This document shows, piece after piece, positions 1-64,000 of a DNA stretch of 64,000 bases. How positions within the stretch are numbered: position 1 is the stretch's first letter; the number at the start of each line of letters is the position of its first letter. Below the pieces are notes generated by a model. That model was not told where the DNA came from and did not search any database. It saw only the letters and a program-made list of their open reading frames with translations. Made by a program: the position numbers and the translations under genes. Source of the DNA: an uncultured Poribacteria bacterium (GTDB taxonomy: Bacteria; Poribacteria; WGA-4E; WGA-3G); NCBI GenBank assembly GCA_951812525.1, contig OX638316.1, forward strand, positions 3,466,506 to 3,530,505, in the 5' to 3' direction.

Positions 1-438
1 TATAGTATCATCAGTGTCCCGTTCGCATTAGTTGTTGGTTTACTTGCAGGTCTCTGTAATGCTATACCGACCTTTGGTCCCTTCATTGGTGGTGGTTTCG
101 CTTTTCTCGCGATGCTGATGGGATTGGCAGCTGGAGATTTCGGGGTCGTCGATTTTCTTATTCGCTCCGCAGTTGTGGTGGGAGTTGCACTCGGTGTTCA
201 AACACTTGACAACTCGCTGGTTTCACCTAAGGTCATGAGCGATGCTGTTGATGTGGATCCCTTGCTTATTATGTTTGGTGTCATTGTCGGGGCAACTGTG
301 CTCGGTTTTTGGGGTGTATTGCTTGCAATTCCTATTATTGTTGTGATAAAATCCATTATCGCTGTTTCGCGGACGTTAGCAGCCGATCAAAATGTGGAAA
401 GCACGTCTGCAAAGACGAATCCCTTGGAGGAAAACTAA
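1..438 (+). CDS. AI-2E family transporter / PerM-like permease, C-terminal part
   Basis: The reading frame is open from the first base, so the gene starts before the window and only the last 145 residues are seen. Near the start it carries the GLxNxIPxFGPxIGG pattern typical of AI-2E/PerM-type permeases, followed by hydrophobic segments and the conserved 'DNSLVSPKVMS' and 'LLIMFGVIVGATVLGFWGVLLAIP' type stretches that end these proteins. The family are inner-membrane proteins with about eight helices. Members export autoinducer-2 or act as Na+/H+ antiporters, and the substrate here cannot be told. The stop overlaps the start of der by one base (TAATG), so the two are probably translationally coupled. 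Confidence 0.85.
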   Translation, partial: YSIISVPFALVVGLLAGLCNAIPTFGPFIGGGFAFLAMLMGLAAGDFGVVDFLIRSAVVVGVALGVQTLDNSLVSPKVMSDAVDVDPLLIMFGVIVGATVLGFWGVLLAIPIIVVIKSIIAVSRTLAADQNVESTSAKTNPLEEN

Positions 439-1862
439 TGGAAACTGGACGTCCTATTGTCGCGATAGTCGGCAGACCTAATGTCGGAAAGTCATCGCTC
501 TTCAATCGAATCACCGCATCAGCCCGTGTACGTCCGCAACAGACACACACCAATTTTGAAGATAATGGTAATGAAGCACCACAGCGCGACAGACCACGGC
601 GCACCAAAAAATCACGTGCTTCACGTAAAGTTGCTGTCGTCCATGATCTTCCCGGCGTGACGCGCGATAGGAACTATGCAGACGTTGAATGGGATAGCTG
701 CCCCTTCACCATTGTTGATACAGGTGGCTTAGACATTGATCCGGACGACAGGCTTATTGATAACGTCCAATCACAAGTGGATGCTGCTTTGATTGAGTCG
801 TGCCTCGTCCTATTTGTCGTTGATGCACGAACTGGCGTTATGCCACACGATATGATTGTCGCTGATAAACTCAGAGCTTCTGGCAAACCCATCTTTCTCG
901 TCGTCAACAAGGTAGATAGCGAACGGTTCCGCAATGAAGCAGCAGAATTTTATTCCCTCGGATTCTCAGAGCCGACGTGGACATCGTGTGTTCAGAACGA
1001 CGGAATTCAAGAACTTCTCGACCGAATGGTAGATGTTCTGCCGGTTACTGACGAAACACCCGATAACGCACCTACTACAATGAAAATCGCGATTGTTGGC
1101 AGACCTAATGTCGGAAAATCGTCGCTTATTAACAATCTGTTGGGTGAAGAACGGATGATCGTTGACGACCGACCCGGAACGACACGCGACGCTGTAAATA
1201 TACGCATCGTTCACGACAACATCCCCTTTGAGGTGGTTGACACTGCCGGGATGCGGCGTAAATCCGCTATTAACGACGAACTCGAATCGGTCACCGTCCA
1301 GCGGGCTATACGCAGCATCCGCCAAAGCGATATTGCTGTCTTGGTCCTTGACATAACCCAGGAAATCGCACAACAAGATAAAGCGATCGCCAACTTCATT
1401 GAACGACAGGGAAAAGCCTCGGTTTTAGTGCTGAATAAATGGGATCTCATTGAAAAGGATAACACAACGCATCCGGCGTTTATGGATAGAATCGATATTC
1501 AACTTCCGCAACTCCATTATGTTCCCCGGGTTTTTGTCTCTGCTGTTACGGGACAACGCGTTACCCATATATTGGAGGTTGCCCTTGAGGTTTATCGCGA
1601 GTATTGCACCCGCATCCCGACTCCGGAACTTAACCAGTTGCTCCTTGAATTGCGCAACGCACATCCACCCCCGCGTGTCAAGGGTGTAAGACCAGCTCTT
1701 AAATATATCACGCAGGTGGAGACCAAACCTCCTACTTTTCTCATCTTCGGACGAAATCTCCATCGGATACGTCCGCCATACGAGGCGTATCTTGTCAACA
1801 ATATCAGAGAAGAATTCGGATTCAACGGCACGCCAATACGCATTTTTTACCGCCAATCGTAA
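438..1862 (+). CDS. der: GTPase Der (EngA), with an insertion in the first G domain
   Basis: This is the double-G-domain GTPase of 50S ribosome assembly. The first P-loop GRPNVGKS is at residues 12-19 and the second (also GRPNVGKS) near residue 220. Each is followed by switch motifs (DLPGVTRDR; DRPGTTRDA), a DTAG/DTGG Walker B motif and NKxD, and a KH-like C-terminal domain ends the protein. At 474 residues it is slightly longer than usual. The extra length is an Arg/Lys/Gln-rich insertion of about 34 residues (about 29-61) between the P-loop helix and switch I, where normal Der has only a few residues. The ATG at 438 is chosen because the protein begins METGRPIVAIVG. It overlaps the stop of the upstream permease and has GGAGG just upstream. 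Confidence 0.97.
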   Translation: METGRPIVAIVGRPNVGKSSLFNRITASARVRPQQTHTNFEDNGNEAPQRDRPRRTKKSRASRKVAVVHDLPGVTRDRNYADVEWDSCPFTIVDTGGLDIDPDDRLIDNVQSQVDAALIESCLVLFVVDARTGVMPHDMIVADKLRASGKPIFLVVNKVDSERFRNEAAEFYSLGFSEPTWTSCVQNDGIQELLDRMVDVLPVTDETPDNAPTTMKIAIVGRPNVGKSSLINNLLGEERMIVDDRPGTTRDAVNIRIVHDNIPFEVVDTAGMRRKSAINDELESVTVQRAIRSIRQSDIAVLVLDITQEIAQQDKAIANFIERQGKASVLVLNKWDLIEKDNTTHPAFMDRIDIQLPQLHYVPRVFVSAVTGQRVTHILEVALEVYREYCTRIPTPELNQLLLELRNAHPPPRVKGVRPALKYITQVETKPPTFLIFGRNLHRIRPPYEAYLVNNIREEFGFNGTPIRIFYRQS

Positions 1863-1873
1863 GGAGAGAAGCC

Positions 1874-2848
1874 TTGTCAAAATTCAATGTTTTTATTACA
1901 CGTCCTGTTCGAGAAGAAATCCATGCTAAAATAGCCGAAGAATGTGAAGTCGATATGTGGCATACGAGTGCAATTTTACCACCTATTGCTGAAAAGATTC
2001 CGCCTCTTGATGGTCTTATGACGTATGGACACGAACTCGTTACCCCTGAGATGATTGCTACCTCCCCTAATCTTAAAGTCGTCTCTGTCGTCGGGGTCGG
2101 TTATGATCACGTCCATGTTGAGGCTTGTAGAGAAAGAGGGATTGCGATCGGGCATACACCCGGGGTTCTCAGCGATACCACTGCAGATATGACGATGGCA
2201 CTTCTGCTCGCTGCATCGCGTAATGTTGTTCCGGCAGATAAACACGTCCAGGCAAAACAGTGGCTCTACTACGATCCGAATATCCTCTGGGGATACGATG
2301 TACATCATGCAACACTGGGCATTGTCGGCATGGGACGTATCGGTTACGCTGTCGCTAAACGTGCTTTAGCCTTTGACATGCGAGTACTCTATTACAAACG
2401 CGAACGCAGACACGATTGGGAAGAAGAACTCGGCGTTGAGTATGCGGACATGGAACAACTCCTTCAAACCTCTGATTTCGTGACCCTTCACGTCCCCCTG
2501 ACAGAAGAGACAACTCACATGATTAGCAAAGCCGAACTTGAATTGATGAAAGACACCGCAATCTTGGTGAACATCGCCAGAGGTCCTGTTGTTGACCATT
2601 ATGCATTGTACGATGCACTTAAAGAAGGACAGATTGCGGGTGCTGCACTTGATGTAACAGAGCCAGAACCGCTTAACACCGATCACCCGCTCCTCGGTTT
2701 AGATAATCTTATTGTTGCACCGCATCTCGGCAGTGCTACTATCCAAACGCGGATGAAAATGATGACAATGGCAATGGAGAATCTGCTTGCTGGATTGAAG
2801 GGTGAACAGTTGCCTTATGCCGCGCTGCAGCCTAATCTTTCCCCATAA
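1874..2848 (+). CDS. D-2-hydroxyacid dehydrogenase (NAD-binding)
   Basis: This 324-residue protein of the D-isomer-specific 2-hydroxyacid dehydrogenase family reduces 2-keto acids such as glyoxylate, hydroxypyruvate or phosphoglycerate-type substrates. A GMGRIG dinucleotide-binding motif lies in the middle. The catalytic set is complete: Arg in NIARGPVVD, Glu in DVTEPEPL and His in VAPHLGSAT. It is closest in style to glyoxylate/hydroxypyruvate reductases, but the substrate is not decided by sequence. Translation starts at TTG (1874), with AAGGAGAG eight bases before it and only 11 bases after the der stop, so it is likely in the der operon. Confidence 0.93.
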   Translation: MSKFNVFITRPVREEIHAKIAEECEVDMWHTSAILPPIAEKIPPLDGLMTYGHELVTPEMIATSPNLKVVSVVGVGYDHVHVEACRERGIAIGHTPGVLSDTTADMTMALLLAASRNVVPADKHVQAKQWLYYDPNILWGYDVHHATLGIVGMGRIGYAVAKRALAFDMRVLYYKRERRHDWEEELGVEYADMEQLLQTSDFVTLHVPLTEETTHMISKAELELMKDTAILVNIARGPVVDHYALYDALKEGQIAGAALDVTEPEPLNTDHPLLGLDNLIVAPHLGSATIQTRMKMMTMAMENLLAGLKGEQLPYAALQPNLSP

Positions 2849-2919
2849 GCGAGATCTCAAAACCGTGGTTTCCAAGGAAGAATTTTGCCGACACAAATTA
2901 CGCAATACAAGGAGGCAAG

Positions 2920-4254
2920 ATGTTACTTGAAAAATTATTTGAGTTAAAAAAGAGTGGCACTTCAGTGAGGCGCGAACTTGTCGCCGGTCTTACGAATTTT
3001 ATGACGATCTCATACATAATTTTCGTTCAACCCTCGCTGCTTTCAATTGCCGGTATGGATTATGGTGCCGTCTTGGTTGCAACCTGCATATCCAGCGCAA
3101 TTGCAACATTTTTCATGGCATTTCTAACCAATTATCCGGTCGTATTAGCACCAGGCATGGGGCTTAACGCCTATTTTGTTTTTGATATTTGCTTAAATCA
3201 AGGTTTGGGCGTATCTTGGCAGGAAGCATTAGGCATCGTTTTCATATCAGGCTTGTTGTTCTTCATACTTTCATTCGTTGGAATCCGTGAAGCTATCATG
3301 AATGCCATCCCAACCTCACTCCAGCACGCTATTGCGATTGGGATCGGACTGTTTATCGCATTCATCGGTCTGCAAATGAGTGGGATAATTACGAGGCATT
3401 CCGCGACCTATGTAACCCGTGGCGACCTCTTATCAACCCCTGTTTTACTCTCTCTGTTCGGCATCGCTGTAACACTCGCGCTCATGGCACGCAAGGTGAA
3501 AGGTGCTATTCTAATCGGTATCTTGGTCTCGACTGTTGCCAATCTCATCTTTGGGATTGCCAAGTATGAGGGAATCGCCGCGCCTCCACCATCCATTACG
3601 CCGACCTTCTTCAAACTTCAGCTTCCCAATATCTTCGCCAAATTGGAACTGATTTCTGTTGTTTTTGTTTTCTTTGCCATTGACATGTTCGATAGCATCG
3701 GTACGCTCACCGCTATCGGTTACAGAGCGGAATTGATGGAAGAGGGGAAACTCGCAAAAGCAAGAGGAGCGCTTATAACAGATGCTGGAAGTACTGTCGG
3801 TGGTGCTTTGCTCGGCACCTCAACTGTTACGTGTTACATCGAAAGCGCAACGGGTATCGCCGTAGGCGGGCGGACAGGTCTTACCGCTGTCTTTACAGGG
3901 ATTTTTATGTTGCTATCCATTTTCCTCTATCCCCTTGTTAAAATTGTTGGTGGCGGCTATGCGATTAGCCAAACCACCATGCTTTACCCGATTATCGCAC
4001 CAGCCCTCATTGTCGTCGGTGGATTGATGCTCAGAAACGTGAACCTGATCGATTGGGAAGACCTCACAGAATCCGTCCCTGCGTTCCTTACGATGATCAT
4101 GATGCCTCTCTCCTTCAGCATTACGGACGGCATCGGCTTCGGGCTTGTCTCATTAGCGTTTCTCAAAGTAGTAACCGGACGTGGAAAAGAGATAAATCCA
4201 ATCGTCTACTACTTCGCACTCTTCTTCATTGCCTGCTACATCGGAGACCTGTAG
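2920..4254 (+). CDS. NCS2-family purine (guanine/hypoxanthine) permease
   Basis: This 444-residue inner-membrane transporter of the AzgA branch of nucleobase-cation symporters carries the family signatures TNFMTISYIIFVQP near the N-terminus, APGMGLNAYF in TM3, and a DMFDSIGTL stretch in TM8. About 12-14 hydrophobic segments are visible. Family members import adenine, guanine or hypoxanthine with protons, and the exact base cannot be assigned. The start ATG has GGAGG seven bases upstream. Only 71 bases separate it from the dehydrogenase, too short for a purine riboswitch, and none is apparent. It ends ahead of two hairpins that close this plus-strand run. Confidence 0.93.
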   Translation: MLLEKLFELKKSGTSVRRELVAGLTNFMTISYIIFVQPSLLSIAGMDYGAVLVATCISSAIATFFMAFLTNYPVVLAPGMGLNAYFVFDICLNQGLGVSWQEALGIVFISGLLFFILSFVGIREAIMNAIPTSLQHAIAIGIGLFIAFIGLQMSGIITRHSATYVTRGDLLSTPVLLSLFGIAVTLALMARKVKGAILIGILVSTVANLIFGIAKYEGIAAPPPSITPTFFKLQLPNIFAKLELISVVFVFFAIDMFDSIGTLTAIGYRAELMEEGKLAKARGALITDAGSTVGGALLGTSTVTCYIESATGIAVGGRTGLTAVFTGIFMLLSIFLYPLVKIVGGGYAISQTTMLYPIIAPALIVVGGLMLRNVNLIDWEDLTESVPAFLTMIMMPLSFSITDGIGFGLVSLAFLKVVTGRGKEINPIVYYFALFFIACYIGDL

Positions 4255-4276
4255 AAGAGATTTTCTCCCAAATCTG

Positions 4277-4355
4277 ATAGGCTTGGTTTGCAACCGAGCC
4301 TATACGTGTAAGGTGTTATTGTCTATAGACTAGGCGCGCTTACAAAGCGCGCCTA
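4277..4355. terminator. Two hairpins between convergent genes
   Basis: The first inverted repeat (4277-4303) has arms ATAGGCTTGGTT and AACCGAGCCTAT around a 3-base loop, with one G-T wobble. The second (4331-4355) has perfect 11-base arms TAGGCGCGCTT and AAGCGCGCCTA with loop ACA. They lie between the permease stop and the convergent dioxygenase stop, so they can end transcription from both sides. No long T tract follows. Both resemble the TAGGCxCGGTT hairpin family found elsewhere in the window. Confidence 0.6.
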
Positions 4356-4371
4356 TTAATAAATGATTCCA

Positions 4372-5244
4372 TTACCCCTGCCAAGCCGTATCAATACTCG
4401 TATATCCATCCGTATATTGATGCAGATGCGGAGGCAAATCCGCTAAGAACTGTTTACCTTCATCAGGAATCTCCCATGGAATATCAATACGGTGGTCCCT
4501 ACTCCGAAAACCGACACCACACGACAATCGAATCTCATCAATCTGGTTCGGGAATGCACCGTGATATGTCCGATGTGCAAATACAATCATATCTCCGGGA
4601 TTCGTAAAGAGCGGCACCAACCCCGGAATATCAAACCCCACATAAGCCTTTTCTTCTTCGCCTTCCTTGTAGAAGGAGCGTCGATCTGTAGTAAGGTTAA
4701 AACCTTCAGGTCCCTCCCAATTCGCCACGTGGGAGCCTTCAATCACACATAAACCCCCGTGTTCCGGACGAGAACCAGTCAAATAGAACCATTTGCCTGA
4801 GGGCCAAAGTCCGCGATTCAGCACGTCACCTGAATTTTTCGGAGCATCCGTTGAAAACCCACACCAATCCGTATGCCACGCAACAGGCTGAGACCTAGGC
4901 ATCCGAATGATAGCCGCAGATCGATGGAGGGTCAACGCATCTGCGCCAATCAGGTAGTGGTGGATTTTCATAAACGGTTCGTATTCTAAGACTGTCCAAG
5001 CTCCCGGTCCAGACTCAATCCAAGCGTGTCGAGTACTGCTCTGCCCAGGCTCTAATTCTCTTTTCGGATCCGTGCTATCAAAGACTGCTTGTTTTAGAAT
5101 ATCGACTAATTCAGGAGGGAGAACATCTTTGATAATCGCAAAGCCGTGCGCCTCCAGACATTCGGACATAAGATTGAGCTGATCGACGCCAAATTCGTAA
5201 GTATAATCAAGTTCAGGTTTCTGAATCTCCAAATATTCTTTCAT
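4372..5244 (-). CDS. Phytanoyl-CoA dioxygenase (PhyH) family protein 1
   Basis: This 290-residue Fe(II)/2-oxoglutarate oxygenase of the PhyH family has the iron-binding facial triad visible as H124-x-D126 (AWHTDWCG) and a distal His in TYHGAFPN (H228). R239 (EIRLSCG) is placed to bind the 2-oxoglutarate carboxylate. The family hydroxylates diverse small molecules, and the substrate cannot be predicted. The ATG at 5244 is the only convincing start, although no Shine-Dalgarno is seen. The gene is divergent from a second PhyH gene at 5661. The two share the fold but little sequence, so they are not a recent tandem duplication. Confidence 0.9.
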   Translation of the reverse strand: MKEYLEIQKPELDYTYEFGVDQLNLMSECLEAHGFAIIKDVLPPELVDILKQAVFDSTDPKRELEPGQSSTRHAWIESGPGAWTVLEYEPFMKIHHYLIGADALTLHRSAAIIRMPRSQPVAWHTDWCGFSTDAPKNSGDVLNRGLWPSGKWFYLTGSRPEHGGLCVIEGSHVANWEGPEGFNLTTDRRSFYKEGEEEKAYVGFDIPGLVPLFTNPGDMIVFAHRTYHGAFPNQIDEIRLSCGVGFRSRDHRIDIPWEIPDEGKQFLADLPPHLHQYTDGYTSIDTAWQG

Positions 5245-5321
5245 AAGTCAATCCCCAAGTATGGGTCAAAAATATTTCACCCTTTGGTAGGTGAGGTTCC
5301 GACCTGCCCGTTTTCCGTTAG

Positions 5322-5387
5322 AATAGGTAGGCGAGGTATCTAACCTCGCCGGTCCCCAGCTATCAGTAATTATGAAATCTACTATAG
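5322..5387. repeat. Dispersed hairpin-plus-tail repeat, copy A
   Basis: The hairpin GGCGAGGT-ATCTA-ACCTCGCC (5330-5350) is followed by a tail CAGTAATTATGAAATCTACT and ATAG (5364-5387). The same head-and-tail arrangement recurs at 24256 and 36154. A degenerate hairpin (GGTGAGGTTCCGACCTGCCC) lies just before it at about 5288. It sits in the 415-base gap between divergent PhyH genes. Apart from this repeat, a 24-base repeat and a promoter, I see nothing else in that gap. Confidence 0.7.
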
Positions 5388-5495
5388 TTGTTTATTGCCA
5401 ATGCTAAGTGATGTGATTTTAGCAAGTATTTACTGTTGCGTCAACGACATTTTTCGCTGGGAATCTGGTGCGGATTATAATCCAGAAAATCCTAA

Positions 5496-5519
5496 AATCC
5501 TGTGAATCCTGATTCAGAC
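5496..5519. repeat. 24-base dispersed repeat, copy 1
   Basis: The stretch from AATCCTGTGAATCCTGATTC through 5519 matches 36294-36317 with two differences in 24 bases. It contains a direct repeat of AATCCTG at 9-base spacing. In both places it lies upstream of a plus-strand gene. Confidence 0.6.
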
Positions 5520-5599
5520 AATATCTTCATCTACCTACCCAACTGTGAAACGGAACCCGTAGGTTTAAGAGGAAATGTGCCTACCAGTAAGTTATGCGC

Positions 5600-5628
5600 T
5601 TGCACTAATTGCCAACTTTTGTTAAAAT
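5600..5628 (+). promoter_or_regulatory. Sigma70-type promoter for PhyH gene 2
   Basis: TTGCAC (5600-5605) and TAAAAT (5623-5628) are separated by 17 bases. Transcription would begin near 5635, giving a 5' leader of about 26 bases with a GGAGGG Shine-Dalgarno before the ATG at 5661. Confidence 0.6.
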
Positions 5629-5660
5629 ATCGTGACTATGGCACAATTTGGAGGGAAATA

Positions 5661-6563
5661 ATGGCAAAAACCGTCTTTTTAGGAGAGCATGAACTCACCT
5701 TCCCCGGTCCACACCTTGGTGTACTTCGGGACTGCAACGCCGTCCTTGGCTCAGCAGAAGGCTTACACCAACAGATAGCAGAGGACGGGTATCTACTCGT
5801 TCGCGGTTTAATAGACAGAGAAAAGGTTATCGCTGCGCGGCGTGCAATCCTTGAATACGCGGATGACGACGAAAAAGACGATGTTTTCAAGCCCGGCACC
5901 GATATCATGGACGCGTTTGCTGGCGAGGGAAGACCTGGCAGAACGATGGGGACACGCGCAGTTACACACCATCCCGATGTCCAAGCAGTCTTGGAAGGCG
6001 ATGAACTTTTCAAATTCTTCCGAAACTTCTTTGGTGGCGATACCCGAACGTTAGATTATAAGTGGCTCCGATTTATCCGACCCACTGTCTGGTCAGGACC
6101 GCATTTCGATTTTGTCTATATGGGAAGAGGGTCAAGGCAGCTCCATACCTGTTGGGTCCCGTTCGGTGATGTGCCGGCAACGATGGGAACGTTGGCTGTG
6201 TTGGTCGGTTCGCATAACCTCCCCAGTTTCGCACCGGTACGGGATACTTATGGCGAAACAGATGTAGATAAAGATGGCACGCCTGGTCATTTCGGGAACG
6301 ACCCAATGGAAATTAGCAATCAATATGGTGGTGAGTGGAAAACAGCCGATTTCCAGATGGGCGATGTCATTGTCTTCACGATGCACACGATGCACATCTC
6401 TACCAAAAACCTTTCTGATCGGTGGCGTATCAGTTGTGACATCCGTTTTCAGCCCGCAGAAGATCCTATTGATGAACGATGGGTTGGCAAAAACCCAATT
6501 TCTCACACGGGTAGCCAAACGATGTCGTTTGAGGAAGCCAAAAAGCAATGGGGATTGGAATAG
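5661..6563 (+). CDS. Phytanoyl-CoA dioxygenase (PhyH) family protein 2
   Basis: This 300-residue Fe(II)/2-oxoglutarate-dependent oxygenase has its facial triad at H148-F-D150 (SGPHFDFVY), a distal His at H245 (MHTMHIS) and a 2-oxoglutarate-binding Arg at R256 (RWRISCD). The segment LHTCWVPFGDVPATMGTLAVLVGSHN is the usual PhyH core (about 161-185). The start at 5661 is preferred over an in-frame upstream ATG at 5502. GGAGGG precedes 5661, the promoter at 5600-5628 lies inside the longer version, and the extra 53 residues look non-coding and include a dispersed repeat. Confidence 0.9.
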   Translation: MAKTVFLGEHELTFPGPHLGVLRDCNAVLGSAEGLHQQIAEDGYLLVRGLIDREKVIAARRAILEYADDDEKDDVFKPGTDIMDAFAGEGRPGRTMGTRAVTHHPDVQAVLEGDELFKFFRNFFGGDTRTLDYKWLRFIRPTVWSGPHFDFVYMGRGSRQLHTCWVPFGDVPATMGTLAVLVGSHNLPSFAPVRDTYGETDVDKDGTPGHFGNDPMEISNQYGGEWKTADFQMGDVIVFTMHTMHISTKNLSDRWRISCDIRFQPAEDPIDERWVGKNPISHTGSQTMSFEEAKKQWGLE

Positions 6564-6589
6564 GAGAGATGAACAAGATCTTCGCGTTA

Positions 6590-6615
6590 TAGGTGCGGTT
6601 ACGGAGCCGCACCTA
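6590..6615. terminator. Hairpin between convergent genes
   Basis: The arms are TAGGTGCGG and CCGCACCTA around a short loop. The element lies between the PhyH gene 2 stop and the alaC stop. It belongs to the same hairpin family as the repeats at 5330, 24261 and 49807. Confidence 0.55.
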
Positions 6616-6638
6616 CGAGAAAAACAGGTTGTGAAATC

Positions 6639-7814
6639 TTAACCGAACAATGCCCGCCGAATCTGGCGGACCGCTTGACGAATCCGATCCTCGTTCTCCA
6701 CAAGCGCGATCCGGATATATCCTTCGCCGTTGTGTCCAAATCCAGCACCCGGAGAAACACAAACTTCCGCCTCGTTGAGAAGTTTCATTGCGAAGTCCAT
6801 GGAGGAGAGATGTTTCCACGCTTCAGGGATCGGTGCCCAGACGAACATAGAAGCCTGCGGTTTTGAAACCTTCCATCCAATCCGGTTTAAACCTTCAACC
6901 AGCACATCGCGACGTTTCTGATAGACCGCAGCATTTTCCATCACGGTATCTTCTGGCGTACGCAGTGCCATGATCGCCGCAACCTGAATCGGCGCGAAAA
7001 TTCCGTAATCGTAATACCCCTTAATTCGGGCAAGTGCCTCAATAATCTCACGGTTGCCGGCTGCAAATCCACACCGCCAGCCCGCCATATTGTAGGATTT
7101 AGACAGAGAGAAAAATTCGATACCGACATCCTTGGCGCCCTTCGCCTGTAAGAAACTTGGTGCCTTATAGTCATCAAAAACGATATCCGCATAAGCCAAA
7201 TCGTGAATCACCACGATCTCTTGGCGTTTTGCGAATGCTACGACCTCCTCAAAGAACCCGAGATCAACGACAGCACCCGTCGGATTGTGTGGGAAACTCA
7301 AGATTAACACCTTAGGTCGCGGCCAAATATCGCGCGTGATTTCGGTGAGTGAAGGGATGAAATCGTTCTCTTCCGTGAGTGGTATACTCACAACGCTTCC
7401 ACCAGCGAGTACAATGCTGTACGTATGAATAGGAAACGTCGGATTCGGCACCATCGCCAAGTCACCGTTGTCAATCAAAGCTAACGCGAGATGTCCCAGT
7501 CCCTCTTTAGTTCCAATAACAGAAATGGTTTCTTCGTCTGGATTGATGTGAACACCGAACCGACGTTCATAATGCCAACTGACTTCTCTACGGAGATTGA
7601 AAATACCGCGCGAAGCAGAATAACGGTGGTTCCTAAGCTCCTGTGCCGCTTCAGTCAGTTTATCAATGATAGGTTGTGGGGTCGGCTGATTCGGGTTCCC
7701 CATCCCCAAATCAATAATATCTATCCCCAGTTGTCGCCGTTCATGTGTTAACTGTTTGAGTTTGCCGAACATGTAGGGCGGGAGTCGATTTAAGCGTTTT
7801 GAAAAGATATTCAT
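6639..7814 (-). CDS. alaC: Alanine/LL-DAP-type aminotransferase (AlaC-like)
   Basis: This 391-residue class I/II PLP-dependent aminotransferase resembles E. coli AlaC over its whole length. Shared stretches include LPPYxF near the start, IDLGMGNP, SFPHNPTGA, HDLAYADIVFD, and SLSKSYNMAGWR with the Schiff-base Lys at K239. The predicted reaction is glutamate/pyruvate to alanine/2-oxoglutarate. Related LL-diaminopimelate aminotransferases share these motifs, so that activity is the main alternative. It lies 56 bases downstream of the sulfatase on the same strand with no clear promoter of its own, so it may be the last gene of the nfi run. Confidence 0.88.
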   Translation of the reverse strand: MNIFSKRLNRLPPYMFGKLKQLTHERRQLGIDIIDLGMGNPNQPTPQPIIDKLTEAAQELRNHRYSASRGIFNLRREVSWHYERRFGVHINPDEETISVIGTKEGLGHLALALIDNGDLAMVPNPTFPIHTYSIVLAGGSVVSIPLTEENDFIPSLTEITRDIWPRPKVLILSFPHNPTGAVVDLGFFEEVVAFAKRQEIVVIHDLAYADIVFDDYKAPSFLQAKGAKDVGIEFFSLSKSYNMAGWRCGFAAGNREIIEALARIKGYYDYGIFAPIQVAAIMALRTPEDTVMENAAVYQKRRDVLVEGLNRIGWKVSKPQASMFVWAPIPEAWKHLSSMDFAMKLLNEAEVCVSPGAGFGHNGEGYIRIALVENEDRIRQAVRQIRRALFG

Positions 7815-7870
7815 TTTTCCGAGATCCTGAGTTTTTTAAATTCGTATTAATAAGTCTATTTTTTTCTACC

Positions 7871-9295
7871 CTATCTACTGTGTTCCCAATATGTTCGTAA
7901 ACGCTCACCCCAATTCGATATTACCCGTTTCGGACTTGGATGCGTAATTTGTTGCCGATGGAGTTTAGCCTCTTGAGCGAGCATTTTATCTCTACATTCT
8001 TTAACGACTTCACTGTAAGTTGCGTTTCCTACTAAATTTTCTGTCTCTCTAGGGTCATTCTGACGGTCAAATAACTGCGCCAACCCAAGCTGTTCAGCAT
8101 CAGGTCCAGGAGGAGAGAAATCCTCCACCTCTTTCGGTTTATATTCCGTAACGTATTTATACTGCTCGGTAACAATTGCACGTCCCCAATAGTTGCTCTC
8201 TATGTAGGCGTAATCACGCCAAGGGACTTCCCTCCCCTCTGCAAGTGGACGGACGCTCATTCCCTGTACCTGTTCAGGCACGCTAACATCAGCGTAATCG
8301 CAGACAGTCGGGAATAAGTCCACACCGGAGACGAAATGCGCCTCATCGAACCGATCTTTTTCTACAGCAATGCCATCGCCAAAGCATGCCACAATGAACG
8401 GGACCCGGACGCTCTCTTCGTAGAGCGTGAATTTCTGGAACATTTGGTGGCTTCCGCATGCTTCACCGTGGTCTGCGCTAAAGATGATGAGTGTGTTCTC
8501 GTGCAAACCTGTTGCTCGCAGGAATGCCATCACCCTTCCGATCTCAGCATCGACTTTTTCAATAAATCTGTAATAGTTCCATCTCAGATAACGCCAATGA
8601 AATTCGTCCCAATCGCGGACACCTTTAAGGATAGCCGCGTGGATAAGCGCGTCATCGACCCGGCGACAAACCCGATGTAGCACTGTCTCCTGTGCGTCAT
8701 AGTCGAAGTTCTCAGGCAGAGGTGGTAAGTCATCTTCCGAAACGGTTCCTTGTTCCAGTGGATTAGGGATCCACTTTTCCTCATGGTTGTGCAAATATTC
8801 ACACACGTCGTGCGGATCGACGTAACCAATCTGGAGATAGAACGGTTCATCGTCATTGTAGTTTGTTAGGAAATCAGCAACCGCATGCGTGGATGCTGAA
8901 TCGTAATACGCAGCGCCCCCTGCCCCAATATCACGCTTCCCGTAATAAAGCGTCTGAAAACTTTCACGGACATTTCTGCCCGGAACATGCCACTTACCAC
9001 AGTGGAATACATTATAACCATTGACACTAAGCACCTGTCCCAAGTCGGGGATTTCTGAGTGCAGATATCCACCATTGAACGGCACACCAGTTTCGGAGGT
9101 ATATAAACCTGTCGCCCAACTGGAACGAGCGGCAGCGCACACCGGATCTGTGCAGAACGACTGGCGAAAGGAAGTTCCATTCCGATGAATTTCATCAATA
9201 TTGGGGGTGTGGAGATACGGATTTCCATGAGCCGAGAGCGCGTCCCATGAATGCTGATCGGTGTTAATAAAAAGAATATTGGGACGTTTGCTCAT
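7871..9295 (-). CDS. Type I sulfatase, variant C-x-A-x-R active-site motif
   Basis: This 474-residue alkaline-phosphatase-fold sulfatase has the metal-binding start NILFINTDQHSWDAL (D13, Q14), the modification site C53-A-A-A-R57 followed by SSWATG, and FHCGKWHVPG and SADHGEACG downstream. In the common motif C-x-P-x-R the third position is Pro, while here it is Ala55. C53 should be converted to formylglycine before the enzyme can act, and no maturase is in the window. No signal peptide is apparent, so it looks cytoplasmic. The substrate is unknown. The start has GGATAGG overlapping the end of the upstream gene (6-base gap). Confidence 0.92.
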   Translation of the reverse strand: MSKRPNILFINTDQHSWDALSAHGNPYLHTPNIDEIHRNGTSFRQSFCTDPVCAAARSSWATGLYTSETGVPFNGGYLHSEIPDLGQVLSVNGYNVFHCGKWHVPGRNVRESFQTLYYGKRDIGAGGAAYYDSASTHAVADFLTNYNDDEPFYLQIGYVDPHDVCEYLHNHEEKWIPNPLEQGTVSEDDLPPLPENFDYDAQETVLHRVCRRVDDALIHAAILKGVRDWDEFHWRYLRWNYYRFIEKVDAEIGRVMAFLRATGLHENTLIIFSADHGEACGSHQMFQKFTLYEESVRVPFIVACFGDGIAVEKDRFDEAHFVSGVDLFPTVCDYADVSVPEQVQGMSVRPLAEGREVPWRDYAYIESNYWGRAIVTEQYKYVTEYKPKEVEDFSPPGPDAEQLGLAQLFDRQNDPRETENLVGNATYSEVVKECRDKMLAQEAKLHRQQITHPSPKRVISNWGERLRTYWEHSR

Positions 9296-9300
9296 ACGAC

Positions 9301-10083
9301 CTATCCTATCCTCTCTTTGAGCACTAGCGTCTCGAAAAAGGTTGAAACAATCGCGGTGTCCCCATGTGCATCAAGCCACCAATACGACGGCAAAAGCCCG
9401 GTACCGTAGAGGTAGTATCCATCAAGTCGGATAGGTGTTTGTATAGATTCAAGGGAGCCGAGCCTACTTTTCGGTCTAAGTTGCTCCAAATCTTCCAGCA
9501 CCGCAATGTGCACTCCATCGTTTGAAGTTTGGATTGTCTGCGCGAGTGCCGGAATTACGTCGAAAAGTGCCCAGTTGCACGTCAGTTCAGCAGATGCATC
9601 CACTGTTCCAGCAGCGATTTCCGTATCGTTAATGCGAAGCTTCACCTCCCCATCTACAGTAAGATGACCCGCGCAAGTCAATTGGGAGTACGCATCTTCC
9701 CCACTATTTCGCGCATCAACACGCCAACTGTCCATGAGAGGGCGGTAAGGCGAATCACTGCAATGAAATTGTATCCGTAGATTTTCTCCACTCGTCGTAT
9801 TCTCGTATTGGACAGAATAACGCCACAAATTGTCGTCTTTGCTTCGTTCAACCGTAGCCGTTCCAATGCTCAGCGGCCCCTCGGTATCATCTCTACTATA
9901 GCCACGCCAATAGTTCGGTAGAATATTGTAAACGTGTTTTATAGTCTGTCCTACTTGCGTCTGGCGCGCATCAACTTCCCGACTATACCCACGGAGTGTT
10001 TGAAGCAATTCCTGCGCGAATTGAGGGTTTTGCGAGCCATAGTTGTAATCAAACGACCAGTGCTGCGTGTTGCTATTAGCCAT
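9301..10083 (-). CDS. Conserved-looking protein of unknown function
   Basis: I do not recognise a family. The 260-residue product (MANSNTQHWSFDYNYG...) looks soluble, mostly beta-strand, and rich in Trp/Tyr. Phrases such as FHCSDSPYRPLMDSW, LTCNWALFDVIPAL and DGYYLYGTGLLPSYWWLDAHG suggest a lipocalin-like or calycin-like beta sheet, but this is a guess. It lies between nfi (10 bases upstream) and the sulfatase (6 bases downstream), so the three are probably cotranscribed. An in-frame start at 10131 would overlap nfi by 38 bases and adds a non-conserved-looking tail. I prefer the ATG at 10083, although neither start has a clear Shine-Dalgarno. Confidence 0.7.
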   Translation of the reverse strand: MANSNTQHWSFDYNYGSQNPQFAQELLQTLRGYSREVDARQTQVGQTIKHVYNILPNYWRGYSRDDTEGPLSIGTATVERSKDDNLWRYSVQYENTTSGENLRIQFHCSDSPYRPLMDSWRVDARNSGEDAYSQLTCAGHLTVDGEVKLRINDTEIAAGTVDASAELTCNWALFDVIPALAQTIQTSNDGVHIAVLEDLEQLRPKSRLGSLESIQTPIRLDGYYLYGTGLLPSYWWLDAHGDTAIVSTFFETLVLKERIG

Positions 10084-10093
10084 AGTATTATGA

Positions 10094-10768
10094 TTATTTG
10101 TGTATTTTGGGGATTTTACCGGATGCGGCATTGTGTGCGTGGCGGGTCGTCTCAGGCAGGCGATAGCCGCGACAACATGCCAATGTCCATGTGCGTGCTG
10201 AGTCCAAGGAGATCCGGTGTCCTATGGATACGTAAACCACCCGAACGTTTGTACGCGTCCGAACAACGGAACCAATCACGTCTTCTTTATCGGTCAGGTA
10301 TGTGTAAGCTCCGTGTTCCTGTTCAGGTTCTTCGTATCGTCCACAGAGCCGAGATTTCGCACATCCAATCGTTGGTCTGTCCAAAATCAGTCCCAAATGC
10401 GATGCGAGTCCGAACCTTCTGGGGTGTGCAATGCCCTGTCCATCTACAATCACCAAATCTGGTTCCGTTTTCAAACGATCAAATGCTGTTAGTAGAGGCG
10501 GAATCTCCCGAAACGACAACAACCCCGGTATATAAGAAAAACGAACAGGGCATTCTGCAATCTCAATATCCACCACCTGCAATTCGGGAAAACTGAGGAC
10601 TACCACGGATGCGCGCGCGATATCCTTTTTCAGTCCGATGTCTACTCCAGCAACGGTGTTAATTGTCCCAAACCGGTCTGCTGTGATCACCTGTGTACGA
10701 AGTCGATTTTGGAGTTCCCGTGCTTCCTCAGGCGTAACATCCCATGAATGTAGGGAGCGATACTGCAT
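10094..10768 (-). CDS. nfi: Endonuclease V (deoxyinosine 3' endonuclease)
   Basis: This 224-residue protein matches endonuclease V, which nicks DNA one bond 3' of deoxyinosine to start its repair. Signature stretches are VAGVDIGLK (first catalytic Asp), FSYIPGLLSFREIPPLL, DLVIVDGQGIAHPRRFGLASHLG (second catalytic Asp and the HPR loop) and PTIGCAKSRLCG. A consensus promoter lies about 100 bases upstream. The C-terminus is slightly longer and more basic than usual. It heads a likely operon with the unknown gene and the sulfatase. Confidence 0.93.
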   Translation of the reverse strand: MQYRSLHSWDVTPEEARELQNRLRTQVITADRFGTINTVAGVDIGLKKDIARASVVVLSFPELQVVDIEIAECPVRFSYIPGLLSFREIPPLLTAFDRLKTEPDLVIVDGQGIAHPRRFGLASHLGLILDRPTIGCAKSRLCGRYEEPEQEHGAYTYLTDKEDVIGSVVRTRTNVRVVYVSIGHRISLDSARTWTLACCRGYRLPETTRHAHNAASGKIPKIHK

Positions 10769-10864
10769 GTCTGCCGCTGTTCGTTTTAATGTAAACTTTG
10801 TCTTGTCTTACAATGTCTTGAGCGTTGGATCAGAATTACAGACTCCCTATCAAGGCTCAATAAA

Positions 10865-10893
10865 ATTATAACACAAAAGACTTCAATTGTCAA
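10865..10893 (-). promoter_or_regulatory. Perfect sigma70 consensus promoter for nfi
   Basis: Read on the minus strand, TTGACA (10893-10888) and TATAAT (10870-10865) are separated by exactly 17 bases. This is the best promoter match in the window. Transcription would start near 10858, about 90 bases before nfi. Confidence 0.8.
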
Positions 10894-10924
10894 GCCATTT
10901 CGGCGTAGCGTAGCACCGAAAGAG

Positions 10925-11077
10925 TTATTTTTCCGGCACTGTCTCTTCAACTTCAACGGCATTGGGTTTCGCGATATGCCGGATGCCTGCAAAAAAAGCA
11001 GAAAGGACCAGGTAGCCACCGCCAATACCGATGAGAGCACCCAAACCACCTATAATGATTTCTACACCGTTAAACAT
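10925..11077 (-). CDS. Small membrane protein, 50 residues
   Basis: This short gene is preceded by a strong Shine-Dalgarno (GAGGAGAGC, seven bases before the ATG). The product begins MFNGVEIIIGGLGALIGIGG, continues as one glycine-rich transmembrane helix (about residues 5-30), and ends in a short tail IRHIAKPNAVEVEETVPEK that is acidic at its end. It should sit in the inner membrane as a single-pass protein. No family is recognised. It is upstream of nfi on the same strand but separated by 156 bases and the nfi promoter, so it is probably its own unit. Confidence 0.65.
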   Translation of the reverse strand: MFNGVEIIIGGLGALIGIGGGYLVLSAFFAGIRHIAKPNAVEVEETVPEK

Positions 11078-11542
11078 GATAAGCTCTCCTCATAATAAAA
11101 ATTCTATAATAACCCTGTATGAACTCTCAGTATTTCGCAGATTTGAGCCTGTTACTGAAAGTGTTGGTAAGATAAACGATAGTATTAGTTCATCGGTTTC
11201 GGATTTATATATGAAACCTTGTAAATCAACATTGCAAGAACCGTGCCATCGCAGAAACGCCAAATAACGATATATAATCCAATAAAGTGTATATTATTTG
11301 ACACAACTGGACAGGGATTCTAAAAAAATGTGGTAAAACGAAAACACGACGCTATGATTTTACTTAGAGCGTGTCTCATAGATACCGTTTTGTTAGACGT
11401 AATAACTGTGCATAAGCGTAATAAAATCTAAATCTATGCTATTTTGTAATTGTAGCTTTTGATATAAAACGCAACCGTGCTTTATATTTTAACGTTTAAC
11501 TCACCAGATAAATTTAAAGAGTATCTTTCGTGAGGTAAATAT
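11078..11542. other. Intergenic region, 465 bases
   Basis: This AT-rich region lies between divergent genes. Apart from the leader of the 50-residue protein and a possible promoter near its right end (11459-11488), no gene, strong hairpin or repeat was seen. Confidence 0.5.
11459..11488 (+). promoter_or_regulatory. Possible promoter for the 188-residue gene
   Basis: TTGATA (11459-11464) and TATATT (11483-11488) are separated by 18 bases. A leader of about 48 bases with a GAGGT Shine-Dalgarno precedes the ATG at 11543. The match is moderate and the region is AT-rich. Confidence 0.4.
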
Positions 11543-12109
11543 ATGTTGTATTTAGATACACTCGACAACTTTGGCGAAAAGAGCACACAAGCCCAATTTG
11601 TTATCTGTCACGAAACAGTGAAGGGCTTGCGAAACATTCTTGAACTGACACCAGTTGCAGAACTGCTAAAAAGGTGGGAGGCTCAGAGGATTACATGGGA
11701 AGAATTTCAGCAGGCTTTCAAGGCACAACTGCACGAAGAATACGATAATGGTGAAAAGAGCCAGTTGAGGCGTTTGGCGAGTTACTGCCTCGAAAACGAT
11801 GTCGTTATCTATTCACCGGAGTCCTCTGGTAAACAGACGTATCGGGGAGTTCTCGCCGAGGTAATAAACAGCATCTGGGAACAGACTGGTAAGGCGACAC
11901 GTGCCGTCGATAGGACAGCCGAACCTGCTAATGGTCTTACCAAGATCCATCGAGAATCAATGGAGAGAACCGCCGACATATGTAAATATTTCCAAGGGTC
12001 TACCCAAAACGGATTCCGTAAATCCTGTTTTTACTGTGCGTATTTAGATGCACAAGTCTATAGCTGCGGGAAATTGGAGAAAGTGGTTATTCCGTATGAA
12101 TGGGTTTAG
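11543..12109 (+). CDS. Protein of unknown function, 188 residues
   Basis: No family is recognised with confidence. The product is soluble, charged and probably alpha/beta. The middle section (WEEFQQAFKAQLHEEYDNGEKSQLRRLASYCLENDVVIYSPE, about 50-93) is loosely reminiscent of DUF488-type proteins. The C-terminal part has a CFYCAY motif and two further Cys, which could bind metal. A GAGGT Shine-Dalgarno supports the ATG at 11543. Its last 23 bases overlap the convergent nucleotidyltransferase gene. Confidence 0.6.
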   Translation: MLYLDTLDNFGEKSTQAQFVICHETVKGLRNILELTPVAELLKRWEAQRITWEEFQQAFKAQLHEEYDNGEKSQLRRLASYCLENDVVIYSPESSGKQTYRGVLAEVINSIWEQTGKATRAVDRTAEPANGLTKIHRESMERTADICKYFQGSTQNGFRKSCFYCAYLDAQVYSCGKLEKVVIPYEWV

Positions 12110-12851
12110 AGAGAAAATCGAGAATACTGGGAGGCACGAGGTGTTCAATGGCCTTGCCTTGCTCTAACAGTTCGCGTACTTCTGTTGAGGACATATAAGC
12201 ATAAACATCAGGCAGCGGAATACACGAAACATAGGAGGCATATTGGCGAATCTCAGGTTCCGCCATGAATGCCTCTATTGCTTTGATATCTGCCTCTCCC
12301 CGATTTGCCACGATAAAGCGAGCTGCGACAAATAACGCCTGCAATTCCGCATGAAAATCTCTGTAGTATTTTGGATCGAAAATCCTCACTAAGGTATCAT
12401 ACCCAACGATGAAGTGGAACTCAGTTTCGGGTGGTAGGATGGCTTTTAAAGCAGCTACTTTATCAATGTATCTACCGTGGCTTGATACACCAACGGAAAA
12501 CCTTGGGCGGCTCTCTACGTACTTCTTGAGCGTCAGGAGTCTCGCCGCGAGTGGCAAGCCAAACACATCTTTATCCACATTAGCCTTTGCCAGGAGTAGA
12601 AGCATCTCATCGAATTGGTACGCAGTAAGGGTGTCCTCCACCATTTTGGCATGGGCGAGCGTCAACGGGTTAAAGGATCCCGAAAAAATACCCAATTTTC
12701 CTGCACCCTGCAATGGTACTGCGGCGCGATGGATAAACTCTATCCGCGGCGGTCCTGACGGATCCAACCCGTTAAAAAGTTCAGTGAACCGCTTATAATC
12801 AGGGTGACGCTCACATTCTTGGGTTAATAAGTTCAGTAGTGTGTCTGCCAT
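12087..12851 (-). CDS. NadD-like nicotinate-nucleotide adenylyltransferase family protein
   Basis: This 254-residue Rossmann-like nucleotidyltransferase has the nucleotide-binding motif at residues 57-67 (FSGSFNPLTLAH). The first His of the usual (H/T)xGH is replaced by Thr (T64-L-A-H67), as in many NadD proteins. The C-terminal signature is present as MSSTEVRELL (ISSTxxR type). An N-terminal extension of about 50 residues precedes the catalytic domain. Likely activity is adenylyl transfer to NaMN or NMN for NAD synthesis, but the extension and divergence leave another nucleotidyl transfer possible. Confidence 0.8.
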   Translation of the reverse strand: MADTLLNLLTQECERHPDYKRFTELFNGLDPSGPPRIEFIHRAAVPLQGAGKLGIFSGSFNPLTLAHAKMVEDTLTAYQFDEMLLLLAKANVDKDVFGLPLAARLLTLKKYVESRPRFSVGVSSHGRYIDKVAALKAILPPETEFHFIVGYDTLVRIFDPKYYRDFHAELQALFVAARFIVANRGEADIKAIEAFMAEPEIRQYASYVSCIPLPDVYAYMSSTEVRELLEQGKAIEHLVPPSILDFLSKPIHTE

Positions 12852-12911
12852 CTTGCTTCGCTGTCTCGTTCACTTCATTAAAGGTTTTGTGTGAAAATGA
12901 AAAAGGCAGAG

Positions 12912-13703
12912 TTAACCTGCTTTGATTTCCGCTTTTTTCGCTTCTTCCCAGACAGCGTCGAGACTCTCGAAGTCTTGCGCTTCAAAGTTCGTCCCGCGAC
13001 GTTCTAATTCTGCTTCCATCCATTTGAAACGCGCGATAAACTTGCGGTTCGCCTGCCGTAACGTCTCTTCGGCTTGAATCTCCATAAAACGACACAGATT
13101 AACGATAGCGAACAATAAATCTCCGAGTTCCATCGCAACTGCTTCGGGCTCATCGGAGCTGATGCTGGTCTTTACCTCATCAAGTTCCTCCTCGACCTTG
13201 GCAATCACATCGGTGAGTTCTTCCCAATCGAAACCCACACGCTTTGCTCGAACCTGTATCTTCTGGGCGCGGAGCAGCGTTGGCATCGCATTCGGGATCC
13301 CGTCAAGCACCGATTTCCGATCTTCGTAGCCTGCTTCTTGGCGTTTAATTGCTTCCCAGTTTTTTATCACCGCTTCTGAATCCTCAACATCAACATCGCC
13401 AAAGACGTGTGGATGGCGTCGGATTAGTTTTTCTGTCAAGGTCTCGATCACAGCGTAGATGTCGAAATTCTTATCCTCGTCTGCAATCTGTGCTTGGAGC
13501 ATGATATTTAAGAGGAGATCACCCAGTTCCTCTTTCAGTTTGCTCGGGTCACCTGTATCAATTGCTTCGAGTGTTTCGTAGGTTTCCTCAATGAGCGTTG
13601 ATTTCAGCGTTTCATGTGTCTGCTCCCGATCCCACGGACACCCGTTCTCGCTTCTTAAGGTTGCTATGACATCGACCAATTCTTCAAACAGTTCTTTTGA
13701 CAT
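12912..13703 (-). CDS. mazG: Nucleoside triphosphate pyrophosphohydrolase MazG
   Basis: This 263-residue house-cleaning NTP pyrophosphatase hydrolyses NTPs to NMP and PPi. It has two tandem MazG domains. The first starts with the diagnostic LRSENGCPWDREQTHETLKS and has EExYE and EELGDLLLNI metal-binding helices. The second carries VEEELDEV and MELGDLLFAIVNLCRF. Length and layout match E. coli MazG. The start has AAAGGAG six bases upstream. It follows the esterase gene by 10 bases and is probably cotranscribed with it. Confidence 0.95.
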   Translation of the reverse strand: MSKELFEELVDVIATLRSENGCPWDREQTHETLKSTLIEETYETLEAIDTGDPSKLKEELGDLLLNIMLQAQIADEDKNFDIYAVIETLTEKLIRRHPHVFGDVDVEDSEAVIKNWEAIKRQEAGYEDRKSVLDGIPNAMPTLLRAQKIQVRAKRVGFDWEELTDVIAKVEEELDEVKTSISSDEPEAVAMELGDLLFAIVNLCRFMEIQAEETLRQANRKFIARFKWMEAELERRGTNFEAQDFESLDAVWEEAKKAEIKAG

Positions 13704-13713
13704 AAAATCTCCT

Positions 13714-14958
13714 TTACTTCATCCCTGTTCGGTTTTGCAATTCTTTCACATGTTTCATGACCTTTGGGTAGCGTTCCGCTTCCTTAAAATAGGTGAGATA
13801 GAGTTTATACAGCTGCAGCGCGCGCGAATATTTTTTCTCTGTTTCTGCCTCACGGGCGCGTTCCTCTAACGCATCTGCTTTCTCGTTCAACAACTCACGG
13901 AGGGCTTGCACAGCACGTTCCGCGAAAACACTCCCACTATATATGTCCCGGAGAGTTTCTAATGCCTTCACCGATTCGGTGTATGGCTTCTCGTCTGCCT
14001 TCCTTTTAATCAGGTCAAGCTGCGTCTCGGCTTTTGTAACAAGCCGTTCCGCTGATTCCTTCGCAAGCAGGCACACCTCTGTATCGGGTAGGATTTCCGA
14101 AATTCGATCATAAAGTGTGAGTGCTTCACCGAGTCTGTCATTCTTTTCAGCGACTTGAGCCGCCGCAAATCCTGATTCAGCCTGCTTTGCCGGTCCATAA
14201 GCAATGAACCATTCCCGCATTTTGGTTTTCTTCAACCACTCTTGGGAAAGCTTGTGCGTTTCATCGGGCCATGCCTCAAATGTCACATCCGCCCCCCAAT
14301 CCCTGTAATATTGCGCAGCACGTTTTGCGCGTGGATAATGCGGATCGTCGAGTGCTCCAACACCAAAAAAGACCGGATGCCCCTGAATTAATTCCGGCGG
14401 TGGTGGATTCATATTCATGTCGCGCCTGCCTGCACCGAGGACAAGTCTTCCTGCTAACCGATCTAACAGTTGCTCACCTAAAACCGTCGTCGAATATCCG
14501 CCTTGGCTGTAACCACCCATAAAGATGTACTTTGTTGCGATATTCAATCGTGCTGAGAGCAGTGCCAGTACCTCCTCAAAGAAGCGTATTTCCGCAGCGG
14601 TTTCGTAAGGACTAAGCCCCTTATAATAAGCGTCAGTCGCGTAGTTCATACCCACAACGATAAAGCCTCGTCCTTTTGTTATTATTTTGAACATCCCAGT
14701 CCTTGCACTTCCACCCATGCCGTGGTAATAAAAAAGAACGGGAAAAGGACGTTTGTCTGTATAATCAATGGGAACATAAACCAGAAACGTCTTTTCTGCC
14801 TTCGGGGCTGTAATGCGTACTTCCGTACCGGGCAACATTTCAGGCATATCAGCGGCAAGAGTGCCACAAAGTAGAAGCAACACGAGTGTGCTAAAACAAA
14901 CTGTCCTCACGCCACAGCACGAATCGTTATTGGAGTAGAGAAAAAGGCGTGTGTTCAT
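13714..14958 (-). CDS. Exported alpha/beta-hydrolase (esterase) with C-terminal helical repeats
   Basis: This 414-residue protein has an N-terminal hydrophobic signal (about residues 18-36). The hydrolase domain has the oxyanion region FYYHGMGGS, nucleophile elbow G-Y-S-Q-G-G, an acid in GALDDPHYP and a His in DETHKLS, which together make a plausible catalytic triad. It resembles PHB-depolymerase/feruloyl-esterase type hydrolases. From about residue 260 the protein is helical and charged with TPR-like spacing. Predicted location is the periplasm and the substrate is unknown. Its start overlaps the stop of the upstream gene (ATGA). Confidence 0.8.
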   Translation of the reverse strand: MNTRLFLYSNNDSCCGVRTVCFSTLVLLLLCGTLAADMPEMLPGTEVRITAPKAEKTFLVYVPIDYTDKRPFPVLFYYHGMGGSARTGMFKIITKGRGFIVVGMNYATDAYYKGLSPYETAAEIRFFEEVLALLSARLNIATKYIFMGGYSQGGYSTTVLGEQLLDRLAGRLVLGAGRRDMNMNPPPPELIQGHPVFFGVGALDDPHYPRAKRAAQYYRDWGADVTFEAWPDETHKLSQEWLKKTKMREWFIAYGPAKQAESGFAAAQVAEKNDRLGEALTLYDRISEILPDTEVCLLAKESAERLVTKAETQLDLIKRKADEKPYTESVKALETLRDIYSGSVFAERAVQALRELLNEKADALEERAREAETEKKYSRALQLYKLYLTYFKEAERYPKVMKHVKELQNRTGMK

Positions 14959-15656
14959 GCGTCCGTAGCGTTTTCCTGCAGCGTTTCTAATTGAATAATC
15001 AGTTGACCCAGTTGTAATCGCAACAATAACGTATAGATTTGCATCAGGAGCGTAACCTGTCCCTCAGTCGGCATATCGCTTGCATGAATTGTAGTCAGTA
15101 GTTCGTCGGCACGCTCACGTACCTGTGTTGCTTTGTCAAGGTCATCTTCTACCGTTTCTGGTGTGCTCTCTTTGATAAACTGCCAGATACGATCTTGGAT
15201 TTCAAGCATATAATTTTTTGCCATCGCCGTGCGCGCCCGTTTAGCAGAGTCTACCCAGATCGTATTCGCCTTCCAATTGAGCATGAAGGCCGCACTGTTG
15301 ATGAGCACATCCCGTAGGCTATCTTCTCCGGAAAGGAGTTCCTCAATATTAGTAATACCTTCCGCTTCTGCGGAGAAGGTGCGCACACGCGTATACTCCT
15401 TCAGATTTTTCAACATCAACTCGTTTTCAGCGATAAGATGCCAAAGATCTCCGCTCGTTGAAAGCAGCACCTCTACACGATCGCAAACCGCACTCGGAAA
15501 TTGCGCACGGATGCAGGAATAGTGTAGACTGTGAAGCTGACTCCGAAAGCCTTGTAGACTCTCAGTCGTTTGCATGGTTGATGAACGGACGATATGGGGG
15601 AGAAGTTCTCTCCGAATCTGGTTCAACAGTGTGGGAATAATACGCTCAGCATTCAT
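14955..15656 (-). CDS. Helical protein of unknown function
   Basis: This 233-residue product is almost entirely alpha-helical, with no signal peptide, no transmembrane segment and no recognised domain. Composition and periodicity suggest a soluble coiled or helical-bundle protein. Its stop overlaps the start of the exported esterase by four bases (ATGA), so the two are translationally coupled and probably expressed with mazG as one operon. No Shine-Dalgarno is evident before its own ATG. Confidence 0.65.
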   Translation of the reverse strand: MNAERIIPTLLNQIRRELLPHIVRSSTMQTTESLQGFRSQLHSLHYSCIRAQFPSAVCDRVEVLLSTSGDLWHLIAENELMLKNLKEYTRVRTFSAEAEGITNIEELLSGEDSLRDVLINSAAFMLNWKANTIWVDSAKRARTAMAKNYMLEIQDRIWQFIKESTPETVEDDLDKATQVRERADELLTTIHASDMPTEGQVTLLMQIYTLLLRLQLGQLIIQLETLQENATDA

Positions 15657-15782
15657 TTTTCGGCTATTGTGTAGAAACGATACTTGGATACGATGGTGAA
15701 CTGCAGATTACATAAGTTAGGAACCTATATCAGCACAATCTTCATCCTTAATAGCGTAGCAGGTTTCCTCTAAAAAGTCAAC

Positions 15783-15812
15783 TTGACTATCATGTAATGG
15801 GCATGTTAAAAT
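15783..15812 (+). promoter_or_regulatory. Sigma70-type promoter for the thioredoxin-fold/epimerase pair
   Basis: TTGACT (15783-15788) and TAAAAT (15807-15812) are separated by 18 bases. The start point would be near 15819, and the ATG at 15847 follows an AAGGAA Shine-Dalgarno. This placement argues against the upstream in-frame ATG at 15811. Confidence 0.55.
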
Positions 15813-15846
15813 GATAAATAAGAAACACAAGGAACGGTTGACTTCT

Positions 15847-16407
15847 ATGAAACTACTTATTGCTATGCTCATCAGCATCACATTTTTTGGGACGTTCGTA
15901 AGTTTCGCTGACGAAAGAACCGAAACTGGTCCGCCTAAGGTTGGCGATACGGCACCCGATTTTCTGCTCCAGGATGTTGACGAGAAAGAACACAGCCTGA
16001 AGAAACTGCAAGGCAAGGTCGTGTTCCTCATTATGGGTAACCGAAACATTCGGAAGGAAGATGACAAATGGGCAGAGGCGTTCCAGAAGGACTATCAAGA
16101 GATAGCAGAGGTCACCGCCTATATCATTGCCGATCTGCGGAGCGTCCCAGGATTCATACCTAAAGGTTTTATCAGAGGGCAGCTCAAGAAAAATCCGCCT
16201 CCTGTGGAATTTCTGTTGGATTGGAAAGGGAAAGTCCATGAACGGTATCAGACTGAGAAAAAGAAGCCGACGCTCTACCTAATCTCGCAGAAAGGCACAA
16301 TTGTGTTCCACCAAAAAACGAATTTCAAACCCGAAATTTACGCCGAACTTAAAAAAGAAATCGACAAACTTTTAGCAATGACTGCAAATAAAGACGAAAG
16401 GAAATAA
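15847..16407 (+). CDS. Exported thioredoxin-fold (AhpC/TSA-like) protein without CxxC
   Basis: This 186-residue protein has a cleavable signal peptide (MKLLIAMLISITFFGTFVSFA). It then shows the AhpC/TSA/redoxin opening VGDTAPDFLLQDVDEKEHSLKKLQGKVVFLIMGN, where catalytic members have a Cys soon after the beta-strand. Here that place reads GNRNIRKEDD with no Cys, and the whole mature protein has no CxxC. It is therefore probably a structural or regulatory relative rather than a disulfide oxidoreductase. It is followed two bases later by the epimerase gene. Confidence 0.75.
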   Translation: MKLLIAMLISITFFGTFVSFADERTETGPPKVGDTAPDFLLQDVDEKEHSLKKLQGKVVFLIMGNRNIRKEDDKWAEAFQKDYQEIAEVTAYIIADLRSVPGFIPKGFIRGQLKKNPPPVEFLLDWKGKVHERYQTEKKKPTLYLISQKGTIVFHQKTNFKPEIYAELKKEIDKLLAMTANKDERK

Positions 16408-16409
16408 TT

Positions 16410-17381
16410 ATGAAATATCTCGTCACCGGTTGTGCTGGATTCATCGGATGGAGGGTGACGGAGTTCTTGCTCGAAGCCGGACACACCGTTGTTGGGATCG
16501 ATAACGTAAACGCTGCCTATGATCCACAAGTCAAAAAGTGGAGACTCGAGCAACTCGAAGGCACCCCAAACTTTCATTTCCACCGGGCAGACATTTGTGA
16601 CCGGGATGCACTGCGAACAATATTCGATACCCCTTATGATGCTGTAATTAACCTCGCTGCCCGCGCCGGTGTACGGGACTCTGTTGAAGATCCATGGGCA
16701 TATATTGACACGAACGTGACCGGCACGTTGAATCTTCTGGAATTGTGCCGCGAGTTTGAAGTGAACAAATTTGTGTTGGCTTCAACGTCAAGCCTCTACG
16801 GATCGAGTAATAGCCTTCCGTTTAGTGAGGAGACGAATACAGACGGACTCTTATCCCCTTATGCTGCCTCAAAGAAAGGTGCAGAAGCCATCTGTCATAG
16901 TTATCACCATCTCTACGGCATCGACGTGACAGTCTTCCGCTTTTTCACAGTCTATGGACCTGCTGGCAGACCCGATATGAGTGCATTTCGCTTTGTACAC
17001 TGGATTAGCGAGGGGAAGCCTGTTATCGTTTACGGCGATGGCAAAGAGTCCTCACGGGACTATACCTATCTTGATGATATTGCCAGAGGTGTAATCGCTG
17101 GGTTGAAACCACTCAAGTACGAGGTGATAAATCTCGGTTCAGACAGTCCTATCGTACTAATTGATACAATCCGATTGATAGAGGAGTTGGTTGGTAAGAA
17201 AGCGATACTCACGCATCAGCCGTTTCATCCAGCAGATGCCCGTGCTACGTGGGCAAACATCCAAAAAGCCGAAAAACTCTTGGGGTGGCGACCACAGGTT
17301 ACTTTTCGAGAAGGTATTACTGCACTCGTTGAATGGTATCAGGCGAATCGCGATTGGGCAAAACACATCCAAACAGACTAA
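16410..17381 (+). CDS. NAD-dependent epimerase/dehydratase (UDP-glucuronate 4-epimerase-like)
   Basis: This 323-residue extended short-chain dehydrogenase has the NAD-binding TGCAGFIG at residues 6-13, a Ser/Thr pair in LASTSSLYG, and the catalytic YxxxK in SPYAASKKGAE. The sequences GIDNVNAAYDPQVKKWRL and FFTVYGPAGRPDMSAFRF are typical of UDP-glucuronate 4-epimerases and related nucleotide-sugar epimerases. It probably supplies sugars for envelope polysaccharides. GGAAATAATT precedes the ATG, two bases after the previous stop, so it is cotranscribed. Confidence 0.88.
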   Translation: MKYLVTGCAGFIGWRVTEFLLEAGHTVVGIDNVNAAYDPQVKKWRLEQLEGTPNFHFHRADICDRDALRTIFDTPYDAVINLAARAGVRDSVEDPWAYIDTNVTGTLNLLELCREFEVNKFVLASTSSLYGSSNSLPFSEETNTDGLLSPYAASKKGAEAICHSYHHLYGIDVTVFRFFTVYGPAGRPDMSAFRFVHWISEGKPVIVYGDGKESSRDYTYLDDIARGVIAGLKPLKYEVINLGSDSPIVLIDTIRLIEELVGKKAILTHQPFHPADARATWANIQKAEKLLGWRPQVTFREGITALVEWYQANRDWAKHIQTD

Positions 17382-17409
17382 ACCACAGCCACAATTGGTT
17401 AGCCGTGTT

Positions 17410-17997
17410 CTAAGTCAATAGAGCGACTGCCTTTTTTAACGCATCGGCATCTACTTTTATCTTCGCATTTACAACTTCGCGTTGCACATAATTCAACGTG
17501 TGTTCGGGACTCATCGGAGCGGCGATGTCCTGAACAATCTTGTGTAGGCGTCTCACATCGGCTTTCTTGATGCCAGTTTCTGCTTCTACGCGGGTATGTA
17601 GGGCAGCAGGCGACTCTGGTTCTTTAGTAGGTGCGGCGCGCTTGGAACGAGTTCCGCTCGTTTTCGACTTCCGGGTTCCTGATGAAGCGGATGCCGTTTT
17701 CGGTTTACGAGTCCGTTTGCGAGGTGCCTTCTGTCTGGAGGACTGGATTTTTCCTGCCTCAAGTGATTTGATGCCACACGCCTTACACAACTTCGCTGTG
17801 GTATCCGCCAAAGTCATCGTTACAACCAATTCGCTGATTGCTCCGCAGAGATCGCATTCGGCAAGGTCTTCAATACTTGTTAGGATCTCTGCATGTATCA
17901 CCAACATCTTTTCTTTATCAGTTTTCGTCTGCTTTTCCTTCTGGCAGAGATCAATCAGTTTCTGCGCCGCTTTCTCAATTGTGTCTAAATGTCCCAT
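17410..17997 (-). CDS. Zinc-ribbon protein with histone-like basic linker
   Basis: The protein has 195 residues when started at ATG 17997, which has GGGGGA before it; an in-frame TTG lies 12 bases upstream. It shows an N-terminal helix, a CDLCG...LCKACG four-Cys zinc ribbon (about residues 50-80), and a 50-residue Lys/Arg/Ser/Thr/Pro-rich segment (KAPRKRTRKPKTASASSG and on). A C-terminal helical domain (about 135-195) follows. The basic segment resembles histone-H1-like bacterial tails and suggests DNA or RNA binding. I do not recognise a named family. Confidence 0.65.
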   Translation of the reverse strand: MGHLDTIEKAAQKLIDLCQKEKQTKTDKEKMLVIHAEILTSIEDLAECDLCGAISELVVTMTLADTTAKLCKACGIKSLEAGKIQSSRQKAPRKRTRKPKTASASSGTRKSKTSGTRSKRAAPTKEPESPAALHTRVEAETGIKKADVRRLHKIVQDIAAPMSPEHTLNYVQREVVNAKIKVDADALKKAVALLT

Positions 17998-18101
17998 CTT
18001 TTCCCCCAAAAATATGAAGTGCAGCGATTCGGGCTTACAACGATTTAGGACCCACCTACAATCTCAATTGCAGGACATTGTAGCACTTATGTCCTGACCA
18101 A

Positions 18102-19700
18102 TTACTTATCCTGCTCTGAGCCAACGATTCCTTTATCCGTATAAAGTTTATATTCAAAACTATCTATCAAGGCTTCACAACTCGCCGAGATAATATTTTC
18201 TGAGACACCAACAGTTCGCCAACTCCGCTCTCCATCACTCGCTTCAATAAGTACCCGGACCTTTGAGCCAGTACCCGCTTTGGTATCCAATACCCTGACC
18301 TTGTAATCTATCAGTCTAACTGTTTGCAAGGCGGGATAGAACTGTTCAAGTGCTTTTCGGAGTGCCGTGTCGAGTGCATTGACAGGACCATCACCATCAG
18401 CAGCAGTGTGTGCGGTGAGACCATCTGGTGTTGTTACCTTTATTGTTGCTTCAGAACGCATAGCGAAGTCACTGAATTGCTCGATAATCACGCGAAAACC
18501 GACAGGCTCAAAAAAGGATTCGTGTCCGTTAAACACCTTGTATGTTAAAAGCTCAAACGACGCTTCAGCAGCTTCGTATTGGTAACCTTCCTGTTCTGCT
18601 TCTTTGAGTCGCTTAAAGAGTTCCAGCACCTGCCGTGAATTCTTGTCGTAATCCGGATATTCCTTCTCGATCTTTTTCATGATCGTGCCGCGTCCCGCTT
18701 GGTCGGATACGAGAATGCGTTGTGTATTACCCACCTTCTCCGGCTCAATATGTTCGTATGTAAGGCGATTTTTACGGATCGCATCTGTATGCAAGCCGCC
18801 TTTGTGGGCAAAGGCAGACCGCCCAACGTATGGCTGACGTTCATCGTGCGGAAGATTTGCCAATTCACTGATGAGCCGTGAAATGTCTGTTATTCCCTGC
18901 AACTGTGTATCACTTAGGCACTCTATTCCGAGTTTGAGTTGAATCGTAGGAATGATAGAAGCGAGATTCGCGTTGCCACACCGTTCACCGTAACCGTTGA
19001 ATGTCCCTTGCACGTGGGTCGCCCCTGCTTGCACAGCCAGTACGGAGTTCGCAGTGCCCATACCAGCATCGTTGTGCGTATGAATACCCACAGGCAGTGA
19101 AAACTCGGAGAGCACGACTTTTACACCTTCCTGGATTTCTAATGGCAGTCTACCACCGTTTGTATCACAGAGGACGAGGCAGCTTGCACCACCGGTAACT
19201 GCTGCTCGCAGGGTCTCTATTGCGTAGCTAGGATCATCGACATAGCCATCAAAAAAGTGCTCCGCATCGTAGATCACCTCGCGACCGTTCTCCACAAGGT
19301 AGCGCACAGAATTTTCAATTAACGCCAAATTCTCCTCTGGTGTCACCCGCAGAACGTCGGTTGCGTGGAGCTGCCAACTTTTTCCAAAGATTGTAACAGT
19401 CCTCGCGCCGGTATCCAGCAAGGCAGCCAAATTCGGATCGGTATCGGGAGTATAAGTCGGATAGTACGTGCTGCCGAACGGCACAATTGTCGCTGTTTCT
19501 AATGCCATGCCTTTCGCACGCTTGAAAAATTCTATATCTTTCGGATTGGAACCCGGATAACCGCCCTCAATATAGCGGATACCTAATTTATCAAGTGACT
19601 CTATAATAATGAGTTTATCTTCAACGGAAAATGCTACCCCTTCTGCTTGGCTTCCATCCCTGAGTGTTGTATCGTAAAATTCAACCATGTCGCTTTTCAC
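18102..19700 (-). CDS. cimA: (R)-citramalate synthase
   Basis: This 532-residue protein condenses pyruvate and acetyl-CoA to citramalate, the threonine-independent first step toward isoleucine. It belongs to the DRE-TIM barrel family. The barrel opens YDTTLRDGSQAEG, includes IEGGYPGSNPKD and the metal-binding HTHNDAGMGTANS, and ends with the LeuA-type allosteric domain (about 400-532). Length and the YxGxSAFAHKGGLH segment fit CimA/LeuA2 rather than 2-isopropylmalate synthase. The GTG at 19700 overlaps the stop of a 10-codon possible leader ORF. An ATG four codons later is the alternative start, and neither has its own Shine-Dalgarno. Confidence 0.9.
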   Translation of the reverse strand: MKSDMVEFYDTTLRDGSQAEGVAFSVEDKLIIIESLDKLGIRYIEGGYPGSNPKDIEFFKRAKGMALETATIVPFGSTYYPTYTPDTDPNLAALLDTGARTVTIFGKSWQLHATDVLRVTPEENLALIENSVRYLVENGREVIYDAEHFFDGYVDDPSYAIETLRAAVTGGASCLVLCDTNGGRLPLEIQEGVKVVLSEFSLPVGIHTHNDAGMGTANSVLAVQAGATHVQGTFNGYGERCGNANLASIIPTIQLKLGIECLSDTQLQGITDISRLISELANLPHDERQPYVGRSAFAHKGGLHTDAIRKNRLTYEHIEPEKVGNTQRILVSDQAGRGTIMKKIEKEYPDYDKNSRQVLELFKRLKEAEQEGYQYEAAEASFELLTYKVFNGHESFFEPVGFRVIIEQFSDFAMRSEATIKVTTPDGLTAHTAADGDGPVNALDTALRKALEQFYPALQTVRLIDYKVRVLDTKAGTGSKVRVLIEASDGERSWRTVGVSENIISASCEALIDSFEYKLYTDKGIVGSEQDK

Positions 19701-19729
19701 AGCAAGTTTTGGCTTGCAAAATCTGCCAA
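19697..19729 (-). promoter_or_regulatory. Possible 10-codon leader ORF coupled to cimA
   Basis: A TTG codon at 19729 follows AAGGAG (19745-19740) by 10 bases and opens the peptide M-A-D-F-A-S-Q-N-L-L. Its TGA overlaps the GTG start of cimA (GTGA). The only good Shine-Dalgarno upstream of cimA is this one, so cimA translation may depend on the leader. The same stretch can fold as TTTTGGC...GCCAAAA. Confidence 0.35.
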
Positions 19730-19788
19730 AATTCGGTGTCTCCTTTTATGCGTTTATGTCGTCATTCTTGTCTAATTTACCTACTCAT

Positions 19789-19817
19789 ATTTTACCACAT
19801 TTCAGGGAGAAAGTCAA
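19789..19817 (-). promoter_or_regulatory. Sigma70-type promoter for cimA
   Basis: On the minus strand, TTGACT (19817-19812) and TAAAAT (19794-19789) are separated by 17 bases. Transcription would begin near 19782, leaving a leader of about 80 bases before the cimA GTG. Confidence 0.65.
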
Positions 19818-20006
19818 ATTTTGTCTATGTCTTGCTTATGGTCGATGGCAAGATAAAATCGCTATATTATGTCCTCTTTGAACCTGAAAATCGAGATTGT
19901 AATTAGAATCCAGATTCGTTTATTGTGCAAACGTCCCATAGTTGGCAGGTTTCCAACTGAAGACTGTTAACTGACAACTGAAAACTAAGTCCTATCTGTT
20001 TGTATT

Positions 20007-20034
20007 TTGATAATTCACTCAATTATGCTATTAT
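20007..20034 (+). promoter_or_regulatory. Promoter for dacB, possibly giving a leaderless message
   Basis: TTGATA (20007-20012) and TATTAT (20029-20034) are separated by 16 bases. The start point would fall near 20041, at or next to the ATG at 20042, and no Shine-Dalgarno is present between. If correct, the dacB message is leaderless or nearly so. Confidence 0.45.
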
Positions 20035-20041
20035 TATAACC

Positions 20042-21310
20042 ATGAAAATCTACGCTATTTTGTTAGTCTCTGTTGTGTTGTTGTTGTCAGGTTGTGGAAT
20101 CTTAGCACCGAAACCGTCTGAAACCGAACTACCAACAACTTCTGTAGATCCACTCGAAAAGTTACAAACTGATATTGATGCCGTCTTGCAGGCCCCGTTA
20201 TTCACAACAGCGAGCATCGGTATCAAGGTCGTTGCTGTTGAAACAGGTGAGGTGATTTACGAAAAGGATCCTCTCAAATTACACCACCCCGCCTCCACAA
20301 CAAAACTCTTCACGGCAGCAACCGCCTTGGCAAAACTGGGGTCAGACTATCAGTTTGAAACGACCCTTTATGTTGATACGGATATGGATGCACAAGTCGC
20401 AGGGAACATCTATCTCAAGGGTAGAGCCGATCCTGTGCTTCAACCCCAAGATATAGTAAAATTAGCGGATGTGCTGCTTGAAACCGGTGTGAAATCGATA
20501 CAAGGTGACATCGTTGTTGATGAAACATACCTTGACACAATTCGAGATGGGCCCGGATGGATGTGGGATGATAGACCGCTTCGGATTAGTGCTTTAAGTA
20601 TCCAACAGATAGAACCCGATCCGGGCACAAGGAGCAGAGCTCTTGCCTGCGGGTATCTACTGAAAACTGAGCTTGAGCAAGAAGACATTGAGGTAACGGG
20701 TAGTGTCGTTTCTGGAATCGTTCCACCAGATGTGCAGGTTGTCGCTAAACATCTATCGCCACCACTCGCCGATATCGTCAAATTAATGAACAAACCCAGT
20801 GACAATTGGATCGCCGAATTCCTCTTCAAAACAATTGGTGCTGAGGTAATCGGTGAGCCGGGGACTTGGACAAAAGGGAGACAAGCTGTCGCTGAGTACT
20901 TAAGTGAAATTATGGACGAACCGCCTGTACATCGGTTCGTTGACGGTTCTGGACTCTCTCGGTACAATCTCATCAACGCTGAACTGCTCACAGCCCTGCT
21001 CGTCTATATGTATCAGAATTTTGAGTTGATGCCAGAGTATCTAGCATCACTGCCGATTGCTGGCGTTGATGGGACTTTAAGAAATCGGATGCAGGGAGTA
21101 CACGCCGAAAAGGTGTTGCGTGCGAAGACGGGGACATTAAGCGGTGTTTCGGCACTTGCTGGCTATACCGTCACATCAGACGATGAGGTATTCGCGTTCA
21201 GCATTCTGATCAGCCACTATATTGCTCTGCCAGCATCTGCACGGGGTATCCAAGATAAAATCGGGAATTATCTGACCGGTTTCAGTCGTCGCAGTGAGGC
21301 AAAAGAGTGA
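20042..21310 (+). CDS. dacB: D-alanyl-D-alanine carboxypeptidase/endopeptidase (PBP4 family), lipoprotein
   Basis: This class C low-molecular-weight penicillin-binding protein (peptidase S13) cleaves D-Ala-D-Ala ends or cross-links of peptidoglycan in the periplasm. The active-site set is complete: S85-T-T-K88 (PASTTKLF), S-D-N in KPSDNWIAE and K-T-G in RAKTGTLSG. The N-terminus is a lipoprotein signal with lipobox L-S-G-C18, so the enzyme should be membrane-anchored, unlike soluble E. coli PBP4. At 422 residues it is shorter than PBP4. The start at 20042 is preferred over an in-frame ATG 42 bases upstream because it begins the signal peptide directly. Confidence 0.93.
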   Translation: MKIYAILLVSVVLLLSGCGILAPKPSETELPTTSVDPLEKLQTDIDAVLQAPLFTTASIGIKVVAVETGEVIYEKDPLKLHHPASTTKLFTAATALAKLGSDYQFETTLYVDTDMDAQVAGNIYLKGRADPVLQPQDIVKLADVLLETGVKSIQGDIVVDETYLDTIRDGPGWMWDDRPLRISALSIQQIEPDPGTRSRALACGYLLKTELEQEDIEVTGSVVSGIVPPDVQVVAKHLSPPLADIVKLMNKPSDNWIAEFLFKTIGAEVIGEPGTWTKGRQAVAEYLSEIMDEPPVHRFVDGSGLSRYNLINAELLTALLVYMYQNFELMPEYLASLPIAGVDGTLRNRMQGVHAEKVLRAKTGTLSGVSALAGYTVTSDDEVFAFSILISHYIALPASARGIQDKIGNYLTGFSRRSEAKE

Positions 21311-21344
21311 AATGATCGTTTGGGCTTGCGATTCTCAATTCCCA

Positions 21345-21370
21345 GTAGAGCAGTTTTAAACTGCGCCTAC
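21345..21370. terminator. Imperfect hairpin between convergent genes
   Basis: The inverted sequence GTAGaGCAGTTT / AAACTGCgCCTAC lies between the dacB and PhyH gene 3 stops. It looks like a diverged member of the TAGGCGCGGTT hairpin family. Confidence 0.4.
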
Positions 21371-21414
21371 AAGTGGAATGATGTTAAAGATAATCAAGGT
21401 CTCATGCTGTAGCC

Positions 21415-22194
21415 TCAATCAAACCGCGAATCAATCTCCGGTGGCGGTTCTCCCACGACAGACTTCCCATCCTTCAACAACGGCTCAGCATTCCCCCATA
21501 AACGACTCCCATCATGCGACATAAGTGGCTCCGCAGAATACTGAGCAAGATACGCACGCCGTAAGTTATTCGTGAAGTTTGTGCCGCTGCAATGGAAGTT
21601 GATACTTGTAAACGCCACAATGCTCCCCGCAGGCACAATAGCAGGTACACCCTTCTCCGGTCCGAAATAACCCACCATATCGTTACTGCCCTCTTCACGG
21701 ACATGCTTCACCCACGAACGGATCCCGATACGCGAAAACGGCATCACATAAACCGTCCCGTTCTCTTCAGACATATCGTCAAGGGCACACCAACAGGTAA
21801 GATACGGCTTATGGTCGGGGTAACCAACATAGCCAGAGTCCTGATGCCAGCTGAACTTCATACCCGTTCCCGCACCTTTGACGACATACTGTTCCCAGAA
21901 AAGATACGCCGTATCACCTAAAGTCGCACGACAGACATCTGCCATCAGGTCGCTGAATAGGAACTCACGAAGTGTGGGCTGTTTCCTAAAGCAGTTTGAA
22001 ACGAAATACCGTTTGTTACGATGATTGATGCCGAGGACATCCGTGTCCTGTCGGTCCATCTCAGCGTCCATCTGGCTGATAAAGGTTCCACATTCACCGC
22101 GGAGCAGTTCCAAAAGCGACTCCGGGATAACATTCTCTAAAATGAAATAGCCTTCCTCTTGGAATTGCTGTTTCTGTTCATCGGTTATGTTCAT
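21415..22194 (-). CDS. Phytanoyl-CoA dioxygenase (PhyH) family protein 3
   Basis: This 259-residue Fe(II)/2-oxoglutarate oxygenase has facial triad H117-Q-D119 (SWHQDSGYVG), distal H201 (INFHCSGTN) and Arg212 (NLRRAY). The N-terminus MNITDEQKQQFQEEGYFILENVIP is typical of PhyH proteins. The ATG at 22194 has GTGGAG five bases upstream, so it is preferred over an in-frame start at 22215. It follows the molybdoenzyme gene by 47 bases and probably shares its operon. The substrate is unknown. Confidence 0.9.
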   Translation of the reverse strand: MNITDEQKQQFQEEGYFILENVIPESLLELLRGECGTFISQMDAEMDRQDTDVLGINHRNKRYFVSNCFRKQPTLREFLFSDLMADVCRATLGDTAYLFWEQYVVKGAGTGMKFSWHQDSGYVGYPDHKPYLTCWCALDDMSEENGTVYVMPFSRIGIRSWVKHVREEGSNDMVGYFGPEKGVPAIVPAGSIVAFTSINFHCSGTNFTNNLRRAYLAQYSAEPLMSHDGSRLWGNAEPLLKDGKSVVGEPPPEIDSRFD

Positions 22195-22241
22195 ATAATC
22201 TCCACAAGGGCACACAAGCGCATCTGCCCTATCAAAGTCTC

Positions 22242-23378
22242 CTATTCAATATGTATGGGACGGACGACCTGACCGTGGCTTTCCCAATAGGTACGTTTCC
22301 CAGTAATATAGTCAGAGTCCGCTGCAGGTTGGATGTTTCCCATCGTATCAATCGCTCTGGAGACGACGGTGTGTTCACCTTTCGACGGGTTGTTCCAATC
22401 GAGATGCCAGATTTTCCATGCGAATTCAGCGTCTTCCTCCGGGTCTATTGTCGCCTTTTGCCATGCTCCGCCATCAATGCTCACCTCGACGGTTTCGATA
22501 GGAGCACCCCACGCCGCACCATAGATACGGTATTTCTCGCCAATGCGCGTTACCTTCGCCGCTAACGACTTCAATTGTGTTTTGCCAACCGAGGTCTCCA
22601 TCCAAACTGATTCACCATCAGGACGTTTCTCCTCGCGTATTGTAACGTAATCGCGTCCCATGAATCTCCCCATAAACCGCGTATCACGTACCTCAATACG
22701 TTTCAGCCATTTAACGCATGCAATTCCATACCAACCAGGGGCGATAAGGCGGAGCGGAGCACCGTTCGCCTGTGGTAACGGTTCGCCATTCATCTCATAG
22801 CAGAGGAGGGTGGTGTCTTCGAGTGCGTCCTCAACAGACATGCTTCGTGCAAAGTTCTGACGCATCTTCATATCCCGTCGTTCCTCTTCTCCCTCATCAT
22901 GTCCGAAGAAGATAACCTCAATCCCGTTTGCTTGGATGTTGGCTTCCTTGAGAATCGGTGCGAGCGGAGTACCCGTCCATTTCGCATTTCCAATTCCACC
23001 CGTGAACGTTGGGAATCCGTGGTTACCGGAGCATTCTAACGTAAAGGTTGCATCCTTTCGAGGTCGCCCTTTAATGTCTTCAATTGTTAGCATCAACGGA
23101 TTCTCAACCAAACCGCTTACCTCAAGCCGCCACGTCTCAAGATCAACTTCAGGTGTGCCATAGTGTGAAACGTTGAAGAATTCATCGTTCGGCGTGATAA
23201 AGGAATCTAATTGATTCCAATCCAGCAAACCGCGCTCTGCTGGCGGTTCCGGCGGTTGATCTGCGAATGGAATAAGCACTTCACCCTCACGGCTTGGAAA
23301 GGCATAGACTGCCCAAGGACTCAGCAGTAATCCTGTGAGTGTTAAACCGCTCTGTCGCAAAAAATCTCTACGTTCCAT
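22242..23378 (-). CDS. Sulfite-oxidase-like molybdopterin enzyme, Tat-exported
   Basis: This 378-residue protein starts MERRDFLRQSG, a Tat signal, followed by a hydrophobic stretch. The molybdopterin domain has the molybdenum-ligating Cys at C116 (LECSGNHGFPTF), with ECSGN and GAPLRLIAPGWYG typical of eukaryote-like sulfite oxidases. The C-terminal domain (about 255-378) is the Ig-like dimerisation domain of the family (VEVSIDGGAWQKA, WKIWHLDW). Predicted role is periplasmic oxidation of sulfite or a related substrate. No cytochrome gene is adjacent. It is 52 bases downstream of the SOD gene on the same strand. Confidence 0.9.
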   Translation of the reverse strand: MERRDFLRQSGLTLTGLLLSPWAVYAFPSREGEVLIPFADQPPEPPAERGLLDWNQLDSFITPNDEFFNVSHYGTPEVDLETWRLEVSGLVENPLMLTIEDIKGRPRKDATFTLECSGNHGFPTFTGGIGNAKWTGTPLAPILKEANIQANGIEVIFFGHDEGEEERRDMKMRQNFARSMSVEDALEDTTLLCYEMNGEPLPQANGAPLRLIAPGWYGIACVKWLKRIEVRDTRFMGRFMGRDYVTIREEKRPDGESVWMETSVGKTQLKSLAAKVTRIGEKYRIYGAAWGAPIETVEVSIDGGAWQKATIDPEEDAEFAWKIWHLDWNNPSKGEHTVVSRAIDTMGNIQPAADSDYITGKRTYWESHGQVVRPIHIE

Positions 23379-23430
23379 ACTGCCTCCTTATTCTTCGGTA
23401 GGCGAAGTTTTTAACCACACAACTGTATAT

Positions 23431-24147
23431 CTATCCGCTCGTAGCTGCGATATAGTTGGAGTTGACCTGTTCCCAGTTAACGATCTTACCCCAGGCATCA
23501 ACATAGTCGGCGCGTCGGTTCTGGTAATTGAGGTAATAGGCGTGTTCCCAGACGTCGAGGCCGAGAATAGGCGTGTGTCCTTGCATCAACGGACTGTCCT
23601 GATTTGATGTCGAGTAGATCTGTAACTTCTTGTTTTCATCAACAACCAGCCATGCCCAACCTGAACCAAAATGTGTTTTCGCTGCCTTGACGAACATTTC
23701 GCTTCCGGCATCGAACGAACCAAAAGTGGATTGAATCGCTTCGGCAACCTTTCCCATCGGTTCGCTGCCGTTGGGCTTCATGATGTTCCAGAAAAGTGTA
23801 TGGTTCGCATGACCGCCGCCGCTGTTAATAACAGATTGACGGAGGTGTTGAGGTACCGTGTTGATATTACGCAGCATCTGTTCCAGAGTCATGTGCTGCA
23901 AATCATGACTACGTGCAATTGCCGCATTGAGTTTATTGACATACCCTTGATGATGTTTTCCGTGGTGGATCTCCATCGTGCGTTTATCAATATGAGGTTC
24001 AAGCGCATCATACGCATAAGACAGTGGTGGTAGGGTCTGATTTCCTTGATGGTCGTGTTGGTCAGCATATACACGCAGAGGACTGTTAGCGAAAAGCAAT
24101 CCTGCCACTGCAGTGCTTCCCTGAATTAAAAAAGATCTACGATTCAT
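23431..24147 (-). CDS. sodA: Superoxide dismutase, Mn/Fe type, with Tat-like signal
   Basis: This 238-residue protein converts superoxide to peroxide and oxygen. Metal ligands can be placed at H61 (EIHHGKHH), H116 ([10 protein letters not shown]), D198 and H202 (LDVWEHAYY). GGHANH and SNQDSPL are features of the Mn-type subgroup. The N-terminus [20 protein letters not shown] resembles a Tat signal, so the enzyme should act outside the cytoplasm, which is unusual since most bacterial Mn/Fe SODs are cytoplasmic. AAGGAG lies nine bases before the ATG and a good promoter lies further upstream. It heads the SOD - molybdoenzyme - PhyH run. Confidence 0.94.
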
Positions 24148-24182
24148 GAATGAGTTCTCCTTGTCACTCTGTTTTGAATGGC

Positions 24183-24212
24183 ATTTTAACAGAATTCGTT
24201 GGTTTGTGTCAA
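24183..24212 (-). promoter_or_regulatory. Sigma70-type promoter for the SOD operon
   Basis: On the minus strand, TTGACA (24212-24207) and TAAAAT (24188-24183) are separated by 18 bases. It lies about 36 bases upstream of the SOD ATG. Confidence 0.6.
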
Positions 24213-24255
24213 GAGGCTTTTATTGTAGTAGAGACAATAAATATTTTTACCATAT

Positions 24256-24318
24256 TGGTAGGCGCGGTTTCCTAACCGCGCCGAGGACAATACCCAAGTA
24301 ATTCTAAAATCTACTATA
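24256..24318. repeat. Dispersed hairpin-plus-tail repeat, copy B
   Basis: The perfect hairpin GGCGCGGTT-TCCT-AACCGCGCC (24261-24282) is followed by the tail AGTAATTCTAAAATCTACTA and TA (24297-24318). Copy A is at 5322 and copy C at 36154. It lies between divergent SOD and patatin genes. Confidence 0.75.
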
Positions 24319-24326
24319 AAATCCGA

Positions 24327-24355
24327 TTGATTTTAGGAAAAAGATGTGGTATCTT
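24327..24355 (+). promoter_or_regulatory. Possible promoter for the patatin gene
   Basis: TTGATT (24327-24332) and TATCTT (24350-24355) are separated by 17 bases. The -10 box is a weak match. It sits directly after repeat copy B. Confidence 0.4.
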
Positions 24356-24417
24356 GGTTATTGCATACGGGCAAAAATAACGGAGACTCTTATACGGATA
24401 CGCCGGAAAGACATTGA

Positions 24418-25329
24418 ATGAACAACACGGACACCTTCCACATCCTCGCTCTGGACGGCGGTGGCACACGCGGCATATACACAGCGCAACTTCTCGCCAC
24501 AATTGAACAGGCATTTCAGATCCGAATCAGAACCTGTTTCGAACTCATTGCAGGCACAAGCACAGGGTCAATCATCGCCGGTGCCGCCGTCTCCGATATC
24601 CCAATGCAGGATATTGTCGAACTGTTTGATACCGAAACACCCCATATCTTCCGAAGGCGTTGGTATCGTATACCACTGTTCCTAAGCAAATATCCGAGCC
24701 AAAAACTCACACAGATCCTCGCTGCACATCTTCCCGCAACACCTCTCGGTGAAATAGAAACCCCCTTGATGATAACAAGCTCGGAAATCTCGAAAAGTGA
24801 TGTCCACATTTTCAGATCAAATTATGCTGACAAACTTGGTGAATCTAACCACGTAGATAAAGACGTGGGGCTGAGAGATGCGATCCTCGCCTCCTGCGCT
24901 GCTCCCACATTTTTCGCCCCAAAACCCCTTAACAACTTCCTATTGGCAGACGGTGGGCTTTGGGCAAACAACCCCTCTACAATCGCTTTCACAGAGGCGA
25001 TCTCGGCGTTTGGAAAAGACACACGAGAGGTCAGGATGCTGTCTCTTGGCACAGGACATTCCGTAAATATGTATCGCAATAGACGCGGTTGGGGATTTAT
25101 TACAGGGTGGGGTGGTGCGAAGTTGACCTCCTACGTAATGAGCTTGCAATCTCAAGCGTCCGCAAATATGGCTAAACTTCTACTAAAGGAGAATTACCTA
25201 CGCATCAACCCAGAAATTGATTTCTGGGAATTAGATACAATTACACAGTTAGACAACCTGAAGTCTCTCGCAAAACGTGATTTTGAGAAAAACGCCGAAG
25301 GAATTGAGGCATTCCTTCGGCGTATGTAG
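24418..25329 (+). CDS. Patatin-like phospholipase
   Basis: This 303-residue lipid acyl hydrolase has a complete catalytic dyad. The oxyanion loop DGGGTRG is at residues 13-19, the nucleophile S48 in G-T-S-T-G, and the Asp D178 in ADGGLWANNP. No signal peptide is present, so it is cytoplasmic or membrane-peripheral. The sequence style (ILALDGGGTRGIYTAQLL) is that of the bacterial patatins that also serve as CBASS effectors, but no cyclase or other defence gene is adjacent. A housekeeping lipid role is the default reading. Confidence 0.9.
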   Translation: MNNTDTFHILALDGGGTRGIYTAQLLATIEQAFQIRIRTCFELIAGTSTGSIIAGAAVSDIPMQDIVELFDTETPHIFRRRWYRIPLFLSKYPSQKLTQILAAHLPATPLGEIETPLMITSSEISKSDVHIFRSNYADKLGESNHVDKDVGLRDAILASCAAPTFFAPKPLNNFLLADGGLWANNPSTIAFTEAISAFGKDTREVRMLSLGTGHSVNMYRNRRGWGFITGWGGAKLTSYVMSLQSQASANMAKLLLKENYLRINPEIDFWELDTITQLDNLKSLAKRDFEKNAEGIEAFLRRM

Positions 25330-25397
25330 GGGCGAAATTCATTACATGTTGTAACATACGATAATGTGAAGTTCCTAACGATATGCTTTTTTCGTTG

Positions 25398-26570
25398 TTA
25401 CATAGCGTTGGCTTCTTGAACTAACCATACTGAAATGGACTGGAGCATAATTTGATGCGCCCGTTCAACAATCGGATTTAACGAAGGTATATGCGCAAAC
25501 ATTTTTTGCGCTTTGTGTTTCAGATCCGCCGGTGCCGGTAATTCAGGGATTTTCAGTTCGGCGAGGAATTTTTCTACCTCTGTCTGACCCATGTGAGCAC
25601 GTTTTCGCAATTCTTCCAACTTTGGTGTCTGCGACCACGCTTTCAAAAGTGCTTTGCCAATCTGTTCAATCGAAAAGCTTCCAGCCAGTTGATGCGCCGC
25701 TTTTTCAACGACAGTTAAGGATAATTTACGTGTGCCCTCAACCACGTGTGTTGGAGGTAAGCGAAGATCCCAAACAATCCTAAAAATCGATAAGACTTTC
25801 AAGATATAATACGTTATATCAATTTGCCACCAGTGGAAACCTTGAGGTGTAGCACTTGGAAAATGGTGGTGATTGTTATGCCATCCCTCCCCTAATGTAA
25901 TAATAGCCAGAAGTAGGTTGTTGCGGGAGTGATCTCCTGTGACATACGGCTGTTTACCGTAAACGTGGGAAAGAGAATTAATCGTGAACGTTCCATGAAA
26001 AAGCAAGACTGTACTCAGGAAAAACCCCACGAAAAGTCCAGACCAACCTGCAACCGCCCAAACGGCAACTCCTAACAAAAATGGTGGGAATCTTTCCCAC
26101 TTTTCTAACCAAACAAGTTCAGGATATTTCTGAAAATCCTTAATTAAATCATAATTTGTAGTAAGCCCGCGTTTGGAGAAGATCCAAAGTACGTGGGAAT
26201 ACCAAAATCCATGTTTAACAGGCGAGTGTACATCTTGGTCGGTGTCAGAGTGCTTATGATGTAGGCGATGTTTCGCTGCCCACCATAGGACACCGCGCTG
26301 TGCTGAACTCTGACCCAGGAATGCCAGAAGGAATTGAAATACGCGACTAGTTTTATATGAACGGTGAGCAAAATACCGATGGAACCCCGCTGTGATTCCG
26401 AACATACGGATAACGTACAAGACACCACATATAATCCAATCTATGGGTTGAACGTCTACCCAGATAATTCCAAAACACGCCAGGTGAACCATTATGAAAG
26501 GCAAAACTCGGGGATGAATAATGTCCTCCATATCGGCAGGACGCGAGGTGCTTGGTTCTCTTGATGACAC
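25398..26570 (-). CDS. Acyl-CoA/acyl-lipid delta-9 desaturase
   Basis: This 390-residue integral membrane di-iron fatty acid desaturase has all three histidine boxes: HRYFAH (64-69), HRLHH (101-105) and HNNHH in GEGWHNNHHHFP. Four hydrophobic segments surround them. It introduces a double bond into saturated acyl chains and so adjusts membrane fluidity. After the core (about 1-275) there is a 110-residue charged helical C-terminal extension beyond usual stearoyl-CoA desaturase length, whose role is unknown. Translation is taken from the GTG at 26570, preceded by AAGGAA. An ATG 13 codons in is possible. Confidence 0.9.
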   Translation of the reverse strand: MSSREPSTSRPADMEDIIHPRVLPFIMVHLACFGIIWVDVQPIDWIICGVLYVIRMFGITAGFHRYFAHRSYKTSRVFQFLLAFLGQSSAQRGVLWWAAKHRLHHKHSDTDQDVHSPVKHGFWYSHVLWIFSKRGLTTNYDLIKDFQKYPELVWLEKWERFPPFLLGVAVWAVAGWSGLFVGFFLSTVLLFHGTFTINSLSHVYGKQPYVTGDHSRNNLLLAIITLGEGWHNNHHHFPSATPQGFHWWQIDITYYILKVLSIFRIVWDLRLPPTHVVEGTRKLSLTVVEKAAHQLAGSFSIEQIGKALLKAWSQTPKLEELRKRAHMGQTEVEKFLAELKIPELPAPADLKHKAQKMFAHIPSLNPIVERAHQIMLQSISVWLVQEANAM

Positions 26571-26790
26571 TATCGTTGTGTTCCTTTTGCTTTTCGCTTT
26601 CTACGCATAACGATGACGCTATTGCGTAATTAAGTGATTCCTTGTAGGCATCGGAGCCCGTCGGAGTGAATACCATTCGCTAAAAAGTTGGTTTATCTAT
26701 GTTTACTGCCTAAAAAATAAATCGCTTGCGGTTGTGAGAAGGACTATCGTCCGAGGATCGAAGTTAGTTAATTGTTGTGGCTTAGGTTGG

Positions 26791-26824
26791 TTATAGGGCG
26801 AGGTGCCGAGACATCGCCCTATAA
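26791..26824 (-). terminator. Hairpin downstream of pckG
   Basis: Perfect 11-base arms TTATAGGGCGA and TCGCCCTATAA enclose a 12-base loop, 14 bases after the pckG stop. No T tract follows. The rest of the 267-base gap to the desaturase start shows nothing else recognisable. Confidence 0.5.
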
Positions 26825-26837
26825 TATGAGAGGAGGA

Positions 26838-28631
26838 CTATTGATTCTCACGCAAGCGAGCCTCTAAAGCCGCCAATTCATCGGATAACGCCTTCGGCAA
26901 TGTATCACCGAAACGTTCATAGTGTTCTCGAATTGACTCAATTTCGTTGAGCCATTCTTCAGTATTAACGTTCAGGAGTTCTTCCATCTGTTCTGCTGTT
27001 ACATCTAGTCCAGCAGTGTCGATTGCATCGGGTGCCGGCAGATAGCCAATCGGAGTTTCGAGTGCTTCACCCTTTCCAGATACACGTTCCACAATCCATT
27101 TCAAAACGCGACTATTTTCGCCAAAGCCGGGCCAGAGCCAGCCACCATCGGTATCCTTACGGAACCAATTGACGTAGAAGATCTTTGGCAGTTTGCTGGC
27201 ATCGGTATTCTGACCCATTTCCAGCCAGTGTGCGAAGTAGTCACCCATATTATAGCCACAGAACGGGAGCATCGCCATTGGGTCGCGTCTGAGTTCACCA
27301 ACTGTTCCAGCAGCAGCTGCAGTACGTTCGGAAGAAGCAATAGAACCGATAAAAGTACCGTGCTGCCAATCGAAAGTCTCAAACACAAGTGGGACCGTTG
27401 AGGCGCGTCGTCCGCCGAAAAGAATAGCCGAAATTGGGACACCGTTCGGGTTTTCCCAGTTCGGATCGATGATTGGGCATTGAGAGGCGGGGGTTGTATA
27501 GCGTGCATTCGGGTGTGCAGCTGTTTTTTCATCACCGGGATGCCATTCTTCGCCAAGCCAGCTTGTGGCCGTTTCAGGTGGCTTTTCACTCATCTCTTCC
27601 CACCAGACATCCGTATCCTCTGTGAGGGCGGCGTTTGTGAATATTGAATTTGATGTGAGTGTGTGCATCGCGTTCGGGTTCGTGTCCATCGACGTGCCAG
27701 GAGCGACTCCGAAAAAGCCTGCTTCCGGATTAATGGCGTAAAGTCTGCCATCTTCACCAAATTTCATCCAAGCAATATCGTCACCAATCGTCTCAGCTTT
27801 CCAGCCCGGTATAGTCGGTGTCAGCATCGCAAGATTCGTTTTGCCACAGGCACTCGGAAACGCTGCCGCAATGTAGGTTTTCTCACCTTCAGGGCTCGTT
27901 AATCCCAGAATAAGCATGTGTTCTGCCATCCATCCGTCATTTTTTGCCATCACAGAGGCGATGCGGAGTGCATAGCATTTTTTGCCGAGCAGCGCGTTTC
28001 CACCGTAGCCACTACCGTAGGACCAGATGGAGCGTTCTTCGGGAAAGTGTACAATATATTTGTTATCGGGATTGCAGGGCCAGACAACATCAGCCTGTCC
28101 CGGTTCAAGCGGCATTCCGACGGAATGTAGACACTGCACAAAATCTCCATCTTCGCCAAGCACATCGAGCACATCATTTCCCATGCGGGTCATGATTCGC
28201 ATATTCACGACGACGTAGGGTGAATCACTGATTTCAACGCCAATGTGTGAAATGGGTGAACCGAGCGGTCCCATGCTGAACGGCACGACGTACATCGTTC
28301 TGCCTCTCATGCAACCCTTGAAAAGTCCTTTGAGAGTGTCTTTCATTTCATCTGGATCGTGCCAGTTGTTTGTTGGACCCGCTTCAAGAGGAGTCTTTGA
28401 GCAGATGAATGTTCTATCTTCAACGCGTGCGACATCGCCAGAATCGGAGCGGGCAAGATAACTCCCTGGTCGTTTTTTGGGATCTAAGCGGACAAAGGTT
28501 CCTTTCTGGACGAGTTCTTCACACAGCCGATCGTTTTCTTCCTGAGAACCGTCACACCAATAGATTGAGTCGGGTTGGCAGAGTTCAGCTGCTTCTTCAA
28601 CCCAACGCTGTAACTTCTTATTCTTGGTCAT
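26838..28631 (-). CDS. pckG: Phosphoenolpyruvate carboxykinase (GTP)
   Basis: This 597-residue cytoplasmic enzyme interconverts oxaloacetate + GTP and PEP + GDP + CO2, the entry step of gluconeogenesis. The P-loop [14 protein letters not shown] and metal-binding [31 protein letters not shown] regions are intact. WLGEEWHPG and [14 protein letters not shown] are diagnostic of the GTP family rather than the ATP family. Length is normal. An AGGAGG Shine-Dalgarno lies six bases before the ATG, and it is transcribed alone. Confidence 0.97.
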
Positions 28632-28679
28632 TTAAACCTCCTAAGTGTTGTTGAATACATCTATTATTGCTCCCTATAT

Positions 28680-28708
28680 ATTTTACAACAAATTTCCTCA
28701 CTTCGCAA
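28680..28708 (-). promoter_or_regulatory. Promoter for pckG
   Basis: On the minus strand, TTGCGA (28708-28703) and TAAAAT (28685-28680) are separated by 17 bases. The message would have a leader of about 40 bases. Confidence 0.5.
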
Positions 28709-28746
28709 ATTAAATGCAAAACAACCTACAAATGATAGTTTAATTC

Positions 28747-28780
28747 GTAGGTTGGGTTGAAACGTAGTTGAAACCCAACG
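28747..28780. repeat. GTTGGGTT hairpin repeat, copy 1
   Basis: The pattern GTAGGTTGGGTT ... GTAGTTGAAACCCAAC has arms GTTGGGTT and AACCCAAC. Related copies are at 55553 and 59305. It lies between pckG and the Omp85 gene. Confidence 0.6.
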
Positions 28781-28827
28781 TCAAACCGAATAGTTCTAGA
28801 TATACCATGCTTCCTGTGTAGAGGAAG

Positions 28828-30762
28828 TCAAAACGATGCTCCTAAACTGACATGAATTTTTCCCCTAAACAAAGAATCTCCAGCAGCGAGTCCGTAGTTC
28901 AATCGTAAGATACCACCTTTAGACTCAAGACGGGCTCCAAATCCGTATCCGACTCGGAGTCTGTCAAAAGCTGAAGGGGTCTCAAGCAGGGTTACAGCAC
29001 CTAAATCAGTAAAAACAAAAATCTGTGAGTCAGGTCCAACGAGATACCGGTATTCGATGTTGGCATAAACACGACGTGGTCCCGAAAACCAGTCTTCATC
29101 GTACCCGCGCAATGTAGTTGCACCACCGAGGTAGAAGAGTTCAGTTGGTGGGATAACTATGTCAGAATCGCTCGCAAGCTGCGTCTCAAAACCCCATGCA
29201 GCAGTACCGTGGAGTTCTATGGCAATCGTCTGTTTCCGCCACGTTGGATAGTATTGTTGGAGGGAAAGCCACGCCTTCCTGAGCCGAAAGTCGCTCCGTG
29301 ATACCTCAAAGGCAATACTATCACGCCGACCGCGCATCGGGTTCAAAAAATAGTCGCGCGTATCCCGCGTCAACCGAAATGTGACACTATACTTTGTCCC
29401 GCTATACGCTTGAAGGTCAGTTGATGAAGTGGCAGTCGGAGATTGTCCCTCAAAAGGAGTTACTAATGTCAGAGGCAGACCCGCATTTGGCACTTTAATC
29501 TGTTTATATCCTAACGTCATAGTGCCTTCAAAGACCCGTCCAAAGTTAGTGGTTGCACTCACGCTGCTGGAACGTTCTTCCGAAACTGTTTCACTGTCGT
29601 CGGATGGAAAGCCGGCAAGCTGATCCCGACCAAGACTACGTTGTTTGATTTGTCCGTACGCTACACCGATGGTTAACGGTTTCCCAAATATCCACGGCTC
29701 CGCATAACTGAGCCGAAGGACTCTAAGCAGTCCAGATTTCCAATATAAGTCAAACTGCCTGCCTGTCCCTAACAGATTGGTCTCGCTGGCTTCAAATACA
29801 CCAGTAAGTTGTGGAGCCGCGTCAACTTCGGAATCTGGTGGTGCATATCCAATAACACCACTCAATCGTCCCGTTTTTGCTTCGGTTACATGCGCGTGAA
29901 AGTTAATCCTATCCAATGTTGTCCCTGCTTCCAACACATTTGGGTTAATCTGATAGAAATACCCCAAGTTGCGCAGTCGGCGGTAACTCGTGTCGATATC
30001 GCGTTGATCGAAACGTTGGTTAGGTTTTACCGGAATTTCTCGAAGAACCACCTCTGTCTTCGTCTTTTGGAGACCGCTAACCTTGACTTCACCAATCCGA
30101 ATCTGTGAACCTTCACGGATATGCAACTGAAAATCTACTGTAGATGTTTCTGATGAAAGTTGAATGTCTTTGGTTTCAATCTCAATCTTCGGATAGCCGT
30201 GTTCACTGTATAGCGTCTGGATACGCTCAATTCCACCTGCTAACGCTGCTTCTGTAAAAAGTTTGCCCTGCTTTAGATTGAGTTCGTCACGAATTTCATT
30301 TTCAGAAAAGCGTTGATTCCCGGTAAGCGTCAATGTCCCTATACGGATCTGTCTGCCTTCCGCAATTTTCACTGTAATAGACACATCCGTTTCATTTGCT
30401 GAAATGGGTGAAACTGCCGGTGTCATTTCTACGAACACAAATCCGTCTTTCCGATATGCATCAAGGATACGTTCAAACCCGTCTCTAATTTCCGCTTGGG
30501 TATATCCTTTCTCCGACTGCCACACAAACAGATTTGTCAATCTTCTCTGATTAAAATGCGCGTTGCCGTCAAAGCGAAGTTGGCGAATGTAATAGTGCTG
30601 TTGCGTCGTCTTGTCTTCTGTTTCGTTGTTAACAGTTATATCTGCCAAGTTGTCGTTCTGTTCTATGTCGTTGGTCCCATATAATGGGTCAGGTATTCCG
30701 ATTATGCAGAAAAATAAACCACTGAGCAATATAAAAAGTTGTGGAAATCGGTGTTTGTACAT
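28828..30762 (-). CDS. Omp85-family outer-membrane protein (BamA/TamA-like)
   Basis: This 644-residue protein has a signal peptide (about 1-29). Three POTRA domains follow (about 55-135, 138-215 and 218-300, each starting with a YYIRQLRFDGN / IRIGTLTLTGN / IRIGEVKVSGL type strand). The C-terminal 16-strand-type beta-barrel (about 310-644) ends in Phe. The motif LRGYDEDWFSGPRR corresponds to the lid-lock VRGF/Y region of Omp85 proteins. Three POTRA domains fit TamA or a short Omp85 better than the five-POTRA BamA. It should insert or export outer-membrane proteins. No partner genes are adjacent. Confidence 0.88.
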   Translation of the reverse strand: MYKHRFPQLFILLSGLFFCIIGIPDPLYGTNDIEQNDNLADITVNNETEDKTTQQHYYIRQLRFDGNAHFNQRRLTNLFVWQSEKGYTQAEIRDGFERILDAYRKDGFVFVEMTPAVSPISANETDVSITVKIAEGRQIRIGTLTLTGNQRFSENEIRDELNLKQGKLFTEAALAGGIERIQTLYSEHGYPKIEIETKDIQLSSETSTVDFQLHIREGSQIRIGEVKVSGLQKTKTEVVLREIPVKPNQRFDQRDIDTSYRRLRNLGYFYQINPNVLEAGTTLDRINFHAHVTEAKTGRLSGVIGYAPPDSEVDAAPQLTGVFEASETNLLGTGRQFDLYWKSGLLRVLRLSYAEPWIFGKPLTIGVAYGQIKQRSLGRDQLAGFPSDDSETVSEERSSSVSATTNFGRVFEGTMTLGYKQIKVPNAGLPLTLVTPFEGQSPTATSSTDLQAYSGTKYSVTFRLTRDTRDYFLNPMRGRRDSIAFEVSRSDFRLRKAWLSLQQYYPTWRKQTIAIELHGTAAWGFETQLASDSDIVIPPTELFYLGGATTLRGYDEDWFSGPRRVYANIEYRYLVGPDSQIFVFTDLGAVTLLETPSAFDRLRVGYGFGARLESKGGILRLNYGLAAGDSLFRGKIHVSLGASF

Positions 30763-30798
30763 ATATTGTCTCCATTAAGTCCGAACCTATACGATGAT

Positions 30799-30828
30799 AT
30801 TTTAGCATGTGCGATACGCTAAAGGCAA
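30799..30828 (-). promoter_or_regulatory. Possible promoter for the Omp85 gene
   Basis: On the minus strand, TTGCCT (30828-30823) and TAAAAT (30804-30799) are separated by 18 bases. A GGAGAC Shine-Dalgarno follows before the ATG at 30762. Confidence 0.4.
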
Positions 30829-30969
30829 ATCGTCCTTATGTGTAGGATGGTATCTACAATAGTAGTATCTCTCTGTGTTCCATGCTCGGTAGAAGTAGTA
30901 TGTACAATATTTTGCTAAGTGTGCGAAATTTATGGCACCGAAGGTCAAGGCTTTTATGTAAGAATTAAT

Positions 30970-30998
30970 TTGATAAAAATTGTAAAATGTGATATAAT
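30970..30998 (+). promoter_or_regulatory. Near-consensus promoter for the radical SAM / ABC pair
   Basis: TTGATA (30970-30975) and TATAAT (30993-30998) are separated by exactly 17 bases. The leader of about 80 bases contains a small hairpin GGGTA...TACCC (31049-31065) ahead of the AGGAG Shine-Dalgarno. The 325-base divergent region holds nothing else recognisable. Confidence 0.75.
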
Positions 30999-31087
30999 AT
31001 TGCTTGGAGTGATTAAATCGATAATTTATTCGGAAAAATTGGCAATACGGGTATGATGATTACCCCCGCTAGGAGTACATATAGATT

Positions 31088-33091
31088 ATGCCAAATGCAC
31101 TATTTGTTTATCCAAAGTTCCCGCCATCTTATTGGGGGTTTAAATACGCCTTAGATTTTCTTGGAAAAAAATCCTCAATGCCCCCGCTCGGATTGCTAAC
31201 TATCGCCGGGATGTTCCCTAAGCACTATAACTTGAAGGTCGTCGATCTTAATATTGATCCACTCACTGATGCAGATATTCAGTGGGCAGATGTCGTCTTA
31301 ACATCGACGATGATTGTTCAAAAAGCCTCGCTTTACGAGGTCGCTGAACGTTGCAATCGAGCCGGAGTTCCAATTATCGCCGGCGGACCGCATCCGACCT
31401 CTTACTATGACAATATCAAAGAAGAGACCGACGCTACGATTAACCATTTTCTCTTCGGGGAAGTTGAAGAAATCTTTGAAGACTTCTTGACCGATTTTGA
31501 GAGCGGAACAGCGAAAGAGATATATCGCGAAAACCGAAAACCGGATATCACAAAAACACCCCCGCCTCGCTACGATCTTATCGATATTAACGCCTACGGC
31601 TCAATGGCACTCCAATTCTCGCGCGGGTGTCCTTTCAACTGCGAGTTCTGTGATATTACAAAGCTGTTCGGACGCGTGCCGCGCACCAAAAGCAATGAGC
31701 AAATGATGGCTGAGTTCGAGATGCTCTATAAACTCGGCTGGAAAGGCGCGATGTTCGTTGTTGATGACAACTTTATTGGGAACAAACGCGACGCAATGCG
31801 ATTGCTGCCTGCTGTCAAGGAGTGGCAGGAAGAACGACAATTTCCTTTCTCACTCTATACTGAAGCAAGTGTGAACCTCGTCGAAATACCTGAAATGCTC
31901 GATGCAATGAGCGATGCCGGTTTTAACATGGTTTTTCTCGGTATCGAAAGTCCTAATGATGATGCACTGATTAGCACCTCCAAAGGGCAGAACACGAGCA
32001 AACAGGAAGATGCCGGTAGCTACTTGTTGAGTGCTGTCAGGCAGATACAGAGCAGAGGGATGGAGGTCACAGGTGGATTTATCATTGGGCTTGATGGTGA
32101 TACGGAATTTGATTCGCATATCAACTTTATTCAGGAAGCTGGTATTCCGATGGCGATGGCTGGTCTCCTGACTGCTCTCAAGGAGACTGATCTCTGGCAT
32201 CGATTGAAAACTGAAGATCGGTTGCTTGGGGAGTCCAGCGGAAATCAGACCGACATGACCCTTAATTTTGTACCGGAAATGCCGCGTCAGGAGCTCCTTC
32301 AAGAGTATCGGCGGGTCGTATCAACACTCTACGATCCGACCTTGAAGAACTATTTTGCTCGATGTTTGAAGCTACTTGAGTACATGCCTAAAACCCATAA
32401 TAATGTCAGATCGATTAATATGAATGAACTCGGAGCGTTCATGCGGTCTATCCAGAAGCAGCTTTTCTCGAAACAAGGTTGGGAGTACGCACGGTTCTTG
32501 CTAAAAACCTTAAAAGACTATCGTTCGATGTTCCCGGAAGCCGCCCGATTAGCCATCATGGGTTACCATCTTGAGAAAATAACTCGCCATACTGTTGCTG
32601 TTGAAGACTTCAGAAACTTCTTGGAGCATGAAATGGAGACCTTTAAAAAACAGGTTTCGCAATTCACGCAGGTACAAGGCGACCACATGAGTGAGATGCA
32701 AAGTTATTCACGGCAACTCTTTGCTCGTGTTAAAACAGAGTACAATTCGATTCACGAAGATTTTCGGTACGCCGCGCACGCTGCACTTACCGGTTTTCAA
32801 CAATCGATGTTCAAAGAGTACTTAGAGGCTGAACTCATGGCTTTCAAAAATGCTGCCAGTGCTTTCGCAAAAGCGCAGAGTGCCCGTCTCGGGGAATTAC
32901 AAACGTACGTCCATAGACTCTTTGTCCGTGTTCGCGCACAGCACGCGCAACTCTACGATAGTTTCAGGCATCATACCGACGATTTGAGTCACAATACCCA
33001 AGAAGCCTTTGATGTTTTCCGTGAATCCATCGCACGACATTTAGAACAACTCTTCGGTTCTGTTCCTGTACAAATTGAAGGTTTGACCTAA
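31088..33091 (+). CDS. B12-binding-type radical SAM protein with duplicated C-terminal helical repeat
   Basis: This 667-residue protein has an N-terminal cobalamin-binding-like Rossmann domain (about 1-140). It is followed by a radical SAM domain with the cluster motif C181-xxx-C185-xx-C188 (RGCPFNCEFCD) and a DUF4070-type segment (about 380-510). This architecture is shared with B12-dependent radical SAM methyltransferases such as HpnR-type enzymes. The cobalamin DxHxxG motif is not evident, so B12 may not be bound. The last 157 residues consist of two similar helical repeats (about 512-576 and 578-645), each with LExE...FK...F...Q and LFxRV...FR. Substrate is unknown. The ABC ATPase starts 7 bases later. 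Confidence 0.88.
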   Translation: MPNALFVYPKFPPSYWGFKYALDFLGKKSSMPPLGLLTIAGMFPKHYNLKVVDLNIDPLTDADIQWADVVLTSTMIVQKASLYEVAERCNRAGVPIIAGGPHPTSYYDNIKEETDATINHFLFGEVEEIFEDFLTDFESGTAKEIYRENRKPDITKTPPPRYDLIDINAYGSMALQFSRGCPFNCEFCDITKLFGRVPRTKSNEQMMAEFEMLYKLGWKGAMFVVDDNFIGNKRDAMRLLPAVKEWQEERQFPFSLYTEASVNLVEIPEMLDAMSDAGFNMVFLGIESPNDDALISTSKGQNTSKQEDAGSYLLSAVRQIQSRGMEVTGGFIIGLDGDTEFDSHINFIQEAGIPMAMAGLLTALKETDLWHRLKTEDRLLGESSGNQTDMTLNFVPEMPRQELLQEYRRVVSTLYDPTLKNYFARCLKLLEYMPKTHNNVRSINMNELGAFMRSIQKQLFSKQGWEYARFLLKTLKDYRSMFPEAARLAIMGYHLEKITRHTVAVEDFRNFLEHEMETFKKQVSQFTQVQGDHMSEMQSYSRQLFARVKTEYNSIHEDFRYAAHAALTGFQQSMFKEYLEAELMAFKNAASAFAKAQSARLGELQTYVHRLFVRVRAQHAQLYDSFRHHTDDLSHNTQEAFDVFRESIARHLEQLFGSVPVQIEGLT

Positions 33092-33098
33092 CGCGACC

Positions 33099-34622
33099 AT
33101 GGCGTTGATTGAGATAGAGAACCTCGGTTTCACATATCCGAGTCGTCAGACCCCAACATTAAGGGGTATCACGACCCGTATTCCTTCCGAAGCATTTGTG
33201 CTATTGACAGGTCCAACCGGGTGTGGTAAATCTACATTACTGCGGACACTGAACGGCTTAATCCCACACGCTTCGGCGGGAAGACTCACTGGAAAGGTGC
33301 TTCTCAGCGGACAAGACCTTGCTACAGAACCGCTCGCTACTATCTGCCAACAAGTCGCACTCCTCTTCCAAAACCCGGAAGATCAGCTCTTTTGCACTTT
33401 AGTTGAAGACGAAGTTGCCTTTGGGCTCGAAAATTTCGGTTTTCCTTCCCAAGATATTAAGGAACGAATCGCTTTTGCCTTGGAACAGGTAGGGCTACCT
33501 AATTTCCAGAGCAGGGAGATCTCATCACTTTCCGGTGGTCAAAAACAACGCGTTGCGCTCGCTGCTATCTGTGCGATGCAACCCCAAGTCCTGCTCCTTG
33601 ATGAACCCACCAGCCATCTCGACCCGCAAGGCACGCGGGACATTCTCGATATCGTCGCGAAACTAAATAGGAAGATGGGAATAACCGTCATCTTGGCAAC
33701 CCATCGAACCAGAGAGGTTGCTCCGCTGTGCGATCATGTATGGTTAATGGACGAAGGACGACTCTATCTGGATTTACCGAAGACAGAAGCGTTTCAGGAC
33801 TTCACTCCATATCAGCGTTTGGGTGTACAGGTTCCTGTAGGTGAGCCAGTCCCGTCCGCAACCCCGCTTTCTAATCCGAAAATTTCTACGCTAATACCCT
33901 CGAAAAACTTTAGTCTGAGTATCAGCGAACTCCATTTTCATTATCCAAATACCGATAAGGATGCTGTGTGTGGGATCTCCTGTGATGTTCAACGTGGAGA
34001 AGTCCTCGCAATCATGGGAGCAAACGGGTCTGGCAAAACAACGCTAATTCACTTGATTGCAGGTTTACTACGTCCGTCAGCAGGACAGGTAGCAATTGCT
34101 GGAAAGACGCAGACCCGCGTAAAACTTCATCAGTTGGCAGGAGAAGTCGGCATCGTTTTTCAGAATCCTGATCTGCTGCTACAGGCGAAGACCGTCCACG
34201 ATGAAGTTGCATTCGGTCCTAAAAATCTCAAATTTCCAACTAAAACCCTTGAAGAGCGGGTTACCAAAACGCTCTCACAATTTGACTTAAATAGTCTTGC
34301 TACAGAAGCACCGTATGCCTTGTCGCGAGGACAGCGGCAGCGCATCGCTGTTGCAGCAACCTTTTCACTACATCCCGATCTCTTTCTTCTTGATGAACCT
34401 ACCACCGGTCAAGATGCGCAGCACCTCTATGGGTTAATGGACGAACTTTGCGATGAAATCCGACACGAGCATAAGACACTCATTTTCGCAACTCACGATA
34501 CAGATCTCACCTTGAAATATGCCGACCGCGTTCTCTTACTACGCGATGGGCGGGTAATTTTTGATGGCGTTCCCAATACAGCCTTTAATAATCCTGAACT
34601 CTTAGCCCAAGCATCTCTATAA
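33099..34622 (+). CDS. Fused double ABC ATPase of energy-coupling-factor type
   Basis: This 507-residue protein is two EcfA-like ATPase domains in one chain. Domain 1 has Walker A GPTGCGKST, Q-loop LFQNPEDQLF, signature LSGGQKQR and Walker B LLLDEPTSHLDP. Domain 2 has GANGSGKTT, VFQNPDLLL, LSRGQRQR (Gly replaced by Arg in the signature) and LFLLDEPTTGQD. ECF modules import vitamins or metal ions using an EcfT scaffold and a substrate-binding S protein. Neither is adjacent, so the substrate is open. The FQNPxxQ box supports the ECF subgroup. Tight linkage to the radical SAM gene hints at cobalamin or another cofactor. Confidence 0.92.
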   Translation: MALIEIENLGFTYPSRQTPTLRGITTRIPSEAFVLLTGPTGCGKSTLLRTLNGLIPHASAGRLTGKVLLSGQDLATEPLATICQQVALLFQNPEDQLFCTLVEDEVAFGLENFGFPSQDIKERIAFALEQVGLPNFQSREISSLSGGQKQRVALAAICAMQPQVLLLDEPTSHLDPQGTRDILDIVAKLNRKMGITVILATHRTREVAPLCDHVWLMDEGRLYLDLPKTEAFQDFTPYQRLGVQVPVGEPVPSATPLSNPKISTLIPSKNFSLSISELHFHYPNTDKDAVCGISCDVQRGEVLAIMGANGSGKTTLIHLIAGLLRPSAGQVAIAGKTQTRVKLHQLAGEVGIVFQNPDLLLQAKTVHDEVAFGPKNLKFPTKTLEERVTKTLSQFDLNSLATEAPYALSRGQRQRIAVAATFSLHPDLFLLDEPTTGQDAQHLYGLMDELCDEIRHEHKTLIFATHDTDLTLKYADRVLLLRDGRVIFDGVPNTAFNNPELLAQASL

Positions 34623-34745
34623 TGTCTGCATCTACACACTGGGCGGGTCGCTCCTCCTAAACTGAGCGAATAATCTAATATGTAGACAGCTCAATAGCAA
34701 ACGACAGCGAAACCTGTCACTCCCGCTGCGAAGTACCTAACCTCG

Positions 34746-34779
34746 CCCTTCTACAATTCAAAGACTCACTGTAGAAGGG
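34746..34779. terminator. Hairpin after the ABC ATPase gene
   Basis: Perfect 10-base arms CCCTTCTACA and TGTAGAAGGG enclose a 14-base loop. It lies in the 313-base gap between the ABC gene and the next plus-strand gene, which otherwise holds only a degenerate hairpin repeat (CTAACCTCGCC at about 34738) and a promoter. Confidence 0.5.
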
Positions 34780-34871
34780 ATCTCCGAATCCCGACATCTT
34801 TCTGTAGGGCCACCTTATAACTGATTAAAAATCCGAAAACTGAATAACCGTATACATGTCTGGTAAGAATC

Positions 34872-34900
34872 TTGAATACTCTACCGAAATATGTTATACT
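34872..34900 (+). promoter_or_regulatory. Promoter for the envelope cluster
   Basis: TTGAAT (34872-34877) and TATACT (34895-34900) are separated by 17 bases, about 36 bases before the ATG at 34936. Confidence 0.6.
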
Positions 34901-34935
34901 CCAGTTAAATGCCTAGCGTAGTTCCTTAAAATTAG

Positions 34936-35655
34936 ATGCTAAAAAACTTTCTCTATCTCATCATATTTTTTTGCGCATTTCTCATCGGAAACGTACTTTA
35001 TGCATCGCCATTAAAGACGCTCTCCTTAGACTTTACGCGCGAATTAACCGAAGACAACAAAACAGAATCCATCGCTGGTACACTCCACTACGATGTCCAG
35101 GCAGCACGGGTCGTTGTTGAGGTGATCCAACCGCTCGAGCAGATTATGATCGTAAAGGAGAACGTGCTGGAGATTTACTATCCTGTAGAAAAACAGGCAT
35201 TCCGTTTTACTTCCGACGGAAGAGTTCCGCTTCCGTTTGTCGAATCCATCATTCAATCTACACAAGCGGAATACGGATTGACAGCAATCGGTTATACTTT
35301 AGACAAGCACGATGTTATGGACGAGACGCTCTATACCTATTGGGCACCACCTGAGAAGGCGAAAGATAAACTCGGTCCCGTCATCTTAGGAATGCGTGAT
35401 GACCGACTCATCTCGGCGGAGGTTAAGAACCCGAAAGGACATATCATCGCCAGATCTCGCTATCAGAAACACAGCAAAATCGGTGCTAACTATATCCCGA
35501 TGACCGTTACATCTAGTACCTATGATGAGAAATCCGAAATACATCAACACGAGCAGATTAGCTATAGCAATCCACAGGTAAACGTTGATTCGCCAAATGC
35601 AATGCTGAATTTCACCATTCCTGAGTCTGTAGAGGTTAAAGAAATCAAATGGTAA
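34936..35655 (+). CDS. LolA-like periplasmic protein
   Basis: This 239-residue protein has a signal peptide (MLKNFLYLIIFFCAFLIGNVLYA). The mature part begins with beta-strands of the LolA/LolB type (TLSLDFTRELTEDNKTESIAGTLHYD, then LEIYYPVEKQAFRF), where family members carry lipoproteins from the inner to the outer membrane. Similarity is at the level of pattern, not strict motif. It overlaps the YidD-like gene by seven bases (ATGGTAA), so the two are coupled and likely serve envelope biogenesis together. Confidence 0.65.
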   Translation: MLKNFLYLIIFFCAFLIGNVLYASPLKTLSLDFTRELTEDNKTESIAGTLHYDVQAARVVVEVIQPLEQIMIVKENVLEIYYPVEKQAFRFTSDGRVPLPFVESIIQSTQAEYGLTAIGYTLDKHDVMDETLYTYWAPPEKAKDKLGPVILGMRDDRLISAEVKNPKGHIIARSRYQKHSKIGANYIPMTVTSSTYDEKSEIHQHEQISYSNPQVNVDSPNAMLNFTIPESVEVKEIKW

Positions 35656-36134
35656 ATTATCCTAAATTACCGAGGTTTGTTGGGCAATATATCCGTGCCT
35701 CAACCTGTCCTGTTCCGTTTGCGCTTTTAATTACGTTCAGTTTATCTGTCAGCTTCTTCATTTCCCCTGCTTTCGCTGACGAAGCCACAGATCTGGCGTT
35801 CATCCGCAAAGCTAACCCAATTACAACACCGAAAAAACAAGAGATCGTTCGTTTTAATCCAAGGGAGACTTCTGAACTGAAACTCGCCGCTACAGGGCTG
35901 ATCCGTCTGTATCAGAAATTCATCTCTACCCAAGACGGTCCAACATGCAACTTCGTACCGACCTGTTCACATTTCGGCATGGCATGTATACAGGAATATG
36001 GCATGATGCGTGGTTTGCTACTGACTGCGGATAGACTACTACGATGCAACGGTTCACAATCGATGCATTATCATAGGGATGAGATAACAGGTAAATACCT
36101 TGACCCAATTTCAGGCTACAAGGCACTCAAATAA
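35649..36134 (+). CDS. YidD-like membrane protein insertion efficiency factor with N-terminal signal
   Basis: This 161-residue protein has a C-terminal part (about 80-135) that shows the YidD core: GLIRLYQKFIS, PTCNFVPTCSHFGMACIQEYG and LLTADRLLRCNG. YidD assists YidC-dependent insertion of inner-membrane proteins, normally as a small 70-85-residue protein on the cytoplasmic face. Here an added N-terminal region contains a hydrophobic segment ending SPAFADEA, which looks like a cleavable signal peptide. That would place the domain in the periplasm unless the segment stays as an anchor. It overlaps the LolA-like gene. Confidence 0.8.
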   Translation: MVNYPKLPRFVGQYIRASTCPVPFALLITFSLSVSFFISPAFADEATDLAFIRKANPITTPKKQEIVRFNPRETSELKLAATGLIRLYQKFISTQDGPTCNFVPTCSHFGMACIQEYGMMRGLLLTADRLLRCNGSQSMHYHRDEITGKYLDPISGYKALK

Positions 36135-36153
36135 TACCAGCGTCCATACGCAT

Positions 36154-36215
36154 TGGTAAGTCGGTTGCTAACCGCACTGGTCGTAAAGTTCCAGTAATTC
36201 TTAAATCCACTATAA
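36154..36215. repeat. Dispersed hairpin-plus-tail repeat, copy C
   Basis: The hairpin CGGTT-GCT-AACCG (36163-36175) is preceded by TTGGTAAGT and followed by the tail AGTAATTCTTAAATCCACTA and TA (36194-36215). The hairpin is shorter than in copies A and B but the tail is nearly identical. Confidence 0.7.
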
Positions 36216-36293
36216 ATAGATATGGTCTGCTGACATTATAAAAATACATATCGATAATCTGTAAAGGATAGTTATCAATCAAGAAAGTGCTAT

Positions 36294-36317
36294 AATCCTG
36301 TCAATCCTGATTCTGAC
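36294..36317. repeat. 24-base dispersed repeat, copy 2
   Basis: The stretch beginning AATCCTGTCAATCCTGATTC matches 5496-5519 with two changes. It ends 12 bases before the ATG at 36330, within the likely 5' leader of that gene. Confidence 0.6.
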
Positions 36318-36329
36318 GATAGAATTTAT

Positions 36330-37226
36330 ATGAACATTATACAACTACACAAACTTCTGCTCAAAATTTTACTCATTACCACACTTCTACCATTCACATC
36401 CGCTGAAGAACACATTGAATACTATTCTCCTCAAAACATCCGCAAATTCGCAGATTTTCTATATGAACAGGAAGACTATCTCCGCGCTGCAGGTGAATAT
36501 CAACGTTATCTTTTTTCTATGTCCGAGGAAGTATCAGAGAGCGAACAGATCCGTTATAAAATTGCCCTCTGTTATCGTTTCGCGGGTCAAACCGAACAAG
36601 CCATTCAGAATTTTCAATCGCTTTTACAAACATACCCGGATGCCCAGTTTGCAAGTAGTGCCTACTACCAAATCGGGGTGACCTATTTTCTGATAGATCA
36701 ATTCAAGCAGTCCTCGCAGTTTTTACGTGAAGCACTGCCACATATAGCAGATGCACGGCAACACGCTGAGGCAGAGCAGCTTATTGGACTCTCTTATCTG
36801 ATGCAGAAACAGTGGTCTGAGGCAGGTGAGGTATTCAAAACGTTGCAGGGATCAGATGTAATCCCGGTCAAAGAAAAAGCATCAATATATCACAATTACG
36901 CCAAGGCAGGAGCGGAGCTACCCACTCGCAGCCCGTTTTTAGCGGGTGTGCTCTCTACAATTATTCCCGGAGCAGGACGACTCTACACAGGTTTCCGTGT
37001 TGGTGATGCTGTGACTTCTCTGATTACCGTTGGTGTAACGGGCTGGCAGGCTTACGACGGCTTCCGCAGAGATGGACTTTCATCGGTGAAAGGATGGACA
37101 CTCGGTACGATCGGTGGTATCTTTTATGTCGGTAACATCTACGGTTCTGTCGTTTCTGCGCGTGTTTACAATCGTCAAGTGGAAGATGAGTTCTTGACGA
37201 CGCTGTCCGTAGAATTACCGTATTGA
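36330..37226 (+). CDS. TPR protein with C-terminal membrane domain, paralogue 1
   Basis: This 298-residue protein has a signal peptide (about 1-25). Four or so tetratricopeptide-like repeats follow (about 35-190; FLYEQEDYLRAAGEYQRYLF, FAGQTEQAIQNFQSLLQTYPDA and others). The C-terminal hydrophobic region opens LAGVLSTIIPGAGRLYTGFRVGDA, a PGAG-Y-G motif as in TM2-type domains. A second protein of identical layout lies at 56426. It probably scaffolds a complex at the membrane, and its position after the LolA-like and YidD-like genes suggests a part in envelope protein biogenesis. No enzymatic motif is seen. Confidence 0.8.
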   Translation: MNIIQLHKLLLKILLITTLLPFTSAEEHIEYYSPQNIRKFADFLYEQEDYLRAAGEYQRYLFSMSEEVSESEQIRYKIALCYRFAGQTEQAIQNFQSLLQTYPDAQFASSAYYQIGVTYFLIDQFKQSSQFLREALPHIADARQHAEAEQLIGLSYLMQKQWSEAGEVFKTLQGSDVIPVKEKASIYHNYAKAGAELPTRSPFLAGVLSTIIPGAGRLYTGFRVGDAVTSLITVGVTGWQAYDGFRRDGLSSVKGWTLGTIGGIFYVGNIYGSVVSARVYNRQVEDEFLTTLSVELPY

Positions 37227-37282
37227 TGAATCCATCTTACTTCCCTTCCCTCTGTTTGGCGAGGTTTCCGTGCCTAGCCGGC

Positions 37283-38293
37283 TTAACGCTTGGCTACGAA
37301 TTCCGGTTGGGCGACTTGCATACTTATGGGTGGTAACCCTGCTGTGATCGCTTCAACGTCATCTGTGACCATTTGTCCGATTTTGTAGAGGGCGTGATCA
37401 ATAGCACCCGCCATGTGACACGTCAACACCGTGTTTTTTGTGCTCCGGACCGGATGATCGGGCGGTGGCGGCTCTTCAGGATAGACATCGATCGTTGCAC
37501 GAAACTTACCAGCATTTGCTAATTCGATGAGAGCATTAAAATCAACAAGATGCGAACGGCTCGCTAAGACAAGCACCGCTCCCGGTTTAATCTGTTCCAG
37601 TTTCTCGCGGGTCAGCAATTCCCTGTTTTCACGGGTCGGAATCGCTAAAACGAAACTAACATCACACGTTTGCAACAACGCTTCCAACCCTGTAGGCGTT
37701 ATTTCTTGCTGTTCTAAATATGTATCAGGAAGCCACGGATCGTAGGCGTGTAGTTTACAGTTGAAGGGTGCCAGCAACAATCGCAGTTCCCGCGCCAGAT
37801 TTCCGTAGCCGATGATACCGACTGTTGCGTTGTAAAGCGTGCAAATATCCGCTTGACCGCGCCACCCCCATTTCTCTTCACCTTGACGCATCCTCCGATC
37901 CGCCTCAACAATGTTCCGCAGTGCCGCGAGCGCGTGTCCTAATGCCAATTCAGCCACCATTTTGGCGAAAGCAGGCGCACAACTCAGGACACGAATATTC
38001 CGTCTGAAGCAAGTTTCATAATCAACCAGTTCTCGCCTTGGGTGTGCACCACCTACTTCCATAATCGCCTTCAGATGCGGTGCAGCCTTTTCGTCTACCT
38101 CACCGACTCCATATCTGGGAATACCTATCAGAATGGATGCCTCTTTTTTCGCTTGAGTCCACGCTTCTTGCGGCATTTCCTCATTTTTACCCCATAGGAC
38201 TTCAACCGTATTGCCGAGGCGTTGTAAATCTGCTTGTGTAAAAATTGTATCCAATTGCCGCCCTGGACGCGTGTGCAAAATCGCTTTTAACAT
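37283..38293 (-). CDS. D-2-hydroxyacid dehydrogenase-like protein
   Basis: This 336-residue member of the D-isomer 2-hydroxyacid dehydrogenase family is distinct from the one at 1874. The NAD motif reads GIIGYGNLA. Catalytic residues are still recognisable: Arg in LASRSHLVDF, Glu in DVYPEEPPPP and His in TCHMAGAID. The surrounding sequence is diverged, so the substrate is unknown. In this region it sits next to carbohydrate-related secreted proteins, which may suggest sugar acid metabolism, though this is only positional. Confidence 0.85.
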   Translation of the reverse strand: MLKAILHTRPGRQLDTIFTQADLQRLGNTVEVLWGKNEEMPQEAWTQAKKEASILIGIPRYGVGEVDEKAAPHLKAIMEVGGAHPRRELVDYETCFRRNIRVLSCAPAFAKMVAELALGHALAALRNIVEADRRMRQGEEKWGWRGQADICTLYNATVGIIGYGNLARELRLLLAPFNCKLHAYDPWLPDTYLEQQEITPTGLEALLQTCDVSFVLAIPTRENRELLTREKLEQIKPGAVLVLASRSHLVDFNALIELANAGKFRATIDVYPEEPPPPDHPVRSTKNTVLTCHMAGAIDHALYKIGQMVTDDVEAITAGLPPISMQVAQPEFVAKR

Positions 38294-38308
38294 GTCAGCC
38301 CTTTCTTC

Positions 38309-39673
38309 TTAATCTGTACCGGTCTTCAGAAAAATCTCTCCATCAAAGTCTGAAATCTGATGATGCAGCTGGCGTTCGCTGCTGTTGATACTAATAACAG
38401 GAACGTCGAAAGTAACAGTCTGCTTGGTGCCACTACGATTATACACCACCCAACCGTTCTCAAATTCGCGGATAAAAAAACCTTGAATCCCTTGATACTG
38501 AGTTGCCTTCTCTTGGTTTGCTTGTCCAAGGTTGGCATCCCAGAACTCATACCAGTTGTGCAGATGGTCAGCTGCAGGTATAGCGTTGTCATCAGCAAAA
38601 AGTACATACCCATCAGAGTGTGTTAGACTGAGCGTCGTAATCATCCGCATCCATTGCTGATTCTCTTCACTGTTTCGCTCTGCAATCCGAGTATTGAGAT
38701 CTCCCGTGTAATTCGTTACCACACGCCAACCTTCTAAACAGTTAATCCTCGGTTCTCTCAAGTGTTGTTCCGCCCACAGTAGCGTCTCTTCTATCTGCAG
38801 AATCTGATCAAGGCTATATCCTCTGTCGTGTTCCTGCTTATAACACTCCATGAAGGTACCGTTCACCTCCGGTGCCGATTTCGGAATCTGTCGCATATTC
38901 GCGTTGACAAGAATTAAAAAGTCATCCTCTACCTGTTCCCGTATTTTTCGCAAGATAGACAACCGCGCTTCTGATTCTGCCTCTGGTGTGAGAATGGTAT
39001 CCGACCAGTCATCAACACCGGTAGGGCTGGTCGCATAGTCCTCATTCCACCAATCAAGCATGATACCGTCAAAGAGGTTAGATTTGTCTAACGCAACTGC
39101 TTGATTGACGATCAAATCCTGCGCTTCGGGGTTTGTAAAATCTATAAGATAGTGAAGGATTGTGTCGTTTTCGTCTATCTTTCCATTACCGTTTGTATCT
39201 TCACCCCAGCCAATGACAGGTTTGCCGTTACTGCCTTTGAGCCAGTAAGGTGAATCCGGTGGATAAAACCCTACTTCCCACCAGTTTTCCACGTGCGCTT
39301 CATTTTGTCGAGAAAGGTATTTTGCATCCCTGTATCGGATTTCGACAAGCAGTAAGAGATTCGGATTTAAAGAAAAAAGTTCCTGTTTTCTTTCGCGTGC
39401 TACAGGCAACTGATTGGGATTTAAATCCGTTGCCAATCCTGAGTAAGGTTGTTCCTCTGATATGTTCCAAGAAATTCTTAATAGCGTGTATGGATGGGCA
39501 AAGGCGAGATCATGTCGGACAAGGCGATGGAGTTCGTCCTCATCCGGTCTGTTTTCGATACCGTTCCATGCTTGAAAGATTGAGGGATAATTTCGATTCG
39601 CGTCACCCCCATTTGCGATTATTACTCCCGTAATAAGCAACAAGATCAAGTATTCAGTTCCAAACCTTTTCAC
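38309..39673 (-). CDS. Secreted TIM-barrel glycoside-hydrolase-like protein
   Basis: This 454-residue protein starts at GTG with a signal peptide (about 1-22). The central part (about 60-350) looks like the TIM barrel of the hypothetical glycoside hydrolases. It has FDGIMLDWWNEDY with acidic residues at the end of a strand and a VLFADDNAIPAADHLHNWYEFWD region near the end of the barrel. A calcium-binding EF-hand-like loop (EDTNGNGKIDENDTI, about 158-172) is inserted. A C-terminal beta domain follows. The substrate is unknown, and neighbours are LamG and alpha-galactosidase-like proteins. Confidence 0.65.
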   Translation of the reverse strand: MKRFGTEYLILLLITGVIIANGGDANRNYPSIFQAWNGIENRPDEDELHRLVRHDLAFAHPYTLLRISWNISEEQPYSGLATDLNPNQLPVARERKQELFSLNPNLLLLVEIRYRDAKYLSRQNEAHVENWWEVGFYPPDSPYWLKGSNGKPVIGWGEDTNGNGKIDENDTILHYLIDFTNPEAQDLIVNQAVALDKSNLFDGIMLDWWNEDYATSPTGVDDWSDTILTPEAESEARLSILRKIREQVEDDFLILVNANMRQIPKSAPEVNGTFMECYKQEHDRGYSLDQILQIEETLLWAEQHLREPRINCLEGWRVVTNYTGDLNTRIAERNSEENQQWMRMITTLSLTHSDGYVLFADDNAIPAADHLHNWYEFWDANLGQANQEKATQYQGIQGFFIREFENGWVVYNRSGTKQTVTFDVPVISINSSERQLHHQISDFDGEIFLKTGTD

Positions 39674-39691
39674 TGTTATTCGATATCCTTA

Positions 39692-40474
39692 CTATCGTGC
39701 AAAATCTGACTTAAGTTTTCCCCACGTGGTTGTCAACTTATCTTGTGGTTTGACGGCGAGAACACCCTCAATGCCTTTGTTCATTAATTCCTGAATTTCT
39801 TGTTGGGTGCGCGCAATATTAGAAATTCGCACTTCATCCATGCGTCCCTCCAGAAAAGGACCCGCCCCGCGTCCGAGCCATAGGACATCGTTATTCGGAA
39901 CGATGTCGCCACCGATTTTGCCTTCACCGTCCAAAACGCCGTCGATATAGATTTTGCCTTCACCTGATTTGGCATCGTAGGTGCCAGCGATATGCGTCCA
40001 TTTTTTTAGGGGGACGTCTGTTTTACCAGCAACGACGGCAGCTCCCCAGGCTAACGCACCCGTGGTCATCCGAATCAATACTTTCTTGTCACTCCGAGGT
40101 CCTACTTTGTAGGCAAGTTCCTTAGTCGCACCTGTCCCACCAGCAGTTGACCAAGCATCAAGATACATCCACATCTCCACGGAAAGACCTTCAGCCAAAT
40201 CTAAACTGTCGCTGTCGGGGATCTCTACAAAGTCCCTTGGACCATTTCCCCCAAAGACCAACCCACCACCTAGATTGCCTTCTCCCCATTGTGGACCCAT
40301 GAGTTCACCATCGTTTTTGTTGCCGGAGAGATCTTTGACAACTTTACCCGCCCCTGTCTCAAATGTGTAGAGCAGAACAGTGTGTTTGTCTTGAGCGATG
40401 CCAAGCAAGCACTCGCCGGATATTAACAGAGTAATCAGTATTACACAATACGTCCGGATTATAACGGTTTTCAC
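39692..40474 (-). CDS. Secreted LamG-domain protein 1 with TTTWxKLKS tail
   Basis: The product has 260 residues when started at the GTG at 40474, which has GAGGAG 10 bases upstream and a promoter 54 bases upstream; longer in-frame starts lack both. It has a signal peptide, then one concanavalin-like LamG domain (about 30-235: VLLYTFETGAGKVVKDLSGNKNDG, WTHIAGTYD, IYIDG, GRMDEVRI). It ends in KPQDKLTTTWGKLKSDFAR. LamG domains bind glycans or proteins. The tail recurs almost exactly in the LamG protein at 42907. Predicted location is the cell surface or exterior. Confidence 0.82.
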   Translation of the reverse strand: MKTVIIRTYCVILITLLISGECLLGIAQDKHTVLLYTFETGAGKVVKDLSGNKNDGELMGPQWGEGNLGGGLVFGGNGPRDFVEIPDSDSLDLAEGLSVEMWMYLDAWSTAGGTGATKELAYKVGPRSDKKVLIRMTTGALAWGAAVVAGKTDVPLKKWTHIAGTYDAKSGEGKIYIDGVLDGEGKIGGDIVPNNDVLWLGRGAGPFLEGRMDEVRISNIARTQQEIQELMNKGIEGVLAVKPQDKLTTTWGKLKSDFAR

Positions 40475-40527
40475 GATGAAATTTCTCCTCTGTTGGAATA
40501 TTCTCATGAATCTCGAGTGTGATTGAT

Positions 40528-40556
40528 ATTTTATCATGGATGCCGCTAATGTGCAA
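40528..40556 (-). promoter_or_regulatory. Promoter for LamG gene 1
   Basis: On the minus strand, TTGCAC (40556-40551) and TAAAAT (40533-40528) are separated by 17 bases. Its position supports the GTG start at 40474. Confidence 0.6.
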
Positions 40557-40789
40557 TTTGAAAATTTCAGTTCTACACCTGGAACGAGTACTTTCCGTTT
40601 TTTCTCAATCAATTAGTATGTATCGTCTAATATAGTGTGAGTTCGATAATAAAAACGCACATTCGGCGTTTATTCGCACGGCAACAGGTGGATGAACAAG
40701 TGTGGATTTTTCTATACGATTAATCGAATTTAGGTTAGAATTAGTTCCAGATATCCTCACTTTGGACACTAATGGAATAAGGACTGGCC

Positions 40790-42841
40790 ATGCAGCACAC
40801 ATCACAACAAAATGATTGGTTGGTTCAACCCTCTCGTCACCCTGCCTCAGTTGAGGAAACGGACAATCAACTTATTCTTGATAATGGACTCATTCGGCGA
40901 ACATTTGTCACCTCACCTAATTTCGCAACAGTCGATTATACCAATCTAATTACCGGTAACAGTCTTCTGCGTGGCATCAAACCAGAAGTAGTCCTTACAA
41001 TTAACGAGCACCAATTTGAGGTGGGTGGCTTGAAAGGGCAGCCCGACTACGCCTATCTTGATTTGGACTGGATACCCGACCTAACCAGTGCTCCAAGCGC
41101 ATTTCAATTTCGCGAATATCAGGTCGGTGAACCTGAAATCCGTTATCCGTGGGTACACGGGCGTTCTACCGCATCATCAGTATATCCACCAGAAGGTGTG
41201 AAATTGACGGTTGTCTTCTCACCGCCGCCGTCCCTTGACTCTATTGGGATTTGTGTGCATTATGAACTATATCACGGTATTCCTGTAATGGCCAAGTGGA
41301 TCTCTATTCGCAATGAGAGTCAAAAACCGATTCAACTTGATACCTTAAGCTGTGAGATCGTTGCCGTCAACGAGCAGGAAAAGCATCGGCTACATGTCGA
41401 AAGCGATTATGCCTTTAGTGGAGTCGAAACGACACAGTGGGGACCAGATGCGGACTACAAGACGCAAGTTGATTATCGCTATCAGATGCCGCTGTTGATG
41501 ACGAGTAGTTATCCACTCGGACCGGGGATACCTCTTAAACCGGGAGAGACGTTCAAGAGTTTTCGCACCTTCGAGATTCTGCATGATAGTGATGATCGTG
41601 AGCGAAAAGGACTCGCGCGCCGCAAAATGTATCGCACACTCGCCCCACAGGTCACAGAGAATCCAATTCTAATGCACGTTCGGAGTGCAGAGCCGGGTGC
41701 CGTACGTTTAGCGATTGATCAGTGCGCCGAAGTCGGATTTGAAATGGTGATTATGACCTTTGGGAGTGGATTTAATATTGAGAGCGAAGATCCGGAATAC
41801 ATCACCATAATGAAGGGATTGACCGATTATGCACATCGCAAGGGTATTCGACTCGGCGGTTATACACTGATGTGTGCTTCGCGGAATGTGGGTGAAGATT
41901 TCAACTGTATTGACCCAGACACCGAGCAACCTGGAAGTAGGTTTGGACAGAGTGCTTGTCTTGCGAGCAGATGGGCAGACGGCTATTCCCAGCGAGTGCT
42001 GAATTTCATGGATGCAACTGGAATGGATGTCATAGAGACGGATGGTCCTTATCATGGGGACGTATGCGCTGCAACGACGCACGACCATCATACCAGCTTG
42101 TCGGATTCGCAGTTGCGCCAGTGGCAAGCCTGCGTCCGTTTTTACCACGAATGCCGAAAACGCGATATCTATATCAATTCGCCAGATTGGTATTACCTCA
42201 ACGGTTCAAACAAATGTGGTATGGGCTATCGCGAAACGAATTTCAGCTTGCCCCGAGAGCGGCAAATTCTAATTGCTAGACAGAATATCTACGATGGCAC
42301 TTTTGAAAAAACACCGAGTATGGGCTGGATGTTTGTCCCGCTGGTGGAGTACCATGGCGGTGGAGCAGCTGCAACATTTGAGCCACTTTGCGACCACCTT
42401 GATGACTATGAATCACATCTTGCACAAAACTTCGGTAGTGGTGTGATGGCGTGCTATCGCGGTCCCCGGCTTTTTGATACTGAACAGACGAAATCTGTCG
42501 TCAAGAAATGGGTCGACTTCTACAAAAAGTATCGCCCAATATTGGATTCTGACCTGATTCACGTGCGCCGTCCAGATGGACGTTCCATTGATTGTGTGCT
42601 CCACGCTAACGCCCAAATCAATCCATGTGGACTCGCGATGCTCTATAATTCTACGCATGCAATGCAACGGATTACTTTGAAGCTACCCATCTATTATACT
42701 GGATTGTCTGAAATTGCCAAGATTCGTGAAAAAGAAGGAGAACTCAAGCAGTACAAGATTGACCGGAATTACAACGTCGAGATTCCAATTAAAATGGAAG
42801 CAAAGAGCGTTAGCTATCTCGTTATTGAATCTAGGATATGA
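40790..42841 (+). CDS. Alpha-galactosidase-like (clan GH-D type) protein
   Basis: This 683-residue protein has a large N-terminal beta-sandwich (about 1-285), then a TIM-barrel region (about 290-600) and a small C-terminal beta domain. This is the layout of GH36-type alpha-galactosidases. A candidate nucleophile is the Asp in DVIETDGPYHGD (about 415), at the end of a barrel strand where GH27/GH36 enzymes have YxKxD. No signal peptide is visible, so it is probably cytoplasmic. AAGGA precedes the ATG. Divergence from characterised enzymes is large, so activity is uncertain. Confidence 0.65.
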   Translation: MQHTSQQNDWLVQPSRHPASVEETDNQLILDNGLIRRTFVTSPNFATVDYTNLITGNSLLRGIKPEVVLTINEHQFEVGGLKGQPDYAYLDLDWIPDLTSAPSAFQFREYQVGEPEIRYPWVHGRSTASSVYPPEGVKLTVVFSPPPSLDSIGICVHYELYHGIPVMAKWISIRNESQKPIQLDTLSCEIVAVNEQEKHRLHVESDYAFSGVETTQWGPDADYKTQVDYRYQMPLLMTSSYPLGPGIPLKPGETFKSFRTFEILHDSDDRERKGLARRKMYRTLAPQVTENPILMHVRSAEPGAVRLAIDQCAEVGFEMVIMTFGSGFNIESEDPEYITIMKGLTDYAHRKGIRLGGYTLMCASRNVGEDFNCIDPDTEQPGSRFGQSACLASRWADGYSQRVLNFMDATGMDVIETDGPYHGDVCAATTHDHHTSLSDSQLRQWQACVRFYHECRKRDIYINSPDWYYLNGSNKCGMGYRETNFSLPRERQILIARQNIYDGTFEKTPSMGWMFVPLVEYHGGGAAATFEPLCDHLDDYESHLAQNFGSGVMACYRGPRLFDTEQTKSVVKKWVDFYKKYRPILDSDLIHVRRPDGRSIDCVLHANAQINPCGLAMLYNSTHAMQRITLKLPIYYTGLSEIAKIREKEGELKQYKIDRNYNVEIPIKMEAKSVSYLVIESRI

Positions 42842-42906
42842 CGATAAATAGCGTAATCGGTGGTGGAATTAGAGAATTATTCAGACATTCTCATACGGAG
42901 GTAATA

Positions 42907-43677
42907 ATGAGAGTAATCCAATTAGAAAAAGCAATTTTGGTATACGGAATACTGATCTGTATCGGTTTCATGATTCCAGATCTAAGTTCTGCCAAGCTTG
43001 ATTCGGATACAGTTTTGGGAGTATGGTTCTTTGATGAAGGTAAAGGTGGTACAGCGAAAGATTCTTCAAAAAATGGCAATGACGGAGAGATTGTTGATGC
43101 CCAATGGGTCGATGGTAAGTTCGACAAAGCCCTACAGTTTGAAGGTGCCGGGCACGTTGCTGTAGGCGATTTTTCTGACTATGAGGATAAAGTGTCGATC
43201 ATCGCTTTGATTAAAACCCCTGCAGCTCCCGCATGGTCTGACATCATCGTAGGTCCGTGCGGCGACGTTATCTTGACATTAAGGGACCACAAGTTAAATT
43301 TTGCTGGACAGTGTGCACAACCGATTCCCCATAACACGTGGTCTAAAACCTTGTTGAACGATGATAAGTGGCATCAGATTGCAGGTACTTATGACGGTAA
43401 AACAGTAAAAGTTTACGTTGATGGTGAATTAGAAACATCTAATCCTGCCGCAGGTCCATTTAGAGCGGGACCTAAGTATATCGGTGCCAGAGACGACAAG
43501 CAGGAGGCCTTCACAGGTCTCATTGATGAGATCGCGTTTTTCAATGTCGCGCTCTCAGAAAATGATGTAAAATCGGTTGCAGACAGTGGATTATCTGTCG
43601 CACTCGGTTTTGCCGAGGTTTCGCCTCAAGCGAAAATGACCACGACTTGGGCGAAATTGAAATCGATTTTAAAATGA
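42907..43677 (+). CDS. Secreted LamG-domain protein 2 with TTTWxKLKS tail
   Basis: The product has 256 residues, starting at the ATG at 42907 with GGAGGT five bases upstream. An in-frame ATG at 42838 overlaps the previous stop but lacks a Shine-Dalgarno. It has a signal peptide (to about residue 32), then a LamG domain (VLGVWFFDEGKGGTAKDSSKNGNDG, WHQIAGTYDGKTVKVYVDG, GLIDEIAFF). It ends SPQAKMTTTWAKLKSILK. The terminal motif matches LamG protein 1 although the rest is only moderately similar. It is likely exported and glycan-binding. Confidence 0.82.
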   Translation: MRVIQLEKAILVYGILICIGFMIPDLSSAKLDSDTVLGVWFFDEGKGGTAKDSSKNGNDGEIVDAQWVDGKFDKALQFEGAGHVAVGDFSDYEDKVSIIALIKTPAAPAWSDIIVGPCGDVILTLRDHKLNFAGQCAQPIPHNTWSKTLLNDDKWHQIAGTYDGKTVKVYVDGELETSNPAAGPFRAGPKYIGARDDKQEAFTGLIDEIAFFNVALSENDVKSVADSGLSVALGFAEVSPQAKMTTTWAKLKSILK

Positions 43678-43703
43678 GAGTTTATCATTGCAAAGTCTTC
43701 TTC

Positions 43704-43764
43704 GGAGTTTAGTAGGAGTGTGAGGAAGGACCCGTAAATGCATCCTTCCTCACTGATAAACTCC
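43704..43764 (+). terminator. Long hairpin after LamG gene 2
   Basis: Inner perfect 11-base arms GTGAGGAAGGA (43720-43730) and TCCTTCCTCAC (43743-43753) are enclosed by outer arms GGAGTTT (43704-43710) and AAACTCC (43758-43764). It starts 27 bases after the LamG stop. No T tract follows. Confidence 0.65.
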
Positions 43765-43854
43765 AAGTGCTCTTGGGGAGCAATTATACTTTATATAATT
43801 TATAGTATAAATATATAGTAATAGTATGAAAAATATATAAAGTATGAAGAGCGC

Positions 43855-43921
43855 TGATATAAGTTTGATATAGGTGTGATATAAGCATGATATAAAAGTA
43901 TAATATAAAAGTATGATATAA
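43855..43921. repeat. Iteron-like tandem repeats of TGATATAA
   Basis: TGATATAA or a one-base variant occurs at 43855, 43866, 43877 and 43888 (exact 11-base steps), then at 43901 (as TAATATAA) and 43914 (13-base steps). The units lie in a very AT-rich convergent intergenic region (43678-44083). One unit per helical turn puts all copies on one face of the DNA, as in protein-binding iterons. No gene is seen in the gap. Confidence 0.65.
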
Positions 43922-44013
43922 GTTTGACTGAAGTATCATAAGAACGCATTAACTAATTTACAATATTTCAGTCATTTTTTACATATTATACAGAAAATGC
44001 TTAATTTTTTCAA

Positions 44014-44074
44014 GAAAAAAAGCAATTTTTGTGTTAATTTTGAATAATTTGTTTCAAACCACACAAAAATTGCT
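44014..44074 (-). terminator. Rho-independent terminator of the 995-residue protein gene
   Basis: Perfect 14-base inverted arms AGCAATTTTTGTGT (44021-44034) and ACACAAAAATTGCT (44061-44074) lie 10 bases after the stop. On the minus strand the stem is followed by a run of T (TTTTTTTCTTG), as expected for an intrinsic terminator, although the stem is AT-rich. Confidence 0.7.
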
Positions 44075-44083
44075 ATTGTTCAA

Positions 44084-47071
44084 TTACGCCAAATCATATA
44101 CGCCTTGTTGAACCCGAACAATCTCGCCTTGCCTCACAAGTTTCGTCAACTCGTTTTTCACCGCCCCAGGATTTCCCTGAACCCCATCTATCAACTCAGC
44201 TGTTGTCTTTTCGCCATCGGCAAGCAGATTAAGAATCTGAACTTCTAACAGCGGACGTGCCCGGAGACCACCGCGTAACCTTTGCAGAATACGGTTCGCT
44301 TGGCTCGCAGAAACGCCCAAAAGAAACTCGACCCGTTCACGACTCCAAGACGCATCCATCTCCGCGTGTTCAGCTTGGTAAGCCTCACGTTGCACAATCG
44401 TCTCCGAAAGCCGATCTAATCCGTCAGCGATCTCAAGGTCTTCCCAATCGAATAACATCGTCTCCGGAGCATCTGTGATATAAGGCATCTGCAAAGGCGT
44501 GTTGAGTATCAGCGTCTTATCCGAAGCATCGTTGAATCCAATATTACCAATAATCTGCGTTAGTACACCCACAGCGTTATGTTCATAGAGTGTTTGCATA
44601 CGCTCATCTTCAAAATTATAAGGGTTCATTATCAGATCATAACTCAGTGGTTCCGCCTGATGACCAAACAAGATTTTCGCCTGCCTCCAGATAAAGTGCG
44701 GAGGGCTGTAAGGCGTTCCAACGATCCATACAACGTCTGCATCTTCAAAGACTGACCGCAGAAACTCGATATGTTCTGAGACTTCTGTAATGAGGTCGTT
44801 GTAGCTGACGATCTTTCCGATCAGCACATCCTTCAACATTATAGTCGCACCGCCACTTGAGACCACAACATGGTTGCGATCCAGATGGTTTTCCATCTCT
44901 CGTTGAATACCGATAAAATACCGCATTCCGATTTCAGAGAGACTAAACACATCCCATTTTACGTCATAATTCGTGATTGCATCCGATATATGCGGGGCAC
45001 TCCGCAACTGGAAAATCTGGTTTCCGCTAAGCGATATCTCCGAAGAATCAACCCTTTTCACCGAGACGGACACATCTGAAAACACCTGCTTTAACTGTGC
45101 TTCTGAAAATGAAGGCGACATGAATATAAGTTGTTTGACTCGCTCGTGTAGCACTGGGGGTAACCAGAACTGCCATATACCGCTACTTGTGAACATGGGC
45201 GCATCCGCATCACGAGAGTAGCGCAGGAAAAAGGATTTCAGCTGATGCCACAAGGTCCAATTCGGGTTGCGGTAAACCGTCGGAAACTTCTCAATACTCT
45301 CGGTTCTTGATACATCTAAAATCCCAACTTGGATCGCTTCGTCCATTGACATCTCGATCTCACTGTCGTTTTTACCGATCGGACAAAGCACCTGACACAT
45401 CTGTCTAATAAGAGTATCTTCCAAACTTTCAAAGGCGTGCATAATTGTGCGTACACGTCTGACAATATCTCCCTGCTGATCCCCAACAATTAGCATCGCA
45501 TTGAGCAATGCCTTCGCAAATTGACCTAAAGCAGCTTTATTCCAATGAATAATCCAACCCTCTAAAACTTCTTTCGAGAGTTGATACATCGGAAAGAGTT
45601 CGGCCATCTGAGATTCAAGGTCGTTCACAATACAAAGCCGATCTCCTTCTATCATTTCGTCAACAAACGCCTCATATCGTGGATCAAAAAAGAGCTTCGG
45701 AATCTCTGATATAACTACCTGTTTTTCCGGTAGGTGCCTCAATTGAGACAAATACCCGCGCTCCTGACATTCTTGATAGACAGGACACGCCGGACAAATG
45801 CTTTCTGTCGGATTACCGCCCTTGTTCTCCAGCGCGTCACACCTTTCGGCATCTTCGCAGACATTCCCATGGGCAAAAGGGTTCTGCATCCGCTCGGCTA
45901 TCGGTATCTCCTTCACTTCCTCCCAGCAATAGTTTCTCGGTTTCCATCGACCTACTGAGACACCATGTTCTTCATAATACCGTTCTGCGTTCTCAGCATC
46001 ATACGCCACTACGGAATTCAAGCAGAGAGGGGCGGTCTGTAATAATGTAGATTCGATTTCGCGTTTCTTATCTATGCTAATAGCGCCCGTAATAAGTCCA
46101 TGAACGCGGGTACTTCCATCAAAAACATCTTCACCTTCATCCATGTCTTCGGATTTCCACAGAAGCGGTCTCGGGCGTTTGATGCTCAATGGGCTCAATT
46201 CACCGCGTCGTACTGTAAGTATCTGATCATCTACAGCAGCCTGCGTCTCAAGGGATTCTATCACATCGAAATCGCTCCATTCCTCTGTTTCTGTTGTAGG
46301 CGTATCTATCCCATCTATTGCCGATGTCGGTGATGGATCATGTAGCAATTCGCGTAAGACATCGAGAAATGCAAAAAGAACGTCCCTAGAAATCACTGGC
46401 GGATCCAACAATGAACCCGTCAGAATCTCGTAGCGTGCGTCCCAACAACTGTAGCCTTTATCTCCAATAATCTCAACATACACATCGCGATCACGAGAAT
46501 ACTCTCTCTCAGGTAGGTGCTTATAGACATACTGTCTTGCGTCTGTTGTGTTCGGGTGCAGGTAGTCAATAACCCGACACGAAAACCGCAAACCTTCCTC
46601 CTTCGTTAACGTCACTAACGGATTCACAACCGAGTTGATCAGTGCCTCACAACACGCTGATACCTCATCCGGAGCATTCAAAATACTCTGATGCGTGAAC
46701 TCGATGTCATGCCAGTTTCTACTTTCCTCCGCAGACGTTTTTCCCGTATAGATCCCAATTCCCCATGACGCAAACCACCGAGATGCTTCCCAGTCCTGCG
46801 CGCGCTGCCGATGCTTTATCCTCTCTCGATTGTTATTGCTACGATTCCAATTCGCTGGCGGACGATCAAATGGATCTGTCCCTATCGGCATAAACGAGAT
46901 ATTCGCATTCTCCAATTCATAAAGCATCACCGATTTCTTATGTGCATAATGTACTCGGTAGTGATGAGAAGACTCGTTATATCCAGCAGGCAAGACAATC
47001 GTCTTTTGCTGGGTCAGCCTCCGATGCTTCTGCTCGTGACACTGCTGAATAATCTTCTTTAGTGTATCCAT
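44084..47071 (-). CDS. Large protein of unknown function with Cys cluster and winged-helix end
   Basis: I do not recognise this 995-residue protein. The N-terminal part (about 1-250) is alpha/beta with no signal peptide. Around residues 405-445 there is a Cys-rich stretch (NVCEDAERCDALENKGG, then CPACPVYQECQERGYLSQ). It resembles the iron-sulfur or zinc patches of some helicase and primase proteins, and the following QVVISEIPKL...DRLCIVND could be a decayed helicase motif II. No Walker A is visible. The C-terminus (about 915-995; LLEVQILNLLADGEKTTAELIDGV...IVRVQQGVYDL) is a winged helix. A nucleic-acid role, possibly replication or mobile-element derived, is inferred. An intrinsic terminator follows the stop. 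Confidence 0.6.
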   Translation of the reverse strand: MDTLKKIIQQCHEQKHRRLTQQKTIVLPAGYNESSHHYRVHYAHKKSVMLYELENANISFMPIGTDPFDRPPANWNRSNNNRERIKHRQRAQDWEASRWFASWGIGIYTGKTSAEESRNWHDIEFTHQSILNAPDEVSACCEALINSVVNPLVTLTKEEGLRFSCRVIDYLHPNTTDARQYVYKHLPEREYSRDRDVYVEIIGDKGYSCWDARYEILTGSLLDPPVISRDVLFAFLDVLRELLHDPSPTSAIDGIDTPTTETEEWSDFDVIESLETQAAVDDQILTVRRGELSPLSIKRPRPLLWKSEDMDEGEDVFDGSTRVHGLITGAISIDKKREIESTLLQTAPLCLNSVVAYDAENAERYYEEHGVSVGRWKPRNYCWEEVKEIPIAERMQNPFAHGNVCEDAERCDALENKGGNPTESICPACPVYQECQERGYLSQLRHLPEKQVVISEIPKLFFDPRYEAFVDEMIEGDRLCIVNDLESQMAELFPMYQLSKEVLEGWIIHWNKAALGQFAKALLNAMLIVGDQQGDIVRRVRTIMHAFESLEDTLIRQMCQVLCPIGKNDSEIEMSMDEAIQVGILDVSRTESIEKFPTVYRNPNWTLWHQLKSFFLRYSRDADAPMFTSSGIWQFWLPPVLHERVKQLIFMSPSFSEAQLKQVFSDVSVSVKRVDSSEISLSGNQIFQLRSAPHISDAITNYDVKWDVFSLSEIGMRYFIGIQREMENHLDRNHVVVSSGGATIMLKDVLIGKIVSYNDLITEVSEHIEFLRSVFEDADVVWIVGTPYSPPHFIWRQAKILFGHQAEPLSYDLIMNPYNFEDERMQTLYEHNAVGVLTQIIGNIGFNDASDKTLILNTPLQMPYITDAPETMLFDWEDLEIADGLDRLSETIVQREAYQAEHAEMDASWSRERVEFLLGVSASQANRILQRLRGGLRARPLLEVQILNLLADGEKTTAELIDGVQGNPGAVKNELTKLVRQGEIVRVQQGVYDLA

Positions 47072-47651
47072 ATAGGGTAATTTCCAGTTGTTGATTAACA
47101 GCTGTTATCCGGATCGAAGAAATAACAACTACCTATTTCGCTATAGGTGGTTTCCATCCAGCTTGCACAACAGATTAAACATCTCGACCATCAGCACTTG
47201 TATGATTTCTGGGGTGCAACCATTAATTTAAAACGTTAGTTTGAAATGGATGTCTCCGCAATGGTATCTTCACCGCGGTGCGGAGAACTGTAATACCTGA
47301 AGTCGTCTATCTCGGATTGTCGTGTATACTGTAAAAGAACCTTCGTGCTTTAGCCACGGAGTGATCAGTTTAGATTATGCACTAGTATAATGTGAATTAT
47401 ATGCATCCTCCATTTAGATGTCAAATTAAACCTGAAGACATCCAAGAATTGTGTTTTTGTGTTCGGATGTTCTCAGTCGAATATGAAATACAAAATGTGG
47501 AGACATCAAAATGAGAATAGTATTCGCTGAGAGTAAAGATACATGTTTTTTTGTGAACAATTTCGGTTTTTATTTGCCTAATATAGCAATAGGAAAACGC
47601 TTTCCCGCGCTTTTTCCACATAAACTTCCAACCCTTAGGGAGGAAAGTCAC
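47072..47651. other. Intergenic region, 580 bases
   Basis: This divergent region is between the 995-residue protein and the dikinase-like gene. A perfect 12-base palindrome TAACAGCTGTTA lies at 47096-47107, 24 bases upstream of the 995-residue protein start, and could be an operator. A TATAAT box lies at 47387 without a clear -35. An in-frame ATG at 47511 with GTGGAG before it would extend the dikinase-like gene but gives no signal peptide start. Nothing else is seen. Confidence 0.45.
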
Positions 47652-49799
47652 ATGAGGCAAAAATATATTATCATAGCAGTTTGCGTCTGCATGCTCGTTT
47701 TTTCACTGATACTTGTACTGACGACTTGGACGCAAAATGCGCTCTCAAGAGAAGAAACACGTTTCGATCTCAACCGGGACGGTGAACTCAGCACCTCTGA
47801 AAAAGAACACATGGTAAGAGTGATGCGGGTCGAAGATGCCAGAGGCACCAAATTCAGCGAGCGCGAGATTCGTGAAATGCAAAGTGGACAGCAAGATAGG
47901 TCTCGCAGAAGGGGAGGGTTTGGGAGACGTGGCGGTAGAACACCTTCTGGGCCCCGGTTGGATCCAGAGCAGATCGCATTCAAGGATGGTGCAGCTATAA
48001 TTCCTGACCGTGAAACCTTTGAAGAGTTATCATATCAGGGAACGGAGGTACGCATCGACACCCAACTGATTGGGATTGAATTTGTAAAGTTCCAGATTGA
48101 GAGAACCCATACCCAAAACCCACAACTGTATTTTATGAATACTGAGACACATCGCTCACATGGGAGTTTCATGGATGCAGCAGGTTTGGGAAGAGGGCAA
48201 GGACAGATGCGCGGTGTACTTAGTTATCGACCACTCTCTATGGCACCGAATGGTGAACCCGGTGTTTATACCTTTGAGTTTAATCCGAACGATGCATTCC
48301 CCTTTGAAGAAATTAAACTTGCACACGACCTGCTCGTAGCGAAGATGCCTTTACTGAAAAACCGGCTCGGTTATTGTCCGTTGTGGGGGGCAATCGGTAT
48401 TTATAATCGTGAAAAGGCACTTTATGACGCAGCAGAATTCCCAGTGTATTTTGAGAGTGATTTCTATGATAATATTGGTTATCTGCCCCTGAATCAGGCA
48501 GCGTCATTTGGTCGGCTGCGTGTATTAGAAGCAGATGAACGTCCTACGGTTCGAGACATCGTCATTTGCAAAACTTTGCCAAACGAAATGCCGCGCGTTG
48601 CTGGGGTGATTACCGGTGTTCGGCAAACCCCGCTTTCGCACGTCAATCTACGTGCTATTCAGGACAAGGTTCCTAATGCCTTTATCGCTGAGGCGTGGAA
48701 AAATAACGCCATTGCACCACTCATCGGAAAGTACGTCTACTATAAGGTGGAAGCAGACGGATTTGAGATTCGGGAAGCGACCCTTAAAGAGGTAGAGAAC
48801 CACTTTGCTGATTTACGCCCGTCAAAGACACAGAAACCTGAACGGGACCTCTCTGTTACAAAGATTTTGCCACTTGACGACATTGCTTTTGCAGACGCAT
48901 CGCGCTTCGGTGTGAAGACGGCTAATCTCGCTACACTCCGGACATTCGGATTTCCTGAGGGAACTGTCCCAGACGGTTTTGGGATACCCTTCTATTTTTA
49001 TGACGAATTCATGAAACACAACAACTTCTATGCGAAAATTGAAGCGATGCTCAAAGATTCTGCATTTCAGAATTCGCAAGACGCGAAAGTATCTATGCTG
49101 GGGAAGTTTAAAGCAGAGATTGAATACGGTGAAATGCCAGCATGGATGATGGACGCACTTTCCGAACTACATAGCGCATATCCAGATGGCACATCTCTCA
49201 GATGCCGCTCTAGTACAAACAACGAGGATTTACCTGGTTTCAGCGGGGCAGGTTTGTACGATTCTTATACGCATCATCCAGGTGAAGGACACCTGTCCAA
49301 GTCAATTAAGCAGGTATTTGCAAGCCTCTGGAATTTTCGCGCCTTTGAGGCACGTGATTTCTATCGCATCGACCATTTTGCTACTGTTATGGGCGTGCTT
49401 GTCCATCCTAATTTTGGAAATGAATTGGCGAACGGTGTAGCTGTAAGCGATGATGTCGTCTATCAAACGATAGGGAATTATTATCTCAACACCCAAGTCG
49501 GTGAAGACCTCGTGACGAATCCCGAAGAACAGTCTATTCCAGAGGAGATTTTGCTGGATTGGTGGGATAGCAATGATTATAGAGTTGTAACAACATCCAA
49601 CCGGACACCCAATGGCGCAAGAATTCTAAAGGATGAATACTTAAGAGAACTGAATATATATCTCGGCACGGTACATAATAAATTCAGTCGTCTCTACACA
49701 TCTGCTTCACGAACGAACACATTTGCTATGGAAATCGAGTTCAAAATTACTAGCGAGGGCAAACTTTCAATCAAGCAAGCGAGACCGTGGGCACAATAG
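47652..49799 (+). CDS. Exported PEP-utiliser / glucan-water-dikinase-like protein with EF-hand
   Basis: This 715-residue protein starts at the ATG at 47652 (GGGAGGAAA upstream). A signal or anchor segment (5-25) is followed by an EF-hand-like calcium loop (D39-x-N41-x-D43-G-E45...E50) and an Arg/Gly-rich stretch (83-96). A phospho-His-type motif TPLSH330VNLRA comes next, and from about 418 a PPDK_N/ATP-grasp nucleotide-binding domain (GVKTANLATLR, SLRCRSSTNNEDLPGFSGAGLYDS). The His domain precedes the nucleotide domain, as in plant glucan water dikinases and unlike PEP synthase. Export of such an enzyme is odd because ATP is not expected outside. It may be a binding relative. Confidence 0.75.
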   Translation: MRQKYIIIAVCVCMLVFSLILVLTTWTQNALSREETRFDLNRDGELSTSEKEHMVRVMRVEDARGTKFSEREIREMQSGQQDRSRRRGGFGRRGGRTPSGPRLDPEQIAFKDGAAIIPDRETFEELSYQGTEVRIDTQLIGIEFVKFQIERTHTQNPQLYFMNTETHRSHGSFMDAAGLGRGQGQMRGVLSYRPLSMAPNGEPGVYTFEFNPNDAFPFEEIKLAHDLLVAKMPLLKNRLGYCPLWGAIGIYNREKALYDAAEFPVYFESDFYDNIGYLPLNQAASFGRLRVLEADERPTVRDIVICKTLPNEMPRVAGVITGVRQTPLSHVNLRAIQDKVPNAFIAEAWKNNAIAPLIGKYVYYKVEADGFEIREATLKEVENHFADLRPSKTQKPERDLSVTKILPLDDIAFADASRFGVKTANLATLRTFGFPEGTVPDGFGIPFYFYDEFMKHNNFYAKIEAMLKDSAFQNSQDAKVSMLGKFKAEIEYGEMPAWMMDALSELHSAYPDGTSLRCRSSTNNEDLPGFSGAGLYDSYTHHPGEGHLSKSIKQVFASLWNFRAFEARDFYRIDHFATVMGVLVHPNFGNELANGVAVSDDVVYQTIGNYYLNTQVGEDLVTNPEEQSIPEEILLDWWDSNDYRVVTTSNRTPNGARILKDEYLRELNIYLGTVHNKFSRLYTSASRTNTFAMEIEFKITSEGKLSIKQARPWAQ

Positions 49800-49806
49800 A
49801 CGATAG

Positions 49807-49825
49807 GTGCGGTTTCTAACCGCAC
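49807..49825. terminator. Hairpin between convergent genes
   Basis: Perfect 8-base arms GTGCGGTT and AACCGCAC with loop TCT lie 7 bases after the dikinase-like stop. A T-rich stretch follows about 15 bases later. The element is a member of the TAGGCGCGGTT hairpin family. Confidence 0.55.
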
Positions 49826-49867
49826 AAGAAATCCTTACTCTTTTTATCATCAAATCAGGTCTACTCC

Positions 49868-52105
49868 TTACTGATTCCACCAGTAGGTCAATTTTCCAAG
49901 GATAGTCCAGCCCAGAAGTTTAACATCACCTTCACGAGTGTCGTAACTCTGGTCGAAAACAACGTACAGATCGCTACCGGGACGGTAGATATAGTTAACC
50001 AGAAAATTGGCGGAGAGTACATCTCTATCGGTACTCCATTGCGCAAACAACTTTGTGAAAAGCGTTGTGGAAAAAGAATATCCGATACGTCCACCGAAGG
50101 CATTGGCATCAAATTCTTCTGTAGGTAACGTAATCCGGTTAAATTCGATAAACGGTTCTATACTAAGTTTGGCGGTCGGTCTAGCGATCGCATCAATTAA
50201 AAAACCGCGTCTCGTACCGCTATAAAACTCGCCGAATTCCACTTGCAGTTCTGCAGCAATCATCCGACTGCTACTCGTCCGCCCCGATACCTGAAAGGAA
50301 GTAAAATTGTAATCGTCGACCGGAATACTAACCCCCTGAATCCGAAAATCTCGCTCAAGATTTTCAGTTGTGTTCTGGATTTGGAACCCAATGTCATCAC
50401 CCGTATTAAAGTCAAATTCCGTGCCGAAGATTATTTCTTGAGTCTCCAATTCAAATTCTTGGGTCAGAACGAGATCGATTTCCGGTCCAATCTGAATTTC
50501 GCGAATACCAAATTTATTGGGCCACGGGGTATAGCTGGCATCGCCACGAAAGCGACGGACATCGTTACGCTGGATGTACCCGACTTCGGGATTAAAATCC
50601 TCGCCAATATCTGTGTATGACCCGTTGAGTCGAAACAGATTTGTTCGCCAATCGCCACCAATAAAGAAAGCATTACTATTGCCTGTGATATCTGTTTCAA
50701 AGGTGCGCGACCACAATCCTTGGACATTAATCTCTCGCGTCGGGCGGTAAGAGAAGTCAAGACCAGCTGTACGATTATAGGCATCAGCATCTTGCTTATT
50801 AATAAAGATACCTCCTATAGTTGACCCCTCTAAGATGTCTCGATTCACCCGCATCACCGAGTAATTCGTGTAAGGCTCATCAATAGCGGGTTCACCTATC
50901 TGAAATTCGTCATCCATAAACTTGTTCGTTAGTACGTTCAGAATGCCAATACCGTAGGGTCCGATTTTTCCCGTCATTTTGCCGCCACCAAGAATTGGAA
51001 TCGCCCGCCCTTTTGCAAGCCCAATGCGCCGACTATAAAAAAGCAGTAAAGGAGGGGGTCTACGGAAACTCGGACGTGGAATCCCAACATCGAAGATACT
51101 CGCACCTTCCAAAAAGAACGGACGCTGTTCCGGGAAAAAGAGGCTGAAACGCGTAAGGTTCACCTGTTCTTGATCTGCCTCCACTTGCGCAAAATCGGTG
51201 TTAAAGGTCAAATCGGCAGTCAGGTTCGGGGTTACCCCATATTTGAGATCCAAACCCGCATCGAACACCCCTTCTGTTTCCTCTGTTGACGACTCATAAC
51301 TCGCCCCCGGTAACACGTAAGGTAGCACTTCCAGATGCCTTGACGGAGCAATCCCTTCTATCCCTTCAAGCGTTCCGAAATACGCCGTGCGGTACTTTGC
51401 CAGCCCACCGTACGTTTTTGGTGCCTCGTTCCATGCGTCGATCTCTTGCTTCCGTGCGATTTCACGTCCGAAATTTATACCCCAGTTCATCACATCATTT
51501 TTTTCAAAACGGAGTTGGCTGAAAGGGATAGCTATTTCCGTTGTCCAATGGTCCTCATTAATTCTACTGCGGCACTCAAAAACAATATCCCAGCTTTGGT
51601 TGAGACTTGCACCACTATTCGACACTGCCGTGTCCTCTATCCCACCCACCGGGGTGAAGCGAAAGAAAACAGCGTTTCGTCGGTCGTTGTAGGTATCTAA
51701 CAACAGAAAACCGTAGTCGTTGGAGCGCAGACCTGGAGAATCGCGGCGCATGTCGTTAGCGACAACCTTGTCCATTTCTGAATCGAAAAATATAAATCCG
51801 AAGTACAGTTTTTTGTCATCATAAAGAATTCGCACTTCGGATGCTTCTGTCGCCGGTTCGCCTTGGTCTGGTTGGATCTGGTATAACTGAGTGATCGGTT
51901 CTACGGTTTGCCAAACAGGTTCGTCAAATACACCATCAACCTTGATCTCCTCAGAAGTCCGGGTCGCCGACATACGCGGTAATTCCCGTTCAGTCTGGGC
52001 ATAGACATCAATAGGAATGAATAGCACACACATCCACAGTAAGAGAAAAAAAGGAACGCTTACCATACATTGTCGAAGTTGAGAATTAGCAGTGATATGT
52101 GTCAT
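49868..52105 (-). CDS. CBM9-like / DUF5916 outer-membrane beta-barrel protein
   Basis: The product has 745 residues from the ATG at 52105 (AAGGAGG 12 bases upstream); an in-frame start 63 bases earlier lacks support. It has a signal peptide ending in VYAQ, then a family-9-type carbohydrate-binding domain (about 40-220: KVDGVFDEPVWQTVEP, LYFGFIFFDSE, WTTEIAIPFSQLRF). A long region follows (about 250-745) with alternating strands ending in KLTYWWNQ, typical of DUF5916 outer-membrane barrels. SLFFPEQRPFFLEGASIF is a hallmark of that family. Probable role is glycan binding or uptake at the outer membrane, inferred from the family. Confidence 0.85.
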   Translation of the reverse strand: MTHITANSQLRQCMVSVPFFLLLWMCVLFIPIDVYAQTERELPRMSATRTSEEIKVDGVFDEPVWQTVEPITQLYQIQPDQGEPATEASEVRILYDDKKLYFGFIFFDSEMDKVVANDMRRDSPGLRSNDYGFLLLDTYNDRRNAVFFRFTPVGGIEDTAVSNSGASLNQSWDIVFECRSRINEDHWTTEIAIPFSQLRFEKNDVMNWGINFGREIARKQEIDAWNEAPKTYGGLAKYRTAYFGTLEGIEGIAPSRHLEVLPYVLPGASYESSTEETEGVFDAGLDLKYGVTPNLTADLTFNTDFAQVEADQEQVNLTRFSLFFPEQRPFFLEGASIFDVGIPRPSFRRPPPLLLFYSRRIGLAKGRAIPILGGGKMTGKIGPYGIGILNVLTNKFMDDEFQIGEPAIDEPYTNYSVMRVNRDILEGSTIGGIFINKQDADAYNRTAGLDFSYRPTREINVQGLWSRTFETDITGNSNAFFIGGDWRTNLFRLNGSYTDIGEDFNPEVGYIQRNDVRRFRGDASYTPWPNKFGIREIQIGPEIDLVLTQEFELETQEIIFGTEFDFNTGDDIGFQIQNTTENLERDFRIQGVSIPVDDYNFTSFQVSGRTSSSRMIAAELQVEFGEFYSGTRRGFLIDAIARPTAKLSIEPFIEFNRITLPTEEFDANAFGGRIGYSFSTTLFTKLFAQWSTDRDVLSANFLVNYIYRPGSDLYVVFDQSYDTREGDVKLLGWTILGKLTYWWNQ

Positions 52106-52186
52106 TACGGGATAGTGCCTCCTTGTTAGTAGCTTCTGTGTAGAAGGTGGCGTTGTGGACCCCACCATCAGTTCCAGGCTGTTACA

Positions 52187-52753
52187 TCAGCGACGATAGA
52201 TACTAACTTCCATGCCGTCACGCCTGCCGGGACGCCGTCGGCTCTCGAACCAGTGCGTTTCAGAGTCGTAGTGTGAGCGTACATGTTCCAGATAGTCCGC
52301 CATCTGTTCTGCCCTACCGACGTTGTCAGCGACAATCGTTGCTGGATTGGTTAACCGAGATTCGATCGCTTGGAAACAGGAAAAATAGCCGTCCTTGTTG
52401 TTATCAAGGAACAGAAAATCGACTGGCTCATCAATGGTTTTGAGGACTTCAGCAGCATCCCCAATGCGGGAATCCACGAGATCAGCCACCCCTGCCTTTT
52501 CAAAATTTGCCCGTGCCCTTTGTGCGTTGGCATCCTCTATTTCCACTGTTATTATACGTCCTGTGCCTAAAAATTTCAATACCCGTAACATCCACAGACC
52601 GGAATAGCCGATAGCGGTTCCACACTCTACAATCAAAGACGGTTTTGCCGTTTCAACACAACTCGCCAGCAATTTCGCTTTGTCAGGACCCAGCATCGGA
52701 ATGCGTTCCTCGCGACACTGTTCTTCAACTGCTTCTAAAACCTGTTCTAACAT
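52187..52753 (-). CDS. SAM-dependent O-methyltransferase (class I, family 3 type)
   Basis: The product has 188 residues from the ATG at 52753, which has GGAGGG seven bases upstream. A TTG at 52777 overlaps the previous stop but is weaker. The Rossmann methyltransferase fold is marked by VECGTAIGYSGLWML (motif I), ITVEIEDANAQRARANF (acidic SAM ribose ligand), and DFLFLDNNKDGY, which corresponds to the metal-binding DxDK region of catechol-O-methyltransferase-like enzymes. The substrate is unknown. It lies between DUF3500 and DUF5916 genes on the same strand, probably cotranscribed. Confidence 0.85.
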   Translation of the reverse strand: MLEQVLEAVEEQCREERIPMLGPDKAKLLASCVETAKPSLIVECGTAIGYSGLWMLRVLKFLGTGRIITVEIEDANAQRARANFEKAGVADLVDSRIGDAAEVLKTIDEPVDFLFLDNNKDGYFSCFQAIESRLTNPATIVADNVGRAEQMADYLEHVRSHYDSETHWFESRRRPGRRDGMEVSIYRR

Positions 52754-52773
52754 TAGTGTCCCTCCATATTTTT

Positions 52774-54000
52774 TCAATCTTGCAGACCGGCGATGTGATA
52801 ATCGAATAACTTGACACTCGTTTTGTGGTGATCTTCAAGAACGTAGTGTTCCAAGAGCGTTTTAGGACCGTGATTTAATGCAAAAATGCCGTAGTCTTTT
52901 CCATTAGGGGAGCGGGTAATGGTGTGGATATGCTCCAGATTACCACCGCCGGGTCCGCGATCACGTTCGCCTCTACCACCGCGTCCGCGTCTGCCACTAC
53001 CACCAGCTCCACCTTCGTTGTTAAATTCGATCCAAACGGCAGGATTGAAGACACGATAGTAGATTGGATCGTCCGTGGTCGTGCCACCAATCCAAACGAA
53101 ATAGGTGTCATCTATGCCAGCATCAATATCAGCCATCCATATATCCGCGAACTCGGTTTCAAGATTGTAGACATACGTCTTAATCAGGTTCCGAAGATTC
53201 TTTTTCTGAGCATCACTCATCTCTGATGCCTTCAAACCGATGCCGACAAAGTCTGAGTAATCGTGATTCAAGTACGGATCTGCTGATCTACCAGGACCTA
53301 CTTGGAGTCTACGCCGGTCTGTTTGAATTGCTTTCTCTTTTTGGCTCGTATCCAGATTGTTGAGTAAAGCAAAAGCGTTTCCCCTTTCGTCGTCCAGTAC
53401 GACAGTGCTGTTAATGGTCACCGGCTCAGATCCAATGAAGGCGGGAACAATAGATACCTCATCGCCATGCACAAGGAAATTCAGAGCTAAGTGATGTCCG
53501 TCCAGTTGAAAACCCCACGATCCATCTGTTTCAGGGTTGCCGAATAAAGCAATATGATAGGATTTCGGATCCCAAAGACTGGGTCTGATTGTGCTGAGAT
53601 GCGTTTCAACATCTTTCGTAATCAGAGAAACTTTGGTATAGCCATCATCACTCAAAAATGCGTTCAAAACATCATAGAAAAGTGCCAGCTGTTCAGTGGA
53701 CAATCTACCAAAACGGATACCGCCGCGATCACCACTCATACCTGGCGGAAAATTGCTCCAGCAATAAGATTCCTTATGTCCAAGTGGGAAAGAAGCCTTC
53801 TCAAGCAATTCGCTGCTCAGTGAGCTACGGAAGTTTTTCATAGGACTTGCCAAAGCGACAATTGACGGTTTTGTGGAGATTTCGGCGATGCCTTCTGTTT
53901 TTTCTGCTTGAACGGTTGTGCTATCGAAGATGGTGAGTGTGAGTATCACTATGCCTAGTGTAAACAGGACTGTAAATGTGAGTAGAATCTTGTGTGGCAT
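52774..54000 (-). CDS. Exported DUF3500 protein with Arg/Gly-rich insert
   Basis: This 408-residue protein has a signal peptide (about 1-32) and the DUF3500 core. Its recognisable centre is GSWGFQLDGHHLALNFLVHGDEVSIVPAFIGSEP (about 158-191), followed by LLNNLDTSQKEKA. Near the C-terminus a low-complexity Gly/Arg segment (GGAGGSGRRGRGGRGERDRG and on, about 333-356) interrupts what is normally a short loop before EHIHTITRSPNGKDYG. The function of DUF3500 is not known. An AAGGGA Shine-Dalgarno precedes the ATG. The methyltransferase gene follows 20 bases later. Confidence 0.85.
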   Translation of the reverse strand: MPHKILLTFTVLFTLGIVILTLTIFDSTTVQAEKTEGIAEISTKPSIVALASPMKNFRSSLSSELLEKASFPLGHKESYCWSNFPPGMSGDRGGIRFGRLSTEQLALFYDVLNAFLSDDGYTKVSLITKDVETHLSTIRPSLWDPKSYHIALFGNPETDGSWGFQLDGHHLALNFLVHGDEVSIVPAFIGSEPVTINSTVVLDDERGNAFALLNNLDTSQKEKAIQTDRRRLQVGPGRSADPYLNHDYSDFVGIGLKASEMSDAQKKNLRNLIKTYVYNLETEFADIWMADIDAGIDDTYFVWIGGTTTDDPIYYRVFNPAVWIEFNNEGGAGGSGRRGRGGRGERDRGPGGGNLEHIHTITRSPNGKDYGIFALNHGPKTLLEHYVLEDHHKTSVKLFDYHIAGLQD

Positions 54001-54183
54001 GTTAATCCCTTCATTAAATAGTGCGGAATCCTTAAGAATATGTTATATCACTTTTAATTACTTTGTGATACATAATAAACGGAAGTAGAGGTGCTCAGAA
54101 TTCCATCTTTCACACCCCTCAATTTGACCGTTGGGAAATTCGTGGGTTGTCCAATCCGGCGGATTCCCTATTTTATTTTTCAG

Positions 54184-55515
54184 TTATTCGAGTGAAAGTT
54201 CAACCGTAATCTGCTCTCCATTTCGCAGAAGTTTTACGGGTAAAGTTTTCGCTTGAGGTGCTTCCTGTAGCACATAGGCGATGATACCACTTTCCGTGAG
54301 TCGATCAGTGCTGTTGCCATAACCAACAATAATATCGCCTCGACGGATCCCTGCCCTTTGCGCATTCGTTGTTGTAGATGAACGGCGTGATCGACGGCTA
54401 ACTTGCTCAACATTCAGTGCCATTTCGGTTTTACCTAAGCCGTTGCGTTGGCGTTCGGCATCAGATAGGTCTTCAAGCACCATCCCACCGAGTGCCACGA
54501 GTCGCAATTCGCCTGTCGTTGTACGCCAAGAAATGTCAGTGCCTTTCCGCCAACCCGGATTGAGAGTAAGCGTTAATTCAATTTCTTCTCCGTGCCGATC
54601 GACTCTAACTGGCAATGTTGTATTTTCCGGGGCGCGGTGTAGCACCCATTGCACATCGGCGATTGAGATAATCGGCTGCCCATCAAGCGTTAGAATCTCG
54701 TCTGCACGACGGAATCCGTCTTTCTCAGCGGGGGAGCCAGGCTCGACTTTACTAATCTTCGCTCGATGTTTCGGTGAAAAATGCAATCCCAAAACATCTG
54801 GCATCGGAAATGGGTACAGGATTTCATCAGGAATAGGCTTCCGGTTGTACCAATGGATCTCACGCTGTGCTTCACCAATCTGATGGCAGTGGATACATTG
54901 ACGGTCAATACTCCCTCCAAAATCCAAGGTTGCCGAGTACCGTAACAATGCCGGGAATGCCTCTGGTGTTTTCTTGAGTGGTTCAGGTCCGACCTTTGCC
55001 GCTAAAGATGACTTGTTTTCTGGGTATCCGGCGTGTAATGAGAGTGCAGCTTCAAGTGCCTGTTTGAAACTCTCAATTGAAATATCTTTCGCAGCATTTT
55101 CGTATTCAGCACGTGTGCCAAAACGTCCATAAATAGTCTTATCAGCATTCATGAAAAACGCGGCGAAGGTGAGGTCGTAATCAAATTGGAACAGCGATAA
55201 GTCCATACCGTTACCTTGCACCATACGGACGCGTACAAACTGCTCCATCAGTTCTTTAATCTGTTTGTCGTGACGAACAACCTGTTCATCGAAGCCTTGG
55301 CAGGACTCTCACGGCACTCACCGGAAAATGATAAGCAGCGGTTCTCCAGTCTTTTCTGCTTCGGCATACCCTTTATCGAGGTCGTTGTAGATCCAGTAGC
55401 CGGTTGACTTTACCGACTCTATGTCTTCTGAGACCTCTTCGTCACCGTGCCCAAAGCAGAATGATACAGCTAAGAGAAGAATGCCGAGCATTATACCCGA
55501 AACCCTGAATTTCAT
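54184..55515 (-). CDS. Exported thioredoxin-like / CxxCH / PDZ selenoprotein with two Sec codons
   Basis: This gene is read through two in-frame TGA codons (55320-55318 and 55311-55309) to give 443 residues. A signal peptide (about 1-22, AAGGAG nine bases upstream) is followed by a thioredoxin-like domain (TGEPLLIIFR-U66-V-P-U69-E-S-C72-QGFDEQVV). A single CxxCH haem-c-type motif follows (C207, C210, H211), then two PDZ domains (about 240-320 and 365-443). The downstream part is in the same frame, contains only its own TAA stop, and has no Shine-Dalgarno before the internal ATG at 55248. Cys homologues have Cys where U appears. A family called Trx7/PDZ (seleno)protein is known to me. Predicted role is periplasmic thiol/selenol redox chemistry. 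Confidence 0.85.
55272..55290 (-). promoter_or_regulatory. Candidate bacterial SECIS hairpin
   Basis: On the minus strand, arms GATGAAC (55290-55284) and GTTCGTC (55278-55272) pair over 7 bases with one G-U, around loop AGGTT. The stem starts 18 bases after the second TGA and 27 after the first. A G lies in the first two loop positions, as the bacterial SECIS model asks. Confidence 0.5.
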
Positions 55516-55552
55516 TAGTATATTCTCCTTTTCAGTTGTGTTTTTTGTATAT

Positions 55553-55586
55553 GTAGGTTAGATTCAACGGGTAGTGAAACCCAATT
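55553..55586. repeat. GTTGGGTT hairpin repeat, copy 2 (diverged)
   Basis: GTAGGTTAGATT...GTAGTGAAACCCAATT matches the copy at 28747 in its ends and in the GTAGxxGAAACCCAA part. The left arm has changed, so the hairpin is weakened. It lies between the DUF98 and selenoprotein genes. Confidence 0.5.
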
Positions 55587-55606
55587 CAGAAAATTGCTCC
55601 CAATAA

Positions 55607-56209
55607 TTAGAGTGGAAACTTTTCATTAATCAGCATAAGCGGTTCTCGGTTTGCGAACACCCGGTAGGCGCGACTGATAAACGTCTCACCTTCAAGATGT
55701 GCAACAGCAGGCGGTAGATTCCCTAAGGTTTCGATGCCGCACCAGAGCAACTCACGCCGAGTTTCTAAACCACTGCGCCGCAACAAACCCCCCAATCCCT
55801 GTTTGTCGGAAGTTAACCCGTCTAAAAGCGATTTAGGGAGGCGTTGCGGCACAATGAGTGAAGTTGCGTAGGTATGAATTATCGGAGATGATATGTTTTG
55901 CGAGTGGCTTTGAAGCACCACTTGCCTAGAGATGATGTCTTCTCCAGCAGGTAGTTGGAGCCATCTGTGTTTAGTGGGTAGGGTCTGATGCGTTTGTTGT
56001 AACAGCACGACTTCCACCGGCGCGAGTGTATACGCTTCGATGAACCGTGTAACTGTTCCATCAGTGACGAGCAGTCCTCGTTGAAATGGAGTGAGTCGCG
56101 CGAGGTTAATTTCTTTTATATCGTTGGGTTTAGCGTCTTGGGCAACAAAGAGGGTTTTTATACGTGTGTTGGCAAAACTTCCTGTATCTTGGTTTGTGTC
56201 TGTTTTCAT
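55607..56209 (-). CDS. DUF98 / chorismate-lyase-like protein
   Basis: This 200-residue cytoplasmic protein of the UbiC-like (DUF98) family shows LTPFQRGLLVTDGTVTRFIEAY at the start of the domain. LPAGEDIISRQVVL and YATSLIVPQRLP are in the middle, and LGGLLRRSGLETRRELLWCGIE follows, with the Arg and Glu expected to line the active site. Chorismate lyases make 4-hydroxybenzoate, but many DUF98 members are uncharacterised. No other quinone-pathway gene is nearby. A GAGGG Shine-Dalgarno lies nine bases before the ATG. The selenoprotein gene follows 91 bases later on the same strand. Confidence 0.78.
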   Translation of the reverse strand: MKTDTNQDTGSFANTRIKTLFVAQDAKPNDIKEINLARLTPFQRGLLVTDGTVTRFIEAYTLAPVEVVLLQQTHQTLPTKHRWLQLPAGEDIISRQVVLQSHSQNISSPIIHTYATSLIVPQRLPKSLLDGLTSDKQGLGGLLRRSGLETRRELLWCGIETLGNLPPAVAHLEGETFISRAYRVFANREPLMLINEKFPL

Positions 56210-56336
56210 AGGGTATTTCCCTCTATTTTGAAAAAAGTGGGTTTGTTAAAAGCAATGGACTTATTGGATTTCTTATGAAATTAGACACGTAGGTTTAAAA
56301 AAGGTTCGTTTCTGTAACACACAAATCAATCCCGAC

Positions 56337-56366
56337 TTGACAAATGCCGTGAAGATACCGTATACT
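56337..56366 (+). promoter_or_regulatory. Promoter for TPR-membrane paralogue 2
   Basis: TTGACA (56337-56342) and TATACT (56361-56366) are separated by 18 bases. The leader of about 53 bases ends in GGAGGG before the GTG at 56426. Confidence 0.65.
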
Positions 56367-56425
56367 GTCCCTACTGATTCCCTTTGCAACGGGACTGGCT
56401 ATTCGATTATGGAGGGACATTTCGA

Positions 56426-57283
56426 GTGTCCACAACTATAAACTGTTTTGTATTTTTCTTTTTGATTTTCTTATTCTCTATTTTCTGCAGCTTCAACGCA
56501 ACGGCGGAAGAACTGCCCCTATCTCTTGGTAAATACCTCTTCGCCCAAGCCAATTACGATGCTGCGATTACTGAATATAAACGCTTTCTCTTTTTCCACC
56601 CTGATGATCCGCGTATTGGAGAGGTATATCAAAATATTGGGCTTGCTTACAGAGCACAAGGTTTATGGGTAGAGGCAACCAACTCGCTACGAACGGCAGT
56701 CCATCACGCTACAGATAGTGAATCAAAATCGGAGTACCAATTGGAACTCGCCGTGACGCTGATCGCAATGGAGGATTACGATCTTGCTCAATTGGCATTG
56801 ATTAAGACGACACTGCAAGCCCCTTCTGCTCTGCTTTACCGTCGAGCACTATTTTTGAGAGGTGTTGCGTATATTTATCAGTTTCGATGGGATGAAGCGC
56901 GTGAGGTGCTAAGAGACTGGAGGAATGATAAGAAACTGGGCGCGCTTTTTGATGCGGTGGTTAATGTCCCGCAGAAGTCTGTTGGTGTCGCAAGGCTATT
57001 ATCGACAATTCTCCCTGGTGCTGGACAGGTCTACGCTGGCAATTGGAGAAGCGGATTAAACGCCTTTCTGCTAAACAGCACGCTCGGTTTCCTCACCATT
57101 GATGCGGCGTTTGACCGACATTATTCAGATGCTCTGTTATGGGGAGTGCTTGCTTTCTGGCGTTACTACCAAGGAAACACGTTCCGCGCTGGAGAGGCAG
57201 CTAAACAGTTCAATGAACAACAGATTCAACAAGCTGCTGAAGCGATCTTACAGCGGCTTCAAGAAATGGCTGACACACCTTAA
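56426..57283 (+). CDS. TPR protein with C-terminal membrane domain, paralogue 2
   Basis: The product has 285 residues from the GTG at 56426, which has GGAGGG nine bases upstream; an in-frame ATG at 56384 has none. A signal peptide (about 1-28) and TPR-like repeats (about 35-170; LFAQANYDAAITEYKRFLFFHPDD, AQGLWVEATNSLRTAVHHA) are followed by a hydrophobic domain opening ARLLSTILPGAGQVYAGNWRSGLN. That matches the PGAGRLYTG domain of the protein at 36330, so the two are paralogues. This copy stands alone, without the LolA-like and YidD-like partners. Its role is unknown. Confidence 0.8.
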   Translation: MSTTINCFVFFFLIFLFSIFCSFNATAEELPLSLGKYLFAQANYDAAITEYKRFLFFHPDDPRIGEVYQNIGLAYRAQGLWVEATNSLRTAVHHATDSESKSEYQLELAVTLIAMEDYDLAQLALIKTTLQAPSALLYRRALFLRGVAYIYQFRWDEAREVLRDWRNDKKLGALFDAVVNVPQKSVGVARLLSTILPGAGQVYAGNWRSGLNAFLLNSTLGFLTIDAAFDRHYSDALLWGVLAFWRYYQGNTFRAGEAAKQFNEQQIQQAAEAILQRLQEMADTP

Positions 57284-57292
57284 AACTGTTTG

Positions 57293-59188
57293 CTATACTG
57301 TTGAGCGTTTCTGGACAACATACACAACGGCGATGAGCACGATCGCAATAATGAACGTCCAGATGTTATAGATGTATGCCAAAAATGCTGCAAGCGCAAG
57401 TGCTATCCATTCATACCAATGCGTCTTTCGGACGAAATAACCCATTGTCACCATTGAGAAAATGATCGTGCCGACGACCGCGCTTACCACGGACAACATG
57501 TATTCTACCGGTGTGCCATCTGTGAATAGGATGTGTGTATACGCGAACAGCAACGGCATGATGTATAGAAGTTTTGCAAACTTGAAACACGCCCATCCCG
57601 TTTTCCACGGATCGGCACGCGCGATAGCAGCACCTGCGTAAGCCCCTAAGGCAACCGGTGGCGTGATGTTTGAATCTTGGCTTAACCAGAAAATGATCAG
57701 GTGTGCAGCAATGACGGATATGCCCATTTCAGGCGTTGTTAGTATCGGCACAGCGAGCTCAGAGGTAATTAGATAGGCAGCGGTAACAGGGATCCCCATA
57801 CCGAGTACTAAAGAGGCGGCGGCGAGGAACAATATCGCTATAGCCTTATTATTTCCGGCGACCGTCAGCACTAATTCTGGGAATATCCTTCCTAAACCCG
57901 TCAAGTCAATAACAGCGACGATAATACCAATAGTGCCGACCGCTCCGCCAATCGCAAGCGAATTCTTTGCTCCACCCACCATCGCTTCCCAGATGCGTTG
58001 TGGCGTTAACCGAGTCTCTGGACGAAAGTAGCTGACCCCAATTGTAACCAATATCGCGAAGAATGCTGCTTTGTAGGCGGTATATCCAGCGATGAGCATC
58101 CCAATCAGCGTAAGCAACGGCAGTGAGTAAAACCAGCCGCTTTTAAGTAGGGACAAGAATTTCGGTATTTCTGCTGCCGGTATCTGTTCAAGTCCCTCTT
58201 TTTTCGCTTCAAAATGAACCATTACCCAGACAGATAGGAAATAGAGAATCGCTGGCACAATAGATAAGAGCGCGATTTGACTATATGGTAACCCTGTTCG
58301 CTCTGCCATCAGAAACGCCCCAGCTCCCATCACTGGCGGTAAGAATTGTCCACCTACAGAAGCGGAAGCCTCGACCGCTCCAGCGACGTGCGGACGAAAA
58401 CCTGTGCGCTTCATTAATGGAATAGTGAATGTTCCGGTGGCAACTGTATTTGCAATTGCACTTCCCGCCACAGAGCCGAAAAAACCAGAAGTCATAACCG
58501 AAACTTTCGCCGCTCCACCTACTGAACGTCCCGCTAAGGACATCGGCAGATTGATGAAGAATTGTCCAACGCCTGATTTTTCCAGAAACGCACCGAAGAA
58601 GATGAAGAGTATTACGTACGTCGCCATCACGTTTGCCATGATACCAAAAACACCCGCTTGATTAAAAAAGCAGTGTTCAATGATTCGGCGCACTGAAAAG
58701 CCTTTATGTGCGATGGCATCGGGCATAGAACGACCGACAAGTGCGTATAGGATACCAATCATAGCAATGATGGGCAACGCCCACCCTACCGTTCTACGGC
58801 TCACCTCAAAACTAATCACTATCGCGATGGCTCCTACAATGATATCGAGTTGGTTGTAATTACCCGCCCGAGTTGCTAGATCCGGGTACTCGACAATCCA
58901 ATATCCGATAGTGAAGATACTACATGCGATGAGTCCTATATCTATAATGGAGGGGCGGTGTACTGGAGAAGTCTGTCGGCATCGGTAGAGTAGCCCAATG
59001 AGCACGTAAGTAAGAAGGAGATAGAAGCCGATGTGGTATTGCTCACTGGCACTTCCGAAGCCGGCACTGTGAAGATAAAAAAGGACAAGACAAACCGCGC
59101 CGAACTCGAAGATCCTTCTATATACAGGTTTCAATTCAGGGCGTTGGGTTTCAAAACCGGTAACGCCTGTCGTCTCTGATTGTGTCAT
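57293..59188 (-). CDS. TRAP transporter permease, fused small and large subunits
   Basis: This 631-residue inner-membrane protein fuses the 4-helix DctQ-like and 12-helix DctM-like subunits of a TRAP transporter. GGQFLPPVMGAGAFLMAERTG, GSVAGSAIANTVATGTFTIPLMKR and GMGIPVTAAYLI are characteristic of the TAXI-associated 4TM/12TM type. TRAP systems import organic acids with Na+ using a periplasmic receptor. No TAXI receptor gene is adjacent, so the substrate is unknown and the receptor must be elsewhere. GGAGG lies before the ATG. It is convergent with the TPR gene, 9 bases apart. Confidence 0.92.
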   Translation of the reverse strand: MTQSETTGVTGFETQRPELKPVYRRIFEFGAVCLVLFYLHSAGFGSASEQYHIGFYLLLTYVLIGLLYRCRQTSPVHRPSIIDIGLIACSIFTIGYWIVEYPDLATRAGNYNQLDIIVGAIAIVISFEVSRRTVGWALPIIAMIGILYALVGRSMPDAIAHKGFSVRRIIEHCFFNQAGVFGIMANVMATYVILFIFFGAFLEKSGVGQFFINLPMSLAGRSVGGAAKVSVMTSGFFGSVAGSAIANTVATGTFTIPLMKRTGFRPHVAGAVEASASVGGQFLPPVMGAGAFLMAERTGLPYSQIALLSIVPAILYFLSVWVMVHFEAKKEGLEQIPAAEIPKFLSLLKSGWFYSLPLLTLIGMLIAGYTAYKAAFFAILVTIGVSYFRPETRLTPQRIWEAMVGGAKNSLAIGGAVGTIGIIVAVIDLTGLGRIFPELVLTVAGNNKAIAILFLAAASLVLGMGIPVTAAYLITSELAVPILTTPEMGISVIAAHLIIFWLSQDSNITPPVALGAYAGAAIARADPWKTGWACFKFAKLLYIMPLLFAYTHILFTDGTPVEYMLSVVSAVVGTIIFSMVTMGYFVRKTHWYEWIALALAAFLAYIYNIWTFIIAIVLIAVVYVVQKRSTV

Positions 59189-59304
59189 TGTGCCTCCATT
59201 GTGAATGTTTCCTTTTTATTTTACTTGAAAAGTGTAGAGAAAGCAAATGGATTATCCATCAAAAAGCGTCCGCTCTTACCGCCAATACCCATACTCGAAT
59301 CCAC

Positions 59305-59336
59305 GGAGGTTGGGTAGAGCGTAGCGAAACCCAACT
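59305..59336. repeat. GTTGGGT hairpin repeat, copy 3
   Basis: GAGGTTGGGTAGAGCGTAGCGAAACCCAAC contains arms GTTGGGT and ACCCAAC. It is the same family as 28747 and 55553. It lies in the 424-base divergent region 59189-59612, which also holds a 9-base tandem repeat, an AACTG-rich run and a promoter but no gene. Confidence 0.6.
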
Positions 59337-59372
59337 GCATACTATAGCAGTTTGGCACACACAAACCCCAAA

Positions 59373-59408
59373 ATCCGTGTTATCTGTGTCATCCGCGTCA
59401 TCCGCGAT
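59373..59408. repeat. Four tandem 9-base repeats
   Basis: The units ATCCGTGTT, ATCTGTGTC, ATCCGCGTC and ATCCGCGAT are in a row, consensus ATCYGYGTY. They lie 37 bases after the GTTGGGT hairpin. Confidence 0.65.
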
Positions 59409-59547
59409 TTGCGGCGTACTCGACTAAATGCGACGTGCATTCAGACGATAAGCGCGTTATTCCAATTGCCAACTGTTAACTACTAACAACCAACCCCGAC
59501 AACGGAAAACAGAAACCGAATATTCTTAATCTACCACACGCCACCAC

Positions 59548-59576
59548 TTGTCAATAAGTAGAAGTTGTGATAGAAT
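59548..59576 (+). promoter_or_regulatory. Promoter for the Gfo/Idh/MocA gene
   Basis: TTGTCA (59548-59553) and TAGAAT (59571-59576) are separated by exactly 17 bases. The start point would be near 59583, with a 30-base leader containing GAGGAGA. Confidence 0.65.
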
Positions 59577-59612
59577 AGTATCACGTTAACCGACTCAGAG
59601 AGGAGACACATA

Positions 59613-60665
59613 ATGGCAATAGGATTGGGCGTTATTGGGATGAACCCTACGAATATGGGGTCAACAGCGACCCTTTTGAAAGATGTCCCGGACCTGAACT
59701 ATGAACTCCGCGGTATATGCGCGAAGCGGGCAAATGTACTGGAAACCTATGCGAAGCAGATCGGTGTGGACTTTTGGACAACAGATTACCGCGAATTGGT
59801 ACAGCGTGAGGATATTTCTGTTATCGCAATCTATTCTCCAGACCACTTGCACGCTGAACACTGTATCGCAGCGATTGAAGCCGGTAAACACGTCGTTTGC
59901 ACAAAACCGATGGTGACGACTTTAGCCGACGCACAACAGTTAGTAGACTTGGTCCGCCAGCACAAAGTCAAATTTCTCGTTGGGCAGACGATGCGGTTCG
60001 ATCTCCAATTTCTGACGATGAAGCGTCTCTTCGACGATGGCGACTTAGGCGACATTATGGTGGCAGATGCCTATTATGTCCACGACATGCGCGAGGTATA
60101 CGATTTCACACCGTGGCGACTCCACGTGCCTCAAGATTTAATGTTTGGTGGCGTTGTGCATCCTGTTGACATCCTGCGGAGTTTTTTGGGCGATGTCGAA
60201 GAGGTACACGCTTACGGTACGAAGGGACTACTCACACCAGAATATCCATTGAAGAACAATTTCTTTCTCAATCTGAAGTTTAAGAGCGGTCAGATCGCAA
60301 GAGCAATGGGACTTTACGACATCGTACACCCGCCGATGCCGATGATGCAGGTCTCCGTTTACGGGAGTAGAGGCACGATGATTGGCGACTTTACAGATAA
60401 CAAAGGTGGGCACGTGAAACTGATGCTCGACAAGTCAGCAGCAAGAGAGCCTTTAAAGATGACATGTCCGCCTGAAGTTGACACAAGCGTTTACGGACAC
60501 GGACAAACAGTGATCCGGTATATGCGCCATTTTCAGCAGTGCCTTGAGGAAGACTTAGACCCCTCGCCAAATGTGGTTGACGGGGCAAAGTCCGTTGCCG
60601 TCGGAGTAGCAGCGTGGGAATCCGTTGAGACGGGAAAACCCGTGAAGGTGTTCAACGAATTTTAG
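59613..60665 (+). CDS. Gfo/Idh/MocA family oxidoreductase
   Basis: This 350-residue NAD(P)-dependent oxidoreductase has an N-terminal Rossmann domain (GLGVIGMNPTNMGSTA) that departs from the usual GxGxxG, reading G-V-I-G-M-N. The conserved Lys-Pro is present in HVVCTKPMVTTLADAQ (EKP-type, with Cys-Thr before it). The second domain has the HPVDILRSFLGDV helix with a catalytic-type His. The family acts on sugars, inositols and related alcohols, and the substrate is not predictable. It is transcribed alone from its own promoter and ends at a strong hairpin. Confidence 0.9.
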   Translation: MAIGLGVIGMNPTNMGSTATLLKDVPDLNYELRGICAKRANVLETYAKQIGVDFWTTDYRELVQREDISVIAIYSPDHLHAEHCIAAIEAGKHVVCTKPMVTTLADAQQLVDLVRQHKVKFLVGQTMRFDLQFLTMKRLFDDGDLGDIMVADAYYVHDMREVYDFTPWRLHVPQDLMFGGVVHPVDILRSFLGDVEEVHAYGTKGLLTPEYPLKNNFFLNLKFKSGQIARAMGLYDIVHPPMPMMQVSVYGSRGTMIGDFTDNKGGHVKLMLDKSAAREPLKMTCPPEVDTSVYGHGQTVIRYMRHFQQCLEEDLDPSPNVVDGAKSVAVGVAAWESVETGKPVKVFNEF

Positions 60666-60681
60666 AATAAATAGGAGAGAG

Positions 60682-60705
60682 CGGGCGGATTGTCGAATCC
60701 GCCCG
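60682..60705. terminator. Bidirectional hairpin terminator
   Basis: Perfect 10-base GC-rich arms CGGGCGGATT and AATCCGCCCG with loop GTCG lie between the convergent stops at 60665 and 60717. Confidence 0.65.
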
Positions 60706-60716
60706 TATGATACTGA

Positions 60717-63700
60717 CTATTTGATGATGAGCATCTTTCGTGGTGCGGATACCTCGTTTGCCCGCAGTTGGTAAAAGTAGATGCCGCTTGCGACGCGCTC
60801 ACCTAAGGCATTACGACCGTCCCAATACGCTGCACGAGTCCGATCCGTATAGTAGCCTTCAGGCTGATGCCCAAGTTCCAGATGGCGGATGAGCATACCC
60901 CTTGCATCGTAAATGAGAATCTGCACGTCGGTAGCACTTGCTAACTGATATGGAATCCATGTTTCAGGATTGAACGGGTTCGGGTAGTTAGGGAGAAGAC
61001 GCGTCTCATACGGTGTTGCTGATACCAAAAGGCTTTGGAGGAACGCGAGGACCCGTTGATACTTCAGTGAACCGTCGTTTTCTAACTGTAAACTATTAAT
61101 CTCTGCCTGAATCAATGCACGGTCCACTGCTGTTAACTTCATACCAATCTCTGGTGCTGCGAGGACTACAGCGTCATCCAGATTTGTTATTACAACAATC
61201 AGATCTGCAGCGTTAACCGTTCCATCTCCGTTGATATCAACTCTCGGGTTACTGGGAGGGCTTTGTCCCAAGGCTGCTGCCACTAACATCAAATCTGCGT
61301 TATTAACCCTGCCGTCCCCGTTTACATCAGATGACGGGCGCGTTGCCGAAGTGCCTGTGACGGGTGTTTGCGCGATCCCAAAGGCAATACCAGCCGGTTC
61401 ACCGAATCCTGTGAGAATTTCTTGGACGTTCGATCCGTCAAAGTTAGCACGCTGGATATTGCTTTCTGTAATGCTGCCCGCGGCAGGACTCCATACCTGA
61501 TCCGTCCAGTAAATCTTGCGTCTTGCTATGTCTAAAACTATCCCCGACGGTCCCGATAATCCTTCGACAAGCGTCTCGGTGTTAGAACCGTTAAGGTTTG
61601 CTCGCAAAATTTGTTTGCTTTCGTAGTCAGCCCAGTACATCTTGCCGCCCTTAGCATCTACAGCGATATCGTTGGGCATACGTACGCTTGTAACAAGGTC
61701 TTCGACGTTTGAGCCGTTGAGATTTGCGCGCTGAATTTTACCTGTCTCTGAGTCTGTCCAGTATACCTTACCGGCGAAACCGTCTAAGGCGAGACCTTCT
61801 GCAATGCCCAATCCTGTGACGATGTCTTGGACATTTGAGCCATTGAGGTTTGCGCGCTGAATTTTGCTTGACGAAACAGCACCTGTGGAAGGATTCCATT
61901 GCTGGGCTGTCCAGTAAATTTTTCCTCTAACGAGGTCCAAAGCAATTGACGATGGACCAGGCACTTCGGTGATAATGTCTTGAACGTTTGAGCCGTTGAG
62001 ATTCGCGCGTCGGATCTTACCTGTGTCAGTTTCTGTCCAATAGATTTCACCGCCCGTTAAGTCCAAAGCGATTGCAGATGAATCTGGCACTCCCGAGACG
62101 ATCTCTTCGACCTTTGAATTATTGAGGTTAACGCGTTGGATGTTGCCTGTCTGCTGATCTGTCCAGTATATTGCTGGACTTCCGATTGCGGTACCCGTCA
62201 GTGTGAAAGTCGGTTGGAGCGATGGTCCCGTACTGAAACTTACTGGTGCACGCAGTCCTGTAACAACGTCTTCTACACTTGAGCCATTGAGATCGGCGCG
62301 TTGGATTTTACCATCGGAATTCGTCCAATAAAGTTTACGTCCTGCGAAATCAACTGCGATGCCGAGTGGAGCTGAACCATTTATTGTCACAAGTTTTTCA
62401 ACGTTTGAACCGTTAGGGTTGGCACGTCGGATTTGTCCACTATTCCCGGTTGTGTTTGACTTTTCTGTCCAGTAAATCTTACCACTTGCAACAGCGATTC
62501 CCGTAAGTGAACCCGAACCTGTGGCGATATCTTGGCGGTTTGAACCGTTAAGATTCGCACGTCTTAGATTCGCGCCTTCCGACCAGTAGATTTTGCCGTT
62601 TTCTGTATCTACAGTGATATTTTCAGGGGATTTTAAGCCTGTGATAAAATTGGATTGGAAGCTTGAACCATCTAAGTTGAGACGTTGTATTTTACTTCGA
62701 CCGTTTGTTACATAAATCTTGTCCTTCGCGGCATCAATAGCGATGTCTTGGGCTACTATACCTCTTAATCGTCTAACAACTTCAAGGTTTGAGCCATCCA
62801 TATTGGTACGTTGGATCTTCCAGTTTAAATTGTTTAACTTCTCTGTCCAATAGAGTTTACCACTCGACGTATCTACAGCAATGCTGGTTGCATTCTGGAC
62901 ATCTGGAAGAAGAGGTTCTACTTCGTTGCCCGTCAGGCGTTGGAGCGTGCCAGTACGTGCTTCAACCCAGAACATGGGTGGACGATCAGACACATTGATG
63001 AGTGCCGTTGGAGAAGGCGGAAGATGTTCAGCACCCGGTGTTCCATAGCTAGGTGGACTAAAGTTGACGCGTCCGCTTGATGCTCGCCAGCCACCTTGTT
63101 GGGTGCCGTCAAGAGCATCTCCTGTTGTGTAATTAATTACCCGATACATGGATACGAGTGGACGACTCTGTGAAGTATTACCGCTGCGTCCAAGTACGTT
63201 CCAGCCTTTTTGGTTTGCCCTAGTTATATTGCTAACCCGATCAATAACCTTTGCCTGTGTATTAGCATTATAAGCGGGAGTAAAGGCATCGTCGGACAAA
63301 GAATTGGCGGAAGTGTCAGAGAAACGGAGATTTAAACTCCCCTCGGCGAAGGTGTAAGTCTGCCTTGAAGCATTGTAAAGTTCAATCCACTGTTTGTTGG
63401 GAGAGGTGCCATCAAGTCCCCACATAATTTCAGTGATAACAAGATCGCCGGATTTTGCTTGAGTGCCACCGGAAGATAGTGGATTTTGGTTTATATCTGC
63501 GATTAACTCAATCCGTCCCCCATCACGGAAAAAATTCGCCAAATTAGGAAGATCGGCATTCGTGGCATTTTGACCCATCGAGTAATACGAGCGATAGGTT
63601 CTAAAATCGCCACCTGTATTCACATTTTTTTGACCTGTGTGCACGAAGAGCACAAATTCACCGGGACGGATACTGAAACCTTCACGACTTAAATCAGACG

Positions 63701-64000
63701 GATTTTCAATGGCAAGTGTGGTACCAGTTGCAGCCACGAGTCGGTAGAGTTCAAGATCCATTTTCAAATCTGGATTCTGTTCGCGTAGTGTGCGAAGCGG
63801 GGTCAAATCACTAATCGGGTTCCCTGAGATCCATAACGCTTCCAGGTTTTCCAAACTCACAAGCGGTGCTGCATCCGTAATTTGATTCGTGTTGAGGTAT
63901 AATCTCCGTAATTGGGTTAAGTCCGCAAGTGTAGAAATATCGCTGATTTGATTGCCGCTGAGATTTAAGTTTGTTATTTGGGTCAAGTTCTTAAGGGGAG
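60717..64000 (-). CDS. Giant surface protein: LRR, lamin-tail, YWTD repeats, dockerin, sorting domain (5' end missing)
   Basis: The frame is open to the last base, so the N-terminus lies beyond the window and at least 1093 residues are seen. Domain order is as follows: leucine-rich repeats (LTQITNLNLSGNQISDISTLADLTQL and on), a lamin-tail domain (LVITEIMWGLDG...WIELYNAS), and about a dozen LDL-receptor-like YWTD beta-propeller repeats (KIYWTD...KIQRANLNGSNVEDIV). Two dockerin-type calcium loops (DVNGDGRVNNADL, DINGDGTVNAADL) come next. The C-terminal FlgD-like sorting domain carries LLPNYPNPFNPETWIPYQL and ends ISAPRKMLIIK-like. It is probably secreted and displayed on the surface for binding. 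The near-identical repeat units suggest recent internal duplication. Confidence 0.9.
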   Translation of the reverse strand, partial: PLKNLTQITNLNLSGNQISDISTLADLTQLRRLYLNTNQITDAAPLVSLENLEALWISGNPISDLTPLRTLREQNPDLKMDLELYRLVAATGTTLAIENPSDLSREGFSIRPGEFVLFVHTGQKNVNTGGDFRTYRSYYSMGQNATNADLPNLANFFRDGGRIELIADINQNPLSSGGTQAKSGDLVITEIMWGLDGTSPNKQWIELYNASRQTYTFAEGSLNLRFSDTSANSLSDDAFTPAYNANTQAKVIDRVSNITRANQKGWNVLGRSGNTSQSRPLVSMYRVINYTTGDALDGTQQGGWRASSGRVNFSPPSYGTPGAEHLPPSPTALINVSDRPPMFWVEARTGTLQRLTGNEVEPLLPDVQNATSIAVDTSSGKLYWTEKLNNLNWKIQRTNMDGSNLEVVRRLRGIVAQDIAIDAAKDKIYVTNGRSKIQRLNLDGSSFQSNFITGLKSPENITVDTENGKIYWSEGANLRRANLNGSNRQDIATGSGSLTGIAVASGKIYWTEKSNTTGNSGQIRRANPNGSNVEKLVTINGSAPLGIAVDFAGRKLYWTNSDGKIQRADLNGSSVEDVVTGLRAPVSFSTGPSLQPTFTLTGTAIGSPAIYWTDQQTGNIQRVNLNNSKVEEIVSGVPDSSAIALDLTGGEIYWTETDTGKIRRANLNGSNVQDIITEVPGPSSIALDLVRGKIYWTAQQWNPSTGAVSSSKIQRANLNGSNVQDIVTGLGIAEGLALDGFAGKVYWTDSETGKIQRANLNGSNVEDLVTSVRMPNDIAVDAKGGKMYWADYESKQILRANLNGSNTETLVEGLSGPSGIVLDIARRKIYWTDQVWSPAAGSITESNIQRANFDGSNVQEILTGFGEPAGIAFGIAQTPVTGTSATRPSSDVNGDGRVNNADLMLVAAALGQSPPSNPRVDINGDGTVNAADLIVVITNLDDAVVLAAPEIGMKLTAVDRALIQAEINSLQLENDGSLKYQRVLAFLQSLLVSATPYETRLLPNYPNPFNPETWIPYQLASATDVQILIYDARGMLIRHLELGHQPEGYYTDRTRAAYWDGRNALGERVASGIYFYQLRANEVSAPRKMLIIK

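Follow-up and report, generated by a model that had tools for sequence, protein, structure and literature searches.

The first question raised by this locus is whether two adjacent open reading frames on the reverse strand of a Candidatus Poribacteria genome are separate genes, or a single gene in which two in-frame TGA codons are read as selenocysteine (Sec). A second question follows from the single-gene reading, as we know of no explanation for how bacteria read two UGA codons that lie three codons apart. The genome consists of a single contig of 5.06 Mb, and the window is the whole 64,000-nucleotide stretch of it that was analyzed. An earlier note, made from the letters of the window alone, had proposed a thioredoxin-like protein hidden as two ORFs that are in register and split by two TGA codons only. 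Re-reading of the frame bore this out: frames 55515-55318 and 55248-54184 share the same register, and TGA 1 and TGA 2 (Table 1) are the only interruptions. Translation with TGA as Sec also returns the proposed active site, R-U66-V-P-U69-E-S-C72.

Table 1. Features of the predicted double-selenocysteine gene and its product (positions in the window; residue numbers count TGA as Sec)
Feature	Position	Strand	Basis or remark
Trx7/PDZ double-selenocysteine protein gene (predicted)	54184..55515	-	443 codons, TGA=Sec at 66 and 69, TAA stop
Shine-Dalgarno AAGGAG	55525..55530	-	nine bases upstream of ATG at 55515; from sequence
Probable export signal, residues 1-22	55450..55515	-	sequence; in-frame fusions in G031 and G037
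Thioredoxin_7 domain, residues 41-124	55144..55395	-	Pfam; fold search
TGA 1 (Sec66)	55318..55320	-	
TGA 2 (Sec69)	55309..55311	-	
Cys72, third active-site thiol	55300..55302	-	81/85 members
18-nt spacer, folds into accessory hairpin of two-TGA genes	55291..55308	-	folding comparisons
SECIS hairpin GATGAAC-AGGTT-GTTCGTC, 7 bp	55272..55290	-	pairing and covariation in Sec-form genes
His161, candidate second heme ligand	55033..55035	-	in 84/85 members
CxxCH, residues 207-211	54883..54897	-	C207, C210, H211 invariant in 85 aligned members
PDZ domain 1, residues 242-318	54562..54792	-	Pfam
PDZ domain 2, about residues 345-441	54193..54483	-	Pfam; bounds from structure model

Two other sources of the TGA codons were considered and rejected. 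Sequencing error is ruled out by conservation, since both TGAs are kept in close relatives from separate assemblies at 68-87% protein identity, with 16 nearly full-length relatives in the same genus and family. Code reassignment is ruled out because TGA ends 8 of the 39 long stop-to-stop frames in the window and so acts as a normal stop there. Among these frames are one that ends near 42841, which the earlier note had cited to the same effect, and that of the downstream neighbor (52774). Partial matches covering residues 1-92 or 1-54 (G016, G025, G036) were also considered as remnants of gene decay; they run to contig ends and are hence no evidence for it.

The genes that mark a genome as able to make bacterial selenoproteins, selA, selB, selD and tRNASec, are all present in this genome, which settles a check that had been suggested for the locus. 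selA was matched at 594 bits and selB at 336 bits, the latter adjoining the tRNASec gene (78 bits), whose anticodon is tca (UCA) according to ARAGORN. The selD gene (358 bits; G000:C1:3914052-3914975, L065) holds an in-frame TGA of its own, and SelD is therefore likely to be a selenoprotein itself. In another genome a second, partial SelB-like match (282 bits; G026:C50:157864-158679) lies about 2.5 kb from the full selB. Among the sampled Planctomycetota, 65 of the 75 genomes that carry Sec forms of the family gave a selB match, versus 13 of the 45 with Cys forms only (Fisher p 1.6e-10). The 10 Sec-form genomes without a selB match are all incomplete (<90% complete).

The family was classified by the residues at the two active-site positions. 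Its 177 distinct members comprise 93 UxxU, 50 CxxU and 34 CxxC forms, and the UxxC form was found in none of these 177. Cys or Sec thus occupies both positions in every classified member, as it does in all 85 members that were aligned, so that homologues agree with the earlier note at both sites. In the alignment Arg65, Asp76, Cys72 and the CxxCH motif at 207-211 are almost or fully invariant. Among named genomes the closest relatives are assemblies of Candidatus Poribacteria, several of which come from sponge or marine samples to judge by their titles, and a scan of named genomes found further members in Planctomycetota and Verrucomicrobiota. On a tree of the 85 proteins, built with the active-site residues masked, the three states require 15 changes. 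Several are forced by well-supported branches, which indicates that Sec and Cys were exchanged repeatedly; the direction of change is not readable from the tree. The forms may have evolved from CxxC through CxxU to UxxU by successive changes of TGC/TGT to TGA, which fits the absence of UxxC; the step from CxxU to UxxU may have been made cheap by the SECIS already in place. Two genomes (G078, G079; L036, L037, L048-L050, L053-L055) carry four or more paralogues each in different redox forms, namely UxxU and CxxU, with CxxC as well in G079. Individual members also vary in their stop codons. The relative G030:C10:41933-43261 (L023) has both Sec TGAs and one in-frame TAA, being either a decayed copy or an assembly error, and a member in G466:C148:7958-8860 (site in L278) has three in-frame TGAs.

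A search for a bacterial SECIS, another of the suggested checks, found a covarying 7-bp hairpin downstream of TGA 2. Its loop (AGGTT) starts 25 nt after TGA 2 and 34 nt after TGA 1. Both distances are inside the published UGA-SECIS spacing range of 16-37 nt (PMC13188914), and therefore one SECIS could serve both TGAs. The 42 nt that follow TGA 2, including a further hairpin in the spacer, fold at -13.2 kcal/mol. Of the seven SECIS pairs, a mean of 6.95 can form in 37 UxxU members, 6.78 in 18 CxxU members and 2.1 in 34 CxxC members, where the hairpin is absent. In UxxU and CxxU genes alike, covariation was higher than in any of 500 shuffles, and A-U, G-C, C-G and U-A all occur at one of the pairs. 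A variant with a 4-nt apical loop, AGTT, occurs in some Planctomycetota (L239, L240, L256, L260, L261, L273, L274, L277). Rfam models gave no matches in the window at their gathering thresholds, and such a scan is uninformative for a SECIS of this kind.

These results bear on whether the TGAs might be true stops, leaving a pseudogene or two separate proteins. The frames do resemble two ORFs, the gene is deleted in some related genomes, and G030 has its additional TAA. However, conservation at the protein level spans both TGAs over three phyla and each TGA is replaced by Cys in relatives; together with the SECIS covariation and the co-occurrence with selB, this makes true stops extremely improbable. 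The sequence evidence makes it almost certain that the gene encodes two Sec residues. The best explanation of the locus as a whole, held with high though lesser confidence, is that the gene is functional and that its product is an exported member of the Trx7/PDZ (seleno)protein family with two selenocysteines. The interpretation in the earlier note is thereby supported, as each test it had named against itself (Sec machinery, homologous positions, sequencing error) was run and passed.

The 18 nt between TGA 2 and the SECIS set the UxxU genes apart from the others. At a folding cut-off of -2.5 kcal/mol, this spacer forms a hairpin in 95% of two-TGA genes and in 28% of one-TGA genes. Spacers were compared with a background of synonymous recodings, with Fisher p-values taken by cluster. 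In the discovery set the p-value was 2.5e-6 for UxxU (11 clusters) and 0.69 for CxxU. The prediction was then written down before 99 further sites were fetched, of which 88 were new and distinct. In this held-out set the cut-off was reached by 51 of 56 UxxU spacers versus 11 of 32 CxxU spacers, and the p-values were 1.2e-14 (26 clusters) and 0.54, respectively. For control windows along the same genes, the share reaching this cut-off was 17-38% in the UxxU group and 22-54% in the CxxU group. In GC-rich genomes the control p-values fall to about 1e-4, so uniform recoding is a somewhat too lenient background; the value for the UxxU spacer lies far beyond this. Where a genome holds both forms, the UxxU spacer folds better in 10 of 12 pairs (p 0.039). 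The tree yielded four independent pairs; at the -2.5 cut-off most pairings had all four pointing the expected way, with too few supported transitions for significance.

The spacer hairpin could also be a by-product of codon choice, with the single SECIS decoding both TGAs at distances that are within its range. The spacings given above agree with this, and a few two-TGA genes have a weak or no spacer hairpin (L183, L188, L221). Moreover, counting spacer base pairs in one fixed register gave no covariation signal. That null result is attributed to a stem that shifts register between clades (e.g. GCCT/AGGC, AAGGAC/GTCCTT and GCTGG/CCAGC). A by-product is nonetheless unlikely, since UxxU spacers fold better than their synonymous recodings in two separate data sets, CxxU genes of the same family and the same genomes show no such excess, and other windows of the same genes do not match the spacer. 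The hairpin remains where the Cys72 codon, and hence the loop sequence, is replaced (L222, L226, L235), which suggests that its shape rather than its loop sequence is conserved. Taken together, the spacer hairpin is probably a selected feature.

The spacer hairpin accompanies the additional TGA at position 1 and is most simply read as a geometric adaptor. As CxxU genes show, the main hairpin needs no helper at the second position, and the folding comparisons support a model in which the two-TGA form would need extra help at TGA 1, provided by the spacer hairpin. With TGA 1 in the ribosomal A site, the spacer would lie downstream, free to fold, and would bring the SECIS loop nearer. When TGA 2 is being read, the spacer would be inside the ribosome and melted, and the geometry at TGA 2 would be that of CxxU genes. 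The chances that the hairpin acts by shortening the distance from TGA 1 to the SECIS are about even. The main rival is that the spacer hairpin is a second small SECIS for TGA 1 alone, leaving the main hairpin to TGA 2. This too is improbable: the accessory loop does not have the common G[G/U] pattern, many accessory stems by themselves do not reach the model cut-off of -7.5 kcal/mol, and the hairpin survives the change of loop sequence at the Cys72 codon. The adaptor reading is preferred in the following, tentative form: a local second hairpin may have evolved to let two close UGAs share one bacterial SECIS, folding only while the first UGA is read and so resetting the UGA-SECIS distance.

The product combines a probable N-terminal export signal with Thioredoxin_7 and two PDZ stretches in Pfam searches, and AlphaFold models were obtained with mean pLDDT of 82 and 83. 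Fold relatives of the thioredoxin part are DsbH-like proteins, AGR2/3, ERp18 and other thioredoxin-like proteins, and those of the PDZ part are the DegQ/DegP PDZ tandem. The upstream part had been noted to carry a signal peptide, and evidence from relatives agrees. In G031 and G037, residues 1-34 of the protein run in frame into the mature portion of the neighboring DUF3500 protein. These fusions reuse exactly that N-terminus, in line with an export signal there. The neighbor in question lies downstream on the same strand (52774-54000, -) and is followed by an O-methyltransferase-like protein (52187-52777, -). Both are kept beside the gene in related Poribacteria; as a clue to function, the neighboring genes are not conserved outside close Poribacteria relatives. 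The gene itself is deleted in some genomes of the same genus (G031:C49 and G037:C244, L057 and L056; G010:C1:5582239, L058). In the first two of these the DUF3500 fusion proteins thereby take over its start and signal peptide, and selB is retained.

The CxxCH motif is that expected of a mono-heme c-type cytochrome, and heme attachment is predicted from it. In the proposed function, Sec66 and Sec69 would form a low-potential selenol/diselenide pair in the thioredoxin fold, backed by Cys72. A c-type heme on CxxCH would exchange electrons with this pair and the PDZ tandem would bind exposed peptide tails, so that the protein would act as an envelope reductase or repair oxidoreductase. Such a heme-coupled role is possible and is put forward with reserve. 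It is also possible, if slightly more doubtful, that the protein is not a heme-linked reductase, with CxxCH binding another metal or being a thiol pair in a peroxidase-like or metal-handling enzyme. The single copy of CxxCH would suit such an enzyme, as would the fold matches, which are to thioredoxin-like proteins in general and do not single out a function. Heme binding is favored by the invariance of C207, C210 and H211, the export signal, the cytochrome c assembly proteins encoded in the genome, and the almost invariant His161 outside the motif. The earlier note had called the combination of UxxU, a CxxCH heme motif and two PDZ domains an unusual architecture. All of the parts are indeed there; the architecture is not new, as the family is catalogued (NF041199), and heme attachment and redox role remain predictions.

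The protein scores 401.1 bits against the NF041199 Trx7/PDZ (seleno)protein model (curated cut-off 300), an equivalog match, and has its domain order, Thioredoxin_7 followed by PDZ. The family is therefore already known, and the two-Sec form is a variant of it. NF041199 is listed as CxxU with one Sec in a recent review (Zhang et al. 2026, PMC13188914), and proteins of this kind had earlier been described as a PDZ fusion of a 'MucD'-like CxxC/U protein (PMC9402790). The Poribacteria protein shares the Sec at the second position with the catalogued form but has Sec at the first position too, and its two-TGA gene contains the spacer hairpin. Judged from the sequences, the catalogued CxxU motif belongs to a CxxC/CxxU/UxxU series. 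UxxU is also found in SelL (Shchedrina et al. 2007, cited in PMC2397514, PMC2398784), a Prx-like selenoprotein from aquatic organisms that contains a diselenide bond. The likeness to SelL is in the UxxU motif only, a close Sec pair from two UGAs in a thioredoxin-like redox centre, with the diselenide shown for SelL. By the descriptions in these reviews SelL is Prx-like, without the PDZ and CxxCH parts, and the SECIS of its eukaryotic members is of another type. Two Sec in a UxxU motif also occur in bacterial proteins of different families, namely a Prx-like oxidoreductase, the NF041115 metal-binding protein and FmdB (PMC13188914). The PDZ part is related in fold and sequence to the DegP/DegQ PDZ tandem; the trypsin-like protease domain of HtrA/Deg was not found in the protein, which matches these in its PDZ domains only. 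In the literature searched, which covered few subscription journals, nothing was found on a Trx7/PDZ double-Sec protein among Poribacteria selenoproteins, nor a description of the UxxU form of NF041199 or of the spacer hairpin.

These findings show that ordinary gene callers mis-split a widespread exported UxxU redox protein of sponge and aquatic bacteria. They also provide a natural experiment, in which 177 versions of one gene carry no, one or two UGAs, at times with different forms together in a genome, and a specific, testable RNA feature is tied to the second UGA. The ordered pattern of CxxC, CxxU and UxxU, never UxxC, bears on the evolution of multi-Sec redox centres. If one SECIS with a second hairpin does serve both UGAs, the absence of UxxC would mean that the first position gains Sec only where the second already has it.
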